Part shown: piece by piece, positions 1 through 64,000 of the stretch
How the letters are laid out: every line of letters begins with the position of its first letter
How positions within the stretch are numbered: position 1 is the first letter of the stretch
Assembly (NCBI GenBank): GCA_014860575.1
Contig: JACZJK010000005.1
Location: 124,001-188,000 of the forward strand
DNA from: Bacteroidales bacterium
Lineage (GTDB): Bacteria; Bacteroidota; Bacteroidia; Bacteroidales; JAAYJT01
Length of the DNA stretch: 64,000 nucleotides
Direction of reading: 5' to 3'
Notes under the pieces: model-generated
The model's input: only the letters and a program-made list of their open reading frames with translations
Databases searched by the model: none
What the model was told of the DNA's origin: nothing
Position numbers and translations under genes: made by a program

Positions 1-1122
1 ACCCTCAAAAATAAAATTACGGGCATCAATTTTTGAGTAGGTTATGTCTTCCGCTTCTACATCAAATTCATCGTTAATTTCACCAATAATCTCTTCGATG
101 ATATCCTCAAGGGTAATGATACCTGAAGTGCCGCCGTATTCGTCAACCACTATCGCCATGTGAATTTTTTTCGATCTGAATTCTTGTAATAGATCGTTAA
201 TGCGTTTATTTTCCGGAACAAAGAAGGCAGGCCTCAACAGATCAGGCCAGGTGATAGTAGTAGGCTTATCCAGGTAGGGAAGCAGGTCTTTGATGTAAAG
301 GATTCCCTGCACCATATCAAATGAGTCTTCATAAACCGGAATCCTTGAATATCCTGAGTTGAGGATCACACTATGTAATTCAGCAAAAGAGGTGTTTATT
401 TCCACAGCGGTGACATCAATACGCGATCTCATGATCTCCTTAACCTCAATATCGCTGAATTTTACAATTCCCTTGAGTATATTTCTTTCTTCTTGCGCCG
501 TATTGTTGTCTGCGGTAATATCAATGGCTGCACCTAACTCGCTGAGGGATACTTCATGACCTTTTCGTTTGATGTGCTTGTCAATGAAAGAAGTTGAATT
601 AACCAGAAGGGAACTCAGCGGATGAAAGATTATGCCAAGGCTCTTCAATAAACCTGATATTCTTGTGGCATATACAAGGGCAAAATTTGCTGCAAACATT
701 TTTGGCAGTATTTCGCCAAGTAAAAGTATAAGCACTGAAACAACTAAAACCTGCAGGATAAATATCAGTATCGGGGAAGCATCAAAGCTGAAAAGTCTCG
801 TGCTTATAAATGTTGAGAGGATGATAATGGAAACATTTATAAAGTTATTGGCTATCAGGATGGTTGCCAATAGTTTCTTAGGCGTAGCAAGCAATTCAAG
901 TACGCGTTGGTTCAGCCTCGTGGAGTTCGAACGAAGACTGTTCAAATGTTCAGGGGTTAATGAAAAAAAGGCTACTTCAGAGCCTGATATCAGGGCAGAT
1001 AAATAAAGCAGCAATCCCATTCCTATGAAAAGGATTACTACTTCAGATGAAAGGGGTTGCAACAAAATACCTGAGGTAAGGTCAACTGCCTGTTGAAGAG
1101 GCTCAGGGTCACTAGCGTCCAA
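1..1122 (-). CDS. gldE: GldE-like CNNM/CBS-domain membrane protein (C-terminus cut by window)
   Basis: Integral membrane protein of the HlyC/CorC (CNNM, DUF21) family. In Bacteroidota the member next to ssb is called GldE and is linked to gliding/T9SS function, although its biochemical role is unclear. Read on the minus strand, the protein begins with hydrophobic helices of the DUF21 type (about residues 20-190, including LLLLGEILPKMFAANFA). A CBS-pair region follows (DIEVKEIMRSRIDVTAVEI, then RIPVYEDSFDMVQGILYIKDL and IHMAIVVDEYGGTSGIITLEDI), then the start of the C-terminal CorC/HlyC domain, which runs off the window. The likely start is a TTG at 1120-1122: the frame has a stop just upstream, the protein then starts with an Asp/Pro/Glu-rich segment as in GldE proteins, and a TAnnTTTG box lies about 40 nt upstream. 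It sits directly downstream of ssb on the same strand. Confidence 0.88.
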   Translation of the reverse strand, partial: MDASDPEPLQQAVDLTSGILLQPLSSEVVILFIGMGLLLYLSALISGSEVAFFSLTPEHLNSLRSNSTRLNQRVLELLATPKKLLATILIANNFINVSIIILSTFISTRLFSFDASPILIFILQVLVVSVLILLLGEILPKMFAANFALVYATRISGLLKSLGIIFHPLSSLLVNSTSFIDKHIKRKGHEVSLSELGAAIDITADNNTAQEERNILKGIVKFSDIEVKEIMRSRIDVTAVEINTSFAELHSVILNSGYSRIPVYEDSFDMVQGILYIKDLLPYLDKPTTITWPDLLRPAFFVPENKRINDLLQEFRSKKIHMAIVVDEYGGTSGIITLEDIIEEIIGEINDEFDVEAEDITYSKIDARNFIFEG

Positions 1123-1161
1123 TGCTGAAATGATTTAATGATAACTGTTTGAAAAACACTG

Positions 1162-1169
1162 CAAAAATA
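1162..1169 (-). promoter_or_regulatory. Bacteroidota -7 box upstream of gldE
   Basis: The minus strand reads TATTTTTG followed by CAG, matching the Bacteroidota sigma-ABfr -7 consensus TAnnTTTG. It lies 40 nt upstream of the proposed TTG start of gldE and supports that start. No clear -33 TTTG element is visible. Confidence 0.5.
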
Positions 1170-1254
1170 TAGTATTGCAATGAATAATTCAAGTGCATCA
1201 GGTTTGAGTTTAAATTATTTAAACTCGGCTTGGTCAATGAAAATGTTGAACGGA

Positions 1255-1683
1255 CTAGAAAGGCAGGTCGTCAGCCGGTTCTGATATTGCTGGCTCAGGA
1301 GCGTTTGATTTATGGGTGTCCTCAATCGGCGGGCTGTATTCACCACCATCCTGGCGGGAGCCGAGCATGATCATGTTATCTCCAATAATTTCAGTGATGG
1401 AGCGTTCAACACCATCCTTATCGGTATATTTTCGTGTTGTAATTTTACCCTCAACGAAAATTGATTTCCCTTTACGGAGATATTTTTCAGCAACATCAGC
1501 CAGCCCTCTCCATAATGCAATGCGATGCCATTCGGTCTGCTCAACCTTGTTGCCGTCTTTGTTTTTGTACGATTCAGTGGTTGCAAGTGAGAAATTTGCC
1601 ACTTTTGTGCCGTCCTCGAAGGTGCGGACTTCAGGGTCCTTTCCAAGGTTGCCAATCAGGATTACTTTGTTTAGTCCAGTCAT
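1255..1683 (-). CDS. ssb: single-stranded DNA-binding protein
   Basis: 142-residue SSB that coats single-stranded DNA during replication, recombination and repair. The N-terminal OB fold is recognisable (MTGLNKVILIGNLGKDPEVR, then EWHRIALWRGLADVAEKYLRKG and VEGKITTRKYTDKDG). The tail is acidic and ends in DDLPF, the conserved tip through which SSB recruits partner proteins. Length and architecture are typical. It is followed on the same strand by gldE, the usual Bacteroidota order. Confidence 0.97.
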   Translation of the reverse strand: MTGLNKVILIGNLGKDPEVRTFEDGTKVANFSLATTESYKNKDGNKVEQTEWHRIALWRGLADVAEKYLRKGKSIFVEGKITTRKYTDKDGVERSITEIIGDNMIMLGSRQDGGEYSPPIEDTHKSNAPEPAISEPADDLPF

Positions 1684-1731
1684 AATTAAAGGTTTTTAAT
1701 GGAACAATGAGATTTATGAAAATTATTGGAG

Positions 1732-1739
1732 CAAATATA
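1732..1739 (-). promoter_or_regulatory. Bacteroidota -7 box upstream of ssb
   Basis: The minus strand reads TATATTTG followed by CTCC, a perfect TAnnTTTG match 49 nt upstream of the ssb ATG. It probably drives ssb and possibly gldE. Confidence 0.6.
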
Positions 1740-1889
1740 GTGATAGTAAGTTGGTAAATCAAGCGTTGTGATTGAGAAATTATCTTTCCTTTGTATTAAT
1801 TTTGGTGCATTATCCGTTGGTTTTTTATCGCTTGACAACAATTATCCGGCCAGCTTTTAGAATTATGCCACCCGAATTAAAAAACGCTT

Positions 1890-2816
1890 ATGATTACTCC
1901 CGGAATTTTCAGTCATCTGTCGCCTTTTAAAAAGATTATTCTTCTTACGCTGATTGCGTTGCTTTCGATGCTGGCGATAATGAGTATTGGCTGGCTTATT
2001 GCAGGGCTGCTCTTTGATGACTTCCTTTTCGTGCTTACTAATATGACTGATTTTGAAAATGATCAGGTAATTGACTTACTGAAGTATTTCCAGGTTCTGA
2101 ACCAAATTGGGCTGTTTGTTATTCCACCGTTGATTTTTGCTTACCTCGTAGGTGGTAATGTAAAATCATACTTGAAATTAGACCTAAATCCCGGATTAGG
2201 AATTGTAGCCTTGAGTACACTGATGATTTTTGCCGCTTTGCCCCTGGTGCATTGGTCAGCGGGCATCAATGAACTGATCCACTTCCCGGATTGGATGAAA
2301 GGTTTGGAAGAATGGTTGAAGCAATCTGAGGAAGATTTACAACAATTATCCTATGCTTTTTTAAAAACAACCTCAATAGGTGGATTTTTATTTAACCTTC
2401 TTATGATTGCAGTATTGCCTGCCATTGGTGAAGAGTTACTTTTCAGGGGAGTATTGCAAAAGGTGTTTCACCAATGGTTCAAAAATATACATTGGGCAAT
2501 ACTCATTACAGCCATTATCTTCAGTGCAATGCATTTGCAGTTTTATGGGTTTCTGCCCCGAACCATCCTGGGTATCATGTTTGGTTATTTGTTTGTGATC
2601 ACCAAATCGTTATGGGTTCCGATTTTGGTACATTTTTTTAACAATGCAGCCGCGGTACTTTCCGCTTATTTATTTCGTAAAGACTTACTTGAAACCGACT
2701 ATCAGGAAATTGGTCAATTTTCTGAACCAATCTGGGTGATAGGAAGCGTGATTACGGTATTGTTGCTATTTCTTGCAATTCACAGATTATCGGAGAAGCG
2801 GGGAGAAGTGAGATAA
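1890..2816 (+). CDS. CPBP-family intramembrane metalloprotease
   Basis: 308-residue polytopic membrane protein with the CPBP (CAAX protease and bacteriocin-processing, Abi) signature. The motifs are GEELLFRGVLQ (EExxxR, about residue 182), FSAMHLQFYGF (FxxxH) and HFFNNAAAV (HxxxN), the predicted metal-binding residues. Six to eight hydrophobic segments are visible. The substrate is unknown; relatives process prenylated proteins or bacteriocin leaders. It stands alone, converging on the ExbD operon, and its stop codon lies inside a 25-bp palindrome. Confidence 0.92.
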   Translation: MITPGIFSHLSPFKKIILLTLIALLSMLAIMSIGWLIAGLLFDDFLFVLTNMTDFENDQVIDLLKYFQVLNQIGLFVIPPLIFAYLVGGNVKSYLKLDLNPGLGIVALSTLMIFAALPLVHWSAGINELIHFPDWMKGLEEWLKQSEEDLQQLSYAFLKTTSIGGFLFNLLMIAVLPAIGEELLFRGVLQKVFHQWFKNIHWAILITAIIFSAMHLQFYGFLPRTILGIMFGYLFVITKSLWVPILVHFFNNAAAVLSAYLFRKDLLETDYQEIGQFSEPIWVIGSVITVLLLFLAIHRLSEKRGEVR

Positions 2817-2864
2817 AAGTAAAAGGAGAGCGCAGCTTCGCTGCGCTCTCCTTTTACTTTTATC
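2812..2864. terminator. perfect 25-bp palindrome, bidirectional terminator
   Basis: Arms 2812-2836 and 2840-2864 are perfect inverted repeats around a TTC loop, with a GC-rich core (GAGAGCGCAGC) and A/T-rich outer arms. RNA from either strand would form a strong hairpin ending in a U-containing tract. It sits between two convergent genes and contains the stop codon of the CPBP protease gene. Confidence 0.8.
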
Positions 2865-2873
2865 CGTAATTAA

Positions 2874-3338
2874 TTAATTATTAGCTCTCTTGCGGGTGGA
2901 GTAGTTGATACGAAATGCGCCCACTTTTCTAAGCTCCTGCTTTACATCGGTTACAATTCCCATTCTCACTTCTTCATCCACTTTTAACGATGTGGTCAAA
3001 AGCCCCCTGTCAACTTCATCGCGTGCTTCACGTTCAGCAATTATATATGCCTGAATTTCATTTACTGTTGCGAAACGGTCGTTGAGCTGAATACGGGATT
3101 CGGTTCCATAAATCTGTGATCGCATAGGAGGCCCGACATAGATATAACTTACCAGGGATTTTCTTTCAATTTTTTGTACCTCTGTAGCGGATGGCAATTT
3201 CACCCTTACAATTAAGGTTGTTTCACGCATAACCGTTGTTACCATGAAAAAGAATAAGAGCATGAAAATGATATCGGGCAAAGATGCTGTTGAGATGGCC
3301 TGAACTTTTTTACCGCCTTTTTTTCTGAATCTTGACAT
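2874..3338 (-). CDS. exbD: ExbD/TolR-family biopolymer transport protein (second copy)
   Basis: 154-residue inner-membrane protein of the ExbD/TolR family, the proton-channel partner of ExbB in energising outer-membrane processes. It has a short basic cytoplasmic N-terminus and a single TM helix with the essential Asp (LPDIIFMLLFFFMVTTVM, about residues 20-38). A periplasmic domain follows, ending in a Lys/Arg-rich tail. The start lies 1 bp after the stop of the preceding exbD, so the two are surely co-transcribed and probably form a heteromeric ExbD pair. Confidence 0.92.
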   Translation of the reverse strand: MSRFRKKGGKKVQAISTASLPDIIFMLLFFFMVTTVMRETTLIVRVKLPSATEVQKIERKSLVSYIYVGPPMRSQIYGTESRIQLNDRFATVNEIQAYIIAEREARDEVDRGLLTTSLKVDEEVRMGIVTDVKQELRKVGAFRINYSTRKRANN

Positions 3339-3339
3339 A

Positions 3340-3912
3340 CTAATTTCCTCCTACATCTTCTGGTTCAGCCTCTGAGATCGCTACAGGAATCGCTTTATTG
3401 ATAGCATTCAGCCATTCGGGGTTATCCAGTTGGTCGTATCGCAAGCCAAATTCTTCCATGGCAAGTTCATTACGCATTTCGCTGAATGCGGCAGCCAACT
3501 CGTTTTGCACCTGTATATACATATCGTACGAAGTACCACGGTCATTTTTTAAGGACACTACACCCCTTGAAACAAATACTTCACCAAAAGGGGGAATGGT
3601 ATCCAATCGTTTTTCCGGCCAATCACCACGATTTTCACGATTTTGAATAAAAGCCTTCACTCGTTGACGTAACATGGTCAAATCGCCTGGTTCACGGTTA
3701 ACCAACAATGCATCGCGGCTGTTAACTAGAACATTCATAATATTTCTTTCTCTAACCGGAGGTGGTTCCACAGTTGGGTCAATGGGCGGTGGAAGCCTGC
3801 GCACTATCCCTGAATCAACATCCATGGTAGTGGTTACAAGAAAGAAAATCAACAGCAGGAAGGCGATGTCAGCCATTGAACCGGCATTGATTTCATTTAC
3901 TGGTCTCGCCAT
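3340..3912 (-). CDS. exbD: ExbD/TolR-family biopolymer transport protein (first copy)
   Basis: 190-residue ExbD/TolR protein. The TM segment with the functional Asp is at residues 10-32 (GSMADIAFLLLIFFLVTTTM), followed by the Pro-rich stretch RRLPPPIDPTVEPPPV and a periplasmic domain longer than in classical ExbD. It is third in the operon ExbB-like, 152-residue membrane protein, ExbD, ExbD, a layout common in Bacteroidota. The exact energised partner (TonB, or another envelope machine) cannot be told from the sequence. Confidence 0.92.
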   Translation of the reverse strand: MARPVNEINAGSMADIAFLLLIFFLVTTTMDVDSGIVRRLPPPIDPTVEPPPVRERNIMNVLVNSRDALLVNREPGDLTMLRQRVKAFIQNRENRGDWPEKRLDTIPPFGEVFVSRGVVSLKNDRGTSYDMYIQVQNELAAAFSEMRNELAMEEFGLRYDQLDNPEWLNAINKAIPVAISEAEPEDVGGN

Positions 3913-3924
3913 TATTAATAGGTT

Positions 3925-4383
3925 TTATTTTTTTATTAGATTCGAAATCTCAGCATAAACAATAGCAAGAATAGAAGCACCGCCAATGAAATAGGTGGCA
4001 ATGAGTGCAGCGCCAATTTGTCGTGAACCACTTTCAGTGATTTTATATGCCCTCAATTGAAGGGTATTAAATTCATTGTCGGAAATGGCAAAAGCTATAA
4101 CACCTAATACTACAATAACCCCAATGCCAATCAAAACAGGAATTGCATTTTTGGGTTGTGAAATGATGTTGATGATTGGAAACAGCAGTGCAAGCAATAC
4201 GCATAAACCAAGGGCTATGTATGCAATCGCAAAGTAAGGGTTCAGGATTCTGTTCTGAAGCCCAACATTCTCTTTCATGGCTGCTTCGCTTTGTGTCCAT
4301 ACGAGCACAATGCCGATTACAGCGCCAAGAATCAGGATAAGCGAGATTATCTTGAATATCCTAACAGTGAGGTTTTTTTCCAT
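3925..4383 (-). CDS. four-helix membrane protein of the ExbB-ExbD operon, function unknown
   Basis: 152-residue hydrophobic protein with four predicted TM helices (about residues 10-30, 48-70, 80-100 and 122-145). I recognise no catalytic motif. It starts 2 bp after the stop of the ExbB-like gene and ends 12 bp before the first exbD, so it belongs to the same transcription unit. Homologues in this position are usual in Bacteroidota. A structural or assembly role in the ExbB/ExbD complex is inferred from position only. Confidence 0.8.
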   Translation of the reverse strand: MEKNLTVRIFKIISLILILGAVIGIVLVWTQSEAAMKENVGLQNRILNPYFAIAYIALGLCVLLALLFPIINIISQPKNAIPVLIGIGVIVVLGVIAFAISDNEFNTLQLRAYKITESGSRQIGAALIATYFIGGASILAIVYAEISNLIKK

Positions 4384-4385
4384 TA

Positions 4386-5213
4386 TTACACGTGTTTTTT
4401 GTTTTTCACTTCATTCTTGACCAGGATTTCTATAAAAGAAATCGTGCTGTCTTCCATGTCGTTAACAAGGCTGTCAATCTTTGAAAGAATATAGTTATAG
4501 AAAATCTGCAGAATGATGGCAACGATCAAACCAAATACGGTTGTCAACAAAGCAACCTTGATACCACCAGCAACGATTGATGGGGAAATATCACCTGCTG
4601 CTTCAATAGCATCAAATGCTCCAACCATCCCGATTACTGTACCAAGGAACCCAAGCATAGGCGCAAGAGCTATGAACAAAGCTATCCATGATAAACCTTT
4701 CTCAAGGCGGCCCATTAATACGCTGCCGTAAGAAACGATTGATTTCTCAACAACATCAAGACCTTCGTTGTAACGATCCAATCCCTGATAAAAGATACTT
4801 GCAACCGGGCCACGGGTATTTTTGCAAATTTCTTTTGCTGCTTCCAAACCGCCTGTTTCAAGCGCTGCTTCTACATTGTTCAGCAGTTTCTGGGTGTTGG
4901 TTGTTGAAAGGTTCAAATAAATGATACGCTCAATAGCTAACGCAAGTCCGAAAATGAGTACGAGGAGTACGATACCCATAAACGCCGGGCTACCTTCGAT
5001 AAATTTTTCTTTCAGGATCTGGTGAAAAGTTTTCCCTTCGGTACTTGGAGGTGTGAGTGTTGCGGGAGTTTCATCAGAAACTGGAGCAACTTCGGTTTGT
5101 TCGGTGGCAACCTCAGCCGTAGTATCAGGGGTTACTTCTTGTGCGTTAACCTGTTTTAAGAAACCGAACATCAGCATTCCTGCAATGGTCAGCAAAGTGA
5201 TTAATTTTTTCAT
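4386..5213 (-). CDS. exbB: MotA/TolQ/ExbB proton channel family protein
   Basis: 275-residue MotA/TolQ/ExbB protein. It begins with a signal-like helix (residues 1-24) and a Thr/Pro/Glu-rich periplasmic segment (25-60). TM helices follow near 78-95, 170-190 and 212-235, the last two inside the conserved proton-channel core (LSWIALFIALAPMLGFLGTV and GIKVALLTTVFGLIVAIIL). It is the first gene of a four-gene operon. With the ExbD proteins it should form an inner-membrane ion channel that transmits proton-motive force to the outer membrane. Confidence 0.93.
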   Translation of the reverse strand: MKKLITLLTIAGMLMFGFLKQVNAQEVTPDTTAEVATEQTEVAPVSDETPATLTPPSTEGKTFHQILKEKFIEGSPAFMGIVLLVLIFGLALAIERIIYLNLSTTNTQKLLNNVEAALETGGLEAAKEICKNTRGPVASIFYQGLDRYNEGLDVVEKSIVSYGSVLMGRLEKGLSWIALFIALAPMLGFLGTVIGMVGAFDAIEAAGDISPSIVAGGIKVALLTTVFGLIVAIILQIFYNYILSKIDSLVNDMEDSTISFIEILVKNEVKNKKHV

Positions 5214-5277
5214 AGATGATTGCGATTAATTTTTAATTCACGGATATAATTTAGTTTTCACATGCACTTTAAAGCTG

Positions 5278-5367
5278 CGGAGAGAGAGGGATTCGAACCC
5301 TCGGTCCCGTTTCACGCGGAACACACACTTTCCAGGCGTGCGCCTTAGACCACTCGGCCACCTCTCC
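5278..5367 (-). tRNA. tRNA-Ser (anticodon GGA)
   Basis: The minus strand folds as a class II tRNA: acceptor GGAGAGG pairs with TCTCTCC, the D-arm starts TGGCCGAGTGG, the anticodon loop CTGGAAA gives anticodon GGA, a long variable arm follows, and the T-arm is GAGGG-TTCGAAT-CCCTC. Discriminator base is G and CCA is not encoded. A TAATTTAG-like box lies just upstream. Confidence 0.95.
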
Positions 5368-5485
5368 CAAAGAGTATCCAGGTTTTCCCTTGCTCATTTT
5401 GGGCAGCTAAATTATAAAAATTATTTACAATAGAAACGATGTAGGATTTTTATTTAATGGATTAAAATATTTACCCTTAGGCAAA

Positions 5486-6529
5486 TCAGGAGTTATCCGT
5501 TAAACTCATCTCCCCCCTTAACGGTGTCTGAAGCAACTTCTCAACATCTTTTTTTGAATATTCGCCTCCCAGAAGATACATAAGCTTTGTAATGGCGGAT
5601 TCAGTTGTTATGTCAAAACCCCCGATTACCCCAATCTGCCCCAAAGAAATACTGGTCTCATATTTTCCGATCTCAACCGATCCTCCCTTGCACTGGGTCA
5701 CATTATATATAATGATATCCTTTTCTTTAATGGCTTCTTTTAATGCTTGTATGAACCAGGTTGCCGTAGGCGCATTGCCCGAACCATACGTTTCAAGTAT
5801 TAATGCCTTCAAGCCGGCAGTTTCAAGCGTGGAGCGTACTATATTTTCCGTTATCCCTGGAAACAACTTCAAGATGGCGAGGTTTGGTTCTAGCTTTTTA
5901 TGAACCTTCAACCGTTTGAAATTCGGCTTGAGAATATGGCTGGTATTGTATCGTATGTGAACGCCAACTTCAGCCAATGCCGGGTAGTTACCCGATACAA
6001 AAGCATTAAAGTTTTCTGCATTGAACTTGTTGGTGCGGTTTCCCCTGAACAGTTTATTTTCAAAATATATGCTTACTTCCGGAACAATAGGGGTATTATC
6101 GGTTTTAGCAGCGGCAATTTCGATTGCGTTAATAAAATTTTCTCTTCCATCAGTCCTTATCATTCCCATTGGCAGTTGCGAACCGGTAAACACGACAGGC
6201 TTGTTCAGGTTCTCAAGCATAAAACTCATAGCAGATGCAGAATAAGACATCGTGTCCGTACCGTGGAGGACTACAAAACCATCATACTTTTCGTAATTTT
6301 CTTCTATTACACCTGCAAGTGTGACCCAGAATTCCGGGTTCACATTGGAGGAGTCAATCACCGGATCGAATGTGTGGACATCAATACAGCAATTGAAATT
6401 GGCCAGCACCGGGATGCTGTTATACAAGTGCTCAAAATCGAAAGGTTTAAGTGCGCCGCTTTCCTTATCGAGCATCATGCCAATGGTCCCACCCGTGTAA
6501 ATCACGAGAATTTGAGTTTTTTCTTCCAT
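5486..6529 (-). CDS. ansA: type I L-asparaginase
   Basis: Hydrolyses L-asparagine to aspartate and ammonia. The start is placed at MEEKTQILVIYTGGTIGMM, giving 347 residues; the open frame extends 30 codons further into tatD without family similarity. The catalytic threonine motifs are both present: TGGTIG near residue 12 and HGTDTM near residue 90, followed by VVFTGSQLPMG and the conserved RTDGREN. No signal peptide is present, so it is probably the cytoplasmic type I form. It starts 4 bp after the tatD stop and is translated from the same operon. Confidence 0.93.
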   Translation of the reverse strand: MEEKTQILVIYTGGTIGMMLDKESGALKPFDFEHLYNSIPVLANFNCCIDVHTFDPVIDSSNVNPEFWVTLAGVIEENYEKYDGFVVLHGTDTMSYSASAMSFMLENLNKPVVFTGSQLPMGMIRTDGRENFINAIEIAAAKTDNTPIVPEVSIYFENKLFRGNRTNKFNAENFNAFVSGNYPALAEVGVHIRYNTSHILKPNFKRLKVHKKLEPNLAILKLFPGITENIVRSTLETAGLKALILETYGSGNAPTATWFIQALKEAIKEKDIIIYNVTQCKGGSVEIGKYETSISLGQIGVIGGFDITTESAITKLMYLLGGEYSKKDVEKLLQTPLRGEMSLTDNS

Positions 6530-6533
6530 GAAA

Positions 6534-7319
6534 TTATTTGATTTTACCCGGCAAAGTATTGAATAACTGCAAGGCTGTTTCGGAAGTAATTTCAGCAACT
6601 TTAGCCACTGTGATCCCATAAACCTCAGCTACGTGGGCGGCAATAAGCGGAATAAATGCGCTTTCGTTGCGCTTTCCTCTGTATGGAACCGGGCTTATGA
6701 ACGGAGAATCGGTTTCCAGTACAATCTGTTTTATGCCTACTGCCTGGATTGTTTTGCCAAGTTTCGAGTTCTTAAAAGTAATCACCCCACCAATACCTAA
6801 TTTAAAATTCAACGCTATGATGTTTTGAGCCTGCTCAAGCGAACCGGAGAAGCAATGAAAAACACCTCTTAGTCGGGGTTCATTCATTTCCCTTAGCATC
6901 AGGATGATTTCATCTATTGATTTCCGGGAGTGAATCACCAGTGGCAGATTATAAGCTAGTGCAAGTTCTGCCTGCCTTCTGAAAACTTCCTCCTGCTCTT
7001 TCCTGAAGGTCATGTCCCAATAAAAATCAAGCCCTACCTCGCCAATTGCGCAATATTTGCGTTTTGATAAATACTCTTCAACAAGCTGCAATTCTTCTTT
7101 CCAGTTCTCTTTTACTGATGTGGGGTGCAATCCCATCATAGGAAAGCAATTTCCAGGGTAGGCATAACAGAGCTTATGCATTGGTTCCACTGATGTGCTG
7201 TCAATATTGGGCAGCAACATATATTGAACCCCTTTTTGCAGAGCCCGCTTAACGGCTTCATGACGATCTTCATCGAAAGCGCTGAGGTATAAATGAGTGT
7301 GGGTGTCAATATAAAGCAT
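6534..7319 (-). CDS. tatD: TatD-family metal-dependent hydrolase (DNase)
   Basis: 261-residue TIM-barrel hydrolase of the TatD family (3'-5' DNase/RNase activity in characterised members). Metal-binding motifs are complete: DTHTHLY at the N-terminus, GEVGLDFYW, VIHSRK, FHCFSG and ETDSPF. The start at MLYIDTHTH is preferred over a 56-codon upstream extension because the TACTTTTG promoter box lies only 4 nt before this ATG. It is the first gene of a two-gene operon with ansA and is divergent from the heptosyltransferase gene. Confidence 0.93.
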   Translation of the reverse strand: MLYIDTHTHLYLSAFDEDRHEAVKRALQKGVQYMLLPNIDSTSVEPMHKLCYAYPGNCFPMMGLHPTSVKENWKEELQLVEEYLSKRKYCAIGEVGLDFYWDMTFRKEQEEVFRRQAELALAYNLPLVIHSRKSIDEIILMLREMNEPRLRGVFHCFSGSLEQAQNIIALNFKLGIGGVITFKNSKLGKTIQAVGIKQIVLETDSPFISPVPYRGKRNESAFIPLIAAHVAEVYGITVAKVAEITSETALQLFNTLPGKIK

Positions 7320-7323
7320 GGTG

Positions 7324-7331
7324 CAAAAGTA
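7324..7331 (-). promoter_or_regulatory. -7 box of tatD, implying a leaderless or near-leaderless mRNA
   Basis: The minus strand reads TACTTTTG, then CACC, then ATG. With the usual Bacteroidota spacing, the transcription start would fall at or within a few bases of the tatD ATG. Confidence 0.6.
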
Positions 7332-7411
7332 GTACAATTGCATGACCCGGCTCGCAGCCCGATTGTTGTTTATTCGGATGGCAGCCATCAGACAGAAACC
7401 TAAAATTTCAG

Positions 7412-7419
7412 TACGTTTG
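7412..7419 (+). promoter_or_regulatory. -7 box of the heptosyltransferase gene
   Basis: TACGTTTG followed by CAG matches TAnnTTTG. It lies 15 nt upstream of a TTG codon that begins the conserved part of the glycosyltransferase, and downstream of the two ATG codons that would lengthen it. It therefore favours the TTG start. Confidence 0.5.
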
Positions 7420-7434
7420 CAGAAATACGGCAAC

Positions 7435-8433
7435 TTGAAAAAAATACTCATCATACGTTTCAGTTCCATTGGCGATATCGTGCTCACAACACCTGTAGTG
7501 CGATGTTTGAAAAATCAACTGCCTGGCGTTGAGATTCATTATTGCACCAAAAAGCAATACTCTGATGTTTTAAGCGCCAATCCATATATTGATCACCTTC
7601 ATTACCTCGATGAGAGTGTATCGGATCTTGCCGTGCAGCTCAAAAAAGAAAATTTTGATTTTGTAATTGATCTGCACAACAGCCTACGCTCAAAATTGCT
7701 CAGGTTGAAACTTCATCGCCCTTCCGGCACTTTCAGAAAACTCAACATTGAGAAATGGTTATTGGTTAACTTTAAGATCAACCGCTTGCCCGCATTTCAT
7801 ATTGTGGATCGCTATTTTGAAGCAGCACACGCCCTGAACTTAAAAAATGACAAACAAGGCCTTGATTTTTTTATTCCTGAAGCAGACCAGTTTGACCCTT
7901 CATGGCTGCCAGCCACACATCAGCAATCATTCATTGGTTTTGTGATTGGTGGCAGGCATAACACCAAAATTTTCCCGATTGAGAAAGTTGCCGAAGTTTG
8001 TAATTTGCTTAAGAGTCCGGTGGCGCTGCTTGGAGGAAAGGAAGATGTTGAAAGTGGTGAAACTATTGCCAGGGAATTTCCTCACAAAGTATTCAATGCC
8101 TGCGGGCTATTTTCATTAACCCGCTCAGCAGCTCTTGTGAAACAAGCCGGCCTGATCATCACCAACGACACTGGTTTGATGCATGTTGCGGCAGCGTTCA
8201 ATAAAAAGATAATTTCTCTATGGGGAAATACAGTGCCTGTCTTTGGGATGTACCCTTACCTTCCGCAGGAATCAGAAAATAAGTCAGTAGTTTTTGAAGT
8301 CAAGGGTTTGAAATGCCGCCCATGTAGCAAAATAGGTTTTAAAAAATGCCCTGAAAAACATTTTGATTGTATGAACCGTCTCGATGCAACTAAAATTGCC
8401 GAAACTGCCAACCAGATGATGAACCATTTCTGA
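7435..8433 (+). CDS. glycosyltransferase family 9 (heptosyltransferase-like)
   Basis: GT-B fold transferase of the ADP-heptose:LPS heptosyltransferase family, expected to act on LPS core at the inner membrane. Conserved stretches are KILIIRFSSIGDIVLTTPVV at the N-terminus (the GDxxLxTPxxRxLK motif), FDFVIDLHNSLRSKLL in the middle, and the C-terminal donor-site motif IITNDTGLMHVAAAF followed by ALWGNT-like ISLWGNTVPVFGMYP. The start is set at TTG 7435 (333 residues), on promoter position and family N-terminus; ATG 7342 or 7378 would add 31 or 19 residues. A Cys-rich tail (CRPCSKIGFKKCPEKHFDC) is unusual and could bind metal. Confidence 0.88.
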   Translation: MKKILIIRFSSIGDIVLTTPVVRCLKNQLPGVEIHYCTKKQYSDVLSANPYIDHLHYLDESVSDLAVQLKKENFDFVIDLHNSLRSKLLRLKLHRPSGTFRKLNIEKWLLVNFKINRLPAFHIVDRYFEAAHALNLKNDKQGLDFFIPEADQFDPSWLPATHQQSFIGFVIGGRHNTKIFPIEKVAEVCNLLKSPVALLGGKEDVESGETIAREFPHKVFNACGLFSLTRSAALVKQAGLIITNDTGLMHVAAAFNKKIISLWGNTVPVFGMYPYLPQESENKSVVFEVKGLKCRPCSKIGFKKCPEKHFDCMNRLDATKIAETANQMMNHF

Positions 8434-8435
8434 TC

Positions 8436-8541
8436 CTTTCCCATGAACAACATCCCTTCCCTGGTCTCCCCTTCTCCATTGCTCCCTGACTCGTCCCTCG
8501 CCCCTTGTCTCTTGTCTCTTACTTCTTGTTTCTTTGTCCAC
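8436..8541. repeat. pyrimidine-rich degenerate intergenic repeat
   Basis: Between convergent genes lies a C/T-rich stretch with short echoing words (CCCTTGTCTCTTGTCTCTTACTTCTTG). It resembles the other degenerate short-unit arrays in the window. No coding potential. Confidence 0.5.
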
Positions 8542-9183
8542 TTACGCTTTCACAAAAGGATTCCCCGATTTTTCTTCACCAATGGTTGTGGCAGGCCCAT
8601 GCCCCGGATGCACAACATAATCATCAGGCAGGGTATATAGTTTTTCTTTGATGCTTTCTTCCAGCAGATCGAAATCCCCTGTTGGTAAATCGGTACGTCC
8701 TACACTTCCATTAAAGAGTACATCGCCTGAGATTACGAACCGGTCTTCATGGTTCACAAGGCAAACAGAACCATCAACATGACCGGGAGTATAAAGAATC
8801 TCGAGATTGGAATTTCCAAACCTGAATATTTTTCCGTCCTCCAGATATTTTTCGGGCAAAGCCAATTCACTGACCCGCAAACCAAACATGACCCCATGCT
8901 CCGGCGCCGATTCAAGAAACACCTCTGCCGCCCTGTGAATTTGTGGCTTTAAGCCATAGGTGAGGGTAACAAAATTGTTTCCAAGAATATGATCAATATG
9001 CGTATGCGTGTTGATCAGCGCCACAGGTTTCAGGTTGTTGTCTTTTATGTAACCGGAGAGTTCTTTCTCTTCGACAGTAGTGTAACAGCCGGGGTCAATA
9101 ATAATGCATTCGCCGGTGTTGTCGTGCAGTATATAGGTGTTTTCCTGGAAAGGATTGAATGTAAAAACTTTGATACGGATCAT
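8542..9183 (-). CDS. metallo-beta-lactamase-fold hydrolase (glyoxalase II-like)
   Basis: 213-residue MBL-fold enzyme. It carries the metal-binding signature THTHIDHILG (HxHxDH) near residue 59, then YTPGHVDGSVCLVNH, FISGDVLF-like VISGDVLFNGSVGRTDLP and VHPGHGPATTIGEE. The arrangement resembles short glyoxalase II-like hydrolases that act on thioesters; the real substrate is unknown. It starts close to, and divergent from, the large TolB/Omp85-like gene. Confidence 0.9.
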   Translation of the reverse strand: MIRIKVFTFNPFQENTYILHDNTGECIIIDPGCYTTVEEKELSGYIKDNNLKPVALINTHTHIDHILGNNFVTLTYGLKPQIHRAAEVFLESAPEHGVMFGLRVSELALPEKYLEDGKIFRFGNSNLEILYTPGHVDGSVCLVNHEDRFVISGDVLFNGSVGRTDLPTGDFDLLEESIKEKLYTLPDDYVVHPGHGPATTIGEEKSGNPFVKA

Positions 9184-9285
9184 ACGTTATAATTTAATTG
9201 CAATATGGGTTGCCTGCAAAAATACAATAAGCCGGAAAACCCCGTTAAAAGAATATATAGTAATTTAGCTGTTCATCTTTTAAAC

Positions 9286-12200
9286 ATGGCGGTACAAAAG
9301 AACTTCAGGAGATTTTTAATCAGGTCAGCGATATCAGCAGCCTTTGCATTCGTATTGCTTCCGTTGACTGTACCTGCCCAGTTCTATTATGGTTCGCAAC
9401 AAAATTTTGGGCGTAGCCGCGTTAGCTTTTCCGACTTTTTGTGGACGTATTACCGTTTCGAAGATTTTGACACCTATTTTTATTTGAATGGTGAACACCT
9501 GGCGGCTTACACGGCTTATATCGCACAAACAGAAATCCCTCAAATTGCCGGGATGCTTGAAACATCTTTGCAGGATAAGCTTCAGTTTGTGATCTTTAAC
9601 CGCCTCAGCGATGTGCGGCAAAGCAATATCGGTTTGCAAAATGAGACACAATACAACTATAATACGGGCGGAATAACCCATATTGTCGGTCGGCGTATCT
9701 TCCTTTATTTCGAAGGGAACTACAATGATTTTGACCGCCAGATCCGGGCCGGAATCGCGCATGTGCTGCTTGAACAAGCGCTTTATGGTGGCAGTGTCGG
9801 TAGCCAGATTACGGCTTCAGCAACGCAACGGCTTCCCGAATGGTATCTCAATGGCCTTGTTTCCTATATTGCTGAACCCTGGAGCGTGGAAACAGATAAT
9901 ATCGTGCGCAATGCTTTTCTTACCAACCGATACAAAAGGTTTAACCATCTTCAGGGTGAAGATGCGATGTATGCCGGTCATACAATCTGGAAGTACATTG
10001 CCGACAAATATGGGGAATCAGTGCTTTCTAATCTTGTTTATATGACCCGGCTAGGCCGGAGCCTAGATAACAGCCTGGTGTATATTCTTGGAATTTCTTT
10101 CAAAACCTTGCTGAAAGAATGGGAAAGCCATTACCGCGCATTATACGAACCATACAAAGAATCATTGCCGGTTGCTGAGCAAACAATCAGGTTAAAAAAC
10201 CGCAAAGGCGAAGTTTATCAAAACCTTCGGCTCAACCCTGACGGGCGGCACGCTGCCTATGTTTCAAATCATGTTGGCCGGTACAAAGTAATTATTCATG
10301 ACCTTATTACAAAAAAATCACGGGTTGTATTGCATGGTGGGCATCGGCTCGAAGAGGTCACAGATTATTCCTATCCTTTGCTTGCCTGGAATCCTGGTGG
10401 TGAACTACTCGCCATTATCACGGAAGACAAAGGGCTTGTAAACCTGTTTTTTTATAACCTCAGCGAAAAGGACAGAACCCAGCAATACATGTTTAATTTC
10501 GATAAAGTCCTCGATTTTAGCTATTCCAATGATGGATTTCACTTTGTTTTGTCTGGCGTTCAGAAAGGCAGAACAAACATTTATCGCTACCACATACCGT
10601 CAAATTCATTTGAGCAAATTACTGATGGAACCTACGACGACCTTTCGCCTGCTTTTGTTAATAATTCAGAGCAAATCATTTTCAGCTCAAACCGTCCGCT
10701 TGACTCACTGAACACCACGACTGCAATAACTTTTAAATCCACTCCGGACAACTACAGCCTTTTTCTTTACGATTATGGGAAGCGCGGTAAATATCTTAGA
10801 AGCCTGATAGATGACCCTTTGTCGAACCAAACAAACGCCTTGGGTTATACAAAAGGCCATTTTTCATACCTGAGCGACGAGAATGGATTGGTCAACCGCT
10901 ATATTGGCCGCTTTGATAGTATCATTGCTTATGTTGACACCACTACGCATTACCGATATTTTGTTGAAAACATGGCAGTTACTGATTATCCCGGAAGTAT
11001 TGTATTCTATGATATCAGTCAAAGAACCAACCGGCTCGGAGAAATCGTTTACCACCAGGGTAAGTATTTCCTGAGGATCGAGACTTTAAAAGATCCGTCA
11101 GAAATAGCGCCCGCCAACCCTCAACCTACTCCTTATATAACTGGTTTAATGCTTTCAAGAGGTATTGCAATAAATAAAGATGGTGTAGTTGAAAAACAAG
11201 AAATTAAAAAGCAAAAACGCTTTCGAAACGTAATTTCCGGTGATATATCGCAGGACAACAGAATACAGGAAAGCGAAATAAACCTTGCACCACCCGGCGA
11301 TTCCATTCCCGCAGTCATAATCCCACAAAGGCTTGAGACAGTAATTGGCGGGGAAGAAGAAGCATTCATCATTCCCAAGCGCTTGAATTACAACGTGGAG
11401 TATTTTATTGATAAAATGGTAAATCAGGTTGATTTTACCTATCTGGCAGCTACATATCAACCCTACTCAGGAGGGCGCAGCCCCTTGTTTCTTAGTCCCG
11501 GCCTGAATGCCTTTTTTAGTGTTTCGCTAACCGATCTGCTTGAAGATTACAGGATTGTTGGCGGGGTTCGGTTAAACTCCAATTTTGTGAACAATGAATA
11601 CGTACTCAGCTTTAGTAATCATAAAAACAGGCTCAACAAGGAGTATGTTTTTTACCGCCAATCGCTCGATGAATACCGCGAATCCTTAACAATCCGTAAC
11701 CGGTATTTTTTGATCCGCCATCGCATTCATGAATTCCATTATATATTAACCTGGCCTTTCAACCGTGTATTCAGTGTAAAAGGAAGTCTGATTTATAAGC
11801 ATGATAAAGCGGTTCATCTTGCTACTGACCAGCTTAGCCTGCAGCAAGATGATAGAACAAGGAACTGGGGAGGGCTCAAAGCAGAATTTATCTACGACGA
11901 TAGCCGCTCTTTAGGCACCAACCTTTATCAGGGCACAAGGGCAAAGCTGTTTGGTGAATATTACCAGGGGATCACACAGGATAAGAATAACATGGTTGTG
12001 CTTGGAATTGATATCCGTCATTATTTGCCGGTACACCGGAATTTTATCTGGGCAAACCGTTTTGCTGCCAGCACTTCGTTTGGCAACAATTTGCTCATTT
12101 ATTATTTGGGCGGTGTTGATAACTGGCTCATCCCTAAGTTTAACCAGGGTATGTCAGTTGACAACACCAAGAATTACGCATACCAAACCCTGGCCACTAA

Positions 12201-12594
12201 TTTGCGTGGATTTACACAGAATATCAGGAACGGGAATAGCTTTTTTGTGCTGAATACCGAATTGCGCCTTCCTGTTTTTCGCTATTTTCTGAATCGTCCG
12301 ATCCGATCACAGTTTCTCAACGATTTTCAACTGGTTGGATTTGCAGATGCAGGAACGGCGTGGACAGGCCTGCATCCACTTGCACCGGAAAACCACCTTT
12401 TCAGAAAATACTTTCAGCAGGGCCCCGTAAGCGGTTATATCGAGATGCAGAAAGAACCAATGGTAGCAGGTATTGGCGGCGGAGCAAGAACGACGATACT
12501 CGGCTATTTTGTAAGGGCTGATGTTGCCTGGGGTTTTGAAGACCAAAAACTAAACAAGCCTATATTCTATATCTCTTTCGGAACCGATTTTTAG
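9286..12594 (+). CDS. large exported protein: MA-peptidase-like region, TolB-like propeller and Omp85-type barrel
   Basis: Start set at MAVQKNFRRF (1102 residues), which gives a clean signal peptide ending ...TVPAQ; the frame opens 27 codons earlier. Residues about 30-300 resemble a peptidase-MA/gluzincin fold, but the usual HExxH helix reads GIAHVLLEQAL, so it is probably inactive. Residues about 310-620 carry TolB/WD40-like blades (for example AAYVSNHVGRYKVIIHDL and QIIFSSNRPLDSL). The last 350 residues form a beta-barrel of the surface-antigen (Omp85/BamA) type, ending GIGGGARTTILGYFVRADV...ISFGTDF with a terminal Phe. The protein is expected in the outer membrane; its role is unknown. Confidence 0.85.
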   Translation: MAVQKNFRRFLIRSAISAAFAFVLLPLTVPAQFYYGSQQNFGRSRVSFSDFLWTYYRFEDFDTYFYLNGEHLAAYTAYIAQTEIPQIAGMLETSLQDKLQFVIFNRLSDVRQSNIGLQNETQYNYNTGGITHIVGRRIFLYFEGNYNDFDRQIRAGIAHVLLEQALYGGSVGSQITASATQRLPEWYLNGLVSYIAEPWSVETDNIVRNAFLTNRYKRFNHLQGEDAMYAGHTIWKYIADKYGESVLSNLVYMTRLGRSLDNSLVYILGISFKTLLKEWESHYRALYEPYKESLPVAEQTIRLKNRKGEVYQNLRLNPDGRHAAYVSNHVGRYKVIIHDLITKKSRVVLHGGHRLEEVTDYSYPLLAWNPGGELLAIITEDKGLVNLFFYNLSEKDRTQQYMFNFDKVLDFSYSNDGFHFVLSGVQKGRTNIYRYHIPSNSFEQITDGTYDDLSPAFVNNSEQIIFSSNRPLDSLNTTTAITFKSTPDNYSLFLYDYGKRGKYLRSLIDDPLSNQTNALGYTKGHFSYLSDENGLVNRYIGRFDSIIAYVDTTTHYRYFVENMAVTDYPGSIVFYDISQRTNRLGEIVYHQGKYFLRIETLKDPSEIAPANPQPTPYITGLMLSRGIAINKDGVVEKQEIKKQKRFRNVISGDISQDNRIQESEINLAPPGDSIPAVIIPQRLETVIGGEEEAFIIPKRLNYNVEYFIDKMVNQVDFTYLAATYQPYSGGRSPLFLSPGLNAFFSVSLTDLLEDYRIVGGVRLNSNFVNNEYVLSFSNHKNRLNKEYVFYRQSLDEYRESLTIRNRYFLIRHRIHEFHYILTWPFNRVFSVKGSLIYKHDKAVHLATDQLSLQQDDRTRNWGGLKAEFIYDDSRSLGTNLYQGTRAKLFGEYYQGITQDKNNMVVLGIDIRHYLPVHRNFIWANRFAASTSFGNNLLIYYLGGVDNWLIPKFNQGMSVDNTKNYAYQTLATNLRGFTQNIRNGNSFFVLNTELRLPVFRYFLNRPIRSQFLNDFQLVGFADAGTAWTGLHPLAPENHLFRKYFQQGPVSGYIEMQKEPMVAGIGGGARTTILGYFVRADVAWGFEDQKLNKPIFYISFGTDF

Positions 12595-12605
12595 CACTCT
12601 CATCC

Positions 12606-12674
12606 CCAAACCTAAACCTCTAAACCTCTAAACCACCTAAACTTCCTAAACCTCCTAAACCTCCTAAACCTCCA
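12606..12674. repeat. CTAAACCTC degenerate tandem repeat
   Basis: About eight imperfect copies of a 7-10 bp unit (CCTAAACCTC, CTAAACCAC, CTAAACTTC) fill the gap between the barrel gene and the TauE-like gene. Confidence 0.85.
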
Positions 12675-12694
12675 ATCCATAAAACTCCTGACTC

Positions 12695-13066
12695 ATGACT
12701 TTATCAACATTGTTATTGTTAATAGCTATCGGATTGATTGCCGGAATGTTCAGCGGAATGGTGGGGCTTGGCGGAGCTATTGTTATCATTCCCGCCCTGG
12801 TTTTGCTTATCGGCATGAGCCAGCATCAGGCACAAGGTACAAGCATTGCGGTCATGCTGCCGCCCATTGGTATACTGGCGGCCTATAATTACTATAAAGC
12901 CGGCCACCTAAACCTGAAATTCGCTCTGATCATTGCAGCCGCATTCGTAATTGGAGCCTACCTGGGTTCGGACATTGCCCTCCGGATACCGGCTCAGACC
13001 ATGAGAAAGGGATTTGGATTTGTTTTAGCCGGAATGGCTGGTTATATGATATTTGGCAAGAGTTAA
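12695..13066 (+). CDS. short TauE/SafE-family membrane permease
   Basis: 123-residue membrane protein with a TauE/SafE motif at the N-terminus (IGLIAGMFSGMVGLGGAIVI) and about four TM helices. Full-length TauE/SafE anion exporters have about 250 residues and two repeats, so this is a half-length form that may dimerise. Such short forms are common, so this is not necessarily a truncation. The substrate (sulfite, sulfoacetate or other anion) is not predictable. Confidence 0.88.
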   Translation: MTLSTLLLLIAIGLIAGMFSGMVGLGGAIVIIPALVLLIGMSQHQAQGTSIAVMLPPIGILAAYNYYKAGHLNLKFALIIAAAFVIGAYLGSDIALRIPAQTMRKGFGFVLAGMAGYMIFGKS

Positions 13067-13336
13067 AATGAAGTCATTTATTTATATGTTGTAAATCAAT
13101 GTTTTGTTTGGTTTGTAAACATTTCTTACACAAGAATTACCTCCGTTTTTTATAAAAAAAATTATCAAACAGGCTAAAATTTTATAATCAATCCTTTACG
13201 CCCTACTTGATAGCGATTGTTAATAAAGTTTTTTGATCCGGCTTGACTGAACATCGTATCTTGCTAATCCCAAAACCTTCCCTATGAATTTGTCGTAAAT
13301 AATTAGCATCCTGATAGTTACGCGATAATTGAAAAG

Positions 13337-16069
13337 ATGGTTATGAGAAAGTTAAAAAGTAGTGCGTTGGAAACCAACTTGTTTGAAATTATGAATAAAG
13401 AAATTGATGAAGTGAAAGAACCTGGTTTATTCAGCCAGATTCAGGAACAGCGAAAGAGGCCAAATATTTTAGAAGAAGCTCCGGCATTAGAAGCCGAAGA
13501 ATTAGTTAAAGAAACAACTATGCAGGAACCCGGTGCAGAGAATTTGCAGGTTTATCCTTACGAAGAAGCCATGAAAGCGGCGGCAGTTTATTTTAAAGGC
13601 GATACCCTGGCAGCCAACGTCTGGGTGAATAAATACGCGTTGAAGGACAGCGATGGAAATATCTACGAGCTAACACCTGACGATATGCACCGCAGGCTCG
13701 CAAGGGAAATCGCACGTATTGAGAGCAAATATCCTGATCCCCTTTCGGAAGAAGAGGTGTACGCAGTGCTCAGGGATTTTAAATACATTGTTCCACAAGG
13801 CAGTCCGATGGCCGGAATAGGGAATAATTTTCAGGCATCATCGCTTTCAAATTGCTTTGTGATCGGTGGCGATGAAAAGGGCGATTCATACGGAGCCATC
13901 ATGAAAGTTGACCAGGAACAGGTTCAACTGATGAAGCGTCGTGGCGGGGTCGGGCACGATCTTTCACACATACGGCCTGCAGGCAGCCCGGTAAAAAACA
14001 GCGCTTTAACCTCCACAGGAATCGTTCCTTTCATGGAGCGCTATTCGAACTCAACACGTGAAGTGGCACAAGATGGCCGCCGTGGAGCCTTGATGCTTAC
14101 TATCTCAATAAAACACCCTGATTCAGGTAATTTTATTGATGCCAAAATGGAACAGGGCAAAGTAACCGGCGCCAATGTTTCGGTTCGCATCAATGATGAG
14201 TTTATGCAGGCTGTGATCAACGACACTAAATATACCCAACAGTTTCCTATTGATTCAGATAAACCGGTGTTTACCAGAGAAATTGACGCGAAGGTTCTTT
14301 GGGAAAAAATCACCCACAATGCCTGGCAATCGGCAGAACCTGGCGTACTCTTCTGGGATACAATAGCGAGGGAATCAGTGCCCGATTGTTATGCTGATCT
14401 GGGTTTTAAAACCCTTTCAACCAACCCCTGCGGTGAGATCCCGCTGTGTCCGTACGATAGCTGCCGCTTGCTGGCCATCAATCTTTACAGCTACGTAGAC
14501 AACCCGTTTACCGAAAATGCAAGCTTTAACTCCGATCTGTTTACAAAGCATTCAAGGCTCGCACTTCGCATAATGGATGATATCATTGATCTTGAATCAG
14601 AAAAAATTGAAGGGATTTTAAATAAGATCAATTCCGACCCGGAAGATGGAGACACCAAATTCGTTGAAAAGCGCTTGTGGGAAAAGATTCGTGAAAAGAC
14701 GCTAAAGGGCCGTCGTACAGGAATTGGCATCACCGCCGAAGGCGATATGCTGGCTGCCCTTGGAACCCGTTACGGCTCGGAAGATGCCATTAATTTTTCA
14801 GTTGAGGTTCATAAATTGCTGGCTACCGAAGTTTACCGCTCTTCTGTTGACCTGGCCAAAGAGCGTGGGGCTTTTCCGATTTTTAGTTATGAACGCGAGA
14901 AAGATAACCCTTTTGTTCAACGAATCGCCGAAGCTGCACCCGATGTAATAGAAGACATGAAGAAGTATGGCCGCCGCAACATTGCCATGCTTACCATTGC
15001 GCCAACCGGCAGCGTCAGTATCTGCACCCAAACCACTTCCGGTATCGAACCGGTTTTCCTGGTTTCATACAAGCGCAGAAGAAAGGTAAACCCCAACGAC
15101 AAAAATGTTAACGTCACTTTTGTTGATGAAATTGGTGATTCATGGGAAGAATACAATGTTTTTCACCCTCGTTTTATTGATTGGCTCAAGGTTAAAGGTT
15201 TCGACCCTGACGAAGTAAAAAAATTCGATGAAGGTCAATTACAGGTTCTCATTGACAAATCGCCCTATTTCCAGGCAACATCCAACGATATTGACTGGGT
15301 AAGCAAGGTTCGCATGCAAGGTGCGATCCAAAAATGGGTTGACCACTCCATCAGCGTTACCGTCAATCTGCCGAAAGAAGCAACTGAAGAACTTGTTCGG
15401 GAAGTGTATAAAACAGCCTGGGAAAGTGGCTGCAAAGGCATGACTATTTATCGCGAAGGTTCGCGTTCAGGGGTGTTGGTGAGTAACGATAAAAACAAGG
15501 AAGATCTCCAGGATTTCCAGGAAACCAAAGCACCGCCAAGACCAAAAAATCTTGAAGCTGAAGTAGTGAGGTTCCAGAACTCTCATGAAAAATGGATTGC
15601 CGTGGTTGGTGTGCTTAATGGCCGCCCTTACGAAGTCTTTACCGGCCGGGCCGAAGAATTTTACCTGCCGGCATGGGTTGCAAAAGGATGGGTAATTAAA
15701 AACCGCAACGAAAAAGGTGAGAGCCGCTATGATTTCCAGTTCGAAGATAAATACGGATATAAAGTCACCATCGAAGGATTATCGCGTTCTTTTGATAAGG
15801 AATTCTGGAACTACGCCAAGCTTATAAGTGGAATTCTCAGGCATGGTATGCCTTTGCAATACGTTGTGAACCTGGTAGAAAAACTCAGTTTTGCCGAGGA
15901 CAATATTAATACATGGAAGAACGGTGTTGTAAGGGGCCTCAAGAAATTTATCCCCGACGGAACCATTGCCGGCCGGCGTAAATGCCCCGAATGTGGTGAA
16001 GAAGGCGGGCTAATTTATAAGGAAGGCTGCATTTCCTGCACACATTGCGGGTACTCGAAATGTGGTTGA
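13337..16069 (+). CDS. nrdJ: adenosylcobalamin-dependent (class II) ribonucleotide reductase
   Basis: 910-residue enzyme reducing ribonucleotides to deoxyribonucleotides using coenzyme B12. Visible signatures are SNCFVIG (Cys173, one of the redox cysteines), GGVGHDLSHIRPAGSPV, NPCGEIPL (Cys365, thiyl-radical cysteine region), TIAPTGSVS and CKGMTIYREGSRSGVL. The C-terminus ends in a zinc-ribbon-like CPECG...CISCTHCGYSKCG, typical of this subgroup. The first 70 residues are acidic and not conserved. The 270 bp upstream contain no recognisable B12-box riboswitch or NrdR box that I could identify by eye. The gene works without a small subunit and independently of oxygen. Confidence 0.96.
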   Translation: MVMRKLKSSALETNLFEIMNKEIDEVKEPGLFSQIQEQRKRPNILEEAPALEAEELVKETTMQEPGAENLQVYPYEEAMKAAAVYFKGDTLAANVWVNKYALKDSDGNIYELTPDDMHRRLAREIARIESKYPDPLSEEEVYAVLRDFKYIVPQGSPMAGIGNNFQASSLSNCFVIGGDEKGDSYGAIMKVDQEQVQLMKRRGGVGHDLSHIRPAGSPVKNSALTSTGIVPFMERYSNSTREVAQDGRRGALMLTISIKHPDSGNFIDAKMEQGKVTGANVSVRINDEFMQAVINDTKYTQQFPIDSDKPVFTREIDAKVLWEKITHNAWQSAEPGVLFWDTIARESVPDCYADLGFKTLSTNPCGEIPLCPYDSCRLLAINLYSYVDNPFTENASFNSDLFTKHSRLALRIMDDIIDLESEKIEGILNKINSDPEDGDTKFVEKRLWEKIREKTLKGRRTGIGITAEGDMLAALGTRYGSEDAINFSVEVHKLLATEVYRSSVDLAKERGAFPIFSYEREKDNPFVQRIAEAAPDVIEDMKKYGRRNIAMLTIAPTGSVSICTQTTSGIEPVFLVSYKRRRKVNPNDKNVNVTFVDEIGDSWEEYNVFHPRFIDWLKVKGFDPDEVKKFDEGQLQVLIDKSPYFQATSNDIDWVSKVRMQGAIQKWVDHSISVTVNLPKEATEELVREVYKTAWESGCKGMTIYREGSRSGVLVSNDKNKEDLQDFQETKAPPRPKNLEAEVVRFQNSHEKWIAVVGVLNGRPYEVFTGRAEEFYLPAWVAKGWVIKNRNEKGESRYDFQFEDKYGYKVTIEGLSRSFDKEFWNYAKLISGILRHGMPLQYVVNLVEKLSFAEDNINTWKNGVVRGLKKFIPDGTIAGRRKCPECGEEGGLIYKEGCISCTHCGYSKCG

Positions 16070-16103
16070 TTTTCCATTGAAGACCTTTTGTTTGTTTGCT
16101 GAA

Positions 16104-16288
16104 CCGATAGTATCGCCATCCAAACCCGATAGTATCGCTCCAAGCGATCCTATCGGTAAAACCCCACGTAGCGATACCATCGCAAGCCAAATCCGATAGT
16201 ATCCGCGGCGGCGGATGCTATCGGTATAACACCAGATAGCGATACCATCGCTGGAAGCGATAGTATCGCTCAAAATGATGCTATCGGT
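16104..16288. repeat. hairpin array of CGATAGTATCG-type palindromes
   Basis: About six related units built on CCGATAGTATCG(C). Three form long imperfect hairpins: 16126-16156, 16193-16224 and 16239-16270, each with a stem of about 14 bp, one mismatch and a 3-4 nt loop. They fill the gap between convergent nrdJ and the next gene. A relic word CCGATAGTAT recurs near 34543. Confidence 0.85.
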
Positions 16289-16295
16289 CTTCTGT

Positions 16296-16700
16296 TTAAA
16301 AGCTTTTCTTATAGACGTTAAATTCCTGGTTATCCCTGAAATGCGTGATTTTGTTGGCAAGGATTATAAAAATTTCCAGATCGTTTTCTTTCAGCCATTG
16401 TATAGCTTCGGGTTTTCTATGGCAGGCATCAGCAAAGATCGCCAGGAAATCAAATTTATGTTTTATCAGCCACTGATAAGCGTCTACCTGTTTGTCTACC
16501 GCCAGATCAAAAGCGGCTAAATGCGGATAATTGTTTTTCATGAGCCATTGTGTTGCCTGCTGGCTTCCCCTAATGGAGCTGGAAAGCGCCGCAAGTTCCG
16601 GATAACCATTATGCAATAGCCAATTAAACAACTCTTCGTTGCCCGAGAATGTTTCGCCAAAGGCGATCAGTATTTTTTCCGGGTAGTTGAGCATACTCAA
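16296..16700 (-). CDS. small protein of four degenerate ~26-residue helical repeats, function unknown
   Basis: 134 residues without signal peptide. The sequence is built from about four units with the pattern AxxWLxxxxxxxLAxxxxA: NEELFNWLLHNGYPELAALS, then QQATQWLMKNNYPHLAAFD, then QVDAYQWLIKHKFDFLAIFA and KPEAIQWLKENDLEIFIILA. Such two-helix repeats suggest an alpha-solenoid binding scaffold. I do not recognise a named family. It lies between the hairpin array and the radical SAM gene, on the same strand as the latter. Confidence 0.7.
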   Translation of the reverse strand: MSMLNYPEKILIAFGETFSGNEELFNWLLHNGYPELAALSSSIRGSQQATQWLMKNNYPHLAAFDLAVDKQVDAYQWLIKHKFDFLAIFADACHRKPEAIQWLKENDLEIFIILANKITHFRDNQEFNVYKKSF

Positions 16701-16726
16701 AAGGCTATTTATTAGCTGAAATCATT

Positions 16727-17509
16727 TTAATAGTAAACTTCAGTTTCAATGCCCATTTCATTTAGCTGTTCTGCAATCCGGTCAAGTTCTTCAGGCGTTA
16801 ATTTTTCGAGCCCTGCAACTGGCGTTGCGCGGTCAATAGGATAGATCATCACCAGTTTTGGTGCAATTTCCCTGATTTGTTCAAGCCATGCCTTAACATG
16901 ATCCTCGCTGCCAGAATCAAAATATTTACCATTGATATTGCCCCGGAGGAAAAGGCTTTGAATGATGAGGTTCCCATTAAACTGTTTTAAATTGCTTACA
17001 ATTTCAGCCAACGATATTTTTCCCAACGGATCATTGATAAGCTGAAGGTATTCATCTGTTCCAGCATCAAGTTTCAGCACATTATTATCAATCTTCAGCA
17101 AAGCGTCCTTAATTTGTGAATCACTCAACGTAGTAGCATTAGAGAGAACAGTGATTTTTGAACCGGGGAAAAACTTATTCCTGAGTGCGATTGTATCGTC
17201 AATAATCAAATCAAATTCGGGATGAAGTGTGGGTTCACCGTTGCCGGCAAACGTGATGTTGTCAGGCTGAATTCCTTTTGCTGCTAATTCTGTGAACCGG
17301 GTTTCCATGGCCTGGCGTATGGCTTCACGCGGATAAAATCCCCCGGCACTTGGTTCGGGGCATTCAGGTGTCAGGCCGCATTCGCAGTAAATGCAATTAA
17401 ATGAACAGACCTTTGTGTTCAAAGGCAAAAGATTGATGCCCAGCGAAACACCGAAACGCCTGCTGCGAACCGGTCCAAAAACAATGTCGTGAAAAAGAAA
17501 GCCAGTCAT
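16727..17509 (-). CDS. radical SAM protein, COG0731 family
   Basis: 260-residue radical SAM enzyme with a [4Fe-4S]/SAM motif CSFNCIYCECG near residue 37, preceded by the family hallmark VFGPVRSRRFGVSLGINLLP. FAGNGEPTLHPEFDLII supplies the SAM-binding Gly-Glu motif. COG0731 proteins are related to wybutosine-synthesis TYW1, but the bacterial function is not established. The start at 17509 is chosen because a TATCTTTG promoter box overlaps the alternative ATG at 17527. Confidence 0.9.
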   Translation of the reverse strand: MTGFLFHDIVFGPVRSRRFGVSLGINLLPLNTKVCSFNCIYCECGLTPECPEPSAGGFYPREAIRQAMETRFTELAAKGIQPDNITFAGNGEPTLHPEFDLIIDDTIALRNKFFPGSKITVLSNATTLSDSQIKDALLKIDNNVLKLDAGTDEYLQLINDPLGKISLAEIVSNLKQFNGNLIIQSLFLRGNINGKYFDSGSEDHVKAWLEQIREIAPKLVMIYPIDRATPVAGLEKLTPEELDRIAEQLNEMGIETEVYY

Positions 17510-17524
17510 AAAGGATGTTTTCCG

Positions 17525-17532
17525 CAAAGATA
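17525..17532 (-). promoter_or_regulatory. -7 box of the COG0731 radical SAM gene
   Basis: The minus strand reads TATCTTTG followed by CGG, a perfect TAnnTTTG match. It overlaps the upstream ATG candidate and so decides the start at 17509. Confidence 0.65.
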
Positions 17533-17695
17533 CAAGATGTTGTTGTGTTCGTTGGAATTTGCTGTCAGGTTTACAAACGAAGGAGCACTCAGAACAAATG
17601 TCTGGGATTTAACTGTTGTGGTTCGCAAAATGCAGGATGAAAAATCATTTATTAAATGAGCAGGTAATTCTTATTAGGTGATAAAAGCTTTTTAT

Positions 17696-17703
17696 TACTT
17701 TTG
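17696..17703 (+). promoter_or_regulatory. -7 box of the polyprenyl synthase gene
   Basis: TACTTTTG ends 7 nt before the ATG at 17711, so the transcript should have almost no 5' leader. Confidence 0.6.
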
Positions 17704-17710
17704 ACCGCTC

Positions 17711-18694
17711 ATGAAACCAACCATCACACTTAGCAGCATCCGCCAGCCAATAAGGCCACAGCTTGAAGAGTTCGAAAAAACTTTCAGGAATTCCATGAAG
17801 AGTTCCATCCCCCTACTTGATATCATCACCCGTTACCTGATCAAACGCAAGGGCAAACAAATGCGACCACTTTTCGTGTTCCTTTCGGCTGGTGTTTGCG
17901 GGAATATTTGCGATCGCACCCAACGGGCTGCCGCCATGATTGAACTCTTGCACACCGCCACATTGGTGCACGACGATGTTGTTGATGACTCTCACAAACG
18001 ACGGGGCTACTTTTCAATCAATGCGTTATGGAAAAATAAAATTGCTGTTTTGCTCGGCGATTATTTGTTGTCGCGTGGTTTATTGCTTTCGCTTGATAAC
18101 AATGATTTCGACCTGCTTAAAATTGTTTCGGAAGCAACCCGCGAAATGAGCGAAGGCGAACTGATGCAGATTGATAAAGCCAGACGGCTGGACATTACAG
18201 AGGAAATTTATTTTGAGATCATACGGAAAAAAACTGCATCGCTGATTGCCGCATGCTGCAAGGCTGGCGCTGCTTCAGTTGGCGCCACTGAAGATCAACT
18301 AAAACGCATGCATGCTTTCGGTGAATACACAGGCATTGCTTTTCAGATTAAAGATGACCTGTTCGACTACCAGGCAAGCAATGATACCGGCAAACCTGTG
18401 GCCATTGACATCAGGGAAAAGAAGATGACGTTGCCACTGATTTATACCCTCAGCCAAAGTGGTTTTTTTGAAAAACGGAAAATCATTTCAACAGTAAAAC
18501 GTAAAAATACTGATCCTGAAGCCGTGGACGCTGTGATCCGGACTGTGGATAAAACCGGTGGAATTGCCTATGCAACTGAAAAAATGCAACTGTACCGCAA
18601 CAAAGCCCTGGAAGTCCTGAACAGTTTTCCTGCCAACGATATGACCCGCTCACTAGAGCAACTGGTGCATTTTACGATTGAACGGACCAAGTAA
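17711..18694 (+). CDS. trans-polyprenyl diphosphate synthase (octaprenyl/solanesyl type)
   Basis: 327-residue isoprenyl synthase extending allylic diphosphates with IPP, probably for the menaquinone side chain. It has the first Asp-rich motif in LVHDDVVDDSHKRRG (about residue 84) and the second in FQIKDDLFDYQAS (about residue 212), plus KRKGKQMRPLFVFLSAG near the N-terminus. Chain length cannot be fixed from sequence, but small residues ahead of the first motif fit a long-chain enzyme. Confidence 0.92.
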   Translation: MKPTITLSSIRQPIRPQLEEFEKTFRNSMKSSIPLLDIITRYLIKRKGKQMRPLFVFLSAGVCGNICDRTQRAAAMIELLHTATLVHDDVVDDSHKRRGYFSINALWKNKIAVLLGDYLLSRGLLLSLDNNDFDLLKIVSEATREMSEGELMQIDKARRLDITEEIYFEIIRKKTASLIAACCKAGAASVGATEDQLKRMHAFGEYTGIAFQIKDDLFDYQASNDTGKPVAIDIREKKMTLPLIYTLSQSGFFEKRKIISTVKRKNTDPEAVDAVIRTVDKTGGIAYATEKMQLYRNKALEVLNSFPANDMTRSLEQLVHFTIERTK

Positions 18695-18714
18695 ATTTAC
18701 GATTTCGGGTTGCT

Positions 18715-18858
18715 ATCCTTATCCTTAGCCTTCACCTTCGCCTCCGCCTACTAATTCTTCAGCGCAGACCACGTTGTAGTAAAATTCCCAAATTATTGGG
18801 TGATCCAATCTCCGCCTTAGCCTTAGCCTCTTCCTCAGCCTCAGCCTTAGCCTCTCCC
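18715..18858. repeat. CCTTAGCCTC degenerate repeats, two patches
   Basis: Patches at 18715-18752 and 18809-18858 repeat words such as CCTTAGCCTTCACC, TCCGCCTTAGCC and CCTCAGCCTCAGCC. They lie between the convergent polyprenyl synthase and histidine kinase genes. Confidence 0.75.
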
Positions 18859-19907
18859 TACTTCCCCTTCTTCAAAGTAAACCCAAAGGTGGTTCCAACA
18901 TCAATAGCGCTCCTTGCATTGATTGTTTGTTCATGGGCTTCGATGATATGCTTAACAATGGCCAACCCAAGTCCGGTTCCACCCTGTTCGCGCGAGCGCC
19001 CTTTATCGGTTCGGTAAAAACGCTCAAAAATTCTGGGCAAATCCTGCTGGCTTATTCCAATTCCGTTGTCTGTAACTTCTACCAGGATATTTTCATCCAT
19101 ATCAAAGAAACTGATTTTGGTATTGCCATCGTGTTTCAATCCGTATTTGATTGAGTTATCAATAAGGTTAATGAGAACCTGGCGTATCCTTTCCTTGTCG
19201 GCTAAAACATAAATTGGTTTGTCGTAGGCTTCGGCAAGGTAAATGTGGAAATTCCGTTTCCTGGCTTTGATCTCCAAAAAATCAATGACTTCGCGTGCCA
19301 GGGCCACCAGGTCAAATTTTTTGTAGTTAAGTTTTAACTCGCCCGATTCCAGTTGTGCAATTGCTTCAAGGTCTTCAACAATTGCAATCATCCGGTTAAT
19401 GCTCTTTTCGGTTCGCAACAAATATTCACGGTTGATGCTCGGATCTTCAAGCCCGCCGTCAAGCAACGTAAGTACATAGCCCTGAATATTAAATATTGGT
19501 GTTTTAAGCTCATGCGACACATTGCCTAAAAACTCGCGGCGGTAAACGGCAAGGCTTTTTAGTTCTTCAATCTCTTTCGTGCGATCCTGTCCCCATTCCA
19601 TTACTTCGCGGTTCACACGTTCAATGGTGTCTTCACGAATATTCAATTTGAATTTTTCTCCGTCTTTTGGTCGTTTCAGGCTGTGAATGGTTTTATAAAT
19701 GATCCTGATTTTTTCGTAAATGAATTTTTCAAGTGCGAACCGGAAAACCCAATACGAAACAGCAAAAAGCAAAATTAAACCCGGAAGTACATAATACCAT
19801 GAAACCGACTGCACCAGAATGGCAAGGAGCAATACCATGAGTGCCGCCAATGCAGTGACTGCTGCAGCAACCATCATTGATAAGCGCCTGGGATCAGAAT
19901 ACTTCAT
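18858..19907 (-). CDS. PhoR-like sensor histidine kinase
   Basis: 349-residue membrane kinase. Two adjacent TM helices (about residues 12-60) leave almost no periplasmic sensor loop. A linker follows, then the HisKA box NVSHELKTPIFNIQGYVL with the phospho-accepting His. The ATPase motifs are LIDNSIKYG (N box), VTDNGIGIS (G1), FERFYRTDK (F) and GGTGLGLAIVKHIIEAH (G2). It is the second gene after the response regulator, 162 bp downstream, and probably phosphorylates it. The signal sensed is unknown. Confidence 0.94.
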   Translation of the reverse strand: MKYSDPRRLSMMVAAAVTALAALMVLLLAILVQSVSWYYVLPGLILLFAVSYWVFRFALEKFIYEKIRIIYKTIHSLKRPKDGEKFKLNIREDTIERVNREVMEWGQDRTKEIEELKSLAVYRREFLGNVSHELKTPIFNIQGYVLTLLDGGLEDPSINREYLLRTEKSINRMIAIVEDLEAIAQLESGELKLNYKKFDLVALAREVIDFLEIKARKRNFHIYLAEAYDKPIYVLADKERIRQVLINLIDNSIKYGLKHDGNTKISFFDMDENILVEVTDNGIGISQQDLPRIFERFYRTDKGRSREQGGTGLGLAIVKHIIEAHEQTINARSAIDVGTTFGFTLKKGK

Positions 19908-19941
19908 GATTGTTATTTTGCTGTTTGCTTTGGTTGTTTAA

Positions 19942-20000
19942 TGAATTGAACAATGGAATAATTGAACAGTAGAACAATAGAACAATTGAATTTTGAATTT
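19942..20000. repeat. GAACAATAGAACAATTGAA degenerate repeat
   Basis: An A/G/T-rich low-complexity array of words such as TTGAACAATGGAATAA and GTAGAACAATAGAACAA, lying between the response regulator and its kinase. Confidence 0.6.
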
Positions 20001-20069
20001 AAAGGTTTAGCTGGATGAAGGTGCATTCGTTGAAGTGTCCGCCGCAGAATTATTATTGTGTTCTGTCAA

Positions 20070-20753
20070 TTACACTTCGAATTTGTACCCAACCCCTTTG
20101 ATGGTCTTTATATTATCCATGCCAATTTTTTCCCTGATTTTTCTCACATGTACATCAATAGTGCGATCGCCAACGATTACATCATTCCCCCAGACTTTCG
20201 AAAAAATTTCCTCGCGTGAGAAAACTTTATCTGGCTTCGAAGCCAACACCAGCAACAGTTCGAATTCTTTTTTGGGCAGCACTATTTCTTTACTATCCTT
20301 TACTACCTTATATTTCTCTTTATCAATCACCATGTTTCCAACTTTCAGTACAGTGCTGTTGCTTTCTTTTTCACGATACCTGCGTAGCAAAGCTTTAACC
20401 CGGCTAATGAGTACCCGTGGCTTGATCGGCTTTGTAATATAATCGTCGGCCCCGGCATCAAAACCGGCAATCTGGGAATAATCTTCTCCCCGGGCAGTTA
20501 GAAATATGATAATTGCGTTTTCAAGATGAGGCTGTTGCCTGATTTCCCTGCAGGCTTCAATGCCATCCATTGAGGGCATCATTACATCCAGGATGATCAG
20601 ATGAGGCTTTATGCGAACTGCCAGTTCAATTGCATCTTTCCCGTTATTGCACGAATTTACCTGGTAGCCTTCTTTTCGGAGATTGTACCCTAAAAATTCC
20701 AGCACATCCGGCTCATCGTCAGCCAGAAGAATGCGGTATTGATCGTTATTCAT
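20070..20753 (-). CDS. OmpR/PhoB-family response regulator
   Basis: 227-residue regulator. The receiver domain has the acidic pocket LLADDEPDVLEFL, the phospho-Asp in HLIILDVMMPSMDGIEACR, the Thr switch in IIFLTARGEDYSQ and the Lys in DYITKPIKPRVL. A winged-helix DNA-binding domain follows (RTIDVHVRKIREKIG...GVGYKFEV). The start is at MNNDQYRILLADDE; the frame opens 18 codons earlier with no family similarity. It is co-oriented with, and upstream of, the PhoR-like kinase. Confidence 0.95.
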   Translation of the reverse strand: MNNDQYRILLADDEPDVLEFLGYNLRKEGYQVNSCNNGKDAIELAVRIKPHLIILDVMMPSMDGIEACREIRQQPHLENAIIIFLTARGEDYSQIAGFDAGADDYITKPIKPRVLISRVKALLRRYREKESNSTVLKVGNMVIDKEKYKVVKDSKEIVLPKKEFELLLVLASKPDKVFSREEIFSKVWGNDVIVGDRTIDVHVRKIREKIGMDNIKTIKGVGYKFEV

Positions 20754-20860
20754 TGCCTGTTGAGTTTGTTTGGTTTGGGTCAGAAAAAAATCCGGGTAAA
20801 TATACAAACTGTTGTTTGAAATCGGCTAAACAAAGTCTCAAATGTTATGATTCTCGAATT

Positions 20861-20930
20861 AGAGAGTTTAGAAGTTTAGAGGGTTTAGAATTTTAGAGGG
20901 TTCAGAGGGTAGGAAGTATAGAGAGGATAG
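20861..20930. repeat. GAGGGTTTAGAA degenerate repeat
   Basis: Purine-rich array (AGAGAGTTTAGAAGTTTAG, AGGGTTTAGAATTTTAG, AGGGTTCAGAGGG), essentially the reverse complement of the CTAAACCTC type at 12606. It lies in the gap before the CAP lipoprotein gene. The rest of 20754-21107 shows nothing else I can name. Confidence 0.7.
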
Positions 20931-21107
20931 CGCTCCCATTTTCTGGTTGCCTTAAGAACGAAACTTAGCGTCTTTGCAGTTAGAAGTATTCAGCATGGCA
21001 AAGTTTTTCCGGGCTTCCTGAAAAACATTTTCAAATTATATGACTTTATGAATGATCTCCGTTATTTACGTGTTCATTCATTTTTCTTTCATCTGCAAAA
21101 TCACCCT

Positions 21108-21725
21108 ATGACAATCATTCACTTCTTACTGCCGGTTTTTTTACTCTTTGTTCCTGGCTGTGCCACCCAAAAGCTACAGGCCGTTGATCGCATGCAGCTT
21201 CCTAAAGAGATTTGCCTTAACCCTTATGAAATGGAACTTTACCAGGCGCTCAATACATACCGTGAAAAGCACAATCTGCCGGCAATAACTTTGTCAAAAT
21301 CCCTTACGCTTGTAGCGCAGGTCCATTGCCGTGATCTGGCCATTAATCAGCCCGATAAAGATAGAAACTGCAATATGCATAGCTGGTCGCGCAAAGGCCC
21401 ATGGACGTCTTGTTGCTATACACCCGATCATAAGAGGTCATCATGCATGTGGGATAAACCTAAAGAACTGACTTCCTACACTGGCGAAGGTTATGAAATA
21501 GCTTTCTTTTCAACAGTATCTTATTCCAACGCAACGGCTTTTGCTGAAGATGCCATGTTCAACTGGATGAAAAGTAAAGGGCATAACGATGTTATGCTGA
21601 ACCTCAGTATCTGGAAGAGCATCCAGTGGAAAGCAGTTGGGATCGGGTATTTCGAAGGCTATACCACAATCTGGTTCGGAGCTTATGATGACCCGGATAC
21701 TGCTATTGTTGGAGCATGTAATTGA
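21108..21725 (+). CDS. CAP (SCP/PR1) domain lipoprotein
   Basis: 205 residues from the preferred start MTIIHFLLPVF, which yields a lipoprotein signal with lipobox-like FVPGC. The mature part is a CAP domain: YQALNTYREKHNLPAITLSK, then VHCRDLAINQ and SYTGEGYEIAFFS, with VGIGYFEGYTTIWFGAY at the end. Several extra cysteines (CNMHSW, SCCYTPD, SCMWD) could form disulfides. Bacterial CAP proteins are envelope proteins of mostly unknown activity. Confidence 0.87.
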   Translation: MTIIHFLLPVFLLFVPGCATQKLQAVDRMQLPKEICLNPYEMELYQALNTYREKHNLPAITLSKSLTLVAQVHCRDLAINQPDKDRNCNMHSWSRKGPWTSCCYTPDHKRSSCMWDKPKELTSYTGEGYEIAFFSTVSYSNATAFAEDAMFNWMKSKGHNDVMLNLSIWKSIQWKAVGIGYFEGYTTIWFGAYDDPDTAIVGACN

Positions 21726-21784
21726 TGGTTGGCATTTTATATATACTTTTATGCTCGAAAAACAACAGGGTCTAAATCAATTGT

Positions 21785-22393
21785 ATGAAGCCACAAATAC
21801 TTTTCAGTTTTGCTATTATTTTGCTCTCATTTTCCTCTTTTGCGCAGGGATTTACCGGAGGCATCAAAGCCGGTGTTGTAGGCAGCCAGGTTGATGGTGA
21901 TGGCTACCGAGGCTTTAATAAACCCGGAATTTTTGGTGGCGCCTATGTAAACCTCAGAACTTCTGAACTGAGCGCTTTTCAAATGGAGATTGCCTTTGTG
22001 CAAAAAGGTTCACGAAAAAACCCAAACTATGAAAAGGACGACTTTGAGCAGTATTTGCTACGAACCGATTATGTTGAACTGGCATTCCTGTACCATCTAG
22101 TATATTCTGACAAACTCACTTTTGAAGCCGGGCCTTCTTTCGGTTACCTGATGAGCACATACGAAGAGCGGAACCAGATGGAAACTGTTGCTGTTCCTTT
22201 CAGGAAAAGCGTTATCAATTATATTGCAGGCATGTATTATTATTTGAATGATCGTACGGCAGTAAACCTAAGGATCAATAATGCCGTCCTCAGCCTGCGC
22301 GATTATGAGCGGTTGCCTGGTGATACTTACCGTTTCTTTCATTACGGTCAGTTTAACATTGCAATGGTGCTTGGGCTACAATACAGGCTGTAA
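21785..22393 (+). CDS. outer-membrane beta-barrel protein (PorT-like)
   Basis: 202 residues with a signal peptide ending FSSFAQG, followed by alternating amphipathic strands (GGIKAGVVGSQVDGD, FGGAYVNLRTSELSAFQME, YVELAFLYHLVYSD, FEAGPSFGYLMSTYEE). It ends in MVLGLQYRL. This matches the 8-10-strand outer-membrane protein family (PF13568-like) common in Bacteroidota. Function unknown. Confidence 0.85.
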   Translation: MKPQILFSFAIILLSFSSFAQGFTGGIKAGVVGSQVDGDGYRGFNKPGIFGGAYVNLRTSELSAFQMEIAFVQKGSRKNPNYEKDDFEQYLLRTDYVELAFLYHLVYSDKLTFEAGPSFGYLMSTYEERNQMETVAVPFRKSVINYIAGMYYYLNDRTAVNLRINNAVLSLRDYERLPGDTYRFFHYGQFNIAMVLGLQYRL

Positions 22394-22394
22394 G

Positions 22395-23324
22395 CTACTT
22401 GCCTTTCAAAAATTCAATATTTCTTTTTATCCCTTCAAATTTGGGTCGCTTCAGCGGCGATTTCCTAAAAGTTTTATTAAAGCCATCCTTATCGAGGTTT
22501 TCCCAGTCCTTTGCTTCCCATTCCCTTACATTGTCTACAAGTTTAAAAGCATGTTCATTATGCGGAACTGAAAAACGATTCCAGGGACAAACTTCCTGGC
22601 AAATATCACAACCAAATATCCATTGTTTGTATTGGCCTTTGAACGCTACAGGCAATTCGCCTTTTTTCTCAATAGTCAGGTAAGAGATACAACGCCGGGA
22701 ATCAATCATGCGGTCATTGCCGATGGCCTGTGTAGGGCATGCATCAATGCAACGGGTGCAGTCGCCGCAATAATCACCTCCGGAAGGTTTGTCGTAAGCC
22801 AGTTCGAGGTCAGTGATGATTTCACCGATAAAAAAATAAGAACCATTTCGCGGGGTGATCAGCATTGAGTTTTTTCCGATCCAACCCAGGCCGGCTTTTA
22901 CTGCCCAGGCGCGTTCCAGCACTGGTGCAGAATCAGTAAAAACCCTTGAAGCATGGGCGGAAATATTTTGCTGTATAAATTCCTGCAATTTCCTCAGCTT
23001 TTCTTTGATCACAAAATGATAATCAGTTCCGTACGCATATCTTGATATCAGATAATCGGCATCAGCGGGCAATGGCTCCTCGGGATAATAGTTTTGCAAC
23101 ACAACAATTACTGAGCGGGCTCCATCCATCAATTTTGAAGGATTGAGGCGTTTGTTGAAATGATTGGCCATGTAAGCCATTTCTCCATGCCTTTCGTCAT
23201 GGAGCCATTTTTTCAGACGCGGCTCATGATCTTTCAAGAAATCGGCTATGGCAATACCACAGGCAAAAAACCCAAGACTGAGGGCTTGTTGTTTAATGAG
23301 TGCTGAAGCATTTTTCAAGTCCAC
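22395..23324 (-). CDS. queG: epoxyqueuosine reductase QueG
   Basis: 309-residue cobalamin and Fe-S enzyme that reduces epoxyqueuosine to queuosine in tRNA. It shows the two 4Fe-4S ferredoxin motifs CGDCTRCIDACPTQAI (about residues 187-202) and CDICQEVCPWN (about 239-249), and the upstream DUF1730 region with ERAWAVKAGLGWIGKNSML. The start codon is GTG. It is followed closely on the same strand by the region of ruvB transcription (ruvB ends 21 bp upstream of its start), so the two are probably co-transcribed. Confidence 0.95.
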   Translation of the reverse strand: MDLKNASALIKQQALSLGFFACGIAIADFLKDHEPRLKKWLHDERHGEMAYMANHFNKRLNPSKLMDGARSVIVVLQNYYPEEPLPADADYLISRYAYGTDYHFVIKEKLRKLQEFIQQNISAHASRVFTDSAPVLERAWAVKAGLGWIGKNSMLITPRNGSYFFIGEIITDLELAYDKPSGGDYCGDCTRCIDACPTQAIGNDRMIDSRRCISYLTIEKKGELPVAFKGQYKQWIFGCDICQEVCPWNRFSVPHNEHAFKLVDNVREWEAKDWENLDKDGFNKTFRKSPLKRPKFEGIKRNIEFLKGK

Positions 23325-23345
23325 AATTACAATGATTGGTGAATC

Positions 23346-24374
23346 TTATTCAAACAATCCGGGCTGTTTTTGCTGCGGTTTGCCCAAATGCTGGTAGGCT
23401 CGTGGCGTTACTTCCCTGCCCCGTGGTGTTCGCATGAGAAAGCCCTCCATGATTAGAAAAGGCTCATAAACTTCTTCAATAGTGCCTGAGTCTTCGCCTA
23501 CGGCAGTTGCTATAGTGCTTAAGCCAACCGGGCCGCCTTTAAATTTTTCAATGATGGTGGTAAGTATTTTGTTATCCATTTCATCGAGGCCAAACTTGTC
23601 TACATTCAGTGCATGAAGTGCATATTGTGTGATGGCAATATCAATGGAGCCGTTTCCTTTTATTTGTGCAAAATCCCTGACCCTACGCAGGAGAAGGTTC
23701 GCAATTCGCGGCGTGCCGCGGCTTCGGCCTGCAATTTCAACGGCAGCCTCTTTTGTGATGGCAACTTTTAATATCGCTGCTGAGCGTGTAATGATCTGTT
23801 CAAGAACCTGTGCATCGTAATATGATAACCTTGAGGTGATCCCAAACCTCGAACGTAATGGCGAAGTGAGCAAACCCGAACGGGTAGTGGCGCCAATCAA
23901 TGTGAACGGGCTTAATGATATCTGAACGCTGCGGGCATTTGGCCCTGATTCAATCATGATGTCAATCCGGTAATCCTCCATGGCTGAGTAAAGGTATTCT
24001 TCAATTACCGGGCTCAGGCGATGAATTTCATCTATAAAAAGCACGTCATTTTCTTCGAGGTTGGTGAGCAGGCCAGCCAGATCGCCTGGCTTGTCCAAAA
24101 CCGGACCAGACGTCAACTTCAGGTTCACACCTAGCTCATTGGCAATAATATGCGAAAGCGTTGTTTTCCCGAGACCCGGAGGACCATGCAGCAATACGTG
24201 ATCCAGCGCTTCTCCACGTTGTTTGGCCGCCTTTACAAAAATTTTAAGATTCTCAACAACCCCAAGCTGCCCGAAAAAATTCCCGAAATCAGAAGGACGA
24301 AGAACTTTTTCCATTTCACGCTCACTTTTACTGAGGTGATCTGCTGTTGGATCCAGGTTATGGGTTCGGGGCAT
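23346..24374 (-). CDS. ruvB: Holliday junction branch-migration helicase RuvB
   Basis: 342-residue AAA+ motor of the RuvABC resolvasome. Walker A is [20 protein letters not shown], Walker B is [13 protein letters not shown], sensor 1 is [20 protein letters not shown], and the C-terminal winged helix includes [20 protein letters not shown] and [16 protein letters not shown]. The start is set at [14 protein letters not shown] since a TATCTTTG box overlaps the upstream ATG at 24410. Confidence 0.97.
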
Positions 24375-24407
24375 GATAGTAAATACTTGATTTTTTTTAT
24401 GACTTGC

Positions 24408-24415
24408 CAAAGATA
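24408..24415 (-). promoter_or_regulatory. -7 box of ruvB
   Basis: The minus strand reads TATCTTTG followed by GCAAG, a perfect TAnnTTTG match 34 nt upstream of the chosen ruvB ATG. Confidence 0.6.
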
Positions 24416-24560
24416 CGAATCAAATGAAATTGCGAACCACATATATATACTCAAAAACAGCCAGCCGTTTTATTAAAACAGATGTAAATTTTATCCTGGT
24501 TTTCAGGGTATAAAAAAAAATCTTAATTTAGCGGCTTAATTATCATCATCAAAATCAGGC

Positions 24561-25406
24561 ATGAAAAATATTCTTGTTGCCATAGATTTTTCGAAAGGTT
24601 CGATACATGCCTTAAGGTATTCCATTGAACTGGCGGGGCAGCTGAAAAGCAACCTTAGCCTTATCTGGGTTGATAATGAAACGGGTATAGGATCGGGCTT
24701 GTCATTTGACGACAATGAATACCGCAACGAAGCCATTAAGAATTTCAACGAACTCATTTCAACTTATGGCAAAGATTTTTCGGGTGAAATCAATTATAAG
24801 CTTCGCCGTGGAAAAGTTTACCAGGAAGTAGCCAACATGGCCAGGATGACGGATGCCGATCTTATCATTGCCGGAACCCATGGCGTTACAGGATTTGAAC
24901 AATACTGGATTGGAAGCAACGCTTACCGCATTGTTTCGTATGCGCCTTGCCCGGTACTAACAGTCCGCTTTGATTATGATTACGAGCACAAAATCAGCAA
25001 TATGGTGCTCCCGATTGATTCAACGCCTGATACCAGGCAGAAAGTTCCATTTGCCTGCGGTATGGCGAAAGACCTTGGCGCAACTATGCACATCCTGGGT
25101 TTACATTCTACAAGCCTGAAATCGCTGCAACGAAAAACAATCAGTAATATCGAAGAAGTTGTTAAGTTTTGCGAAAAGGAAAAAGTTGATTTTATCATTA
25201 CCGAAGTGCAATCCACTGATGTTACCAAAGCCATTGTTGCTTATGCAAAACAAGCTGATGCCGATCTCATTGCGATCATGACCGAGCAACATCGTTCTGC
25301 ATCTGGTTTGCTACTTGGCCCGCAGGCACAACAGCTTGTAAACTTCTCACCAATTCCTGTTTTGAGCATTCAGCCCAAAGAAATATATTCGCTATCCTCT
25401 CGTTAA
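24561..25406 (+). CDS. double-domain universal stress protein
   Basis: 281 residues made of two UspA domains in tandem. The first keeps the ATP-binding motif in GTHGVTGFEQYWIGSNA (G-2x-G-9x-GS). The second (about residues 145-281) has IMTEQHRSASGLLLGPQAQQ at the same place, so nucleotide binding there is doubtful. A short SPOR-domain gene separates it from a close paralogue at 26007. Expected to be cytoplasmic and stress-related; no specific role visible. Confidence 0.92.
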   Translation: MKNILVAIDFSKGSIHALRYSIELAGQLKSNLSLIWVDNETGIGSGLSFDDNEYRNEAIKNFNELISTYGKDFSGEINYKLRRGKVYQEVANMARMTDADLIIAGTHGVTGFEQYWIGSNAYRIVSYAPCPVLTVRFDYDYEHKISNMVLPIDSTPDTRQKVPFACGMAKDLGATMHILGLHSTSLKSLQRKTISNIEEVVKFCEKEKVDFIITEVQSTDVTKAIVAYAKQADADLIAIMTEQHRSASGLLLGPQAQQLVNFSPIPVLSIQPKEIYSLSSR

Positions 25407-25470
25407 TATTACCGCTTAACCCCAGCTGCTAACCTGGTTATAGGCAGCTTTCTGTTTAAGAATTTAGCTT

Positions 25471-25881
25471 ATGAAACCATTTATTACAATTCTGCTGGCG
25501 ATACTTTCAATCACTGGGTTCGCACAATATAACAATATGAATAGCAATATTCGTGTTTATGCTGATCCGGGAATTGACCGCCTTGCGAAAGAATACCAGG
25601 AAATTGCAAGCCAGATTCATTATCTGGATGGTTATCGGATTCAAATCTTTTTTGACTCAGGCAATTTATCAAAACGCAATGCTTCAAAAGCGAGGGAAGA
25701 TTTTATACTTCAATTTCCGGATGTGGAAGCATATATCACTTTCCGTGAGCCTTATTACCGGGTCAGGATCGGAGATTTCAGAACCAAGCTTGAGGCGGAT
25801 GGTTTTAGAAAACGCATCCTGCATCAATATCCACATGCATTTACAGTGAATGACCAAATCAATTCTCCATCAATAAATTGA
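25471..25881 (+). CDS. secreted SPOR-domain protein
   Basis: 136 residues: signal peptide (residues 1-18, ending ITGFAQ), a short linker, then a SPOR-like domain (about 55-130) with YRIQIFFDSGNLSKRNASKA and YYRVRIGDFRTKLEADGFRK. SPOR domains bind denuded septal peptidoglycan, so a periplasmic cell-wall role is likely. It lies between two Usp genes, all on the plus strand. Confidence 0.82.
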   Translation: MKPFITILLAILSITGFAQYNNMNSNIRVYADPGIDRLAKEYQEIASQIHYLDGYRIQIFFDSGNLSKRNASKAREDFILQFPDVEAYITFREPYYRVRIGDFRTKLEADGFRKRILHQYPHAFTVNDQINSPSIN

Positions 25882-26006
25882 GAAGGAGTGTTTTTTTCAA
25901 AGGCGAACATTGATTTTCGTTGCTATTAATAGTACTTTAGCAAAAGCAATTTTTTACCATACTACCATATTTCTATTTCGTTGAACCACTGATTAAAAGC
26001 TATCTT

Positions 26007-26858
26007 ATGAAGAATATTATTGTAGCTATTGACTTCTCAGATTGTTCGATTAATGCATTGGAACATGCAATAAGCATTGCCCAAAAGGGAAACTTTAATG
26101 TTTTGATGGTTTGGGTGAATAATCCAACAACAACTAAAATATTGCTTGCATCAGATCAGTCGGGTGATATGAAGGGTGAAGTTGAAAATCAATTCAAAAA
26201 ACTGATTGCGAAGTATACAAAGTCACTGTCTGGCAGTTCTATCAGCTATACAATCCGTGAGGGCAAGGTTTATCACCAGGTGGCCCTGGAAGCAAAGGAA
26301 AAGGATGCCCTGCTTGTAATTGCCGGAACCCACGGCACTTCGGGGTTCGAGGAATTCTGGATTGGCAGCAATGCAAATAAAATTGTGAGCATGTCGCCCT
26401 GCCCTGTAATAACGATAAGAGGTGGAATTCAAGTGAGCCGCGAACTGACTAAGATTGTCATGCCAATTGACAGTACCCCCGAAACAAGGCAAAAGGTTTC
26501 GTTTACCGCCACGATAGCAAGTCTTTTTAATGCCGAAGTTCATGTGCTTGCACTTTACACTACCAACATAAGCAGTGTACAGGATAATATTGACAGCTAT
26601 GCAAAGCAGGTAATCTCATTCCTTGAAGGTCAGGGAATTAAATCCCGTTTTGAAAGCCAGCGGGTTGACAATTTAGCCCGGGCAATAATTGACTATTCTG
26701 AGAAAATTGATGCTAACCTGATTTCAATCATGACTGAACAGGAAACGGCTGCCTCAAACCTGTGGCTTGGCCCCTATGCCCAGCAACTGGTCAACCACTC
26801 TCCAATTCCCGTGCTTAGCATCCATCCAATTGATTTGAATATTGTACTGGGGTATTAG
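26007..26858 (+). CDS. double-domain universal stress protein (paralogue)
   Basis: 283 residues, two UspA domains, clearly paralogous to the protein at 24561 over the whole length. The first domain keeps GTHGTSGFEEFWIGSNA; the second has IMTEQETAASNLWLGPYAQQ, again without the Gly-rich loop. The shared degenerate second half suggests that duplication followed loss of the second nucleotide site. A TTTAG-type promoter-like box lies at about 25935. Confidence 0.92.
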   Translation: MKNIIVAIDFSDCSINALEHAISIAQKGNFNVLMVWVNNPTTTKILLASDQSGDMKGEVENQFKKLIAKYTKSLSGSSISYTIREGKVYHQVALEAKEKDALLVIAGTHGTSGFEEFWIGSNANKIVSMSPCPVITIRGGIQVSRELTKIVMPIDSTPETRQKVSFTATIASLFNAEVHVLALYTTNISSVQDNIDSYAKQVISFLEGQGIKSRFESQRVDNLARAIIDYSEKIDANLISIMTEQETAASNLWLGPYAQQLVNHSPIPVLSIHPIDLNIVLGY

Positions 26859-26859
26859 G

Positions 26860-26905
26860 TGATGCAGTTATACAGTGATGCAGTAGGATTGGAGTAATGG
26901 AATTA
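26860..26905. repeat. GTGATGCAG-type degenerate repeat
   Basis: GTGATGCAGTTATACAGTGATGCAGTA, the reverse-complement form of the ACTGCATCAC arrays at 40721, 44440 and 45318. Confidence 0.65.
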
Positions 26906-26934
26906 TATTCAAAATTCCAGATTTAAGATTGAGC

Positions 26935-27067
26935 CCACTCAGAAAAGTCAATCCACCCCTAAATCCCCTAAAGGGGACTTCCACAAATTGCTGATTTTTA
27001 TCGTTTCCCCTTTAGGGGTCAGGGGCTAAAAACGATAAAAATCAGCAATTTGTGACTTTTCGGAGTG
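26935..27067. repeat. MITE-like nested inverted repeat
   Basis: A perfect 25-bp inverted repeat (26982-27006 with 27030-27054) surrounds CCCCTTTAGGGG. Outer arms CCACTCAGAAAAGTC and GACTTTTCGGAGTGG pair imperfectly. The left half contains CCCCTAAATCCCCTAAAGGGG, a word I associate with abundant Bacteroidota intergenic repeats. No ORF inside. Confidence 0.8.
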
Positions 27068-27089
27068 GATTCAAGATTCGTAAATCTAA

Positions 27090-27137
27090 TCTCCCCGTCC
27101 CCATTTCTCCCCTTCCCAATATTTCCCCGTCTTTCCC
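27090..27137. repeat. CTCCCC-rich degenerate repeat
   Basis: Low-complexity words CTCCCCGTCCCC, TCTCCCCTTCCC and TTTCCCCGTCTTTCCCC lie just 3' of the aldolase gene (minus strand). Confidence 0.55.
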
Positions 27138-28217
27138 CTAATACCTGTCAATACAGTTCAGGTCCTCAAAGGCTGTTTTTAAGCGGGCAACCATGGTTTT
27201 TTCGCCTTCGCGAAGCCAAACGCGGGGATCATAGTATTTTTTATTTGGCTTATCGTCGCCTTCAGGATTTCCAATCTGACCCTGCAGGTAGCCTTCATTT
27301 TTCTTATAGTAGTTTTTAACTCCTTCCCAATAAGCCCATTGGGTATCGGTATCAATATTCATTTTGATCACACCGTAGGAGATGGCTTCCCTGATTTCCT
27401 CACGACTCGAACCTGAACCACCATGAAATACAAAGTCAACAGGTTTATCTGCAGTGTTGAATGTCTTTTGGATGTATTCCTGGGAGTTTTTTAGGATTAT
27501 AGGTTGCAACTTAACATTTCCCGGTTTGTAAACTCCATGCACATTTCCAAATGCTGCGGCAATTGTGAACCTGTCGCTGATGGAATTCAAGACTTCATAA
27601 GATGCAGCTACCTCTTTGGGCTGGGTATACAGCTTTGAACTGTCGATATTGGTGTTATCCACTCCATCTTCTTCACCACCGGTTACGCCAAGCTCCATTT
27701 CAATGTTTACGCCGATCTTATTCATGCGGGCAAAATAAAGTTTACATGTTTCGAGGTTCTCATGTAGTGAATCTTCCGAAAGGTCAAGCATATGCGAGCT
27801 AAAGAGCGGGTGGCCGTTTTTTTTGAAATGTTCTTCATTGGCAACCATAAGACCATCAATCCAGGTTAATAATTTACGTGCAGCATGATCGGTGTGAAGT
27901 ATAACGGGAACCCCGTACAACTTTGCTACATGGTGGATGTGCATTGCACCTGAAACCGTTCCTGCGATGGCAGCTTTTTGCCCGTCGTTTGCCAGGGTTT
28001 TGCCTGCATAAAAAAGTCCGCCGCCGTTTGAGAACTGAATGATCACGGGTGAATTGACTTCCCTTGCAGCCTCAAGCACTGCGTTTACTGAGTTGGTTCC
28101 CACAACATTTACTGCCGGAATTGCAAACTGGTTTTCTTTGGCAATTCGGTAAATCGTTTTCACATCATCGCCGGTTGCTACACCGGGAGCTATTTTGCTG
28201 CTGATACGTTCTGACAT
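27138..28217 (-). CDS. fbaA: class II fructose-bisphosphate aldolase
   Basis: 359-residue zinc aldolase of glycolysis/gluconeogenesis. Metal-site and phosphate-site motifs are VPVILHTDHAARKLLTWIDG, HMLDLSEDSLHENLETCK, FGNVHGVYKPGNVKL and VFHGGSGSSREEIREAISYG, then KMNIDTDTQWAYWEG. The start is set at MSERISSKIAPGV; the frame opens 34 codons earlier, beyond the promoter box. Confidence 0.96.
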   Translation of the reverse strand: MSERISSKIAPGVATGDDVKTIYRIAKENQFAIPAVNVVGTNSVNAVLEAAREVNSPVIIQFSNGGGLFYAGKTLANDGQKAAIAGTVSGAMHIHHVAKLYGVPVILHTDHAARKLLTWIDGLMVANEEHFKKNGHPLFSSHMLDLSEDSLHENLETCKLYFARMNKIGVNIEMELGVTGGEEDGVDNTNIDSSKLYTQPKEVAASYEVLNSISDRFTIAAAFGNVHGVYKPGNVKLQPIILKNSQEYIQKTFNTADKPVDFVFHGGSGSSREEIREAISYGVIKMNIDTDTQWAYWEGVKNYYKKNEGYLQGQIGNPEGDDKPNKKYYDPRVWLREGEKTMVARLKTAFEDLNCIDRY

Positions 28218-28262
28218 AAAGATTCTTATTTTAGGTTCAGGAATGAAATGCTTTTCACGTGC

Positions 28263-28270
28263 CAAAAGTA
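28263..28270 (-). promoter_or_regulatory. -7 box of the aldolase gene
   Basis: The minus strand reads TACTTTTG followed by GCAC, 45 nt upstream of the aldolase ATG. Confidence 0.6.
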
Positions 28271-28393
28271 CTACTTTTTGAGCACACGATAAATTAACCA
28301 AATGGTGAAAAGAGGCCAAAATGCTGTAATCATCATTTTCGTTGCCTGTTAATTTCGGTTTTCAAAGGTAGGCATACAATCCCGAAACCTTCT

Positions 28394-28401
28394 TATCTTT
28401 G
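28394..28401 (+). promoter_or_regulatory. -7 box of tRNA-Arg
   Basis: TATCTTTG followed by CAGGG matches TAnnTTTG and ends 10 nt before the mature tRNA 5' end. Confidence 0.65.
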
Positions 28402-28411
28402 CAGGGAATTT

Positions 28412-28485
28412 GGCCCCGTAGTTCAGCTGAATAGAACGTCAGATTCCGGTTCTGAAAGTCACAGGTTTGAATCCTGTCGGGGTCA
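28412..28485 (+). tRNA. tRNA-Arg (anticodon CCG)
   Basis: 74-nt cloverleaf: acceptor GGCCCCG pairs with CGGGGTC (one G-U), anticodon arm TCAGA-TTCCGGT-TCTGA gives anticodon CCG, T-arm ACAGG-TTTGAAT-CCTGT, discriminator A, CCA not encoded. It sits at the edge of the accessory island that runs to about 34800. Confidence 0.95.
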
Positions 28486-28500
28486 CGCAAACTATTATAA

Positions 28501-28532
28501 GCCTGTATATTATTTATATGCAGGCTTTTTTT
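28501..28532 (+). terminator. rho-independent terminator of tRNA-Arg
   Basis: A 10-bp stem (GCCTG...CAGGC outer part, one G-T wobble) with a 5-nt loop is followed by seven T residues, 15 nt downstream of the tRNA. Confidence 0.8.
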
Positions 28533-28618
28533 ACAAATAGGAGCAACATTAATGCAACAAGTAGAATTGGCGATTTTATTCATTAAATCCATTCTCTTGC
28601 ATCCATGCTTCCGTTGCA

Positions 28619-29320
28619 TCAATACGGACCAATGACTTTTGTTACTAAATTGAATGTAAAACCGGAATCATTTATCCAGTCTTTGAACCCGATGTTTTCA
28701 AAGGTAAAACTAATGCTTTCAAATATTTCGCCTCCACTAGCCACAGACTGCTGCACACTTGAGACTTTCCAATTGGAGAGTTTTACTGAGTAATATGGTG
28801 TAGTTTGCCCGGGTGCATACATTTTGAATTCAATACCCCCATTCATCGAACCCGTAATCATCTCTTTGAAAAAGTTCACAGAATTGATGTCCTGAAGCTT
28901 GGAAATGGTCACATCCTGCATATTGGCATTGTTAATAGTGCCAAAATTGGAGCCTCCGTAAGACATAGCGAGCACATTGAAAATACCTGGCCCAAATGAA
29001 TTTGGGCCGAAGAAAGAATAAGTAATTGATTCGGTAGTCGTTCCTGACATTGGACTTGTGCCTGCCAAAGCATTCCAGCTGGCGCCGTTATGAAAGGCAG
29101 GTGATTGGGCGTTTATGTCATAAATCATTAACCCGGCAGAAGGGTTGCTTACGGAAGTGGTATCGTTAACCCTGGGAAGCATGAGACCCTTGTCAGGACT
29201 GGTAAGATCCAGCACAGAATTAGGACTGGGGTTAGTGGTTCCAATACCTACCTGGGCATTCAAATTAATAGTTGTTACAATCAGTAACATCGTCAAAACT
29301 AAAATACTAAATTGTTTCAT
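28619..29320 (-). CDS. secreted fibre-tip/Hcp-like protein
   Basis: 233 residues. The signal peptide ends INLNAQ. Residues 23-90 carry the Bacteroidota surface-fibre module VGIGTTNPSPNSVLDLTS, then DKGLMLPRV, shared with the large protein at 30161. Residues about 95-233 resemble the Hcp/TssD (type VI tube) fold: ITGSMNGGIEFKMYAPGQ, then YYSVKLSNWKVSSVQQSV, SGGEIFESISFTFENIGF. Hcp normally lacks a signal peptide, so this is an exported relative and not a T6SS component; no other T6SS gene is nearby. The assignment to the Hcp fold is by motif memory only. Confidence 0.6.
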   Translation of the reverse strand: MKQFSILVLTMLLIVTTINLNAQVGIGTTNPSPNSVLDLTSPDKGLMLPRVNDTTSVSNPSAGLMIYDINAQSPAFHNGASWNALAGTSPMSGTTTESITYSFFGPNSFGPGIFNVLAMSYGGSNFGTINNANMQDVTISKLQDINSVNFFKEMITGSMNGGIEFKMYAPGQTTPYYSVKLSNWKVSSVQQSVASGGEIFESISFTFENIGFKDWINDSGFTFNLVTKVIGPY

Positions 29321-29503
29321 GAAATTTTGATTAAATTGATTGAAATTGTCCCTACTCTCTTAAAGGCTTTTCGGGTTCGCCTGTCGAATTTATTGTTCGT
29401 TTTTTATTGTTGTCTTCTTTCAATGAACGCCCGAAACAATGAATAAAATTGTTATCAAAACTTTAGATTTTTAGACAATTGGCTTTATTTGATTGATTTC
29501 TGA

Positions 29504-30103
29504 CTACTGCCTGATCACTTTTTCCATATACAGGGTTTCCCCCTGTAGCACACGTACGATATAAATGCCGTTGGGATTGTTGCTTAGATTGAACTGGTAG
29601 CTTCTTTCGCTAAAGAGGGTGGTTTGCTGTATCAACTCACCCATCATGCCGTAAATCTCAACGTTTGCAATTGACGCTTCATCAGTTTCGGGCAGCTCAA
29701 GGAGAAAGAACCCCGTGGTGGGATTTGGATAAACTTTAATACCTGACTCTAATCGCAGGGCGTCATCAAATTTGATTTCAGGTAAGGGATGATCGCTTGC
29801 AGCAACAATGGATTTGGCATTTGTGCAATACATGCCATCAGTATCAATCCAGGCACGGAGGTAGCCGTTGGCTTCAACGAGGATTCCCGGAAGCAACAAT
29901 ACTGACTGCCCTGCAACCAGGTGAATAACTCCGCCGCTCTGAACCAGCAAATCCTGCACAGTTATCGTTTGCAATGCATCTCGCTTCATATCCTGCCCCA
30001 AGGTGTATTTATACTCCTTTGAAAAATCTTTGGTACACTCAAATATTTTCAAAATAAGCTTATGCGTATCTCGGTAAACCGGTAAATCATAGTACAAAGC
30101 CAT
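29504..30103 (-). pseudogene. chimeric ORF: Avd N-terminus fused to a T9SS cargo C-terminus
   Basis: 199-codon ORF in two unrelated parts. Residues 1-44 (MALYYDLPVYRDTHKLILK, then IFECTKDFSKEYKYTLGQDM) match the start of DGR accessory (Avd-like four-helix) proteins, which normally have about 110-125 residues. From residue 45 (LQTITVQDLLVQSGG) it is the coathanger-type stalk plus T9SS sorting domain (IKVYPNPTTGFFLLELPE, ending YMEKVIRQ), paralogous to the tail of the protein at 33182. There is no signal peptide, so the sorting domain cannot be exported; the ORF is most likely a dead fusion left by recombination. The junction shows microhomology (GCATTGCAAAC). It starts 57 bp after the stop of the putative variable protein, exactly where avd sits in intact DGRs. 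Confidence 0.7.
29826..29973. repeat. 148-bp near-identical patch shared with 33504-33651
   Basis: The two stretches differ at about three positions by eye, while flanking coding sequence of the paralogues is only roughly 80% alike. One end of the patch coincides with the Avd fusion junction, suggesting recombination or gene conversion. Confidence 0.8.
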
Positions 30104-30118
30104 AAATTTTCAAAATCA

Positions 30119-30131
30119 ACCGCTACGCGGT
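30119..30131. repeat. small hairpin between the variable protein and the Avd remnant
   Basis: ACCGC-TAC-GCGGT, a 5-bp stem with a 3-nt loop. Many DGRs have a hairpin downstream of the variable repeat that aids homing; this one is in the right place but shorter than usual. Confidence 0.35.
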
Positions 30132-30160
30132 AATATTTAAATAGATAAATGGTTAAATAG

Positions 30161-33136
30161 TTAAAAAGCCCGGACGGCACGGACACGTCTGGTGTTGTCC
30201 TTATAGTAGTAGCCCTGGAAGCCATTGTAGAAATCCTGCCTCCAGGCGTAGTTAGAACTGAACTCAGAAGAACTCCAATAGTAGGTGTCAGTAAAACCGC
30301 TGCCTCCGTTTGCCCCTGCGGCAGCATTAATAGTTGCCTTGTTTTGATACATTATATTTAATTCTTCTTTTGAGGGAAGATACCAGTCGCCATAAGTTTT
30401 ACCTCCTTCGGTAACTTGCAGTTCATTACAAATGCGCGCTGCATAAGTGTTACCATCATCACCAATAGCTACATGAGCTGCAATAATTATTGAGGTATTT
30501 GCTTCGCCCGCATAAGGGCCGTCTCCTTTTGCCTGAGTATTACCATAAGTACCGGCAAACCATATTACCCCTGTACTTTGGTCCTGTTTAGCAGCTACCA
30601 AACCATGCTGTCCGGTTTCGTCTACCCAGAATACGATACCGCCTTGGGCAAAGTCGCCTACGGAGTAGGTGGTAGATGATGAAGATGAACCACCGCCAAC
30701 TCCCTTCCATTTATTAGTAGTTGCATCATAATAATAAAAACCTTTTGCAGTAATATCTGCTGTTTCTGGTGTAGTAGATGCAACACTTATATCATTTACA
30801 AAAATAATTGCACCATCTTGGTCTGCGCCATAAGCAGCCACTTTAGCGTCTAGTTGTGCCAAAGTTAGAGAGGGCACTTGCACACCGTCTGCGGTTGTTG
30901 TACTTGCTGGGTATCCTTCGACTTGTAGGGTGGTCTTAGGTGTTGTGGTACCAATGCCTACATTTCCATTGTCATATATACTGCTATTCGTAGTAAGTGT
31001 TCCGTTTTGCCATTTGGGGAGGTAATTGTTGGTTCCAACATCTACTAGCATATCTCCACTCGTTAATTCCACCGACCAATTATTTAACACGCCCTGATCA
31101 CCACCATATACATCAAACACTTTCAGAATCCACATGCCATTTGGGTTTATGTTACCCCCTCCAATTGCAGAAAAGCTACTAACGTTAGCGACAAAGCCAC
31201 AAACTCCAGGAGACAGGGAGCCAATTGGTAAAAATGTTCCGGTATAAGGAGGTAAACTTGAAGACAAGGGTTCAGCAAAATTGTCACAAAATTGTGTGTT
31301 CACAAGGTTGTCATCACCACCCCCATTATTTTTCATAAGATTAAGTTTATCACCGTTGGGGGCAATTAAATATATTTCCAGATCCGCTACAAATGTGTGA
31401 GTCAGGTTTATGGTAACACAAATATTTTCAGATTGAACAGACTCAGGAAAGCCTGCAACATGAATTGTATCGCTTACTCCATCAGGACAATTGTAATCTA
31501 CTATTGGAGTACCCGGTGCATTGCTTTGAGAAGCTAATTCTTCAATAGAATTTACCATTAATTTTCCCTGACTATCTGCATATATCTGCCTGAAACCTGC
31601 TCCTTCTAAATTTCTAACTCTTGCCTCGCCATTTACATCCAATAGTTCTGTAGGTGCTGCTGTCCCGATACCCACTTTGGTGTCTGAAGTGGCGCCATTC
31701 ACACCATTTATGCTTCCGAGTACTAAACTATTGCTTTGGCTAACCAAGGCATTAGCACCAATGGCAGTAGCGTTAGTTAATGCCCCTGATGCGACGTTTG
31801 CCTGGTAGCCAAGGGCTGTGTTACCCGTTCCTGTGGTATTTGCACCAAGCGCTGCAAAACCAACAGAGGTGTTGTTAGAACCTGAGGTGTTGTTGTAAAA
31901 GGCATCCCTGCCAACTATTACGTTATGTGTTCCGTTGGTTGTATTTATTCCTGCCTGGTGTCCAACTGCAGTATTTGGACCGTTAAGCGCATTTTGAAGC
32001 GCTCCGCCACCAATTGCAGTAATTGCATCTGTTCCGGTTTTGCTCAAAGCTGCCTGATGACCGATCGCAGTGTTCCAGGATCCGGTTGTATTATTCTGGA
32101 GTGCTGCAAAGCCATTGGCCACATTGTTAATTCCGGTGGTGTTTTGGCGAAGTGCATTTACACCATTGGCCACGTTATCATTTCCTGTGGTGTTGGAGAA
32201 GAGTGCAGATCTGCCATTTGCCGTGTTGTTAATTCCAGTAGTGTTGTGGTGGAGTGCCTCTACACCAGTGGCCGTGTTATTAATTCCTGTGGTGTTGTTA
32301 AAGAGTGCGAAAAAACCATTGGCCATGTTATCATTTCCTGTGGTGTTGTTAAAGAGTGCCAAAGAACCATTTGCCGTGTTGTTAATTCCTGTGGTGTTGT
32401 TTTGAAGTGCAGCAAAACCATAGGCCGTATTGGAATTTCCTGTGGAGTTGAAGTAGAGTGAAAATGTTCCACTTGCTGTGTTTTCATATCCTGTAGTATT
32501 ATTGTGAAGTGTAGCATACCCATTGGCCGTGTTGGAATTTCCTGTTTCATTTGAGTAGAGCGATCGAAAACCATTGGCCGTGTTGTTAACTCCTGTGGTG
32601 TTGAAATATAGTGCTTGTGCCCCATTTGCCGTGTTCCAATTTCCGGTGGTGTTGGAATACAGTGCTTGATAACCACTAGCTACATTGCTAGATCCTGCAG
32701 TATTGGAATAAAGTGCTGAAACCCCAAGGGCAAGGTTTTGGTTGTTTGAAAGGTCATCACTTGCTCCGGCGCCATCTCCAAGAAAAACACTGTTGCCACC
32801 TGTTCTCCCATCACTCAGATCATCTATTTTAGTAACCGTATTGCTTGTGCTACCATTTAGATTTATCCAGTCGGTTCCGTTAAAAAAGTAGAAACCATCT
32901 GCTTTATCAGTCTGGTAAACCAAAAGGCCAGTGGCAGGGGTGCTTATGGCTACACGTTGTGTTGAGTCCATCCGTGGGATTAAAAGTCCTTTGTCCGTTG
33001 ATTGAACATCCAGCATGGCCGATGCGGCGGGAGTGGCGGATTCATTGGCTGAGATCACTACACCCTGGGCAAACGACTTGCTTGTGAGAGTTGCGATAAT
33101 AAGTGCGAGCGAAATAATGAATATTATTATTTTCAT
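30161..33136 (-). CDS. secreted repeat fibre with P-domain and C-terminal C-type-lectin/DUF1566 domain, putative DGR target
   Basis: 991 residues. A signal peptide (1-24) precedes a fibre-base module with LDVQSTDKGLLIPRMDSTQR. Residues about 137-482 are 17-residue repeats of the form xxALxxNTTGxNNTANG (13 regular, then about six degenerate). Residues about 542-695 look like a proprotein-convertase P-domain (HTFVADLEIYLIAPNGDKL, GMWILKVFDVYGGDQGVLN). From about 825 comes a DUF1566/formylglycine-type C-lectin fold (GGIVFWVDETGQHGLVAAK, DWYLPSKEELNIMYQNK). The last 40 residues have the DGR target frame YWSSSE...AW.Q.F..G......K....RVRAVRAF, with NNC codons at most presumptive variable positions. 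It has no T9SS tail, so surface attachment is unclear. It is followed by the Avd remnant. Confidence 0.85.
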   Translation of the reverse strand: MKIIIFIISLALIIATLTSKSFAQGVVISANESATPAASAMLDVQSTDKGLLIPRMDSTQRVAISTPATGLLVYQTDKADGFYFFNGTDWINLNGSTSNTVTKIDDLSDGRTGGNSVFLGDGAGASDDLSNNQNLALGVSALYSNTAGSSNVASGYQALYSNTTGNWNTANGAQALYFNTTGVNNTANGFRSLYSNETGNSNTANGYATLHNNTTGYENTASGTFSLYFNSTGNSNTAYGFAALQNNTTGINNTANGSLALFNNTTGNDNMANGFFALFNNTTGINNTATGVEALHHNTTGINNTANGRSALFSNTTGNDNVANGVNALRQNTTGINNVANGFAALQNNTTGSWNTAIGHQAALSKTGTDAITAIGGGALQNALNGPNTAVGHQAGINTTNGTHNVIVGRDAFYNNTSGSNNTSVGFAALGANTTGTGNTALGYQANVASGALTNATAIGANALVSQSNSLVLGSINGVNGATSDTKVGIGTAAPTELLDVNGEARVRNLEGAGFRQIYADSQGKLMVNSIEELASQSNAPGTPIVDYNCPDGVSDTIHVAGFPESVQSENICVTINLTHTFVADLEIYLIAPNGDKLNLMKNNGGGDDNLVNTQFCDNFAEPLSSSLPPYTGTFLPIGSLSPGVCGFVANVSSFSAIGGGNINPNGMWILKVFDVYGGDQGVLNNWSVELTSGDMLVDVGTNNYLPKWQNGTLTTNSSIYDNGNVGIGTTTPKTTLQVEGYPASTTTADGVQVPSLTLAQLDAKVAAYGADQDGAIIFVNDISVASTTPETADITAKGFYYYDATTNKWKGVGGGSSSSSTTYSVGDFAQGGIVFWVDETGQHGLVAAKQDQSTGVIWFAGTYGNTQAKGDGPYAGEANTSIIIAAHVAIGDDGNTYAARICNELQVTEGGKTYGDWYLPSKEELNIMYQNKATINAAAGANGGSGFTDTYYWSSSEFSSNYAWRQDFYNGFQGYYYKDNTRRVRAVRAF
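30168..30283 (-). other. candidate DGR variable repeat (VR)
   Basis: About 116 bp at the 3' end of the fibre gene, from the codons for YYW to a GC-rich end (GTCCGTGCCGTCCGGGC) that would serve as the initiation-of-mutagenic-homing region. Codons at presumed exposed positions are TTC, AAC, TAC, TAC, TTC, GGC, TAC, TAC, GAC, AAC and ACC. All end in C, as expected if they derive from AAC in an adenine-mutagenised template. Invariant positions keep W, E, Q, G, K and the VRAVR tail. No template repeat was found in the window. Confidence 0.65.
32061..32726 (-). repeat. 51-bp coding tandem repeats (about 13 regular units)
   Basis: Words such as CCTGTGGTGTTGTT recur every 51 bp (for example 32286 and 32337) on the plus strand and encode 17-residue units of the fibre protein. 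Long antisense frames here are produced by the repeat and are not genes. Confidence 0.92.
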
Positions 33137-33181
33137 AACTTTTTGTTTTTAAACTTTTAGATTTGTTTGATTAATTTCTGA

Positions 33182-34339
33182 TTACTGCCTGATCACTTTT
33201 TCCATATACAGGCTTTCGCCCTGCAGCACACGCACGATATAAATACCGCGGGGCTTATCGCTTAAATTGAATTGGTAACTTCTCTCACCAATCAGTGTTG
33301 TTTGCTGAACAAGTTCGCCCATCATGCCGTAAATTTCTACATTGGCCCTTGAGTCTTCAACGGCCTCGGGTAACTCAAGTGTGAAACTACCGGTGGTAGG
33401 ATTTGGAAATACCCTGATTCCTGCTGAAAGCGGCATTGCTTCCTCAAACTTTATTTCAGGGATGGGCTGGTCGGCTACAGCTATGATGGCTTTGGCGTTC
33501 ATACAATACATGCCATCAGTATCAATCCAGGCACGGAGGTAGCCGTTGGCTTCAACAAGAATTCCCGGAAGCAACAATACTGACTGCCCTGCAACCAGGT
33601 GAATAACTCCGCCGCTCTGAACCAGTAAATCCTGCACAGTTATCGTTTGCACAGCATCAAAGCAGAGTTCCTGACCATTCGTTAAAGTAACATTTTCAAC
33701 CAGCCTGTTTAGTGGCACATCGCTCCAGTGGATGCGGTTAAAGGGATCGTTTTCATAAGCCTCTCCGGCAAAGTTTCCGCTGAAGTTAGTGAAGGTTACC
33801 TCGCCGATGTTCAGGGTTTTGGCTACATTGTATAATTCGTTGCCGGGTGTGGAAATAAATGCCACGCCAGCAATGGTCAGTTCCTGGCTGTTGTTGATGG
33901 TAAGGAATGTGCTGCTCGAGGCTCCGCTTTGGAAAATGCTGTTGTTGAGCGGCAAAGCCGGGTCAATGGTAGCGCCTGACTGGATATTCAATCCATCGCC
34001 ACTCATTTTTTCAAAAGTGGCGTATTCAGCGCCGATGGTTCCGCCGGAGCTGACTATGAACACAAAGTATCCGGCAGAGGTAACGGTAACAGGGTTGCCA
34101 TCTTCGCCCATGAGGGTTAGTTTGCCGCCGTCGTTAACTGTAAGGGTGTTGCCATCGCTGAGTATGAGGGATGAGCCGGATTCGATTTTCAGGTCGCCGT
34201 CATTGTCAATGTCAACGGCTCCATCCACATACATGACTGTTTCACCGGTCATAATCATGTTTGTTCCGATTTTGATGCCCTGGGCAAGGATAATGCCTGG
34301 CAGGCAAATTGCCGTAATGATGAGTAAAAGTGTTTTCAT
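33182..34339 (-). CDS. T9SS-secreted beta-helix-like protein
   Basis: 385 residues. The signal peptide ends GIILAQG. Residues 20-200 are short Gly/Asp-rich strands (DIDNDGDLKIESGSSLILSD, TLTVNDGGKLTLMGEDGN) suggesting a right-handed beta-helix. Residues about 220-290 form the coathanger-type stalk (CFDAVQTITVQDLLVQSGG) also seen in the chimera at 29504 and the giant protein at 48368. Residues about 305-385 are a type A T9SS sorting domain (IRVFPNPTTGSFTLELPEAV, ending YMEKVIRQ). It should cross the outer membrane by T9SS and be anchored or released after tail cleavage. Confidence 0.87.
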   Translation of the reverse strand: MKTLLLIITAICLPGIILAQGIKIGTNMIMTGETVMYVDGAVDIDNDGDLKIESGSSLILSDGNTLTVNDGGKLTLMGEDGNPVTVTSAGYFVFIVSSGGTIGAEYATFEKMSGDGLNIQSGATIDPALPLNNSIFQSGASSSTFLTINNSQELTIAGVAFISTPGNELYNVAKTLNIGEVTFTNFSGNFAGEAYENDPFNRIHWSDVPLNRLVENVTLTNGQELCFDAVQTITVQDLLVQSGGVIHLVAGQSVLLLPGILVEANGYLRAWIDTDGMYCMNAKAIIAVADQPIPEIKFEEAMPLSAGIRVFPNPTTGSFTLELPEAVEDSRANVEIYGMMGELVQQTTLIGERSYQFNLSDKPRGIYIVRVLQGESLYMEKVIRQ

Positions 34340-34837
34340 GTTTTTGGGGTTATTGTTAGCCTTTTTTGAGTATCAGGGGCTAAAATGATTCAAATTGATT
34401 ATAAGTTGCTGTGTTTTAATGAGAAGAATCGCATGTTGTAAACACACAAGGATGGTAATGCATGCGAGGCAATCACCTTTTTAACAAATAATTAACAGTT
34501 TGTAAGACAAGGTTGCCATCCCTGCCTTGCCGGCAGGCCCACTTCCGATAGTATTCTAAGACATACGCAAATTTTTCTTAATTTAATCTGCAAACTCAAA
34601 TGTGTTACAACGGCAATGCAATTGTTGCTTAGCGGGAAAGACTACAAGGGTGGGGATTGAAACGCTTGCTTTAACTGGAAATGCAATTATTGTTTAACGG
34701 AGTTGGATAATTGCAAATTATCCAATGTCCCAAGCGGCAATGCAATTGCCGCTTAGCGGGGGGCAGCGCATTGGAACTGCCCTCTTTGTTTTTGTAAATA
34801 CGGCAGGTAAGTGAAGTGCTGCCAATGATTCTACTGA
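34340..34837. other. 498-bp intergenic region with short repeats only
   Basis: Between two minus-strand genes. It holds a small GC-rich hairpin (CCTTGCCGGCAGG, about 34524), a relic CCGATAGTAT word near 34543 and the three-copy repeat listed separately. I see no gene. Confidence 0.6.
34611..34760. repeat. three spaced copies of a palindromic GGCAATGCAATTGCCGCTTAGCGG repeat
   Basis: Copies begin at 34611, 34676 and 34735 (spacings of 65 and 59 bp), each about 26 bp. The third copy holds the near-perfect palindrome GCGGCAATGCAATTGCCGC; the second is the most diverged (AATGCAATTATTGTTTAACGG). Confidence 0.75.
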
Positions 34838-35422
34838 TTACTTATAAATCAGATTTTCTACCCGCTGTTTTACCTTGTTTTCAACCATTTTCCTGATTTC
34901 CTCAACAGTAATCCCATAGACTTTAAGTGCCCTGTGCGCTTTTAGAATGTTTGCCTCGAGCTTGGTTTCTGCTTCCTGAATTTTGGTTTCCAGCCTGTTA
35001 AAATTTAATTCTTCGGATGTAAAACCATTGTCAGCCATCCTTAATAGATCAGCATCATTATAGTTCAAAGGCAGGTTCACGGATCGCAGAATGCTATCAT
35101 CCGCGAAGAAGGATGTTTTAGCTGCCACTTTTATACCCGCAATTGCAAGCCAACCGTCAGTAACTTCAGCTTGAATTTCGACATCTTTGTGATCTTTTAT
35201 AACGTTGACAAGATAAAGATAAGGGAGTGCTGCTTTTGCCGAACCGGAAGTTTCAGCGCTGATGGAATAGGTAACGCCCGGGCAAGTGAAAGTGATATTC
35301 CCATCAGTGATGGTGATTTCGCAATAAACGGTCCTCTTATCATACGCGGTGCTTTTTAACGACACCTTCATTTGTGCAAGCGTTTGCTTCAGCACTTTGG
35401 TTTTCAACTTAAAATGAGCCAT
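34838..35422 (-). CDS. protein of unknown function with a coiled C-terminal region
   Basis: 194 residues, no signal peptide. Residues 1-125 are beta-rich with duplicated strand patterns (KQTLAQMKVSLKSTAYDKR, EITITDGNITFTCPGVTYS, DGWLAIAGIKVAAKTSFF), faintly reminiscent of a sliding-clamp-like domain. Residues 135-194 are helical and charged (NRLETKIQEAETKLEANILK, IRKMVENKVKQRVENL). I do not recognise a named family and would not assign a function. The start and length look natural, and codon use resembles its neighbours. Confidence 0.7.
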   Translation of the reverse strand: MAHFKLKTKVLKQTLAQMKVSLKSTAYDKRTVYCEITITDGNITFTCPGVTYSISAETSGSAKAALPYLYLVNVIKDHKDVEIQAEVTDGWLAIAGIKVAAKTSFFADDSILRSVNLPLNYNDADLLRMADNGFTSEELNFNRLETKIQEAETKLEANILKAHRALKVYGITVEEIRKMVENKVKQRVENLIYK

Positions 35423-35524
35423 AAACTTGAATTAGCAATTTCATTAAAACAGGCATTCAAGATACGTGTATTGAGCCAATGGTTACTGCGAAAATGCAGA
35501 AAAGTTGTTAACAAAACATTGTGC

Positions 35525-35917
35525 TTACTTCAGGGCTTCAATAACCCGTATCATCTTCTTTTGAACCTCTCCGGCAATACATTCCAGGTCATTGTTTCCA
35601 ACTGAGATCATGGATGACACCGGGTCAACAGCCGAGATTTCAATTTCGCCGTTTTCGTGTTCCTGAACAACAACATTGCATGGAAGAAACACCCCAATCC
35701 TGCCTTCGGTTAGCAAAGCCTTGTGAGCAAGACCCGGGTTACATGCACCCAGAATTTTATATTTCCTGAAATCCACATCAATTTTATTTTTCAGGGTTTC
35801 TTTCACATCAATTTGTGTAAGAATGCCAAAGCCTTCTTTCTTAAGTTCTTCGGAAACCCTGATGATTGCTTCATCGAAAGAAAGATTGTTAAGTTTTGTG
35901 CTAAAATGGTAACTCAT
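35525..35917 (-). CDS. DUF302-family protein
   Basis: 130 residues. The DUF302 pattern is clear: N-terminal FDEAIIRVSEELKKEGFGIL, then IDVDFRKYKILGACNPGLAH, then VFLPCNVVVQEHENGEIEIS. The family has a small alpha/beta fold of unknown function, often in stress or metal contexts. The Cys in GACNPG and FLPCN are conserved in the family. It lies about 100 bp upstream of the unknown gene at 34838, same strand. Confidence 0.9.
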   Translation of the reverse strand: MSYHFSTKLNNLSFDEAIIRVSEELKKEGFGILTQIDVKETLKNKIDVDFRKYKILGACNPGLAHKALLTEGRIGVFLPCNVVVQEHENGEIEISAVDPVSSMISVGNNDLECIAGEVQKKMIRVIEALK

Positions 35918-36052
35918 GGTAATGTGTTTTTAATGATGACTCGTGAAGAGTTGATTTGACCCGGTTGTAGAACTATCAAGGCATGATTTTTGGTTGATCA
36001 GTAAGCTCTAGTTGGAACAGTTCAATTCAATTAACGCTTAAATTGCAAATAT

Positions 36053-37264
36053 ATGAGAACTTTTACTTTACTGTTGCTGCTTTCATTAATCGCCTCACCC
36101 TTCCTTGTTTCATTTTCACAAACTCCTGAAGCGAAAGCACCTGCACGCGCGGCATTCAATATGAATCATAACAATAATTTGCCGGAAGCGGATGGCATAG
36201 TTGCTGCTTTCAGCGCTGATGTTCGTTCAGGGTACGCGCCTTTAACAGTTTCTTTCACTGATCAATCAACCGGAGAAGTGCAATCCTGGAACTGGTCGTT
36301 TGGAGACGGGCAAACGAGCGATGAGCAGAATCCCGGACATACCTACACAGAGCCCGGCCTGTATAGTGTTTCATTGACCGTAGCTGATAGTGTGAGTCAT
36401 TACACCCTCGAAAAAGAAGAATATATTCGGGTAAATGCGGAACCAGGTGCTTGCGATACCCTCGATTTTCCATTTTCCGGAACCTATACATATTATCCGC
36501 TTCAATCCCCCCAAAAAGGGTATGTATCAGGAACCAATTCTTATGGAGATCGTGCCAAGGCAAACGTTTTTGAGCCGGGCTATTCCTCATTGGTAAGTGG
36601 AGTGTTTGTTGATTTCGCTATTGCGGAAGATATTTCTGGCACAAATCCCGATGTTGAGATCGCGATTTGGAATGATGCTGGAACCAATGGTACACCAGGC
36701 TCAATTATTGCTTCCAGAGATATTCCCCTTTCCACTATCATTGATGATGTGGCTGATGACGTTGCAACCTGGGTCGAGTTTTTTGAACCTGTGAGCGTTT
36801 CCAACAAATTTTATATCGGCGTAGTATTGCCCACAACCAGTGATACGCTGGCATTATGGACTGATACCAGCCCTGAATCTCCTGCAAACAAAGGCTGGGA
36901 ACAGTGGGAAAATCAAACATGGCATGCTTATTCCTCCGATCAATCCTGGGGTTTGATGATTTCCAATGCTATCCACCCGGTAGTTTGCCAGGTGAACAGC
37001 ACACGAACAAATTTCCCGGAAGGTTCTATTGCTGTTTACCCGGTTCCAGCCAGGGACAGGCTTTATGTGAGCGTAACAGACCAGGTTAACCACATACAAT
37101 CAATAGAATTATACGATATGCATGGCAGGCTTTGTTATTCAAATTCTTTTGATGGTAATGCAACAGTCAGGGTTGTACCTTTGGATTTTCCGGCAGGAAT
37201 CTATATGATCAGGGCCATTGCTGCAGATTATGTGTTAAGCCAGAAAATATTGATTTCAGAATAG
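36053..37264 (+). CDS. T9SS-secreted PKD-domain protein
   Basis: 403 residues: signal peptide (1-22), a PKD domain at about 48-125 (FSADVRSGYAPLTVSFTDQS, WNWSFGDGQTSDEQNPGHTY) and a middle beta-sandwich region (about 135-310) with repeated DxA/IWND motifs. A T9SS sorting domain ends it (SIAVYPVPARDRLYVSVTDQ ... YVLSQKILISE). The middle region may be a carbohydrate- or matrix-binding module but is not recognised. Cell-surface or released location expected. Confidence 0.88.
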   Translation: MRTFTLLLLLSLIASPFLVSFSQTPEAKAPARAAFNMNHNNNLPEADGIVAAFSADVRSGYAPLTVSFTDQSTGEVQSWNWSFGDGQTSDEQNPGHTYTEPGLYSVSLTVADSVSHYTLEKEEYIRVNAEPGACDTLDFPFSGTYTYYPLQSPQKGYVSGTNSYGDRAKANVFEPGYSSLVSGVFVDFAIAEDISGTNPDVEIAIWNDAGTNGTPGSIIASRDIPLSTIIDDVADDVATWVEFFEPVSVSNKFYIGVVLPTTSDTLALWTDTSPESPANKGWEQWENQTWHAYSSDQSWGLMISNAIHPVVCQVNSTRTNFPEGSIAVYPVPARDRLYVSVTDQVNHIQSIELYDMHGRLCYSNSFDGNATVRVVPLDFPAGIYMIRAIAADYVLSQKILISE

Positions 37265-37298
37265 TTTGCGGTGCTCATAGCATCCGCTCTTGCTGCAT

Positions 37299-37328
37299 TG
37301 ACTTAAGCATTTCAATGTAGTAACTTTG
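37299..37328 (+). promoter_or_regulatory. full Bacteroidota promoter (-33 TTGAC, -7 TAACTTTG) of the single-domain Usp gene
   Basis: TTGAC at 37299-37303 and TAACTTTG at 37321-37328 are separated by 17 nt, close to the consensus TTTG-N19-TAnnTTTG. The ATG is 26 nt after the box. Confidence 0.7.
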
Positions 37329-37353
37329 CAGGAACCCAAATCCTGAGCATGCT

Positions 37354-37797
37354 ATGAAAAATATTCTGGTTGCCATTAATTTCTCTGATCTCGCTCCCGA
37401 TGTTCTTGCCAATTCAATTGAAATAGCCATAGCACTGAAAGCGAAGTTGTGGCTGGTTCATGTAGCCGATCCAAATCCTTTTTTTGTTGGGTATGAAGTT
37501 GAACCACCTTCCATGCGTGCTCAACGGGAAGATGAATTACAAAGGGAACGTTCAGAACTGGAAGCCATGGCCCGGCAAGTTCAATCACGGGGTGTTGAGG
37601 CGTATGCTGAACTGCTGCTTGGCTCACCCATCTCATCTATCATTGAAAAAGCGGAGGAAATTGAAGCCGATATGATCATCATCGGCAAGGAAGATCATGG
37701 ATTTTTCTACAAGACCTTCATGGGAAGTACAAGTGAAGGAGTAGTTTCCAAGGCTTTCTGCCCGGTATTGGTAATCCCACTCCGGGAACAGGAATGA
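37354..37797 (+). CDS. single-domain universal stress protein
   Basis: 147 residues, one UspA domain starting MKNILVAINFSDLAPDVL. The ATP-loop region reads IIIGKEDHGFFYKTFMGSTSEG, in which the first glycine pair is altered but the distal GS is kept. Related to, but more distant from, the double-domain Usps at 24561 and 26007. Confidence 0.92.
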   Translation: MKNILVAINFSDLAPDVLANSIEIAIALKAKLWLVHVADPNPFFVGYEVEPPSMRAQREDELQRERSELEAMARQVQSRGVEAYAELLLGSPISSIIEKAEEIEADMIIIGKEDHGFFYKTFMGSTSEGVVSKAFCPVLVIPLREQE

Positions 37798-37835
37798 TCG
37801 TTTTAAAACCACATTCTAATTAAAGCCTCAAAGCA

Positions 37836-39668
37836 TCAGCGTATATTTCGTTTATTACTTTTATTACCAGGTATCCTGGCAGTTTGACTGTGTGGTTGGT
37901 TCGTGAAGAAATAATTTCGTTGAGATGTTTTTTCCTGCATCGTTCTTGCAACGTGAACGGGTTTCAAGGTATAAGGATCTAGGCCGGTGTAAAACATTGC
38001 AGTTGCCAGGGTTCCCGGAGTTGGTGTAAAATCCTGAACCTGCTCCAATCGAAATCCAAGGTTTCGCGTTTTTGCAGCCAGATTAGCCATATCCTTTTGT
38101 TCCGATCCCGGATGAGACGAAATAAAATAAGGGATCAGTTGTTGGTTCAGATTGTTTTGTAAACAAATCTTATCAAAGTCCTTTTTTAACTGTTCAAATT
38201 GCTCAAATCCAGGCTTGCGCATATATTTAAGCACCTTGCCTGATGTGTGTTCAGGTGCAACTTTCAGTCGGCCTGAAACATGGTGTGTTACAAGTTCTTT
38301 GAAGTATTTTCTGTGCCCTCTTGTGTTCGAAACATCCGGGTTTTGGCCCATGAACAAATCATATCGGACGCCGGAACCGATGGTAACTTTTTTGATTGCA
38401 GGATTTGAGCGCACCTTGCGGTAGAGTTCGATAAGGGGATTATGGTCGGTATTGATGTTAGGGCATATATTTGGGTAGATGCAAGATGCCCGTCTGCATT
38501 TTTTACATTTCCCGAAATCAATGGCTGTCATCCGGTACATATTGGCGGTTGGCCCGCCAAGGTCAGTAACATGGCCTTTGAAGTCGGGCATAACGGTTAT
38601 CTGATCCACTTCACGCAAGATAGAATCCTGCGAGCGGCTGCTGATAAACTTTCCCTGATGCGCTGAGATGGCGCAAAAACTGCAGCCTCCAAAGCAACCG
38701 CGATGCATTGTTATGGAATGCCTGATCATTTCATAGGCCGGGATCGGACCACGTTTTTTGTATTTCGGATGGGGGAACCTGGTAAATGGCAAATTGTAGA
38801 TATCGTCAAGCTCCTTTTCGGTACTAATCAAGGATGGGGGATTTATTACCAGCCAGCCTTCCTTGTTTTCCTGTATGATCCTTGCCGGGTTTGTGCGGTT
38901 ATGCTCTTCTTCCCAAAGCCGGAAGGTTTTGGCAAAAAGGAATTTATCCTTTACCAATGCCTCATGCGATGGAAGTACAAGTGTTTCCCATTCATCAGCT
39001 TTTGGTATCAGGGATTTAGATACTACTAAAAACACCGATTGCTCAAGGTTCGTAATTTGTTTAAAATTTTCACCTTGTGAGCACCTTTCGAGTAACAATT
39101 TTATGGATTGCTCCGCCATTCCATAAATCAACAGATCAGCTTCACTTTCAATCAGCAGGGAAGGTTTGACTTTGTCGGCCCAATAATCGTAATAGGTAAG
39201 CCGCCGCATGGATGCCTCCACACCACCGAGTACAAGCGGAACATCAGGAAAAAGTTTTTTTAGAATCCGGGTGTAGATCAATGAAGCATTGTCAGGGCGG
39301 AATCCGGCCTTGCCACCGGGAGTGTATGCATCATCAGAGCGCAGGCGTTTGGCAGCAGTGTAATGGTTCACCATTGAATCCATGTTACCTGCCGAAACAC
39401 CAAAGAACAAGCGTGGAGTCCCAAGTTTTTTGAAATCACGCAAGTCGTCGCGCCAGTTGGGTTGGGGCAATAGAGCCACACGAAAACCTTGAGCTTCGAT
39501 TACACGGCCAATTACCGACGGCCCGAAAGAAGGGTGATCAACATAGGCATCTCCGCTTACGATGATTACATCCGGTTGTTCCCATCCATGCTGTTCAATT
39601 TCATCGCGCGTTATCGGGAGCCAGGAGGAAAGTGGCAGGTTTAAGGCTGTGTTGGCGGTTATTGACAT
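37836..39668 (-). CDS. YgiQ-family radical SAM protein
   Basis: 610 residues. An N-terminal YgiQ domain (PDVIIVSGDAYVDHPSFGPS, LVLGGVEASMRRLTYYDYW) precedes a radical SAM core with CFGGCSFCAISAHQGKF (CxxxCxxC, about residue 331). A further Cys cluster (KCKKCRRASCIYPNICPN) may hold a second Fe-S centre. The family is widespread and conserved but uncharacterised. The gene starts 6 bp after the pfkA stop and is probably co-transcribed with it. Confidence 0.93.
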   Translation of the reverse strand: MSITANTALNLPLSSWLPITRDEIEQHGWEQPDVIIVSGDAYVDHPSFGPSVIGRVIEAQGFRVALLPQPNWRDDLRDFKKLGTPRLFFGVSAGNMDSMVNHYTAAKRLRSDDAYTPGGKAGFRPDNASLIYTRILKKLFPDVPLVLGGVEASMRRLTYYDYWADKVKPSLLIESEADLLIYGMAEQSIKLLLERCSQGENFKQITNLEQSVFLVVSKSLIPKADEWETLVLPSHEALVKDKFLFAKTFRLWEEEHNRTNPARIIQENKEGWLVINPPSLISTEKELDDIYNLPFTRFPHPKYKKRGPIPAYEMIRHSITMHRGCFGGCSFCAISAHQGKFISSRSQDSILREVDQITVMPDFKGHVTDLGGPTANMYRMTAIDFGKCKKCRRASCIYPNICPNINTDHNPLIELYRKVRSNPAIKKVTIGSGVRYDLFMGQNPDVSNTRGHRKYFKELVTHHVSGRLKVAPEHTSGKVLKYMRKPGFEQFEQLKKDFDKICLQNNLNQQLIPYFISSHPGSEQKDMANLAAKTRNLGFRLEQVQDFTPTPGTLATAMFYTGLDPYTLKPVHVARTMQEKTSQRNYFFTNQPHSQTARIPGNKSNKRNIR

Positions 39669-39674
39669 TTTCGT

Positions 39675-40712
39675 TTATTTATCCCCAAAGCAAATATCCA
39701 TACTTCTGGCTTTTTTAATCAACGAATGATTTGTGGGAACTAACTTGATCTGATTTCCGGCCTCTGATAATTTTACCGAAGTCATTGTCTCGCCGTGTTT
39801 GGCAACCATTAAACCGAATTTGCGCTCGGCAATAAGTTCAACTGCATAGGCGCCATATTGGGTTGCCAGTAGGCGGTCAACCGGCGAAGGGCTTCCACCG
39901 CGTTGTATATAGCCAAGAATCGTTTCCCGGGTTTCGAGCCCGGTTCGCATTTTGATCATTTCTGCGATGTAATGCGCTGCTGTTGAGTTTTTGGGTTTAG
40001 AGATTCCTTCGGCCACTACAACAATCGAATAGGGCTTTTTTTGTCTGACCCTTTTTTGCAGGTATGCACAAATAACTTTTTCGTCGTAGTTGATTTCCGG
40101 GATCAGGATCACATCGCCGCCGCCCGCAATTCCGCTGTAAAGTGCAAGCCATCCGGCATGATGCCCCATTACTTCGATTACCATTATGCGTTTGTGGGAA
40201 TTCGCAGTTGTGTGCAGGCGGTCAATAGCTTCGGTATCAATCCATAGTGCCGAATCAAAGCCAAAGGAATAATCAGTACCCCATACATCATTGTCAATGG
40301 TTTTTGGAATACCGATAATATTGAGACCGGTTTCAGCCAGTTGACTGGCAGTACGTTGCGAACCATTGCCACCAATGCAAACCAGTGCATCAAGTTGTAA
40401 TGCTTTGTAATTTTTTAAAATTAGTTCAACCTTTTCTCCCTTGATTCCGTCGCCGGTTTTTTTGAAAGGCTTCTCACGCGACGTACCCAGGATGGTTCCC
40501 CCAATCGTAAGAATTCCCGAAAGATCTTTTTCAAACAACTCGATGTATTCATTCTTGATGATCCCGGTAAAGCCCGATGAAAACCCGAAAACCGTCATTC
40601 CGTACTCGGTAATGGCTGTTTTGCCAACGCCTCTGATGGCCGCATTCAATCCTGGACAATCCCCCCCGGCTGTGAGGATTCCGATACGCATGCCTTTGCT
40701 TTTATTTGCCAT
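39675..40712 (-). CDS. pfkA: 6-phosphofructokinase (group III-like PfkA)
   Basis: 345 residues. Glycolytic phosphorylation of fructose 6-phosphate. Motifs are ILTAGGDCPGLNAAIRG, CIGGNGSQRTA, PKTIDNDVWGTDYSFGFDSA and IMVIEVMGHHAGWLAL. At the two diagnostic donor-selecting sites it has Gly (GGNGS) and Lys (PKTIDND), a combination found in ATP-using group III enzymes, whereas PPi-type enzymes carry Asp at the first site. The usual GGDGS Asp is Asn here. Phosphoryl donor (ATP versus PPi) should be treated as likely ATP. It is followed at 6 bp by the YgiQ gene. Confidence 0.93.
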   Translation of the reverse strand: MANKSKGMRIGILTAGGDCPGLNAAIRGVGKTAITEYGMTVFGFSSGFTGIIKNEYIELFEKDLSGILTIGGTILGTSREKPFKKTGDGIKGEKVELILKNYKALQLDALVCIGGNGSQRTASQLAETGLNIIGIPKTIDNDVWGTDYSFGFDSALWIDTEAIDRLHTTANSHKRIMVIEVMGHHAGWLALYSGIAGGGDVILIPEINYDEKVICAYLQKRVRQKKPYSIVVVAEGISKPKNSTAAHYIAEMIKMRTGLETRETILGYIQRGGSPSPVDRLLATQYGAYAVELIAERKFGLMVAKHGETMTSVKLSEAGNQIKLVPTNHSLIKKARSMDICFGDK

Positions 40713-40720
40713 TTTTTATT

Positions 40721-40787
40721 GTGATACAGTGTTACAGTGATGCAGTAATACAATCATACAATATTACTGCATCACTGCATCACAATC
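40721..40787. repeat. ACTGCATCAC degenerate repeat forming a 14-bp hairpin
   Basis: GTGATACAGTGTTACAGTG, then a perfect inverted pair GTGATGCAGTAATA / TATTACTGCATCAC around an 11-nt loop. The segment 40763-40786 is identical to 44489-44512 (24 bp). Confidence 0.8.
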
Positions 40788-41998
40788 TAAACTTTAAGTT
40801 CTTCTCCTTCCGTTTTTGCAATAATGGTGGCTCCACAACTGTCGCTCCACACGTTTACTGATGTACGGAACATATCCAGGATTCTATCAACGGCAAGGAT
40901 CAGACCAACACCTTCGAGTGGGAGCCCAACAGCAGTGAGGACAATCGTAATCATCACCAAACCGGCCATAGGAATTCCTGCTGCTCCAATTGAGGCAAGC
41001 AAAGCTGTTACTACAACAATCATTTGTTGAACAAAACTCAATTCCACGCCATAGGCTTGCGCTATGAACATGACTGCCACGCATTCATAAAGCGCTGTTC
41101 CGTCCATATTGACGGTTGCTCCCAGCGGCAAAGTAAAACTGCTTATCTTATTTGAAACCCCGGCGTTGTTTTCAACCGCATGCATGGTCAGGGGCAGGGT
41201 GGCGCTGGAGGAAGAAGTGGAAAAAGCTGTGATAAGTGGTGTTCGCATGGCATTGAAATGCTTGAGCGGATTTATTTTACCAAAAATCCTTAGAAGAAGG
41301 GGTAAGGTAAAGCCAGCATGGATGGCAAGTGCCAGAATTACCACCAACATGTACAACCCCATGCTCTGCATCAGGGCTAAAAGATTATCCTGCTCAGCAA
41401 CCTTGGCAGCAACCAATCCAAAAATACCAATTGGCGTAAACTTAATTATGAAGAAAGTAAGCTTCATCATAACCTGGAAAACCGCGTTAAAGAAATCCGT
41501 TAGAAGTTCTCCGGATCTGCCCGGGGTTCTGATAATAAAAAAGCCAAAAAGTAAGGCAAACAGAATTACCGAGAGCATTTGGGAGTTATCTGAAAAGGAA
41601 TTGAAAATATTTTCGGGGATTATTTTGATCAACGTTGTCCCAAGTGAATCAGCGCTTACCCCCAGATCAATATGACTGCTTAGGTTCAGATCAGCACCAA
41701 CGCCTGGTTTAAAAATATTCACCAGGGTCAATCCGGTGAGGATGGCAAGTGTGCTGGTGGAGAGATAATATACAATGGTTTTTGCACCCAGCCTGCCAAG
41801 GCTTTCCGCGCTTCCAATATTTGTGACCCCCGAAATTATTGAACTAAGAACCAATGGAATAATTATCATTTTTAATGCCCGCAGGAAAATTTCCCCCATC
41901 CATTCAACCAGGTAAATATGATCAGCAAAATAAATTCCGTATAAAACAGCCAGGATCAGTGCAATGAGTATCTGCCAGTGCAGTGCTATCTTCTTCAT
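40787..41998 (-). CDS. dicarboxylate/amino acid:cation symporter (DAACS)
   Basis: 403-residue membrane transporter of the GltP/DctA family importing acidic amino acids or C4-dicarboxylates with Na+ or H+. Family motifs are FSTSSSSATLPLTMHAVENN (the Ser-rich re-entrant loop), FTLPLGATVNMDGTALYECV, GIPMAGLVMITIVLTAVGLP and VDRILDMFRTSVNVWSDSCG. Eight TM helices are expected. Which substrate is carried is not clear from the sequence. Confidence 0.95.
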   Translation of the reverse strand: MKKIALHWQILIALILAVLYGIYFADHIYLVEWMGEIFLRALKMIIIPLVLSSIISGVTNIGSAESLGRLGAKTIVYYLSTSTLAILTGLTLVNIFKPGVGADLNLSSHIDLGVSADSLGTTLIKIIPENIFNSFSDNSQMLSVILFALLFGFFIIRTPGRSGELLTDFFNAVFQVMMKLTFFIIKFTPIGIFGLVAAKVAEQDNLLALMQSMGLYMLVVILALAIHAGFTLPLLLRIFGKINPLKHFNAMRTPLITAFSTSSSSATLPLTMHAVENNAGVSNKISSFTLPLGATVNMDGTALYECVAVMFIAQAYGVELSFVQQMIVVVTALLASIGAAGIPMAGLVMITIVLTAVGLPLEGVGLILAVDRILDMFRTSVNVWSDSCGATIIAKTEGEELKV

Positions 41999-42155
41999 AG
42001 ACTTTGCTTATTTGGATCGCAAACGAGGGCTAAAAGTAGATAAAAATGATGACTGTATTCAAGATTTTATCAAATTAGATCATCTTTTGGGTTCAAAACT
42101 GTTTAGCTGTCAGAACTTAAAATCTGTCAATATTTTTGAATATGTTGAATTTTAA

Positions 42156-42163
42156 TACTTTTG
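42156..42163 (+). promoter_or_regulatory. -7 box of the TetR-like gene
   Basis: TACTTTTG followed by CACG, 36 nt before the ATG at 42199; supports that start over ATG 42136. Confidence 0.6.
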
Positions 42164-42198
42164 CACGATTATTGCAACCCGCTTTCTTAAAAAATCTT

Positions 42199-42822
42199 AT
42201 GGACAGCAACCTCAAATCCATCCTCCACGATATCCGTGAACTCTCTATCCGCCGCGGAATCAAAAACCTCACCATCAAAGAAATCTGCCGGGAACTCAAA
42301 ATCCCGGTTCAAACATTGTATGCCCACGTGAACAATGAAACGGAATTGGTGGTAATGATTTTGGATCTGGAAAGGAAAAATCTACAGGAAATATTTGAGA
42401 AGTACCCGTATAACGGTGAAAATGCAATTGACCTGTTGCTATCGGTCGGACGGGAAATCAGCGAGCAGTTCAAAGACATCACCCTCACCATCAGCCTTGA
42501 TCTTCACAGGTTTTTCCCTGATATCTATCAACAACACCTTGAACTCAGAACACAGTACGTTTTTACAAAGATCAAGAACAATCTTGAACACGGCATCCGT
42601 CAGGGTTATTACCGTAGCGACCTCAGCACGGAACTCCTTTCACGCCTTTATATCAGCCGCCTGATTGACCTTCATAACCCCTTGCTTTTCCCACCCGATA
42701 CTTTTTCATTCAACATTGTTTTTGATGTAATGATTGATAACTTCCTCCGCGGCATCGCTACTGAAAAGGGTATTGAGTACTATGAGACCCAGGTTCAGGC
42801 GATGGAGTTTGTTATGAATTAA
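42199..42822 (+). CDS. TetR-like transcriptional regulator
   Basis: 207 residues. The N-terminal helix-turn-helix is typical (IRRGIKNLTIKEICRELKIP, VQTLYAHVNNETELVVMIL), with a helical ligand-binding C-terminal part. It is 248 bp upstream of the HlyD-ABC efflux cassette in the same direction, and is the obvious candidate regulator of that cassette; this is inferred from position. Confidence 0.85.
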   Translation: MDSNLKSILHDIRELSIRRGIKNLTIKEICRELKIPVQTLYAHVNNETELVVMILDLERKNLQEIFEKYPYNGENAIDLLLSVGREISEQFKDITLTISLDLHRFFPDIYQQHLELRTQYVFTKIKNNLEHGIRQGYYRSDLSTELLSRLYISRLIDLHNPLLFPPDTFSFNIVFDVMIDNFLRGIATEKGIEYYETQVQAMEFVMN

Positions 42823-42825
42823 TGC

Positions 42826-42915
42826 CTAAAGCCCAAGCTCCAAGCCCCACGCCCCATGCTCCACGCCCAAAGGTATTTTCCCTTGGGACTTTGAATTTTG
42901 AATTTGGAACTTGGG
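42826..42915. repeat. CCAAGCTCCAAGCCCC / GAATTTTGAATTTGG degenerate repeat
   Basis: CCCAAGCTCCAAGCCCCACG, CCCCATGCTCCACGCCC, then TTTGAATTTTGAATTTGGAAC; the second half contains reversed words of the first type. Located between the TetR-like gene and the HlyD-like gene. Confidence 0.7.
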
Positions 42916-43069
42916 TCTTCTATCTTGTACGTCTCTGTACAAAGCTATGCACGATAGCGAACACTTTTCTTTTATGATTATTCATGCTTATGCGATTTTA
43001 AAATTGATAACCAGCATGTTGTATTGATTGGCACGGTATTGGAAACAATCCGGAGAAAACCATTATTCC

Positions 43070-44323
43070 ATGGACAGAACAATTGAAAAGAAAAGGTTTA
43101 CCACGAAAAAAATTGTGATTTATGCAAGCATTGCTGCATTTGGTTTTTTTTTAGTTTACCTGATTTTCCTACGCGATTCCAGTTCCCGTTTATATATCGA
43201 TTCTGCCAGGCTAACCATTGCCGAAGTCAGGCAGGAGCCTTTCCAGGAATTTATTCCGGTTGATGGAGTTGTCCAGCCGATACGAACCATATTTATTGAC
43301 GCGGTTCAGGGAGGCCGTGTTGAGGCTATTTATGTAACGGATGGCATGGTTCTGAAAGCCGGCGATTCAATATTGCGGCTGTCCAATCCTAATATGGAAC
43401 TTGATTATATCAACCGGGAAACCCAAATGTACGAGGTTATCAATAACCTTCAGAACACCAGGTTGAACATGGAGCAACGCAAGTTTGCACTTGAAAAGCA
43501 GATTCTTGATATCAACTACCAGATTGATAAAACCAGGATTGATTTTGAACGTAAAAAACAGTTCTTTAAAGATAAGCTGATTTCGCAGCAGGAGTTTGAA
43601 GACGCCGAACGTGATTATAATTACCTGGCTGGCCAATATGATATTGCCTTGCGAACCCAGCGCCACGATTCGGTTTACACGGTTAATCAACTATCGCAAA
43701 TAAGTGCCTCGCTCAACCGGATGAATATGAACCTTTCCATGTTGCGCGAAAACCTCGACCATCTCTGTATTAAAGCGCCGGTTTCGGGCAGGCTCACAAG
43801 TTTTGCCGTTGAAATAGGAGAAACCAAAACCGCGGGTCAAACCCTTGGACATATTGATGTGCTGGAAGGGTTCAAACTACGGGCCCGTATTGATGAGCGC
43901 TATATCAACCGCACCTTCATCGGGCAGGAAGCTGAGTTCGACTATGCAGGAAGCAACTACCAGCTTGAAATTCAAAAAATTTATACAAACGTTCAGGGCG
44001 GGGCATTTGAAGTGGATCTGCTTTTTACCGCTGATGTACCTGAAGGTGTGAAAAGAGGGCAAACACTTCAACTGCGCCTGAAATTCAGCGGGACGACTAT
44101 GGCCACAACCATACGCCGTGGCGGGTTTTACCAGGAAACAGGTGGCAACTGGATTTATGTACTTGATCCCAGCGGAGAATTTGCTTTGAAAAGGACAATT
44201 CGCATTGGCCGCCAGAATATAAACTCATACGAAGTCCTGGAAGGCTTAGTACCGGGAGAGAAGGTGATAGTTTCTTCATACGATGCATTTGGAGGAAAGG
44301 ACAGGCTGGTGTTTCGGGAGTAG
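43070..44323 (+). CDS. HlyD/MFP-family efflux periplasmic adaptor
   Basis: 417 residues from the preferred start MDRTIEKKRFTTKK. One N-terminal TM helix (about 13-35) anchors it in the inner membrane. A biotinyl-lipoyl half (FIDAVQGGRVEAIYVTDGMV) flanks a long coiled-coil hairpin (about 105-235), with the matching half (HLCIKAPVSGRLTSFAVEI) after it. A membrane-proximal barrel closes the protein (VLEGLVPGEKVIVSSYDAFG). It bridges the MacB-type ABC permease encoded downstream to an outer-membrane factor that is not in this window. Confidence 0.9.
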   Translation: MDRTIEKKRFTTKKIVIYASIAAFGFFLVYLIFLRDSSSRLYIDSARLTIAEVRQEPFQEFIPVDGVVQPIRTIFIDAVQGGRVEAIYVTDGMVLKAGDSILRLSNPNMELDYINRETQMYEVINNLQNTRLNMEQRKFALEKQILDINYQIDKTRIDFERKKQFFKDKLISQQEFEDAERDYNYLAGQYDIALRTQRHDSVYTVNQLSQISASLNRMNMNLSMLRENLDHLCIKAPVSGRLTSFAVEIGETKTAGQTLGHIDVLEGFKLRARIDERYINRTFIGQEAEFDYAGSNYQLEIQKIYTNVQGGAFEVDLLFTADVPEGVKRGQTLQLRLKFSGTTMATTIRRGGFYQETGGNWIYVLDPSGEFALKRTIRIGRQNINSYEVLEGLVPGEKVIVSSYDAFGGKDRLVFRE

Positions 44324-44325
44324 CC

Positions 44326-44540
44326 AAGACCCAGAAACCAAGTACCAAATTCCAAATCCCAAGTCCCAAATCCAAAGCCTAAAATTCAAATCTCAAAATC
44401 CAAATCTCAAAATCCAAAGTTCAATGTTCCAAGATCCACCACTCCATTACTCCATCACTCCATTACTCCAATCCTACTGTATCATGGCATTACTGCATCA
44501 CTGCATCACAATTGAACCGCATCACTGCATCACAGAATAA
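44326..44540. repeat. long degenerate array: CCAAATCC words followed by ACTCCATCACTGCATC words
   Basis: First half: CCAAGTACCAAATTCCAAATC, CCCAAGTCCCAAATCCAAAG, AATCTCAAAATCCAAATC. Second half: CCACTCCATTACTCCATCAC, then CATTACTGCATCACTGCATC. It shares an exact 24-mer with 40763. It separates two genes of one efflux operon. Confidence 0.85.
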
Positions 44541-44557
44541 TTTAATACTTTACGAAA

Positions 44558-45259
44558 ATGATCAGAACAGTCAACCTAACAAAAATCTTCAGAACCGATG
44601 AAATTGAAACAACAGCGCTCAACAGTGTATCTTTTGAGGTGAAACAGGGGGAATTTGTTGCTATCATGGGGCCTTCAGGCTGCGGTAAATCTACCTTACT
44701 AAACCTGTTGGGCTTACTTGATAATCCGTCTTCTGGCGAATATTATTTCCTTGACAAGGAAGTAGCCGGGTTCTCAGAAAAGCAGCGCGCCAACCTGCGC
44801 AAACAGAATATTGGTTTCGTATTTCAGAACTTTAATCTGATTGACGAACTCAATGTATTTGAAAATATTGAACTTCCGTTGATTTACCTTGGCTATAACG
44901 GCGCTGAGCGCAGAAAGCGGGTTGAAGAAGTGTTGGAACAAATGCAGATTTCGCATCGAAAAAAGCATTTTCCTCTTCAGCTTTCCGGAGGTCAGCAGCA
45001 ACGGGTAGCCGTATGCCGGGCCGTTATCGCAAAACCCCATTTGATCCTTGCCGATGAGCCAACAGGTAACCTTGATTCAGCACATGGTGAAGAAGTGATG
45101 AACCTGCTTTCGGATCTAAACCAAAGTGGCACCACCATTATTATGGTAACCCACTCGCAGCGTGATGCAGGATACAGCAATCGGATCATTCGCTTGTTCG
45201 ACGGACAAATCATCAATGAAAACATCAAGGCAGTCAACACTGCACAGGTTGTTATTTGA
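44558..45259 (+). CDS. MacB/LolD-type ABC transporter ATPase
   Basis: 233 residues. Walker A is GPSGCGKSTLLN, Q loop FVFQNFNLIDELNVF, signature LSGGQQQRVAVCRA, Walker B LILADEPTGNLDS and H loop MVTHSQRD. Highest resemblance is to LolD/MacB ATPases that power mechanotransmission-type exporters. It works with the FtsX-type permease encoded next. Confidence 0.95.
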   Translation: MIRTVNLTKIFRTDEIETTALNSVSFEVKQGEFVAIMGPSGCGKSTLLNLLGLLDNPSSGEYYFLDKEVAGFSEKQRANLRKQNIGFVFQNFNLIDELNVFENIELPLIYLGYNGAERRKRVEEVLEQMQISHRKKHFPLQLSGGQQQRVAVCRAVIAKPHLILADEPTGNLDSAHGEEVMNLLSDLNQSGTTIIMVTHSQRDAGYSNRIIRLFDGQIINENIKAVNTAQVVI

Positions 45260-45289
45260 AACACAGGAAATTGCAATTGTAACTGTTCC

Positions 45290-45350
45290 GGGTTCAAAGT
45301 TCAAAGTTTCAGGTTCCGATACTGCATCACTGTATCACTGCATCACAAAC
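45290..45350. repeat. GTTCAAAGTTTC / ACTGCATCAC degenerate repeat
   Basis: GGGTTCAAAGTTCAAAGTTTC, then ATACTGCATCACTGTATCAC and TGCATCAC. Located between the ATPase and permease genes of the same operon. Confidence 0.75.
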
Positions 45351-45357
45351 ATAAACA

Positions 45358-47784
45358 ATGCTCAAAAACTTCATCCTTACTTCTCTCCGCAGCATGCTTC
45401 GCCATAAGGGCTTCTCATTTATCAATATAGCAGGATTGGCTATTGGCCTGGCAGCCTGTATCATCATTTTGCTTTTTATTGTTGATGAACTTAGTTACGA
45501 TAAATTTCATAAAAAAGCCGACCGGATTTACCGGATCACTGTTCATGGTGTTTTTGGCAGCAACGAATTCAATAGTACCTATACACCCGCACCATTGGCA
45601 AAAGCGATGATTGATGACTTTCCCGAAATCGAAAATATTACCAGACTAATGCTACGGCCACAGCGCTCAGTTCGGGTCAATAATGATAAAACCTTTATTG
45701 AAGACCGTTTTTTCTATGCAGATTCAAGTTTTTTCGAAATATTCAGTTTTACACTAATTGCCGGCGATCCCACAAAAGTATTATCAGAACCGGGCAACAT
45801 TGTGCTTACCGAATCAACTGCCAGACGGTATTTCGGCGATGAAGACCCAATAGGAAAAACAATTGTTGAGGACAACAGGTTTAATTACATTGTAAGAGGT
45901 ATTGTCAGGGATGTACCCGGGAACTCACATTTTAAATTCAATGTGCTTGCTTCATTCACCACGCTGCCATGGTATGCCAATCCCAGCTGGTTTAATCAAA
46001 GCGCGCAAACATACATCCAGCTAAAAGAAAACGCCAGCCTCACAACAATAAGCGAAAAGCTTAATCCTTTTCTGTATAATCAGATTGGAGAGCAGTTGAG
46101 GCAGTTCATGGGCATAACCCTGGAAGAGTTTGCTGAGTCGGGGCAAAGCTACGGCTATGATTTACAATCTATTCGTGATATTCATCTGCGCTCAAAACTT
46201 GATGGTGAGTACGAAGCAAATGGAAGCATCACATATGTTTACCTGTTTGCGCTCATTGCACTTTTTATTTTATTGATTGCTTGTATCAACTTCATGAACT
46301 TATCCACGGCCCGTTCAGCAAACAGGGCAAAGGAAGTTGGTGTTCGCAAGGTATTGGGCTCCAACCGCAGCCATCTGATCAGGCAATTTCTCATGGAAGC
46401 CTTTTTGTATTGTACCCTGGCCATGATCATTGCCATGTTGCTGATAGAAATCAGTCTTCCGTTTTTTAATCAGATTGCCCAGAAACAACTTTCTCTTAAC
46501 ATTCAGCATGAGTGTTACATAATACTGATTATTCCCGGTTTTATTGTAATAACAAGTTTGCTCGCCGGCAGCTACCCGGCATTCTATCTTTCAGCCTTTC
46601 ATCCTCTGCAGGTTATCAAGGGGCAATTGGTAAAAGGCATGACCAAAAGCCGGTTCCGGAGCCTGCTTGTATTGTTTCAGTACAGCGTTTCGATTGTTTT
46701 ACTTATTGCTACATTTATTATTTTCAAGCAGTTGCAGTTTATTCAAAATAAGAACATGGGCTACGAAAAGGAGAATGTTATAGTAGTAAAACGTGTAAAT
46801 GGTTTAGGACAAGGGATGCCGGTTTTTAAAAACAATATTTTGCAAAATCCAGATATAAAAAATGCAAGCTATTCCATTGATTTACCAGGCGATGATTTTA
46901 GCTCAAACAGTATGGGTGTAACCGGCCGTCCGCTGGATGAAGTAAACATTGTAATGATAATGTATGCTGATTATGATTTCATTGAAACTCTTGGGATGCA
47001 TATGGAGGAAGGGTACTGGTTCAGGCGTGGCTACTCAAGTGATTCTGCAGCAGTAGTAATTAATAAAACTGCCATGCGCAGGTTGGGGATCAATGACTTT
47101 GAGAAGGATAGGCTCATACGGCATGCAACCCCCCCTGATGAGCACTCTGTTGACCGTATCATCGGGGTGGTTGAAGATTTTCATTTTGAATCTTTGCATC
47201 GCGCAATCCGGCCTATGGCGCTCTACCTGCTTCCTGAAGGAAACTGGGCCAATCGGCTGTCAGTCAGAGTTCAGCAGAACCGTGTCCAGGAAACTATTCT
47301 TTATCTTGAAGAGCAATGGATTGCTATGGAATCAGGGCAACCGTTTGAATATAGTTTGTTGGATAGCTCACTTGAGAAGTTTTATAAAAATGATGAGCAA
47401 ACAAGAATCATTTATACAATATTCAGTATCCTTGCTTTACTTGTTGCTTCGCTGGGGTTGCTCGGCCTGGCGGCTTTCACCACTGAGAACCGGACAAAGG
47501 AAATTGGAATTCGTAAAGCGCACGGTGCTTCAGTTGGCAGCATTGTAATGATGCTATCGAAGGAGTTTACCCGCTGGGTATTGCTGGCGAATATTATTGC
47601 ATGGCCTGTGGCTTATCTGCTAATGGATAACTGGCTGAACAATTTTGCTTTCCGGATTGCCATTCCGTGGTGGAGTTTCATTATGGCAGGTTTGCTTGCA
47701 TTGCTTATCGCTATCATCACCGTGAGCTCCATTGCATTCAAAGCCGCCAATGCCAACCCTGTGGAGGCGTTGAAGTATGAGTAA
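45358..47784 (+). CDS. MacB/FtsX-type ABC transporter permease
   Basis: 808 residues. An N-terminal TM helix (about 20-42) and a large periplasmic MacB-PCD domain precede three TM helices (about 290, 345 and 390). A second periplasmic domain and a final FtsX block follow (SLGLLGLAAFTTENRTKEIG, IRKAHGASVGSIVMMLSKEF). It ends with the typical ANPVEALKYE tail. The duplicated FtsX half marks the eight-TM Bacteroidota form that pairs as a monomer or dimer with the ATPase. Substrates may be antibiotics, lipids or peptides. Confidence 0.93.
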   Translation: MLKNFILTSLRSMLRHKGFSFINIAGLAIGLAACIIILLFIVDELSYDKFHKKADRIYRITVHGVFGSNEFNSTYTPAPLAKAMIDDFPEIENITRLMLRPQRSVRVNNDKTFIEDRFFYADSSFFEIFSFTLIAGDPTKVLSEPGNIVLTESTARRYFGDEDPIGKTIVEDNRFNYIVRGIVRDVPGNSHFKFNVLASFTTLPWYANPSWFNQSAQTYIQLKENASLTTISEKLNPFLYNQIGEQLRQFMGITLEEFAESGQSYGYDLQSIRDIHLRSKLDGEYEANGSITYVYLFALIALFILLIACINFMNLSTARSANRAKEVGVRKVLGSNRSHLIRQFLMEAFLYCTLAMIIAMLLIEISLPFFNQIAQKQLSLNIQHECYIILIIPGFIVITSLLAGSYPAFYLSAFHPLQVIKGQLVKGMTKSRFRSLLVLFQYSVSIVLLIATFIIFKQLQFIQNKNMGYEKENVIVVKRVNGLGQGMPVFKNNILQNPDIKNASYSIDLPGDDFSSNSMGVTGRPLDEVNIVMIMYADYDFIETLGMHMEEGYWFRRGYSSDSAAVVINKTAMRRLGINDFEKDRLIRHATPPDEHSVDRIIGVVEDFHFESLHRAIRPMALYLLPEGNWANRLSVRVQQNRVQETILYLEEQWIAMESGQPFEYSLLDSSLEKFYKNDEQTRIIYTIFSILALLVASLGLLGLAAFTTENRTKEIGIRKAHGASVGSIVMMLSKEFTRWVLLANIIAWPVAYLLMDNWLNNFAFRIAIPWWSFIMAGLLALLIAIITVSSIAFKAANANPVEALKYE

Positions 47785-47788
47785 ATGA
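47748..47788. repeat. 41-bp direct repeat, left copy (with 59215-59255)
   Basis: CAATGCCAACCC(T/G)GTGGAGG...GAGTAAATGA covers the permease 3' end and stop. It recurs with one mismatch 11.47 kb downstream. Confidence 0.92.
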
Positions 47789-48367
47789 GCTCTGAAAATA
47801 AATAGAACTTTTGCTCTTAGTGGTGATGATTATTACTCATACTGAGTCCGTTTTCCTGGCACTCTAACGATTCAGGTATCATCAAAAACCTCATAAATCA
47901 GCCTGTGTTAGATGTTAATACGCCGGGAAAATTAGCCTGAAAGATTACCTTCTAGAGTTTCGAAAGGTAGGGGCGATTACAATAAAATCAAAGAACAATA
48001 GAGTAATCAATTAATAATCAGGTGGTTTTAAGTGCCTGCTACTGATTTCGTTTTGATGTAGAAAAGCCCTCTTTTGGTTGTATATTTGCGGAACTCATAA
48101 TAAATTTTACTGGCAGACTCCTTTACTACGTTCCTTTCAAAGATGGCTTAAGATAGAGGTTACATCTCTTACTTTTTAAAGCAGGCGCATACATGAGGCA
48201 ATGAGATCAAAACAAACATGCGCCTGGCTACATCCTTTTCTGCGACTTCCTTTTTAATCAGCCATATCGTTTACTAAACTTAACACGGTTTTAAAATAAT
48301 CGCATTTACTCGTCCGATTTACCAATAAACGATATATACCTATCATTAATCAAAGAAAAGGAACGTT
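47789..48367 (+). other. 579-bp intergenic region, long leader of the giant gene
   Basis: Contains a promoter-like box at 48081, then a 280-nt untranslated leader. The leader carries one inverted pair CAGGCGCAT/ATGCGCCTG (48182-48190 with 48218-48226, 27-nt loop). No ORF is credible here. Confidence 0.55.
48081..48088 (+). promoter_or_regulatory. -7 box of the giant T9SS gene
   Basis: TATATTTG followed by CGG matches TAnnTTTG; it implies an unusually long 5' leader before ATG 48368. Confidence 0.5.
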
Positions 48368-51300
48368 ATGAAAAAGTTTTTACTTCTTATCTTCAGCATG
48401 CTGGCAATGACTGCCGGCATCCTGGCACAGGAGCCTGCAAGTACCCTCCTACGGGAATCTGGTCGTGGCTCAATTATTTATGTTAACGATGATGCCGGTG
48501 TCCCCAATAACGGAACAAGCTGGGCGAATGCCTACACCTCGTTCCAGTCGGCGCTGGATGTTGCAGCAGAAGGCGACCAGGTGTGGGTGGCAGCCGGTAC
48601 CTACAATCCAAGTTATTTTTATGGTCTCACAAATGAACCCCGTTTTTATCACTTCTGTATGATCGAAGGTGTGGCCATTTATGGCGGCTTTGCAGGAACG
48701 GAAACGGATGTAAGCCAGCGAACCGATTTTGGTATGGGAGGCGCCAACGAAACCATCCTGAGTGGTGACCTGAACGGGAATGACGTGGTAACCGGTTCGG
48801 GCGCCACCCTTTCCATCACAAACAACAGCGAAAACTGTTACCATGTATTCTATCATCCGGACGGATATGTACTTACAAACACTGCCTTGCTGGATGGGTT
48901 TACCATCAAAGGCGGCAATGCGAATGTAAGCGGTCCGCATGACAGGGCGGGTGGGATGTATAGCTATAATTCAGCACCGATAATCACCAATGTTACATTC
49001 CTGAATAATGCCGCAAAGTATGGAGGCGGGATGTGGATTTATCAGAATGCACCAACCCTGACCAATGTTACATTCCTGTCGAATTACGCAACTAATAATT
49101 GTGGCGGATTGTTTAATCAGAGTACTTCAAATCAATCCATAACCGGTGCTATATTCCAGTCGAATTACTCCTTAGAACGTGGTGGCGGGATGGTCAATAA
49201 TAATTCTTCACCAACCATTACCAACATTGTATTCCGGATGAATTACGCAGGAATTGATGGAGGTGGGATGTATAATTATTCTTCTTCTTCTCCAACCATC
49301 ACCAATGCTGTATTTTTATCCAATTCATCAAACTACGGCGGAGCTCTGTATAGCTATGATTATTCCCACCCTGTCGTTACCAACGCTACATTCTCGAAGA
49401 ACAACGCAGGCATAAGGGGTGGCGGGATATACATCTGGAGTAATGGTTCAGCCACCTTCAACAACTGCATTATCTGGGGAAATACAACCACCCCGGGGAT
49501 TAATGGTCAGCAGATATGCGTGGATGGGGGAACAACCACCCTGAACTATTGTTGCTATGCGAATGGAACGAATGATGTTAAATTGTTAAACAACGGTACA
49601 TTAACGGCGACCAATAATATTATCACCAAAAACCCAAACTTCATTGACCCGGCAAGTGATTTCAGGATACTCGGCAATTCTCCCTGTGTGGATGCAGGCA
49701 GCAACGGCTATAACTCCGAAACTTATGACATTCGCGGCGAGGCCCGCATCCAGAACGACACAATAGACATGGGCGCATACGAATGGACAGCGGGCCTGGA
49801 CCCGGCTGTTCAGATCTTTTATGTTAACGACGATGCACCCGGCAGCAACGACGGAACCAGTTGGACCGATGCCTTCACCTCATTCCAGTCGGCCCTGGAT
49901 GTGGCCACAAGCGGCCACCAAATATGGGTGGCAGCCGGAACCTACAAGCCGAGTTATGATTACGGATTAAATATTGCACCCCCGGATACCGCAAGAGGTT
50001 ATCACTTCCGCATGATCGAAGGTGTTGAAATCTATGGCGGCTTTGCCGGAAACGAAACCGCCGTTAGCCAGCGAACCGACTTTGGTGTGGGAGGTGCCAA
50101 CGAGACCATCCTGAGCGGAGATATTGGAACTGTGGGTGTGAATACAGACAACTGCTACCATGTATTCTACCATCCGTATGGTTTGAACTTAACAAGCGCT
50201 GTTATATTAGACGGGTTTACCATCACAGGGGGGAATGCTAATGGAAGTTATCCTCATTTCAAAGGCGGCGGGATGTATAATAATTATTCTTCTCCAACCA
50301 TCACCAATGCTACATTCTCTTTGAATTCCGGTAAGGATGGTGGCGGGATGTTTAATTCTGATTCTTCTCCAACCATCACCAATGTTACATTTCAATCGAA
50401 TAACAGCTCCGGGTCCGAGACCGGAAAAGGCGGCGGGCTTTCAAATCAATATTCTTCCCCAACCCTCACCAATGTTATCTTCCAGTCAAATTTCTCAGGA
50501 TGGGGGGGCGGGATGTATATTGATGGTTCTGCACCCACCCTTATCAATACTACTTTCCTGTCGAATTCTGCCACCTATGGCGGAGGAATGTATAGCAAGG
50601 CTTTTTCTTCAGTAACGCTCAACAACTGCATCGTCTGGGGCAACACCGCTGACGTGAGCGGTAAGCAGTTTTACCTGGAAAATGCAATCAACACCCTGAA
50701 TTATTCCTGCTATTCAAACGGCACGGGAGATGTTTTTACCATCAACAGTGCTTTTACGGCAACCAATAATAATATCACCAAAAACCCAAAATTCATTGAT
50801 CCCGCAGATGATTTCAGAATCCATGGCAATTCGCCCTGTGTGAATACAGGCAACAACGATTATAATTCTGAAACTTATGACATCCGTGGCGAAGCCCGCA
50901 TCCAGGGTGACACCATCGACATGGGTGCTTACGAATGGACAGCGGGTATAGACGCGGCAACGGATACCGTGTATATAAGCGCTGGTGCAACTGGCAGCAA
51001 CACAGGGACAGACTGGGCCAATGCATTTACCTCCTTCCAGTCGGCCCTGGACATTGCCGCCAGCGGCGACCAGATATGGGTGGCAACCGGAACCTATTAC
51101 CCAAGTTACGATTATGGTTTGGATATTGGAGAAAGAGGTAAGCACTTTCGTATGATCGAAGGTGTGGAAATCTATGGTGGCTTTGCAGGAATGGAAGATT
51201 CCATCAGCCAGCGCACCGACTTTGGTATGGGAGGCGCCAACGAGACATTCCTGAGCGGGGATATCGGAACCGTGGGTGTGGTTACCGACAACTGCTACCA

Positions 51301-54300
51301 TATTTTCTACCACCCGGAGGGTTTGAACTTAACGGGCGTTGCTATATTAGACGGGTTTACGATAACAGAGGGGAATGCTAATGGAAGTAATCCTCATAAC
51401 AATGGGGGCGGAATGCATAATTATAATTCTTCTCCAACCATCACCAATGCCACATTTTCATCAAATTCTGCGTTACGCGGCGGCGGGATGTTTAATGATG
51501 CTTCTTCTCCAACCATCACCAATGCTACATTCTCTTTGAATTCCGCATATTTTCATGGCGGCGGGATGTATAATAATTTTTCTTCTCCAACCATCACCAA
51601 TGCTACATTCTCTTTGAATTCCGCAGATTATTCTGGCGGTGGGATGTCTAATAATTGGTATTCTTCTCCAACCATCACCAATGCTACATTCTCTTTGAAT
51701 TCTGCAGATTATGATAATGGCGGTGGGATGCATAATTTTTATTCTTCTCCATCCATCACAAATACTACATTTTCATTGAATTCCGCATCAATTGGCGGAG
51801 GAATGAGTAATCATAGCTCTTCATCTCCAACCATCATAAATGCTACATTTTCATTGAATTACGCAGACAGCCTGGGTGGCGGGATCTATAATTATTATGC
51901 TTCTCCTACCTTCAACAATTGCATCATCTGGGGAAATATAACCACACAGGGGGTAGATGGACAGCAATTTTGCCTGGAGGGGGGAACTACAACCATGAAT
52001 TATTCCTGCTTTGCAAATGGCGCTGAAGATGTGAATGTAATGAGTGGTACTTTTGTTGATTCCAATAGTAACATCACCACCAACCCGAAATTTGTAGATC
52101 CCGCAGATGATTTCAGAATCCACGGCAACTCTCCCTGTGTGAATACAGGCTTTAATGACTATTTTACTTTAGTTGATAGTGTGGACATCCGTGGCGAAGC
52201 CCGCATCCAGGACAACACCATTGATATGGGAGCCTACGAATATACATCGGGCCTGGATCCGGCTGTCCAAATCTTTTATGTTAACGACACTGCTACCGGC
52301 AGCAACACTGGGGCAAACTGGGCCAACGCCTTTACCTCTTTCCAGTCGGCGCTGGATCTCGCTGCTCCCGATGATCAGATATGGGTGGCAGCCGGCACCT
52401 ATGAACCGGATTACGATTATGGTTTGGGTATTGGAGAAAGAGGTTATCATTTTCGCATGATCGAAGGGGTGGCTATTTACGGCGGTTTTGCAGGAACTGA
52501 AGATTCCATCAGCCAGCGCACCGACTTCGGCATAAATGGCGACAATGAGACCATCCTGAGCGGGGATATCGGAATTGCAGGCGATAGTACCGACAACTGC
52601 TACCATGTTTTCTACCACCCGCAAGGTTTGAATCTAACCGGCGCTGCTATGTTAGACGGGTTTACCATCACAGGAGGGAACGCGGATGGTGTTGATTCCC
52701 ATGGCCGCGGCGGCGGGATGATGAATGATGGGCCATGTTCTCCCACCATTACCAATGTTTCATTCAGGTCGAATGCTGCTGCCAGCGGCGGCGGGATGTT
52801 CAACAGTGATTCCGATCCGTACCTTACCAATGTGATCTTCCTTTTGAACACCGCGGTTGAGTCGGGTGGCGGTATCTATAATGATGTGTCTTCTCCGTCA
52901 ATCACCAATGTTACATTCTCGATGAATGCAGCCGGTAACCAGGGCGGCGGTATCTATAATTTAAATTCTTCTCCTTCCCTCTTCAACTCCATTGTTTGGG
53001 GAAACACGGCTTCCGCCGGCAGTCAACTCTACATGGACGGAGGAAGCACCACCCTGAACTATTGCTGCTATGCCAACGGCGCCGGGGATACAACTGCTGT
53101 AAACTCCGCTGTTTTTACAGTCACAAACAACAATATCACCGACGATCCGAAATTTGTAAATCCTGCAAGTGATCTGAGGCCATTCGCCACCTCACCCTGT
53201 GTGAATGCAGGAAACAACGACTATAATTTCGCGAGTACCGACATACGCGGTGAAACCCGGATCCAGGGTACCACCATTGATATGGGCGCTTACGAATGGA
53301 TCACGGGAACAGATCCCTACGGCATTTATTATGTAAAGCACGATGCGGCTGGCAGCAATAACGGATCAGGCTGGGACGATGCCTTCACCTCAATTCAGTC
53401 GGCGCTGGATATTTCAGTCGGCGGCGACCAGGTGTGGGTAGCAGCCGGAACCTACACACCAAGTTACGATTATGATTTGGGTATTGGAGAAAGAGGCAAG
53501 CACTTCCGCATGATCGAAGGTGCGGCTATATACGGTGGCTTTGCAGGAACGGAAGATTCCGTCAGCCAGCGAACCGACTTTGGCCCGGGTGGCGCTTATG
53601 AAACCATCCTGAGCGGGGATCTCGGAATTGTAGGTGATCATACCGACAACTGCTATCATGTATTCTACCACCCGGAAGGTCTTAATTTAACCGGCGCTGC
53701 CAGGTTAGACGGGTTTACGATCAATGGGGGCCATGCAGATGGAAGTCCTCCTCATGATGTTGGCGGCGGGATGTCCAATTGGTCTTCTTCTCCGGCCATC
53801 ACCTATGCTACATTTGCATTGAATTCCGCGTCTCAATACGGCGGCGGCATCTTTAATTCTTCTTCTTCTCCAACCATCACCAATGCCACATTTTCATCAA
53901 ATTCTGCATCAAACAAAGGCGGCGGGATTTACTGTCAGGCATCTTCATTCCCAACCCTAAACAACAGCATCGTCTGGAACAACGCTGCTGAAAGCGGTAA
54001 ACAGTTTTACCTGGATAGTGCAACCATCACCCTGAACTATTCCTGCTATGCAAACGGATCGAATGATGTTACCCTTTCAAACGGCGGTACATTAACAGCA
54101 GCCAATAATAATACTACCGATAATCCTAAGCTTGACGCAGATCTTAACCTTACCTGGACAAATTTTCCCGTAGATGATGCAACCAAATCTCCCTGTATTA
54201 ACACCGGTGATCCGCTTGATTGGATAAATAACCCCAACCACCGCGACCCCGACCAGTCGATGATGGATATGGGGGCAAAGCATTATCACCAGGAACCAGC

Positions 54301-57300
54301 GCTTTATTTTTATGATGAAATATCTTGCGACAATCCACCGGAACAATATAATACAGATTGCTATAACCACAATTTCGGTGAGAAATATGTAAACACTTCA
54401 TCAACACATCGTTGGTTTAACATCGTGAACCGGGTTGATAAATTTACCAATATTGAATTTGTTTTCACCGGAAGTCATCCGTCAGATTTTAAGCTTAATT
54501 CTGCCAATGATACAATTTTAGGTACTTTGCAAGGTTATTTTCCGGTATTACCCTACTTTCAACCAACCGGAACAGGGCCTCGTGCATCTACTTTACAGGT
54601 AGTATCGGATGGAGTTATCGTAAAGGAAGTTTTTTTAAGTGGTTACGGAAAAGGATCCGGTAATATTGAAGGCTATGTGTATGCTCCGGGTGGTGAAATC
54701 CCTGTTTCAGGAGTGAATATAACCGTATTCAGAGAAGAATTCTATCAGGGCAACTTAGAGGATACGATCTCATTTTATGCTAATACCAACCTGAACGGGA
54801 GATATTATATAGCCAATGTTGGTTTTGGGTCTGATTTTAGATTTACTGTAACACCTTACCACATGACCGATGGTATTGAGCATGATTTTGACCCGGAATA
54901 TTATGACGATATTATCATTGAAAACGAGAATGTAACTTATCCGGTACCTGATTTTATTAATACATCAGTATTCCCTTTTGCAGGATTTGTTTTTTATCAG
55001 GGAACGCAATGCCCGGTTGAAGATGTAATAATCAGTGTAAATGGTATAAACACAACCCCAACCAATGAAGAGGGAGCTTACCAATTGACTTTACCCATTG
55101 GCAATCACACCATCTCTCTTTCAAAACCCGGACATACCTTTAACCCGCCAGATACAACAATATATGTAACATCACCCCTGGCAAACATCAATTTTGAAGA
55201 TGAATACACCCATCACCTGCATGGTTTTATTGGTGGTGCATGCGAAATACCATTAACACTGGACTCCGCTCAAAAAATTGAGCTTAATGTTCATCACGTT
55301 TTGGAATGTATGGCAGACATGACCATCGAGCTCCCCTTAATAGGTGATAGTGCCGGGTTTTACGTCATCGAGCTGCCGCCGGGCAACTACCAACTCAGTA
55401 TTGATGAGAATTTTTATACAGAAGATTTCCCGACGGTTCCATTAAACTATTCTGCTGTTGAAGTTGATCTGTCAGAGAATGACACATTGAAGCACGACAT
55501 CATTTTTCTTACTGAGCCTGTAATAAATGTTTCATGGCCGGACAACGAATCGGATACCATTGTTTATTACCTGGATGACATACCTGTTTTGCACCAGATC
55601 AATAAATATACTGCTATTGTTGATGTTTACCGCCCATATGTGAACGGCACATGCCCTGTACCACCGGGCGATACCCTACAAGTGTATGACGGCATCAGTG
55701 ATGCGAAAGGCTGGAAAGACCTCATTATATCCGATACAACAAAATATGTTTTTTATGCCGGCATGCCCAACATTATAGCAGGAGGCAGCAATCCCCACCA
55801 GAAAAAGCTGCAATTCCAGTATGTGTATGATCAGGAAGCCAGAGAAATTGTTGAGTATGATATCTGGGTATATGTGCTGGGCATCAAACCCAGGGCGGGG
55901 CAGGCATTTACCACCACCACCCCCCAGATACCTTTGTGGATAATTCGTGATCCGCCGGGGGATAATAGCTATAGTATCTGGGAACAGAGTAAAACATTTT
56001 CACAATCGTTTAGCTTCAGTATGGCACGTGGTTTAGAGTACTCAGAAATGTCAACAGCAAAATTGGGAGTTGATTTTAAAACTGAGATTGGATTTATAGT
56101 AAGTACGGAGGTTGATGTTGATGTTACAAACGACATTGGCGTTGGTTATACTACAAGCCTAAGCCAAAACTCCCTGGTGGAAAATCAATATACCTTTTCA
56201 ACTACAACGAGTTACGCGACAAGCCAGACCCAAAGCGGAGAGGGAGCCGACCTGTTTGTTGGTTCTGCAATCAATATTATTTATGGTATCACCGATGTAT
56301 TGGCGATTGTTAATGATACCATCAACATCTCACAAGATATCATCCTTGTACCTAATGGCTTTCATACCAGCTATGTTTACTCCCAAAGCCAGATCCTAAA
56401 TGAAGTAATCCCATCACTTGCGTTGATCGGAGACCAAGAGTCAGTTGACATGTGGGAAGATATCATCTCGCTAAATAATTCCCTAAAAGACAGTGCTACA
56501 TTTATAAGATCACGCTCTTTCGGTGGAGGAGGTTATACCATAGGAGAATCACAAACCTTCGACATACTGAGTATGACTGAAATTTCTTTCGAGGTGGCTT
56601 TGGATCTGAAAGTGACCCAAGCCCTCGGACTTACAGTTAATGGTGCTGGTGGATTGTTTGAACGATATGTTACCACAAGCGTGAAGTATGGCGGCTCCCA
56701 GGTAAACACCGGAGCTATTTCAACTACAACGGGATTTTTTTTGCAGGATGAGAATGGGGGGGATCTTTTCACGTTTGATATTAAGGAGGACCCGGTTTAT
56801 GGCACACCTGTATTCGACCTGATATCTGGTAAGTCATCCTGCCCCTTTGAGCCGGGTACCCAACGACGGCAGGGCTGTGAATTTGACCAGCCCGTTTACC
56901 TGAAACAGGAAATCGTAGGGGATACAGCAAATTATGAAGTGGAGCTAAGTGGAACGGGATCAACTGTTGATCAATTTGGATATATACTGTCCGTAATGAG
57001 TGAAACAAATCCATACGGCGCAGTGGTAACGATGGATGGTGAGAATCTATCCAACGGCGTAGAAATTTCGCTAACGAATGGCCAAGGCACTCCAAAAATC
57101 ATCAAATTAGTCAGAGACAACGACTTTGATGTTTACGAACTCACTGGTATTGCCTTGAAACTGGCATCCACATGTGGAGATCCCTCAATTGCAGATACTG
57201 CCATCCTCAATGCACATTTTGTTCCGGCATGCACCTATGTAAGCATTGTAGAACCCAACCAAAACTGGGTGGTGAACGGTGATAATACCACCCTGGAAAT

Positions 57301-58969
57301 AATCATAGGAGGCTATGATACGACGAACTCTTCATTCCTGAATGTCGAATTGCAGTACCGGTATTATGGATTGTTAGGATGGGAAGGTTGGGTGACCAAA
57401 GAGACCTACCAAAAAGAAGAGTTGGGTGACGGTTACACAACCTATTCCTGGGATATGGAATATTATACTGATGGGAAATACCAGATACGTGCGGTAGCAA
57501 ATTGTACCAATAACCAGCAGACCATTTCGCCCTCAAAAACCGGGTTTGTGGACAAATCCCCTCCAATTCTAACATCATCAGGGCCGGCCAACATGCTTCA
57601 ACCCGGGGTTGAAATATTCTTTAAATACGATCAACGGCTCAATCCAGGGACCGTGAACCTGAGCAACTGTACTTTGCACAATATAGACAACCTTCAAACG
57701 GATCTGCCGATAAGCATACTTTTGACTGAAGACTCAACTAGAATTACGTTTACAATACCACCCGGCATGATTTACTTTGCCGAAAACCAAACGCTGGTGG
57801 CAAAGGTTTCAGAACTGGAAGATCTCTACGGTAACAGTTTACCTGTCCCTGACTCAATTATTTTTTACGTGAACCTGGGGCCATTACACTGGAGTGTTAA
57901 CAATTTTGCGTTTGAAATTGATCCTGCGGATTCCGTCAGCTTCATTTCAACTTTAAGTAATGTTTCTTCAAAAGAGGTTTATTATTCACTACAATTGCCC
58001 GAATGGCTCACCGCAACGCCCAGTCAGGGGTCTTTGGAGCCGAACGGTTCAGTAGTCATAAATTTCCAGAGCGAGAATCTTAGTACTGGTTTTTATAACG
58101 AAACCCTCTTTGCTTTTACCCTGGGTTTCCCGGGAGAAGAAATACATGTTGACGTTCAGGCCGGCGATCCTGAACTTTCTGCCAGTCCACTCAGTCATCA
58201 GGTTTTAGCACTGGCCGGAGAGGTTATCTTCAACATCACTTCAAATGTTTCGTGGACGGTTGCTGAGGACGTAAGCTGGCTTTCAGAGGAACCTATGGGT
58301 AGCAGTAACAATGGAATACTCACTGTTTCATACAACACCAATGCATCCTGGTCGGGCCGTACCGGAATCATTACACTTTCGGCAGTTGGCTTTACTGATA
58401 TTGAACTCACCATCAATCAGGCCGGGGCTGTATTATCAGATAGTAACTTCGTTGTGGATCACACAGTGCAAGCGGGAGAAATTGAATGTTATGAGGCATT
58501 GCAAACCATCACCGCACAGAATTTGACTTTTGAAAGCGGAAGCACTGTCAGGATGGTTGCCGGGAATAAAATAACCCTGCTGCCAGATGTTCACGCCCAA
58601 TATGGCGCTGATTTTCATGCCTGGATTTCAGATACTGATTTCTGTAGTTTGCCGCCTCCGGCCATGGCTTCTGCTGAAATAGAAACAGAGCAATTTGAGG
58701 ATGAAATGGTATTTACCGATAAGCAGGAGCTAATCAGGGTTTATCCAAACCCCGGCAAGGGCCTGTTTACCCTGGAATTACTGGGAAGCAATCAGCAGCA
58801 GAATAGCACGGTGCAGATATACACCATTATGGGAGAAAGGATATTGGACATGAGGCTGGAAGGCGGAAATAACCATCATTTTGATTTATCCGCAAAGCCT
58901 GATGGCATTTACGTGGTAGTGGTCATTAACGGGAATGATAAGGCCATTGTGAAGCTTATTAAGATGTAG
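48368..58969 (+). CDS. giant T9SS-secreted beta-helix repeat protein (3,533 residues)
   Basis: Signal peptide (1-21, ending GILAQ). Residues about 36-1964 are five tandem blocks (starts near 36, 482, 866, 1301 and 1651). Each opens YVNDDAGxxNxGTSWANAF then FQSALDVAAxGDQIWVAAGT, continues as a pectate-lyase-like right-handed helix with GGGMYNNxSSPTITNATFSL rungs, and closes DIRGEARIQxxTIDMGAYEW. Residues about 1970-2450 carry carboxypeptidase-regulatory-like sandwiches (GNIEGYVYAPGGEIPVSGVN). A Ser/Thr-rich region (about 2510-2850) is unassigned. Near 3275-3360 is a BACON-like domain (SNVSWTVAEDVSWLSEEPMG), then the coathanger-type stalk (CYEALQTITAQNLTFESGS) and a T9SS tail (IRVYPNPGKGLFTLELLGSN). 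Probably a surface adhesin or matrix protein. Confidence 0.93.
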   Translation: MKKFLLLIFSMLAMTAGILAQEPASTLLRESGRGSIIYVNDDAGVPNNGTSWANAYTSFQSALDVAAEGDQVWVAAGTYNPSYFYGLTNEPRFYHFCMIEGVAIYGGFAGTETDVSQRTDFGMGGANETILSGDLNGNDVVTGSGATLSITNNSENCYHVFYHPDGYVLTNTALLDGFTIKGGNANVSGPHDRAGGMYSYNSAPIITNVTFLNNAAKYGGGMWIYQNAPTLTNVTFLSNYATNNCGGLFNQSTSNQSITGAIFQSNYSLERGGGMVNNNSSPTITNIVFRMNYAGIDGGGMYNYSSSSPTITNAVFLSNSSNYGGALYSYDYSHPVVTNATFSKNNAGIRGGGIYIWSNGSATFNNCIIWGNTTTPGINGQQICVDGGTTTLNYCCYANGTNDVKLLNNGTLTATNNIITKNPNFIDPASDFRILGNSPCVDAGSNGYNSETYDIRGEARIQNDTIDMGAYEWTAGLDPAVQIFYVNDDAPGSNDGTSWTDAFTSFQSALDVATSGHQIWVAAGTYKPSYDYGLNIAPPDTARGYHFRMIEGVEIYGGFAGNETAVSQRTDFGVGGANETILSGDIGTVGVNTDNCYHVFYHPYGLNLTSAVILDGFTITGGNANGSYPHFKGGGMYNNYSSPTITNATFSLNSGKDGGGMFNSDSSPTITNVTFQSNNSSGSETGKGGGLSNQYSSPTLTNVIFQSNFSGWGGGMYIDGSAPTLINTTFLSNSATYGGGMYSKAFSSVTLNNCIVWGNTADVSGKQFYLENAINTLNYSCYSNGTGDVFTINSAFTATNNNITKNPKFIDPADDFRIHGNSPCVNTGNNDYNSETYDIRGEARIQGDTIDMGAYEWTAGIDAATDTVYISAGATGSNTGTDWANAFTSFQSALDIAASGDQIWVATGTYYPSYDYGLDIGERGKHFRMIEGVEIYGGFAGMEDSISQRTDFGMGGANETFLSGDIGTVGVVTDNCYHIFYHPEGLNLTGVAILDGFTITEGNANGSNPHNNGGGMHNYNSSPTITNATFSSNSALRGGGMFNDASSPTITNATFSLNSAYFHGGGMYNNFSSPTITNATFSLNSADYSGGGMSNNWYSSPTITNATFSLNSADYDNGGGMHNFYSSPSITNTTFSLNSASIGGGMSNHSSSSPTIINATFSLNYADSLGGGIYNYYASPTFNNCIIWGNITTQGVDGQQFCLEGGTTTMNYSCFANGAEDVNVMSGTFVDSNSNITTNPKFVDPADDFRIHGNSPCVNTGFNDYFTLVDSVDIRGEARIQDNTIDMGAYEYTSGLDPAVQIFYVNDTATGSNTGANWANAFTSFQSALDLAAPDDQIWVAAGTYEPDYDYGLGIGERGYHFRMIEGVAIYGGFAGTEDSISQRTDFGINGDNETILSGDIGIAGDSTDNCYHVFYHPQGLNLTGAAMLDGFTITGGNADGVDSHGRGGGMMNDGPCSPTITNVSFRSNAAASGGGMFNSDSDPYLTNVIFLLNTAVESGGGIYNDVSSPSITNVTFSMNAAGNQGGGIYNLNSSPSLFNSIVWGNTASAGSQLYMDGGSTTLNYCCYANGAGDTTAVNSAVFTVTNNNITDDPKFVNPASDLRPFATSPCVNAGNNDYNFASTDIRGETRIQGTTIDMGAYEWITGTDPYGIYYVKHDAAGSNNGSGWDDAFTSIQSALDISVGGDQVWVAAGTYTPSYDYDLGIGERGKHFRMIEGAAIYGGFAGTEDSVSQRTDFGPGGAYETILSGDLGIVGDHTDNCYHVFYHPEGLNLTGAARLDGFTINGGHADGSPPHDVGGGMSNWSSSPAITYATFALNSASQYGGGIFNSSSSPTITNATFSSNSASNKGGGIYCQASSFPTLNNSIVWNNAAESGKQFYLDSATITLNYSCYANGSNDVTLSNGGTLTAANNNTTDNPKLDADLNLTWTNFPVDDATKSPCINTGDPLDWINNPNHRDPDQSMMDMGAKHYHQEPALYFYDEISCDNPPEQYNTDCYNHNFGEKYVNTSSTHRWFNIVNRVDKFTNIEFVFTGSHPSDFKLNSANDTILGTLQGYFPVLPYFQPTGTGPRASTLQVVSDGVIVKEVFLSGYGKGSGNIEGYVYAPGGEIPVSGVNITVFREEFYQGNLEDTISFYANTNLNGRYYIANVGFGSDFRFTVTPYHMTDGIEHDFDPEYYDDIIIENENVTYPVPDFINTSVFPFAGFVFYQGTQCPVEDVIISVNGINTTPTNEEGAYQLTLPIGNHTISLSKPGHTFNPPDTTIYVTSPLANINFEDEYTHHLHGFIGGACEIPLTLDSAQKIELNVHHVLECMADMTIELPLIGDSAGFYVIELPPGNYQLSIDENFYTEDFPTVPLNYSAVEVDLSENDTLKHDIIFLTEPVINVSWPDNESDTIVYYLDDIPVLHQINKYTAIVDVYRPYVNGTCPVPPGDTLQVYDGISDAKGWKDLIISDTTKYVFYAGMPNIIAGGSNPHQKKLQFQYVYDQEAREIVEYDIWVYVLGIKPRAGQAFTTTTPQIPLWIIRDPPGDNSYSIWEQSKTFSQSFSFSMARGLEYSEMSTAKLGVDFKTEIGFIVSTEVDVDVTNDIGVGYTTSLSQNSLVENQYTFSTTTSYATSQTQSGEGADLFVGSAINIIYGITDVLAIVNDTINISQDIILVPNGFHTSYVYSQSQILNEVIPSLALIGDQESVDMWEDIISLNNSLKDSATFIRSRSFGGGGYTIGESQTFDILSMTEISFEVALDLKVTQALGLTVNGAGGLFERYVTTSVKYGGSQVNTGAISTTTGFFLQDENGGDLFTFDIKEDPVYGTPVFDLISGKSSCPFEPGTQRRQGCEFDQPVYLKQEIVGDTANYEVELSGTGSTVDQFGYILSVMSETNPYGAVVTMDGENLSNGVEISLTNGQGTPKIIKLVRDNDFDVYELTGIALKLASTCGDPSIADTAILNAHFVPACTYVSIVEPNQNWVVNGDNTTLEIIIGGYDTTNSSFLNVELQYRYYGLLGWEGWVTKETYQKEELGDGYTTYSWDMEYYTDGKYQIRAVANCTNNQQTISPSKTGFVDKSPPILTSSGPANMLQPGVEIFFKYDQRLNPGTVNLSNCTLHNIDNLQTDLPISILLTEDSTRITFTIPPGMIYFAENQTLVAKVSELEDLYGNSLPVPDSIIFYVNLGPLHWSVNNFAFEIDPADSVSFISTLSNVSSKEVYYSLQLPEWLTATPSQGSLEPNGSVVINFQSENLSTGFYNETLFAFTLGFPGEEIHVDVQAGDPELSASPLSHQVLALAGEVIFNITSNVSWTVAEDVSWLSEEPMGSSNNGILTVSYNTNASWSGRTGIITLSAVGFTDIELTINQAGAVLSDSNFVVDHTVQAGEIECYEALQTITAQNLTFESGSTVRMVAGNKITLLPDVHAQYGADFHAWISDTDFCSLPPPAMASAEIETEQFEDEMVFTDKQELIRVYPNPGKGLFTLELLGSNQQQNSTVQIYTIMGERILDMRLEGGNNHHFDLSAKPDGIYVVVVINGNDKAIVKLIKM
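50270..51900 (+). repeat. 84-bp beta-helix rung repeats in blocks 2 and 3
   Basis: TCTCCAACCATCACCAATGC, then ACATTCTCTTTGAATTC, recurs about every 84 bp, densest at 51430-51860. The near-identical copies make the tract prone to copy-number change. Antisense ORFs here are artefacts of the repeat. Confidence 0.9.
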
Positions 58970-59214
58970 GGCTGTATTTATTTCTACCATTCACAAATGC
59001 TTTGTGCCAATGTTTATCAGTTCAGATATTCAACCAGCTATTGTCTGGATAAATATCTGAACTGATGGACACTTTCGATTCATTTAAGTGGATTAGCAAT
59101 CCTTGTAGGAATAATGTCCGGATTTGCATTTAATCGAACAATTCAACTCGCCAGCCTGCCCGAAAGAAAAAACTGACAGGTGGCTGGTCAGACAATTGAC
59201 TGTCTTATAAAGCC

Positions 59215-59255
59215 CAATGCCAACCCGGTGGAGGCGTTGAAGTATGAGTAAATGA
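59215..59255. repeat. 41-bp direct repeat, right copy (with 47748-47788)
   Basis: Reads in frame as NANPVEALKYE-stop, the tail of an FtsX-type permease, but no permease coding sequence precedes it. It abuts the peptide deformylase stop codon. Confidence 0.92.
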
Positions 59256-59864
59256 TTATTCCAGCTTCCGCAATAACGAATCCGCTTTCAGTAAATCAGT
59301 ATACAAAATGCCATCCAGGTGGTCAATCTCGTGCTGGAAAATACGGGCGGTGAATCCCTGAACGGTTTCAATAACTTCATTCCCTTCCGGGTGAATGTAT
59401 TTAATTTCAATCATATCCGGACGTTCCACCGGGCCGCGGCATCCGGGGATAGACAAACAACCTTCGTCGTGGGTGACAGTTTCTGTTGATTTGGAAAGGA
59501 TAACAGGATTGAAGTAAGCTTCAAAAGGTTCATCTTCTTTGTCGAAGCGCTGAACCAAGATGATCCTGCGGTTGATTCCTACCTGCGGGGCAGCAATACC
59601 CACACCACCTACTTCAGGATGGGTCACAGTGATTAACATTCGCTGGGTTAAGATCTCCAAATGCTTGTTGTCCGGCTGTTTTACAGGATTGGATATTTTT
59701 CTGAGCACAAGAGAATCTTCAGCGTCAAAAACACTCAGAACATACATGGCGCTATCGGCAGGGCCAGTATTGATCAGCCTTTTCTCGATGGATGTTAATC
59801 GGTTGCCTTGACAGGATGCAAAAAGAGTCAAAGCAATTAGTGGTATTATTATTCTCGGTTTCAT
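59256..59864 (-). CDS. def: peptide deformylase with a lipoprotein signal peptide
   Basis: 202 residues. The catalytic motifs are complete: GVGIAAPQVGIN (motif 1), DEGCLSIPG (motif 2, with the metal Cys) and FQHEIDHLDGILY (motif 3, HExxH). Unusually, it starts MKPRIIIPLIALTLFASC, a lipoprotein signal with lipobox FASC. Normal deformylases are cytoplasmic and remove formyl from nascent chains. An exported form must have another substrate, or the signal is an accident. A 60-residue extension separates the signal from motif 1. Confidence 0.88.
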   Translation of the reverse strand: MKPRIIIPLIALTLFASCQGNRLTSIEKRLINTGPADSAMYVLSVFDAEDSLVLRKISNPVKQPDNKHLEILTQRMLITVTHPEVGGVGIAAPQVGINRRIILVQRFDKEDEPFEAYFNPVILSKSTETVTHDEGCLSIPGCRGPVERPDMIEIKYIHPEGNEVIETVQGFTARIFQHEIDHLDGILYTDLLKADSLLRKLE

Positions 59865-59994
59865 CGTATTATTGATTTTTATGTAATTGGCAAATTTATA
59901 TTTTTTGTCAAATCCAGATAAGTTGCTTTATCGGTTTTTTGCCAACCCGGGACAATTAAAATCAGATTTTGATTTCAAATTAAAGCGTTTATAT

Positions 59995-60002
59995 TAATTT
60001 TG
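59995..60002 (+). promoter_or_regulatory. -7 box of the arginine decarboxylase gene
   Basis: TAATTTTG followed by CACC, 40 nt upstream of the ATG at 60043. Confidence 0.6.
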
Positions 60003-60042
60003 CACCCCTTACTTAAATTACTTCAACGAAAAACCAGCATTA

Positions 60043-61434
60043 ATGAAAAACAAATATATTGATCTTATTGAACAAACATTTGATTTCCCAACTGAAGAAT
60101 TCAAGGTTGTGGATGATGAGCTTTACTTCAACGATATCCCAATGATGGATATTATAAAGCAATACGGCACTCCCGTGAAGTTAACTTATCTTCCCAGGAT
60201 CAGTAAGCAAATTCAAAAGGCAAAACGAATGTTCAACGTTGCTATTGCGAAAGCCGATTATGAGGGCGAATATCACTTTTGTTACTGCACAAAAAGTTCC
60301 CATTTCTCTTTTATACTCGAGGAAGCATTGAAAAATGAGGCGCATATTGAAACCTCCTCAGCGTTTGATATCAACATTCTTGAGCAATTGCATGATGAAG
60401 GCAAGTTTGCCAAGGATAATTTTATTATCTGTAACGGGTTCAAACGGCCGCAATACATTGAAAACATCATCAACCTTGTAGAAAATGATTTTGTGAACAC
60501 CATACCGATTTTGGATAACCTTGCCGAAATTGATCACTACGACCAGGGGATGACCAAGAAATGCAAACTTGGTATCCGGATTGCAGCAGAAGAAGAACCT
60601 CGTTTTGAATTTTACACTTCCAGGCTTGGCGTCAGATATAATGACATAGTTCCTTTCTATGAAGCCAAAATAAAGAACAACCCGAAGTTTGAGCTTAAGA
60701 TGCTTCATTTCTTCATCAACACGGGTATTCGCGACAATGCATATTATTGGAACGAGTTGCAGAAATGCGTAAATGTATATTGCGATCTCAAAAAAATCTG
60801 CCCCGAACTTGATTCCCTGAATATTGGCGGCGGTTTTCCTATAAAAAACTCCCTCTCCTTTACTTTTGATTATGAATATATGGCTGAGGAAATAGTAGCG
60901 CAGATCAAGGCTGCCTGCGATCGCAACGGGGTTGCTGAACCGGATATTTTTACTGAATTTGGTTCGTTTACAGTTGGTGAAAGCGGCGCCGTACTTTATT
61001 CCATCATTGACCAGAAACGCCAGAACGACCGGGAAATCTGGAACATGATTGACAGCTCTTTCATGACCACGCTACCCGACACATGGGCGGCTCACCAGCG
61101 CTTTATTCTACTTGCCGTGAATAACTGGGACAAGGAATATGAAAGGGTATTTCTTGGAGGTCTTACCTGCGACAGCCAGGACTATTACAATTCTGAAGCC
61201 CATGCCAATGCAATCTTTCTTCCAAAAATTGCCAATGGCGATCCGCAGTACATTGGATTGTTTCATACCGGCGCCTACCAGGAATCAATTGGAGGATACG
61301 GCGGGGTTCAGCATTGCCTTATCCCGGCACCCAAGCACATCATCATTGACATTGATGAGGAGGGAGAATACACCACAAAACTGTTTGGAAAGGAGCAGAG
61401 TTATAAGTCTATGCTCAAGATATTGGGTTATTGA
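60043..61434 (+). CDS. speA: arginine decarboxylase (alanine-racemase-fold, Bacteroidota type)
   Basis: 463-residue PLP enzyme of the ODC/DapDC fold. The PLP lysine is in HFCYCTKSSHFSFILEEAL. Further landmarks are LDSLNIGGGFPIKNSLSF (phosphate-binding Gly loop), DIFTEFGSFTVGESGAVLY and the substrate Cys in VFLGGLTCDSQDYYN. It probably makes agmatine from arginine, because an agmatinase gene follows. The sequence alone does not exclude another basic amino acid as substrate. Confidence 0.9.
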   Translation: MKNKYIDLIEQTFDFPTEEFKVVDDELYFNDIPMMDIIKQYGTPVKLTYLPRISKQIQKAKRMFNVAIAKADYEGEYHFCYCTKSSHFSFILEEALKNEAHIETSSAFDINILEQLHDEGKFAKDNFIICNGFKRPQYIENIINLVENDFVNTIPILDNLAEIDHYDQGMTKKCKLGIRIAAEEEPRFEFYTSRLGVRYNDIVPFYEAKIKNNPKFELKMLHFFINTGIRDNAYYWNELQKCVNVYCDLKKICPELDSLNIGGGFPIKNSLSFTFDYEYMAEEIVAQIKAACDRNGVAEPDIFTEFGSFTVGESGAVLYSIIDQKRQNDREIWNMIDSSFMTTLPDTWAAHQRFILLAVNNWDKEYERVFLGGLTCDSQDYYNSEAHANAIFLPKIANGDPQYIGLFHTGAYQESIGGYGGVQHCLIPAPKHIIIDIDEEGEYTTKLFGKEQSYKSMLKILGY

Positions 61435-61448
61435 TCTGCAATTTATTG

Positions 61449-61456
61449 TAATTTTG
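61449..61456 (+). promoter_or_regulatory. -7 box of the agmatinase gene
   Basis: TAATTTTG followed by CGCC, 71 nt upstream of ATG 61528 and just after the speA stop. It suggests the second gene can be transcribed separately. Confidence 0.55.
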
Positions 61457-61527
61457 CGCCTTGCTTCTGAGCGGGAAAAACACATTCTGCCAAGAATATC
61501 CAAAAGTATAAACCAAAACCAACAGCT

Positions 61528-62391
61528 ATGAACTTCGGCGATTTACCCGAGAAATATTCAACATTAGGATCATCAAAAATTGTGATCCTCCCAGTTCCGT
61601 TTGATGCCACCAGCACCTGGGGCAAAGGCGCCGATCGCGGCCCCGAAGCCATTATTGAAGCTTCGAACAACATGGAAATTTACGATATTGAAACCGATAG
61701 CGAAGTGCATTTGCTTGGCATTCATACTGCCGAACCGGTTGCTGTAACTGATGATCCCGACGAAATGGTTCAGTCAGTTTACAAAGAAGTGAAAAAGCAT
61801 CTTAAGAAGAACAAATTTGTTGTCACACTTGGCGGTGAGCACTCAATAAGTATTGGCGCCATAAAGGCTCATGCCGAACAATTTGAAGATTTAACCATTG
61901 TACAGATTGACGCCCACGCCGACCTGCGCGATGAGTACATGGGTTCGAAAAACAATCATGCCTGTGTGATGGCGAGAGCAAAGGAACTTGCCCCGGTGGT
62001 TCAGATCGGTATCAGAAGTATGAGCGTTGAAGAAAGTTTTGGCGTTGAGCAGGGTCGGATTTTCTATGCCCGCGATATCAACGACAACGAAACCTGGAAA
62101 TACGATATGCTAAGCATACTCACCAACAATGTTTACATTACTTTCGATCTTGACGCCCTTGATCCTTCCATTATGCCATCAACCGGCACCCCCGAACCAG
62201 GTGGATTGCTTTGGTATCAGGCAATTGAGATTTTACGCCGCATTAGCGAAAGGAGCAATATCGTAGGCTTTGATGTGACAGAACTTGCTCCGAACCCAAA
62301 TACAAAAGCTCCTGATTTTCTCGCATCAAAACTGATTTATAAGCTGCTGACTTATAAATTTATTGACCAGATACCGGGCCAGGAAAAATAA
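61528..62391 (+). CDS. speB: agmatinase (ureohydrolase family)
   Basis: 287 residues. Dinuclear Mn site motifs are VTLGGEHSISIGAIKAH, VQIDAHADLRDEY and ITFDLDALDPSIMPSTGTPE. It should hydrolyse agmatine to putrescine and urea. It lies between the arginine decarboxylase and DHS-like genes, in one direction. Confidence 0.93.
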   Translation: MNFGDLPEKYSTLGSSKIVILPVPFDATSTWGKGADRGPEAIIEASNNMEIYDIETDSEVHLLGIHTAEPVAVTDDPDEMVQSVYKEVKKHLKKNKFVVTLGGEHSISIGAIKAHAEQFEDLTIVQIDAHADLRDEYMGSKNNHACVMARAKELAPVVQIGIRSMSVEESFGVEQGRIFYARDINDNETWKYDMLSILTNNVYITFDLDALDPSIMPSTGTPEPGGLLWYQAIEILRRISERSNIVGFDVTELAPNPNTKAPDFLASKLIYKLLTYKFIDQIPGQEK

Positions 62392-62436
62392 TTCCGGCGC
62401 AAAATATAGATTCAATAATTTTCAATAAAGAATAAA

Positions 62437-63465
62437 ATGAAAAAATCAGATCTCCTCAAAGATCCAGTAAAACACATTGACATCAAGAGTTTCGATGCAA
62501 GCCCAATGATCAATGCAATGCGCGAAATGTCGTTCACATCGCGCGATACGGCCGCTGCTGCCGATATTTTTGATCTTATGATCAATGATAAGGATTGTTC
62601 AATAATCCTCACCCTGGCCGGCAGTACCAGTGCGGGCGGTTGCATGCAGATTTATGTTGACATGATCCGGAACAATATGATTGATGCAATTGTAGCTACC
62701 GGTGCAAGCATTGTTGATATGGACTTTTTCGAAGCCCTTGGGTTCAGGCATTATAAAGGCAGTTCCGACCTCGACGACAAGGTGCTTAGAGAACTATACA
62801 TTGACCGGATTTATGACACGCTGATAGACGAGGAAGAACTTCAGGCTTGCGATCACACAGTATATGAAATTGCAAGCCAGCTTGAACCAAGGCCATACAG
62901 CTCACGCGAATTTATTCATGAAATGGGCCGGTGGCTCGTGAATAATCCGGATAAAGCTGTTAAGAAAGATTCATTGGTCCAGGTTGCTTACGAACACAAA
63001 GTGCCCATTTTCTGCCCGGCTTTCTCTGATAGCAGCGCGGGTTTTGGTTTGGTAAAACACCAATGGGACAACCCCGGGAAACACCTTTCAATAGATTCAG
63101 TAGCCGATTTCCTTGAACTCACCAAAATTAAAATGGCTGCTCCTACAACCGGTTTGTTTATGATTGGGGGTGGGGTTCCAAAAAACTTTGTTCAGGATAC
63201 AGTTATTTGTGCCGAAATTCTTGGAAAAGATGTTCCCATGCATAAATATGCCGTTCAGATTACTGTTGCCGACTCCCGTGATGGCGCTTGCTCTAGTTCA
63301 ACACTCAAAGAAGCAGCATCATGGGGAAAGGTTGATACCGTGTATGAACAAATGGTTTACGCCGAGGCTACCTCCGTGTTGCCTATGATTGCAAGCTACC
63401 TTTACCACAAAGGCGACTGGCGCAACCGTCAAAAGTTTGAGTGGGCAAATCTGTACGGGAAATAA
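62437..63465 (+). CDS. deoxyhypusine-synthase-like protein
   Basis: 342 residues of the DHS family. NAD-binding and catalytic landmarks are ILTLAGSTSAGGCMQIYVDM, IVATGASIVDMDFFEALGF, PIFCPAFSDSSAGFGLV and the active-site Lys in LKEAASWGKVDTVY. Bacteria have no eIF5A substrate, so the family must do something else, plausibly transfer of an aminobutyl group to a diamine (homospermidine-like product). Placement directly after speA-speB supports a polyamine role. It starts 45 bp after speB. Confidence 0.92.
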   Translation: MKKSDLLKDPVKHIDIKSFDASPMINAMREMSFTSRDTAAAADIFDLMINDKDCSIILTLAGSTSAGGCMQIYVDMIRNNMIDAIVATGASIVDMDFFEALGFRHYKGSSDLDDKVLRELYIDRIYDTLIDEEELQACDHTVYEIASQLEPRPYSSREFIHEMGRWLVNNPDKAVKKDSLVQVAYEHKVPIFCPAFSDSSAGFGLVKHQWDNPGKHLSIDSVADFLELTKIKMAAPTTGLFMIGGGVPKNFVQDTVICAEILGKDVPMHKYAVQITVADSRDGACSSSTLKEAASWGKVDTVYEQMVYAEATSVLPMIASYLYHKGDWRNRQKFEWANLYGK

Positions 63466-63516
63466 TTATTCAACAGGTATCTCTGCCCTTTCGCGCTTAA
63501 AATAAGATCCTTTGAC

Positions 63517-63647
63517 GAGGCTGTCTCAAATGGTCATATCTTGTCATCCTGAACGAAGTGAAGGATCTCTATTTGACTGTATATTAGATTCTTCGCTGCG
63601 CTCAGAATGACAAAAGCCGACAATCCGAAAAGTTTGGAGACAGCCTC
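63517..63647. repeat. MITE-like nested inverted repeat
   Basis: Outer arms GAGGCTGTCTCAAA (63517-63530) and TTTGGAGACAGCCTC (63633-63647) pair with one bulge. Inner arms TTGTCATCCTGAACGAAGTG and CGCTGCGCTCAGAATGACAA pair imperfectly. A T6 run follows the right arm. No ORF inside. Confidence 0.85.
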
Positions 63648-63822
63648 TTTTTTGTTAGCCTTATTTTTTTACGGCTTGACCATAATCTCTCCCGTCATTC
63701 AATGATTTCATCAGGCATTTCATAGCCTAAAAACCGGCATTCACAGTACTTTGTTTTTGCACATAATTGGCTGGATTTACATTTGCTGCATAATCATTTC
63801 AAAATCTTTAAACAGTAAAATC

Positions 63823-64000
63823 ATGAAAACACAATTCAACCAGTTACTTGCCCTGTTTACCTTCAGCGCTCTGCTTTTATCCGGATGTTACAAACTTGAA
63901 CCCTGGCCTTCAATTAAGGGCGAAGGTCCGATGGTTCGCGACACATATCAAATGGGATATTTTGATGGGGTGCAGGTAGATGTAAATGCGTTCGTAAGAA
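63823..64000 (+). CDS. GIN-domain (DUF2807) lipoprotein, 3' end cut by window
   Basis: First 59 residues only. A lipoprotein signal (MKTQFNQLLALFTFSALLLS, then lipobox LSGC) precedes GEGPMVRDTYQMGYFDGVQV, the opening of the Bacteroidota head-GIN (DUF2807) domain, a secreted beta-solenoid of unknown function. Start ATG at 63823. Confidence 0.85.
   Translation, partial: MKTQFNQLLALFTFSALLLSGCYKLEPWPSIKGEGPMVRDTYQMGYFDGVQVDVNAFVR

Follow-up and report, generated by a model that had tools for sequence, protein, structure and literature searches.

The 199-aa open reading frame (ORF) on the minus strand at the centre of this study joins the start of an Avd protein, in frame, to the sorting tail of a T9SS cargo protein. 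The locus lies in the window, the 64,000-nt stretch of DNA analysed here, and is very probably the remnant of a former DGR in which deletion of the core left the avd-T9SS fusion and orphaned the target gene. An earlier note had proposed both the in-frame joining, which is confirmed, and a deletion that orphaned the variable protein. The latter is supported by the Avd identity of the N-terminal part, the signature of the variable repeat (VR), the absence of an RT and a template repeat (TR), and avd stubs formed by deletion in two relatives. For the window itself we infer a single deletion, a T9SS gene that lay downstream and a fusion without function.

An avd-T9SS chimera behind a diversified target

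The window belongs to a 299,701-base contig (C5) of a 4.4 Mb assembly that is 95% complete. A T9SS cargo gene, a gene for a surface-type protein and the 199-aa ORF follow one another on the minus strand (Table 1). The next gene on that strand, 28619..29320, encodes a T6SS_HCP-like domain (43.5 bits) behind an N-terminus that resembles those of the local surface proteins.

Table 1. Features of the locus, in window coordinates.
Feature	Position	Strand	Description
T9SS cargo gene	33182..34339	-	385 aa; upstream of the target; closest paralogue of the fusion tail
Putative orphan DGR target	30161..33136	-	991 aa; hydrophobic start, repetitive middle, P-domain, Lcl_C ending in the VR
Variable repeat	30152..30299	-	Stretch aligned to the L178 TR
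IMH-like sequence	30160..30172	-	CGGGCTTTTTAAC at the VR end; label by analogy
Inverted repeat	30120..30130	-	Small, GC-rich, CCGCGTAGCGG; between VR and avd start
Chimeric ORF	29504..30103	-	199 aa; Avd residues 1-42/43 and T9SS cargo tail, in frame
avd-derived part	29977..30103	-	avd nt 1-127; 92-94% identity to the avd of L178, L174 and L170
Junction	29967..29980	-	GATGCATTGCAAAC; GATGC and CAA common to avd and T9SS gene
T9SS cargo tail	29504..29975	-	Contains Por_Secre_tail; paralogue of the 33182..34339 tail
Near-identical tract	29826..29974	-	Adjoins the junction; exact runs of 25, 65 and 53 nt shared with the 33182..34339 gene

The earlier note had suggested searching residues 1-44 against Avd profiles, and two families were matched below threshold: 23S_rRNA_IVP by residues 6-42 (E 1.3e-4, below the family cut-off) and bAvd (PF22296) by residues 13-41 (E 0.003, 18.4 bits versus a cut-off of 40), where the stub resembles the first third of the domain. 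Both matches fall under the cut-off because the fragment is short; nine of nine aligned Avd relatives matched bAvd, the first at 70.8 bits. Direct comparison upheld the assignment. Residues 1-42 are identical at 41 of 42 positions to the Avd of L178, a Flavobacteriaceae MAG with an intact VR-avd-TR-RT array, and likewise to that of L170, a MAG named Chitinophaga pinensis, and at 40 and 39 of 42 positions to the two nearest Avd copies of genome G014. At the DNA level, avd nt 1-127 are 93.7%, 92.9% and 92.1% identical to L178, L174 and L170, respectively. The likeness stops at nt 127, leaving 42-43 of ~113 residues; over the following 60 nt, identity to the L057 reference avd is 20%, and no Avd similarity was found past nt 127 of the fusion. 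The switch to T9SS sequence announced in the earlier note is therefore real, while its position after 44 residues has to be moved to codon 42-43. The Avd fold is a four-helix bundle, and the ORF holds neither a complete avd nor the whole bundle. Among solved structures 2gsc alone was matched, weakly (E 0.0052). With the G014 Avd as query, 15 phage records were returned, every one below 60% identity, and no plasmid was matched; nor did the 8-kb region have a near match among phages that would speak for a phage origin.

The target gene ends in an Lcl_C domain, which we take to be C-type-lectin-like (47 bits, residues 851-989 of 991), and this C-terminal domain holds the VR. The VR differs from the L178 TR at 30 of 61 adenines and 15 of 87 other bases (P=5e-5); the TRs compared are the relatives' own rather than the lost TR of the window, and part of the mismatch is therefore ordinary divergence. 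Mismatches were enriched at template adenines (Fisher P <0.05) in 16 of 18 comparisons, the others being L114 (P=0.05) and L172 (P=0.2); these comparisons, in sets of 10 and 8, cover 17 distinct TRs, L169 being the same locus as L113. This adenine signature bears out the view that the gene before the fusion encodes a DGR variable protein. At the position of CGGGCTTTTTAAC the relatives' TRs have GGTTTTAAAC or GATTTTAAAC. The non-coding flank before avd, with an inverted repeat CCGCG(T/A)AGCGG, is kept in relatives, and intact ones carry CCGCGAAGCGG in place of CCGCGTAGCGG. In the window this hairpin downstream of the VR has a stem of ~5 bp and a loop of 3 nt.

The highest 11-aa hydropathy mean within the first 30 residues of the fusion is 0.61, whereas the two neighbouring genes reach 2.87 and 3.49. 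By this measure of the first 30 residues the ORF has no signal-peptide-like start, in agreement with the earlier note. The fusion thus carries the C-terminal sorting domain of a T9SS cargo (PF18962) but not the start of one, and because of this the domain, as predicted from hydropathy, cannot serve export.

No DGR core was found in the genome

An Avd alignment was used to scan genome contigs; of the 305 relatives confirmed, 80 loci were kept. An RT lies within 3 kb downstream of avd (<=3 kb) in 70 of the 80, a VR/TR pair with adenine-type differences was likewise present in 70, and the order VR-avd-TR-RT was found in 60 by script criteria, the remainder including short contigs and other arrangements. 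The order of target, avd, TR and RT that the earlier note gave for intact DGRs is thus the one seen in 60 of 80 loci. Contig C250 of G014 (L057) is a worked example, with a target, a 113-aa Avd, a TR and a 400-aa RT. At L170 (4995-5342) a full-length Avd follows a VR-type target, and no RT or TR was found in the 5 kb downstream; this arrangement suggests another case of core loss, at a different point than in the window.

A search of the window's own genome with the RT of an intact relative matched no DGR-type RT, and VR-region DNA matched only itself beyond 34 nt, giving no template repeat; both absences are read from an assembly that is 95% complete, of which a piece may be unassembled. The locus therefore lacks three marks of an active DGR: a DGR-type RT, a TR matching the VR and a complete avd. 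A core elsewhere in the genome was ruled out by the RT and VR searches. In two genomes of the same genus, neither an Avd match nor a match to the locus marker was found that would reveal an intact allele of the site.

RVT_1 has only two matches in this genome, side by side on contig C58 (L028 11480-14907). These RT-like genes, of 685 and 457 aa, lie near helicase-like, restriction-like and 23S_rRNA_IVP genes. As a DGR core the pair was ruled out by its context, the helicase-like and restriction-like neighbours having been labelled by eye; from its gene content the region looks like a defence island.

Avd stubs in other genomes

Stub searches with two Avd types, in draws of 393 genomes (order) and 395 genomes (class), returned intact, disrupted and truncated avd copies. 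Many of the truncated copies lie directly behind a VR-type target end with the inverted repeat still present, and their breakpoints differ. We compared the post-break DNA of 19 stubs with 74 RT ends. Past avd codon 60, the stub of G368 aligns from 23 nt before the L120 RT stop through the 3' flank (score 244, shuffled maximum 38), and that of G380 aligns from 1 nt before the L235 RT stop (score 119, shuffled maximum 42). Both lack the whole stretch between mid-avd and the RT end. Since an avd stub is here joined to an RT 3' end in two relatives, these alignments show that core deletion can produce avd stubs. For G048 a match was found to DNA that follows an RT in the same genome (score 205), but 92 nt off the break, and G522 gave a weak match (56 versus a shuffled maximum of 35); among the 19 stubs compared, nothing convincing was seen beyond these four.

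Three stubs read through in frame (G084, G773 and G610, with open frames of 175, 128 and 230 aa), and the G084 sequence after the break looks like a lipoprotein start. No T9SS tail was seen among the first 115-140 residues of the other stubs.

Some stub loci are more complex. In L063 (7294-9254), from G042, a genome without a close DGR RT, two tandem targets are each followed by an avd stub, with breaks at nt 37 and 85. In L275 (2330-2570 and 3365-3709), from G412, a copy of the first part of avd and, downstream of it, an intact avd and RT share one contig; the partial copy is 96% identical over 98 nt, and an apparent toxin-antitoxin pair, judged by eye, lies between the copies. Small inverted-repeat elements are inserted in avd at L112 (~8145-8193; G214) and L275 (~2428-2570; G412), at a near-identical site (avd nt 95-98, around codons 31-33).

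Loci of this kind bear on an alternative in which the target, the hairpin and the first part of avd are a dispersed, coreless copy that arose by duplication or transfer and landed before or inside a T9SS gene. The tandem targets of G042 with stubs of different length favour it, as do an RT that G192 retains downstream of its stub and the partial avd ahead of an intact avd and RT in G412. We nevertheless regard dispersal as improbable. An RT search in 11 stub genomes gave no match in seven, weak matches in two (G042 and G222; ~30% identity, E 7.5e-8 and 3.5e-7) and clearer ones in two (G192 and G361). With the RT missing from most stub genomes tested, most stubs have no active core to serve, and G368 and G380 are core deletions in place.

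The junction and the T9SS tail

The fusion tail matches Por_Secre_tail (PF18962) at 53.5 bits, versus a cut-off of 27, and its protein is 79% identical to the tail of 33182..34339. Past the ~150-nt near-identical tract, 30-38 of 48 positions per block are identical between the two genes, with 45 of 48 in the last full block. The tract suggests, from its sequence, that the two T9SS genes underwent conversion or that the joint was templated.

The sequence at the junction is GATGCCTTACAAC in the avd of relatives, GATGCATTGCAAAC in the fusion and GATGCTGTGCAAAC in the T9SS paralogue, with GATGC and a CAA in all three. The microhomology invoked in the earlier note holds for these short shared motifs; GCATTGCAAAC is proper to the fusion and does not represent 11 nt of identity between the parents. 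The DNA after the junction scored 36 against RT 3' ends, versus a shuffled maximum of 30. As this is not convincing homology, the deletion at the window is one that we infer and do not read directly.

An artefact of assembly, in which the avd-T9SS join would not be real in the cell, is very improbable. The genome holds 83 matches to the fusion protein, nearly all on its tail, and the exact 65- and 53-nt runs between the two tails could confuse a short-k assembler. However, the avd/T9SS homology at the join, ~5 nt, is too short to mislead an assembler, the join lies inside the 299,701-base contig, and the only switch that sits in a long repeat is within the tail, ~150 nt further on.

By parsimony, the fusion-tail branch carries 7 synonymous and 13 non-synonymous changes and the upstream-gene branch 13 and 6, both being small numbers. 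Fusion tail and upstream gene differ with an overall dN/dS of 0.15, which on its own would look like purifying selection; this value also takes in the period that preceded the fusion, and possible conversion. We read the fusion as a non-functional scar because it has no signal-peptide-like start and its tail has gained more non-synonymous changes than the paralogue. That it is a working gene, such as a cytosolic partner of the target, is hardly credible despite its 199 open codons and the low overall dN/dS of its tail, given a T9SS domain useless for export, the loss of all but about one third of Avd, the lack of a T9SS tail in the examined residues of other stubs and a branch richer in non-synonymous changes than that of the paralogue (13 versus 6).

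On contig C43 of the same genome, two T9SS genes directly flank a gene whose 305-aa product has a similar C-terminal end. The 305-aa protein (L071 9653-10570) has a VR-type end, VRCIKD, and lies between two paralogues of the fusion tail; by its sequence it is possibly another former DGR target. This row of T9SS, lectin-type and T9SS genes makes a T9SS gene behind a target plausible.

Under core deletion, the ancestral locus would have comprised a target with its VR, the hairpin, avd, TR and RT, followed by a T9SS cargo gene. A deletion reaching from avd codon 42-43 into the T9SS gene, with its ends joined at the short shared GATGC..CAA, would have taken the last two thirds of avd, the TR, the RT and the start of the T9SS gene, and so probably ran beyond the RT into its neighbour. 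The near-identical tract beside the junction would need an extra event, whether conversion or a templated joint. The orphaned target would retain a VR that shows past diversification and could no longer be rewritten by an element of its own genome. The chimeric ORF, with neither an export signal nor a complete Avd fold, would be open by chance and is probably drifting.

Comparison with known systems

DGR loss with orphan targets is already known from Treponema denticola, and the present locus is a degraded DGR with an unusually legible scar. In the parts of that study drawn on here, target genes persist in isolates that lack RT and TR, their orphan VRs differing from other isolates' TRs mostly at adenines, and the authors regard these targets as what remains of core DGRs since lost (Nimkulrat et al. 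2016, PMC4891356). The window differs in that its break lies inside avd and is fused to another gene; no such fusion or stub appears in those parts of PMC4891356, and the term avd has 0 occurrences in its text. The Bordetella phage BPP-1 DGR has the same order of VR, small hairpin and avd as the window, according to the sections consulted of Guo et al. 2011 (PMC3240598), and its hairpin downstream of the VR is needed for efficient homing. Unlike BPP-1, the window has lost TR, RT and two thirds of avd, and its ~5-bp stem and 3-nt loop are smaller than the 7-10-bp stems and 4-nt loops of the phage set in those sections. A description of avd stubs was not found in the open PubMed Central texts searched, including the portions used of PMC8867640, PMC8144416, PMC3240598 and PMC4891356.

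The locus shows, at base resolution, how a DGR comes to its end, with a diversified surface protein frozen and the deletion joint readable. Avd stubs behind VRs would be an easy genomic marker of DGR loss, so that gains and losses of DGRs become countable across species.

Breakpoint positions and palindromes

The avd breaks fall at nt 98-131, a range picked after looking at the data, in 13 of the 16 stubs measured. Their distribution departs from uniform over 95-340 (KS P=1.7e-7; binomial 5e-8, computed for at least 12 of 16), although stubs shorter than ~95 nt are hard to detect, so a plain excess of short stubs could mimic clustering. The G048 position rests on an assumed start. Omitted from the set were G361 and G658 (internal indels); G609 and G412 (degenerate or inserted); G428 (start missing at a contig end, break near codon 56); G214, G359, G174, G063, G090, G006 and the C249 copy of G192 (disrupted rather than truncated); G577; G671 and G335 (fragments without an Avd start); weak full-length or partial IVP-type matches; and both stubs of G042 (nt 37 and 85), identified in a separate search. 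It is a tentative and rather doubtful idea that avd stubs are not random, with the stretch from the VR to codons 33-44 kept as a cis element or transferable target cassette, or with a preferred breakpoint. If upheld, clustering at a preferred avd breakpoint would point to a recurrent route by which DGR cores are shed.

Palindromes of ~130-150 nt, starting (C)CAACGAAACGCTAAC / CCAACGAAACGCTAAC, are found at 5 of the 73 distinct RT ends (L114, L118, L120, L190 and L235), 3-6 nt past the RT stop. Those with CCAACGAAACGCTAAC also occur past the break at 3 of the 19 stub loci (L102, L105 and L111), against a background of 0.003 per 250 nt. They presumably resemble integron attC sites. Against an integron origin, no more than 2 of the 18 genomes, G331 (which contains L118) and G084, have an integron integrase scoring above the cut-off. 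Variants of the palindromes are present in L276 and L278.

Follow-up and report, generated by a model that had tools for sequence, protein, structure and literature searches.

A probable fossil diversity-generating retroelement on the chromosome of a Bacteroidales bacterium

Introduction

Is the C-terminal tail of a 991-residue protein of a Bacteroidales bacterium the target of a diversity-generating retroelement (DGR) and, if so, of one that still works? DGRs are usually detected through their reverse transcriptase (RT), and for this reason variable repeats (VRs) without an RT are overlooked. The sequence that we analysed, referred to here as the window, is a 64,000-nucleotide stretch of contig JACZJK010000005.1 (positions 124,001 to 188,000), and all coordinates below are counted from its first letter. 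A preliminary description made from these letters had proposed that the tail arose through a DGR. Below, we compare the tail with DGR cassettes in relatives, read what remains beside it, and search the genome for the machinery.

The target gene and its C-terminal domain

The gene lies at 30161–33136 on the minus strand and encodes a predicted secreted/surface protein with NTxGxxNTA-type repeats, a P_proprotein domain and a C-terminal Lcl_C (DUF1566-type) domain. The tail of the protein reads YYWSSSEFSSNYAWRQDFYNGFQGYYYKDNTRRVRAVRAF and is followed by the stop codon at 30163–30161 (minus strand). In profile searches, Pfam Lcl_C covers the end of the protein (E = 3.6e-12), so that the tail is the end of the domain. 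The last 167 residues, modelled with AlphaFold2 on an alignment of 42 relatives, reach a pLDDT of 94.5. The best PDB matches to this model in Foldseek are 8q4e, the Lcl C-terminal domain (E = 2e-8), and 4eps (E = 2e-3), both also matched by sequence profile at 16–28% identity; true C-type lectins match the model weakly in the structure search. The VR sits at the 3' end of this C-type-lectin-like domain, and its variable residues would, by analogy with the family, form a ligand-binding surface.

Relatives that carry cassettes

A scan of genome contigs returned 55 loci, mostly from diverse Bacteroidota, the nearest with 74–83% identity over the whole domain. Five of them (L009, L010, L011, L015 and L028) have a DGR-type RT (GNLTSQ ... 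YVDD) downstream of the homologous gene, in cassettes ordered target-VR, Avd (bAvd, PF22296), template repeat (TR) and RT. In the 105-nt core, every TR/VR difference falls at a TR adenine in L009 (19/19), L010 (18/18) and L011 (25/25). These three cassettes, from UBA4857, Mesohalobacter halotolerans and Geofilum rhodophaeum, respectively, have target domains 81–83% identical to that of the window. Between L009 and L011, 76% of VR adenine sites differ, against 1.3% of sites upstream, which bears out the expectation that relatives would vary more in the tail than elsewhere in the domain. In the case of L015, there are four non-adenine TR/VR differences, Avd aligns in two pieces and the RT contains stops, indicating that the cassette itself is decaying. 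A frameshift lies at the VR end of L028, near 1020–1056, and both cassettes are apparently in the course of decay. The Lcl_C domain is absent from the same-genus genomes, which leaves no means of placing the loss in time inside the genus. Across the order, 393 genomes were searched and 32 carry the domain, none of them with a closer relative than those from the first scan.

The window repeat compared with template repeats

By homology to the TR/VR pairs of L009, L010, L011 and L015, the VR extends over about 30169–30300 (minus strand), close to the 30168–30283 first proposed. It ends in a GC-rich stretch, GTCCGTGCCGTCCGGGCTTTT (30164–30184, minus strand), whose position suggests an IMH-like role. 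In the relatives, VR and TR are the same up to CGGG and then diverge, with GCT in the VR and GAT in the TR, the pattern expected of IMH/IMH*. The tail has a GC content of 50% and the remainder of the domain one of 46%.

The preliminary description had pointed to codons ending in C at the variable positions. The listed codons exist, but the list was selective, as the same tract holds AGT, TCT, GAT, AAT and TAT. Of the 30 pyrimidine-ending codons among the last 39, 17 end in C, compared with 38% elsewhere in the domain and 44% across ten nearby genes, and 106 of 953 equal-sized gene windows are at least as C-rich as the tail. Codon endings of this kind are not beyond chance, and were rejected as stand-alone evidence for a DGR.

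Stronger evidence comes from the TRs of L009, L010, L011 and L015, which stand in for the window's own. The window VR aligns with them gap-free and codon for codon; shifting the register by whole codons, as a control, loses the match at non-adenine sites. The window has a different base at 20 of the 41 sites with A in all four TRs, and a base found in none of the TRs at 6 of the 54 sites that are never A (Fisher p = 5e-5), so that, measured against relatives' TRs, the differences are concentrated at template adenines. In the AAY codons of the TR consensus, the third base is kept in 12 of 15, and 16 of the 30 first and second bases are changed; it is this register with the relatives' TRs, and not the codon endings, that constitutes the real evidence. 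The three third bases that are not kept (window codons TCT, GAT and AGA) imply that the window's own TR had diverged or that mutations came later. Divergence from L009 and L011 is 10% in the upstream domain and 16 and 14% at VR non-A sites, but 56 and 51% at VR A sites, showing an excess specific to adenine sites rather than a general one.

Remnants downstream of the variable repeat

After the stop codon comes an inverted repeat, ACCGCGTAGCGGT (30119–30131, minus strand), which occurs once in the window and in none of 100 shuffles. It has a stem of 4–5 bp and a 3-nt loop, GTA. All five RT-bearing cassettes carry CCGCGNAGCGG 27–28 nt past the VR, and no such repeat was seen in the examined sequence following the TRs of these five relatives. 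The VR-side repeat is possibly a target-recognition element, which would act in homing.

Further along, at 29977–30103 (minus strand), are the start codon and about the first 42–47 codons of a bAvd-like protein. The open reading frame begins MALYYDLPVYRDTHKLILKIFECTKDFSKEYKYTLGQDMKRDAL and has 62% identity to residues 1–47 of the L010 Avd (P0002); in a profile search the intact Avd homologue is bAvd PF22296 (E = 9e-23). The inverted repeat and the Avd start lie at +34 and +61 past the VR, compared with +28 and +59 to +64 in intact cassettes, and the remnants thus follow the VR in the order expected of a cassette. The window shares its VR register, the inverted repeat and an Avd start about 60 nt past the VR with L009, L010 and L011. 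Those three retain a complete Avd, TR and RT, whereas the window retains only about 45 Avd codons.

The Avd homology stops, and homology to a paralogue starts, at 29976–29981 (minus strand), where GATGC forms a 5-bp microhomology. Beyond this junction the locus has no RT or TR, and the remainder of Avd is gone. What follows is a truncated paralogue copy with a Por_Secre_tail, A' (29432–29980, minus strand), which copies the 3' part of the upstream gene A (33182–34339); 29980–29432 and 33658–33110 are 82% identical. The open reading frame at 29504–30103 fuses the Avd remnant in frame to this Por_Secre_tail sequence, and further Por_Secre_tail paralogues are found on contigs C43 and C5. Identity is higher at the start of A' (29980–29850 versus 33658–33528; 87–97% per 60 bp over the first ~180 bp) than in most of the rest (70–77%), which suggests a patch of gene conversion or recombination. 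Adjoining the relic, 28619–29320 (minus strand) encodes 233 residues of a predicted secreted protein, which weakly matches T6SS Hcp and carries an 'VGIGTTNPSPNSVLDL' module at its N-terminus.

Search for the machinery in the genome

The window's own assembly is 95% complete and consists of 66 contigs. No DGR-type RT was found in it, either with the RVT_1 profile or with a relative's DGR RT as query, and the latter also found nothing in two same-genus genomes. The only two RVT_1 matches (L006 and L007, C58:20481–22534) are an anti-phage Drt3a/Drt3b pair (PADLOC E = 6e-107 and 4e-201), clearly of the defence-type DRT3 kind, and were rejected as DGR RTs. As a control, a relative's DGR RT scores 73 bits against RVT_1, above the detected Drt3a match, so the search should have revealed any DGR RT. 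A pattern allowing any base to be a template adenine, with up to 3 mismatches, found no TR in the assembly, and a relative's TR as query matched the VR only. There is no second VR copy in the assembly at the DNA or protein level, no intact Avd, and no other close Avd besides the remnant. Short VR matches on C55, C40 and elsewhere on C5 were rejected as TRs, having chance-level E-values, and the one on C55 lies within unrelated sequence. Phage origin was likewise rejected: a scan of viral contigs gave just three distant matches (35% identity), and the gene sits among chromosomal genes.

None of the components of a complete active DGR, namely the RT, a matching TR and an intact Avd, was therefore found in the 95% complete assembly. 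The preliminary description had expected a TR and a DGR RT somewhere in the genome, and neither turned up. Its proposal of a DGR origin holds nonetheless, with TRs in close relatives, divergence at adenine sites and an Avd remnant immediately downstream. The description of the tail as a DGR target stands for the past and lacks support for a working system, as the cassette is broken inside Avd. Together, the absence of TR and RT from the assembled genome and the excess variation in relatives make it a former target, not a current one.

Partial cassettes and orphan repeats

Several relatives hold only part of a cassette. In L036, for instance, Avd reaches residue 78 and the remaining 1.2 kb of the contig contains no TR, L017 has Avd residues 1–57 displaced to +470, and L060 has a broken Avd with no TR or RT within 10 kb. 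In L014, L018, L024 and L025 the inverted repeat is kept and there is no Avd match, the contig ending 331 bp (L014) or 742 bp (L025) downstream; in other relatives the VR alone remains. A DGR RT is present in 6 of the 39 relative genomes searched, one of the six being distant (52% identity). The adenine signature (p < 0.001 and at least 13 of 15 third bases kept) occurs without a detectable RT in 13 relatives (L012, L013, L014, L016, L017, L018, L020, L024, L025, L036, L043, L044 and L052), many of the RT-less genomes being fragmentary metagenome bins in which a single absence is weak evidence; L016 and L052 are isolates. More distant family members (L035, L037–L039, L041, L050 and others) show no adenine-site excess.

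Pairs of orphan VRs can be compared directly. Differences at A sites (upstream in parentheses) are 0% (0.3%) for L021/L022 and for L024/L052, 5% (10.6%) for L016/L018, and 15% (8.8%) for L018/L044. Judged by these sequence comparisons, the orphan pairs behave as frozen, unlike the cassette-bearing L009/L011. Near-identical orphan VRs also occur in differently named taxa (L016/L018/L044, L024/L052 and L021/L022); L016, for example, is Gelidibacter japonicus, L018 a Bacteroidia bin and L044 a Flavobacteriaceae bin. This suggests that a frozen VR was inherited or transferred.

Discussion

Given the homology to VR, TR and Avd sequences, the adenine-site bias, the junction, and the lack of both RT and TR in the assembly, the tail is very probably a genuine DGR VR on a Bacteroidota chromosome whose cassette was lost by deletion, leaving a fossil DGR with a frozen repeat. 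We infer both the deletion as the event and the present inactivity. The ancestral cassette would have comprised the target-VR, the inverted repeat, Avd, TR and RT, and the last ~130 bp of the gene would have been rewritten through adenine-mutagenic reverse transcription of the TR and cDNA homing. A later deletion at the 5-bp microhomology, reaching in the simplest history from within Avd to within the paralogue beyond the RT, would have taken out the 3' portion of Avd, the TR and the RT, together with the 5' portion of the neighbouring paralogue. Alternatively, and less simply, a paralogue fragment may have been inserted and the remainder of the cassette lost. With its VR no longer rewritable, the protein would keep the last binding surface that the DGR produced.

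Other explanations must be weighed against this one. The VR could still be diversified in trans by an RT and TR on unassembled sequence, with only the local cassette copy truncated. Remote targets, and a duplicated DGR in which one copy has no RT, have already been described (PMC3521204), the assembly may lack about 5% of the genome, and the locus retains its VR-side inverted repeat. The assembly, however, lacks a DGR RT, a TR, a second VR and any other close Avd, and we consider diversification in trans unlikely. Less probable still is an assembly or binning error at the junction that conceals a true locus with an intact cassette. Such an error might be suspected in an assembly of 66 contigs with several copies of Por_Secre_tail paralogues, but the join shares only about 5 bp, which is not enough for a k-mer misjoin, the identity between A and A' is just 82%, no other contig carries an RT or TR, and similar truncations are seen in relatives.

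One could also argue that the tail belongs to an ordinary Lcl_C/DUF1566 domain that was never a DGR target and varies by ordinary divergence under selection. The YWSSSE...VRAVRAF motif is indeed general across the family, many of whose distant members are without the adenine-site excess, and C-ending codons alone are not unusual. The divergence from relatives' TRs is nevertheless specific to adenine sites, and the Avd remnant directly downstream, taken with the VR/TR register, in effect refutes this explanation, to which we give almost no credence.

Fossil DGRs have been proposed before, and the locus described here adds a well-preserved example to a known kind. VR fragments without an RT in Nanoarchaeota were called possible fossils or remote targets (PMC4372165); like the present locus, they show signs of past adenine mutagenesis in a VR at a site without an RT. 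The Nanoarchaeota genomes hold other DGRs, whereas none was detected in the window's genome, where the break point is resolved at base level and several stages of the loss can be followed in bacterial relatives; it is these points that are new here. The DGR of BPP-1 comprises mtd, avd, TR and brt, with a VR-side hairpin that has a GC-rich stem of 7–10 bp and a 4-nt GRNA loop (PMC3240598). The relatives share its order of target, Avd, TR and RT, and an inverted repeat shortly past the VR and not past the TR; the window differs in that its target is Lcl_C rather than Mtd and is chromosomal rather than phage-borne. The inverted repeat of the window fits the position of a BPP-1-type hairpin, but was rejected as one on its shorter stem and its 3-nt loop. 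Among the targets of DGRs, those of the DUF1566 type rank with the most common (PMC4159848, PMC6642488). The window domain resembles the C-terminal domain of Legionella Lcl (8q4e) and a B. ovatus fimbrial protein (4eps) in structure and in sequence profile; 4EPS was earlier compared with the DGR protein TvpA (PMC4159848).

In this study, an orphan VR was picked out from raw sequence, and comparison shows how the DGR probably died, at a junction inside Avd. We tentatively raise the possibility that Lcl_C targets in Bacteroidota repeatedly 'diversify, then freeze': the machinery may be lost at independent points and the last VR retained and handed on from lineage to lineage as a fixed module for binding, with orphan VRs outnumbering complete cassettes. 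Placing L016/L018 and L024/L052 beside L009/L011 allows frozen repeats to be compared directly with active ones. Frozen VRs would reveal which variants were worth keeping, and so bear on selection after hypermutation.
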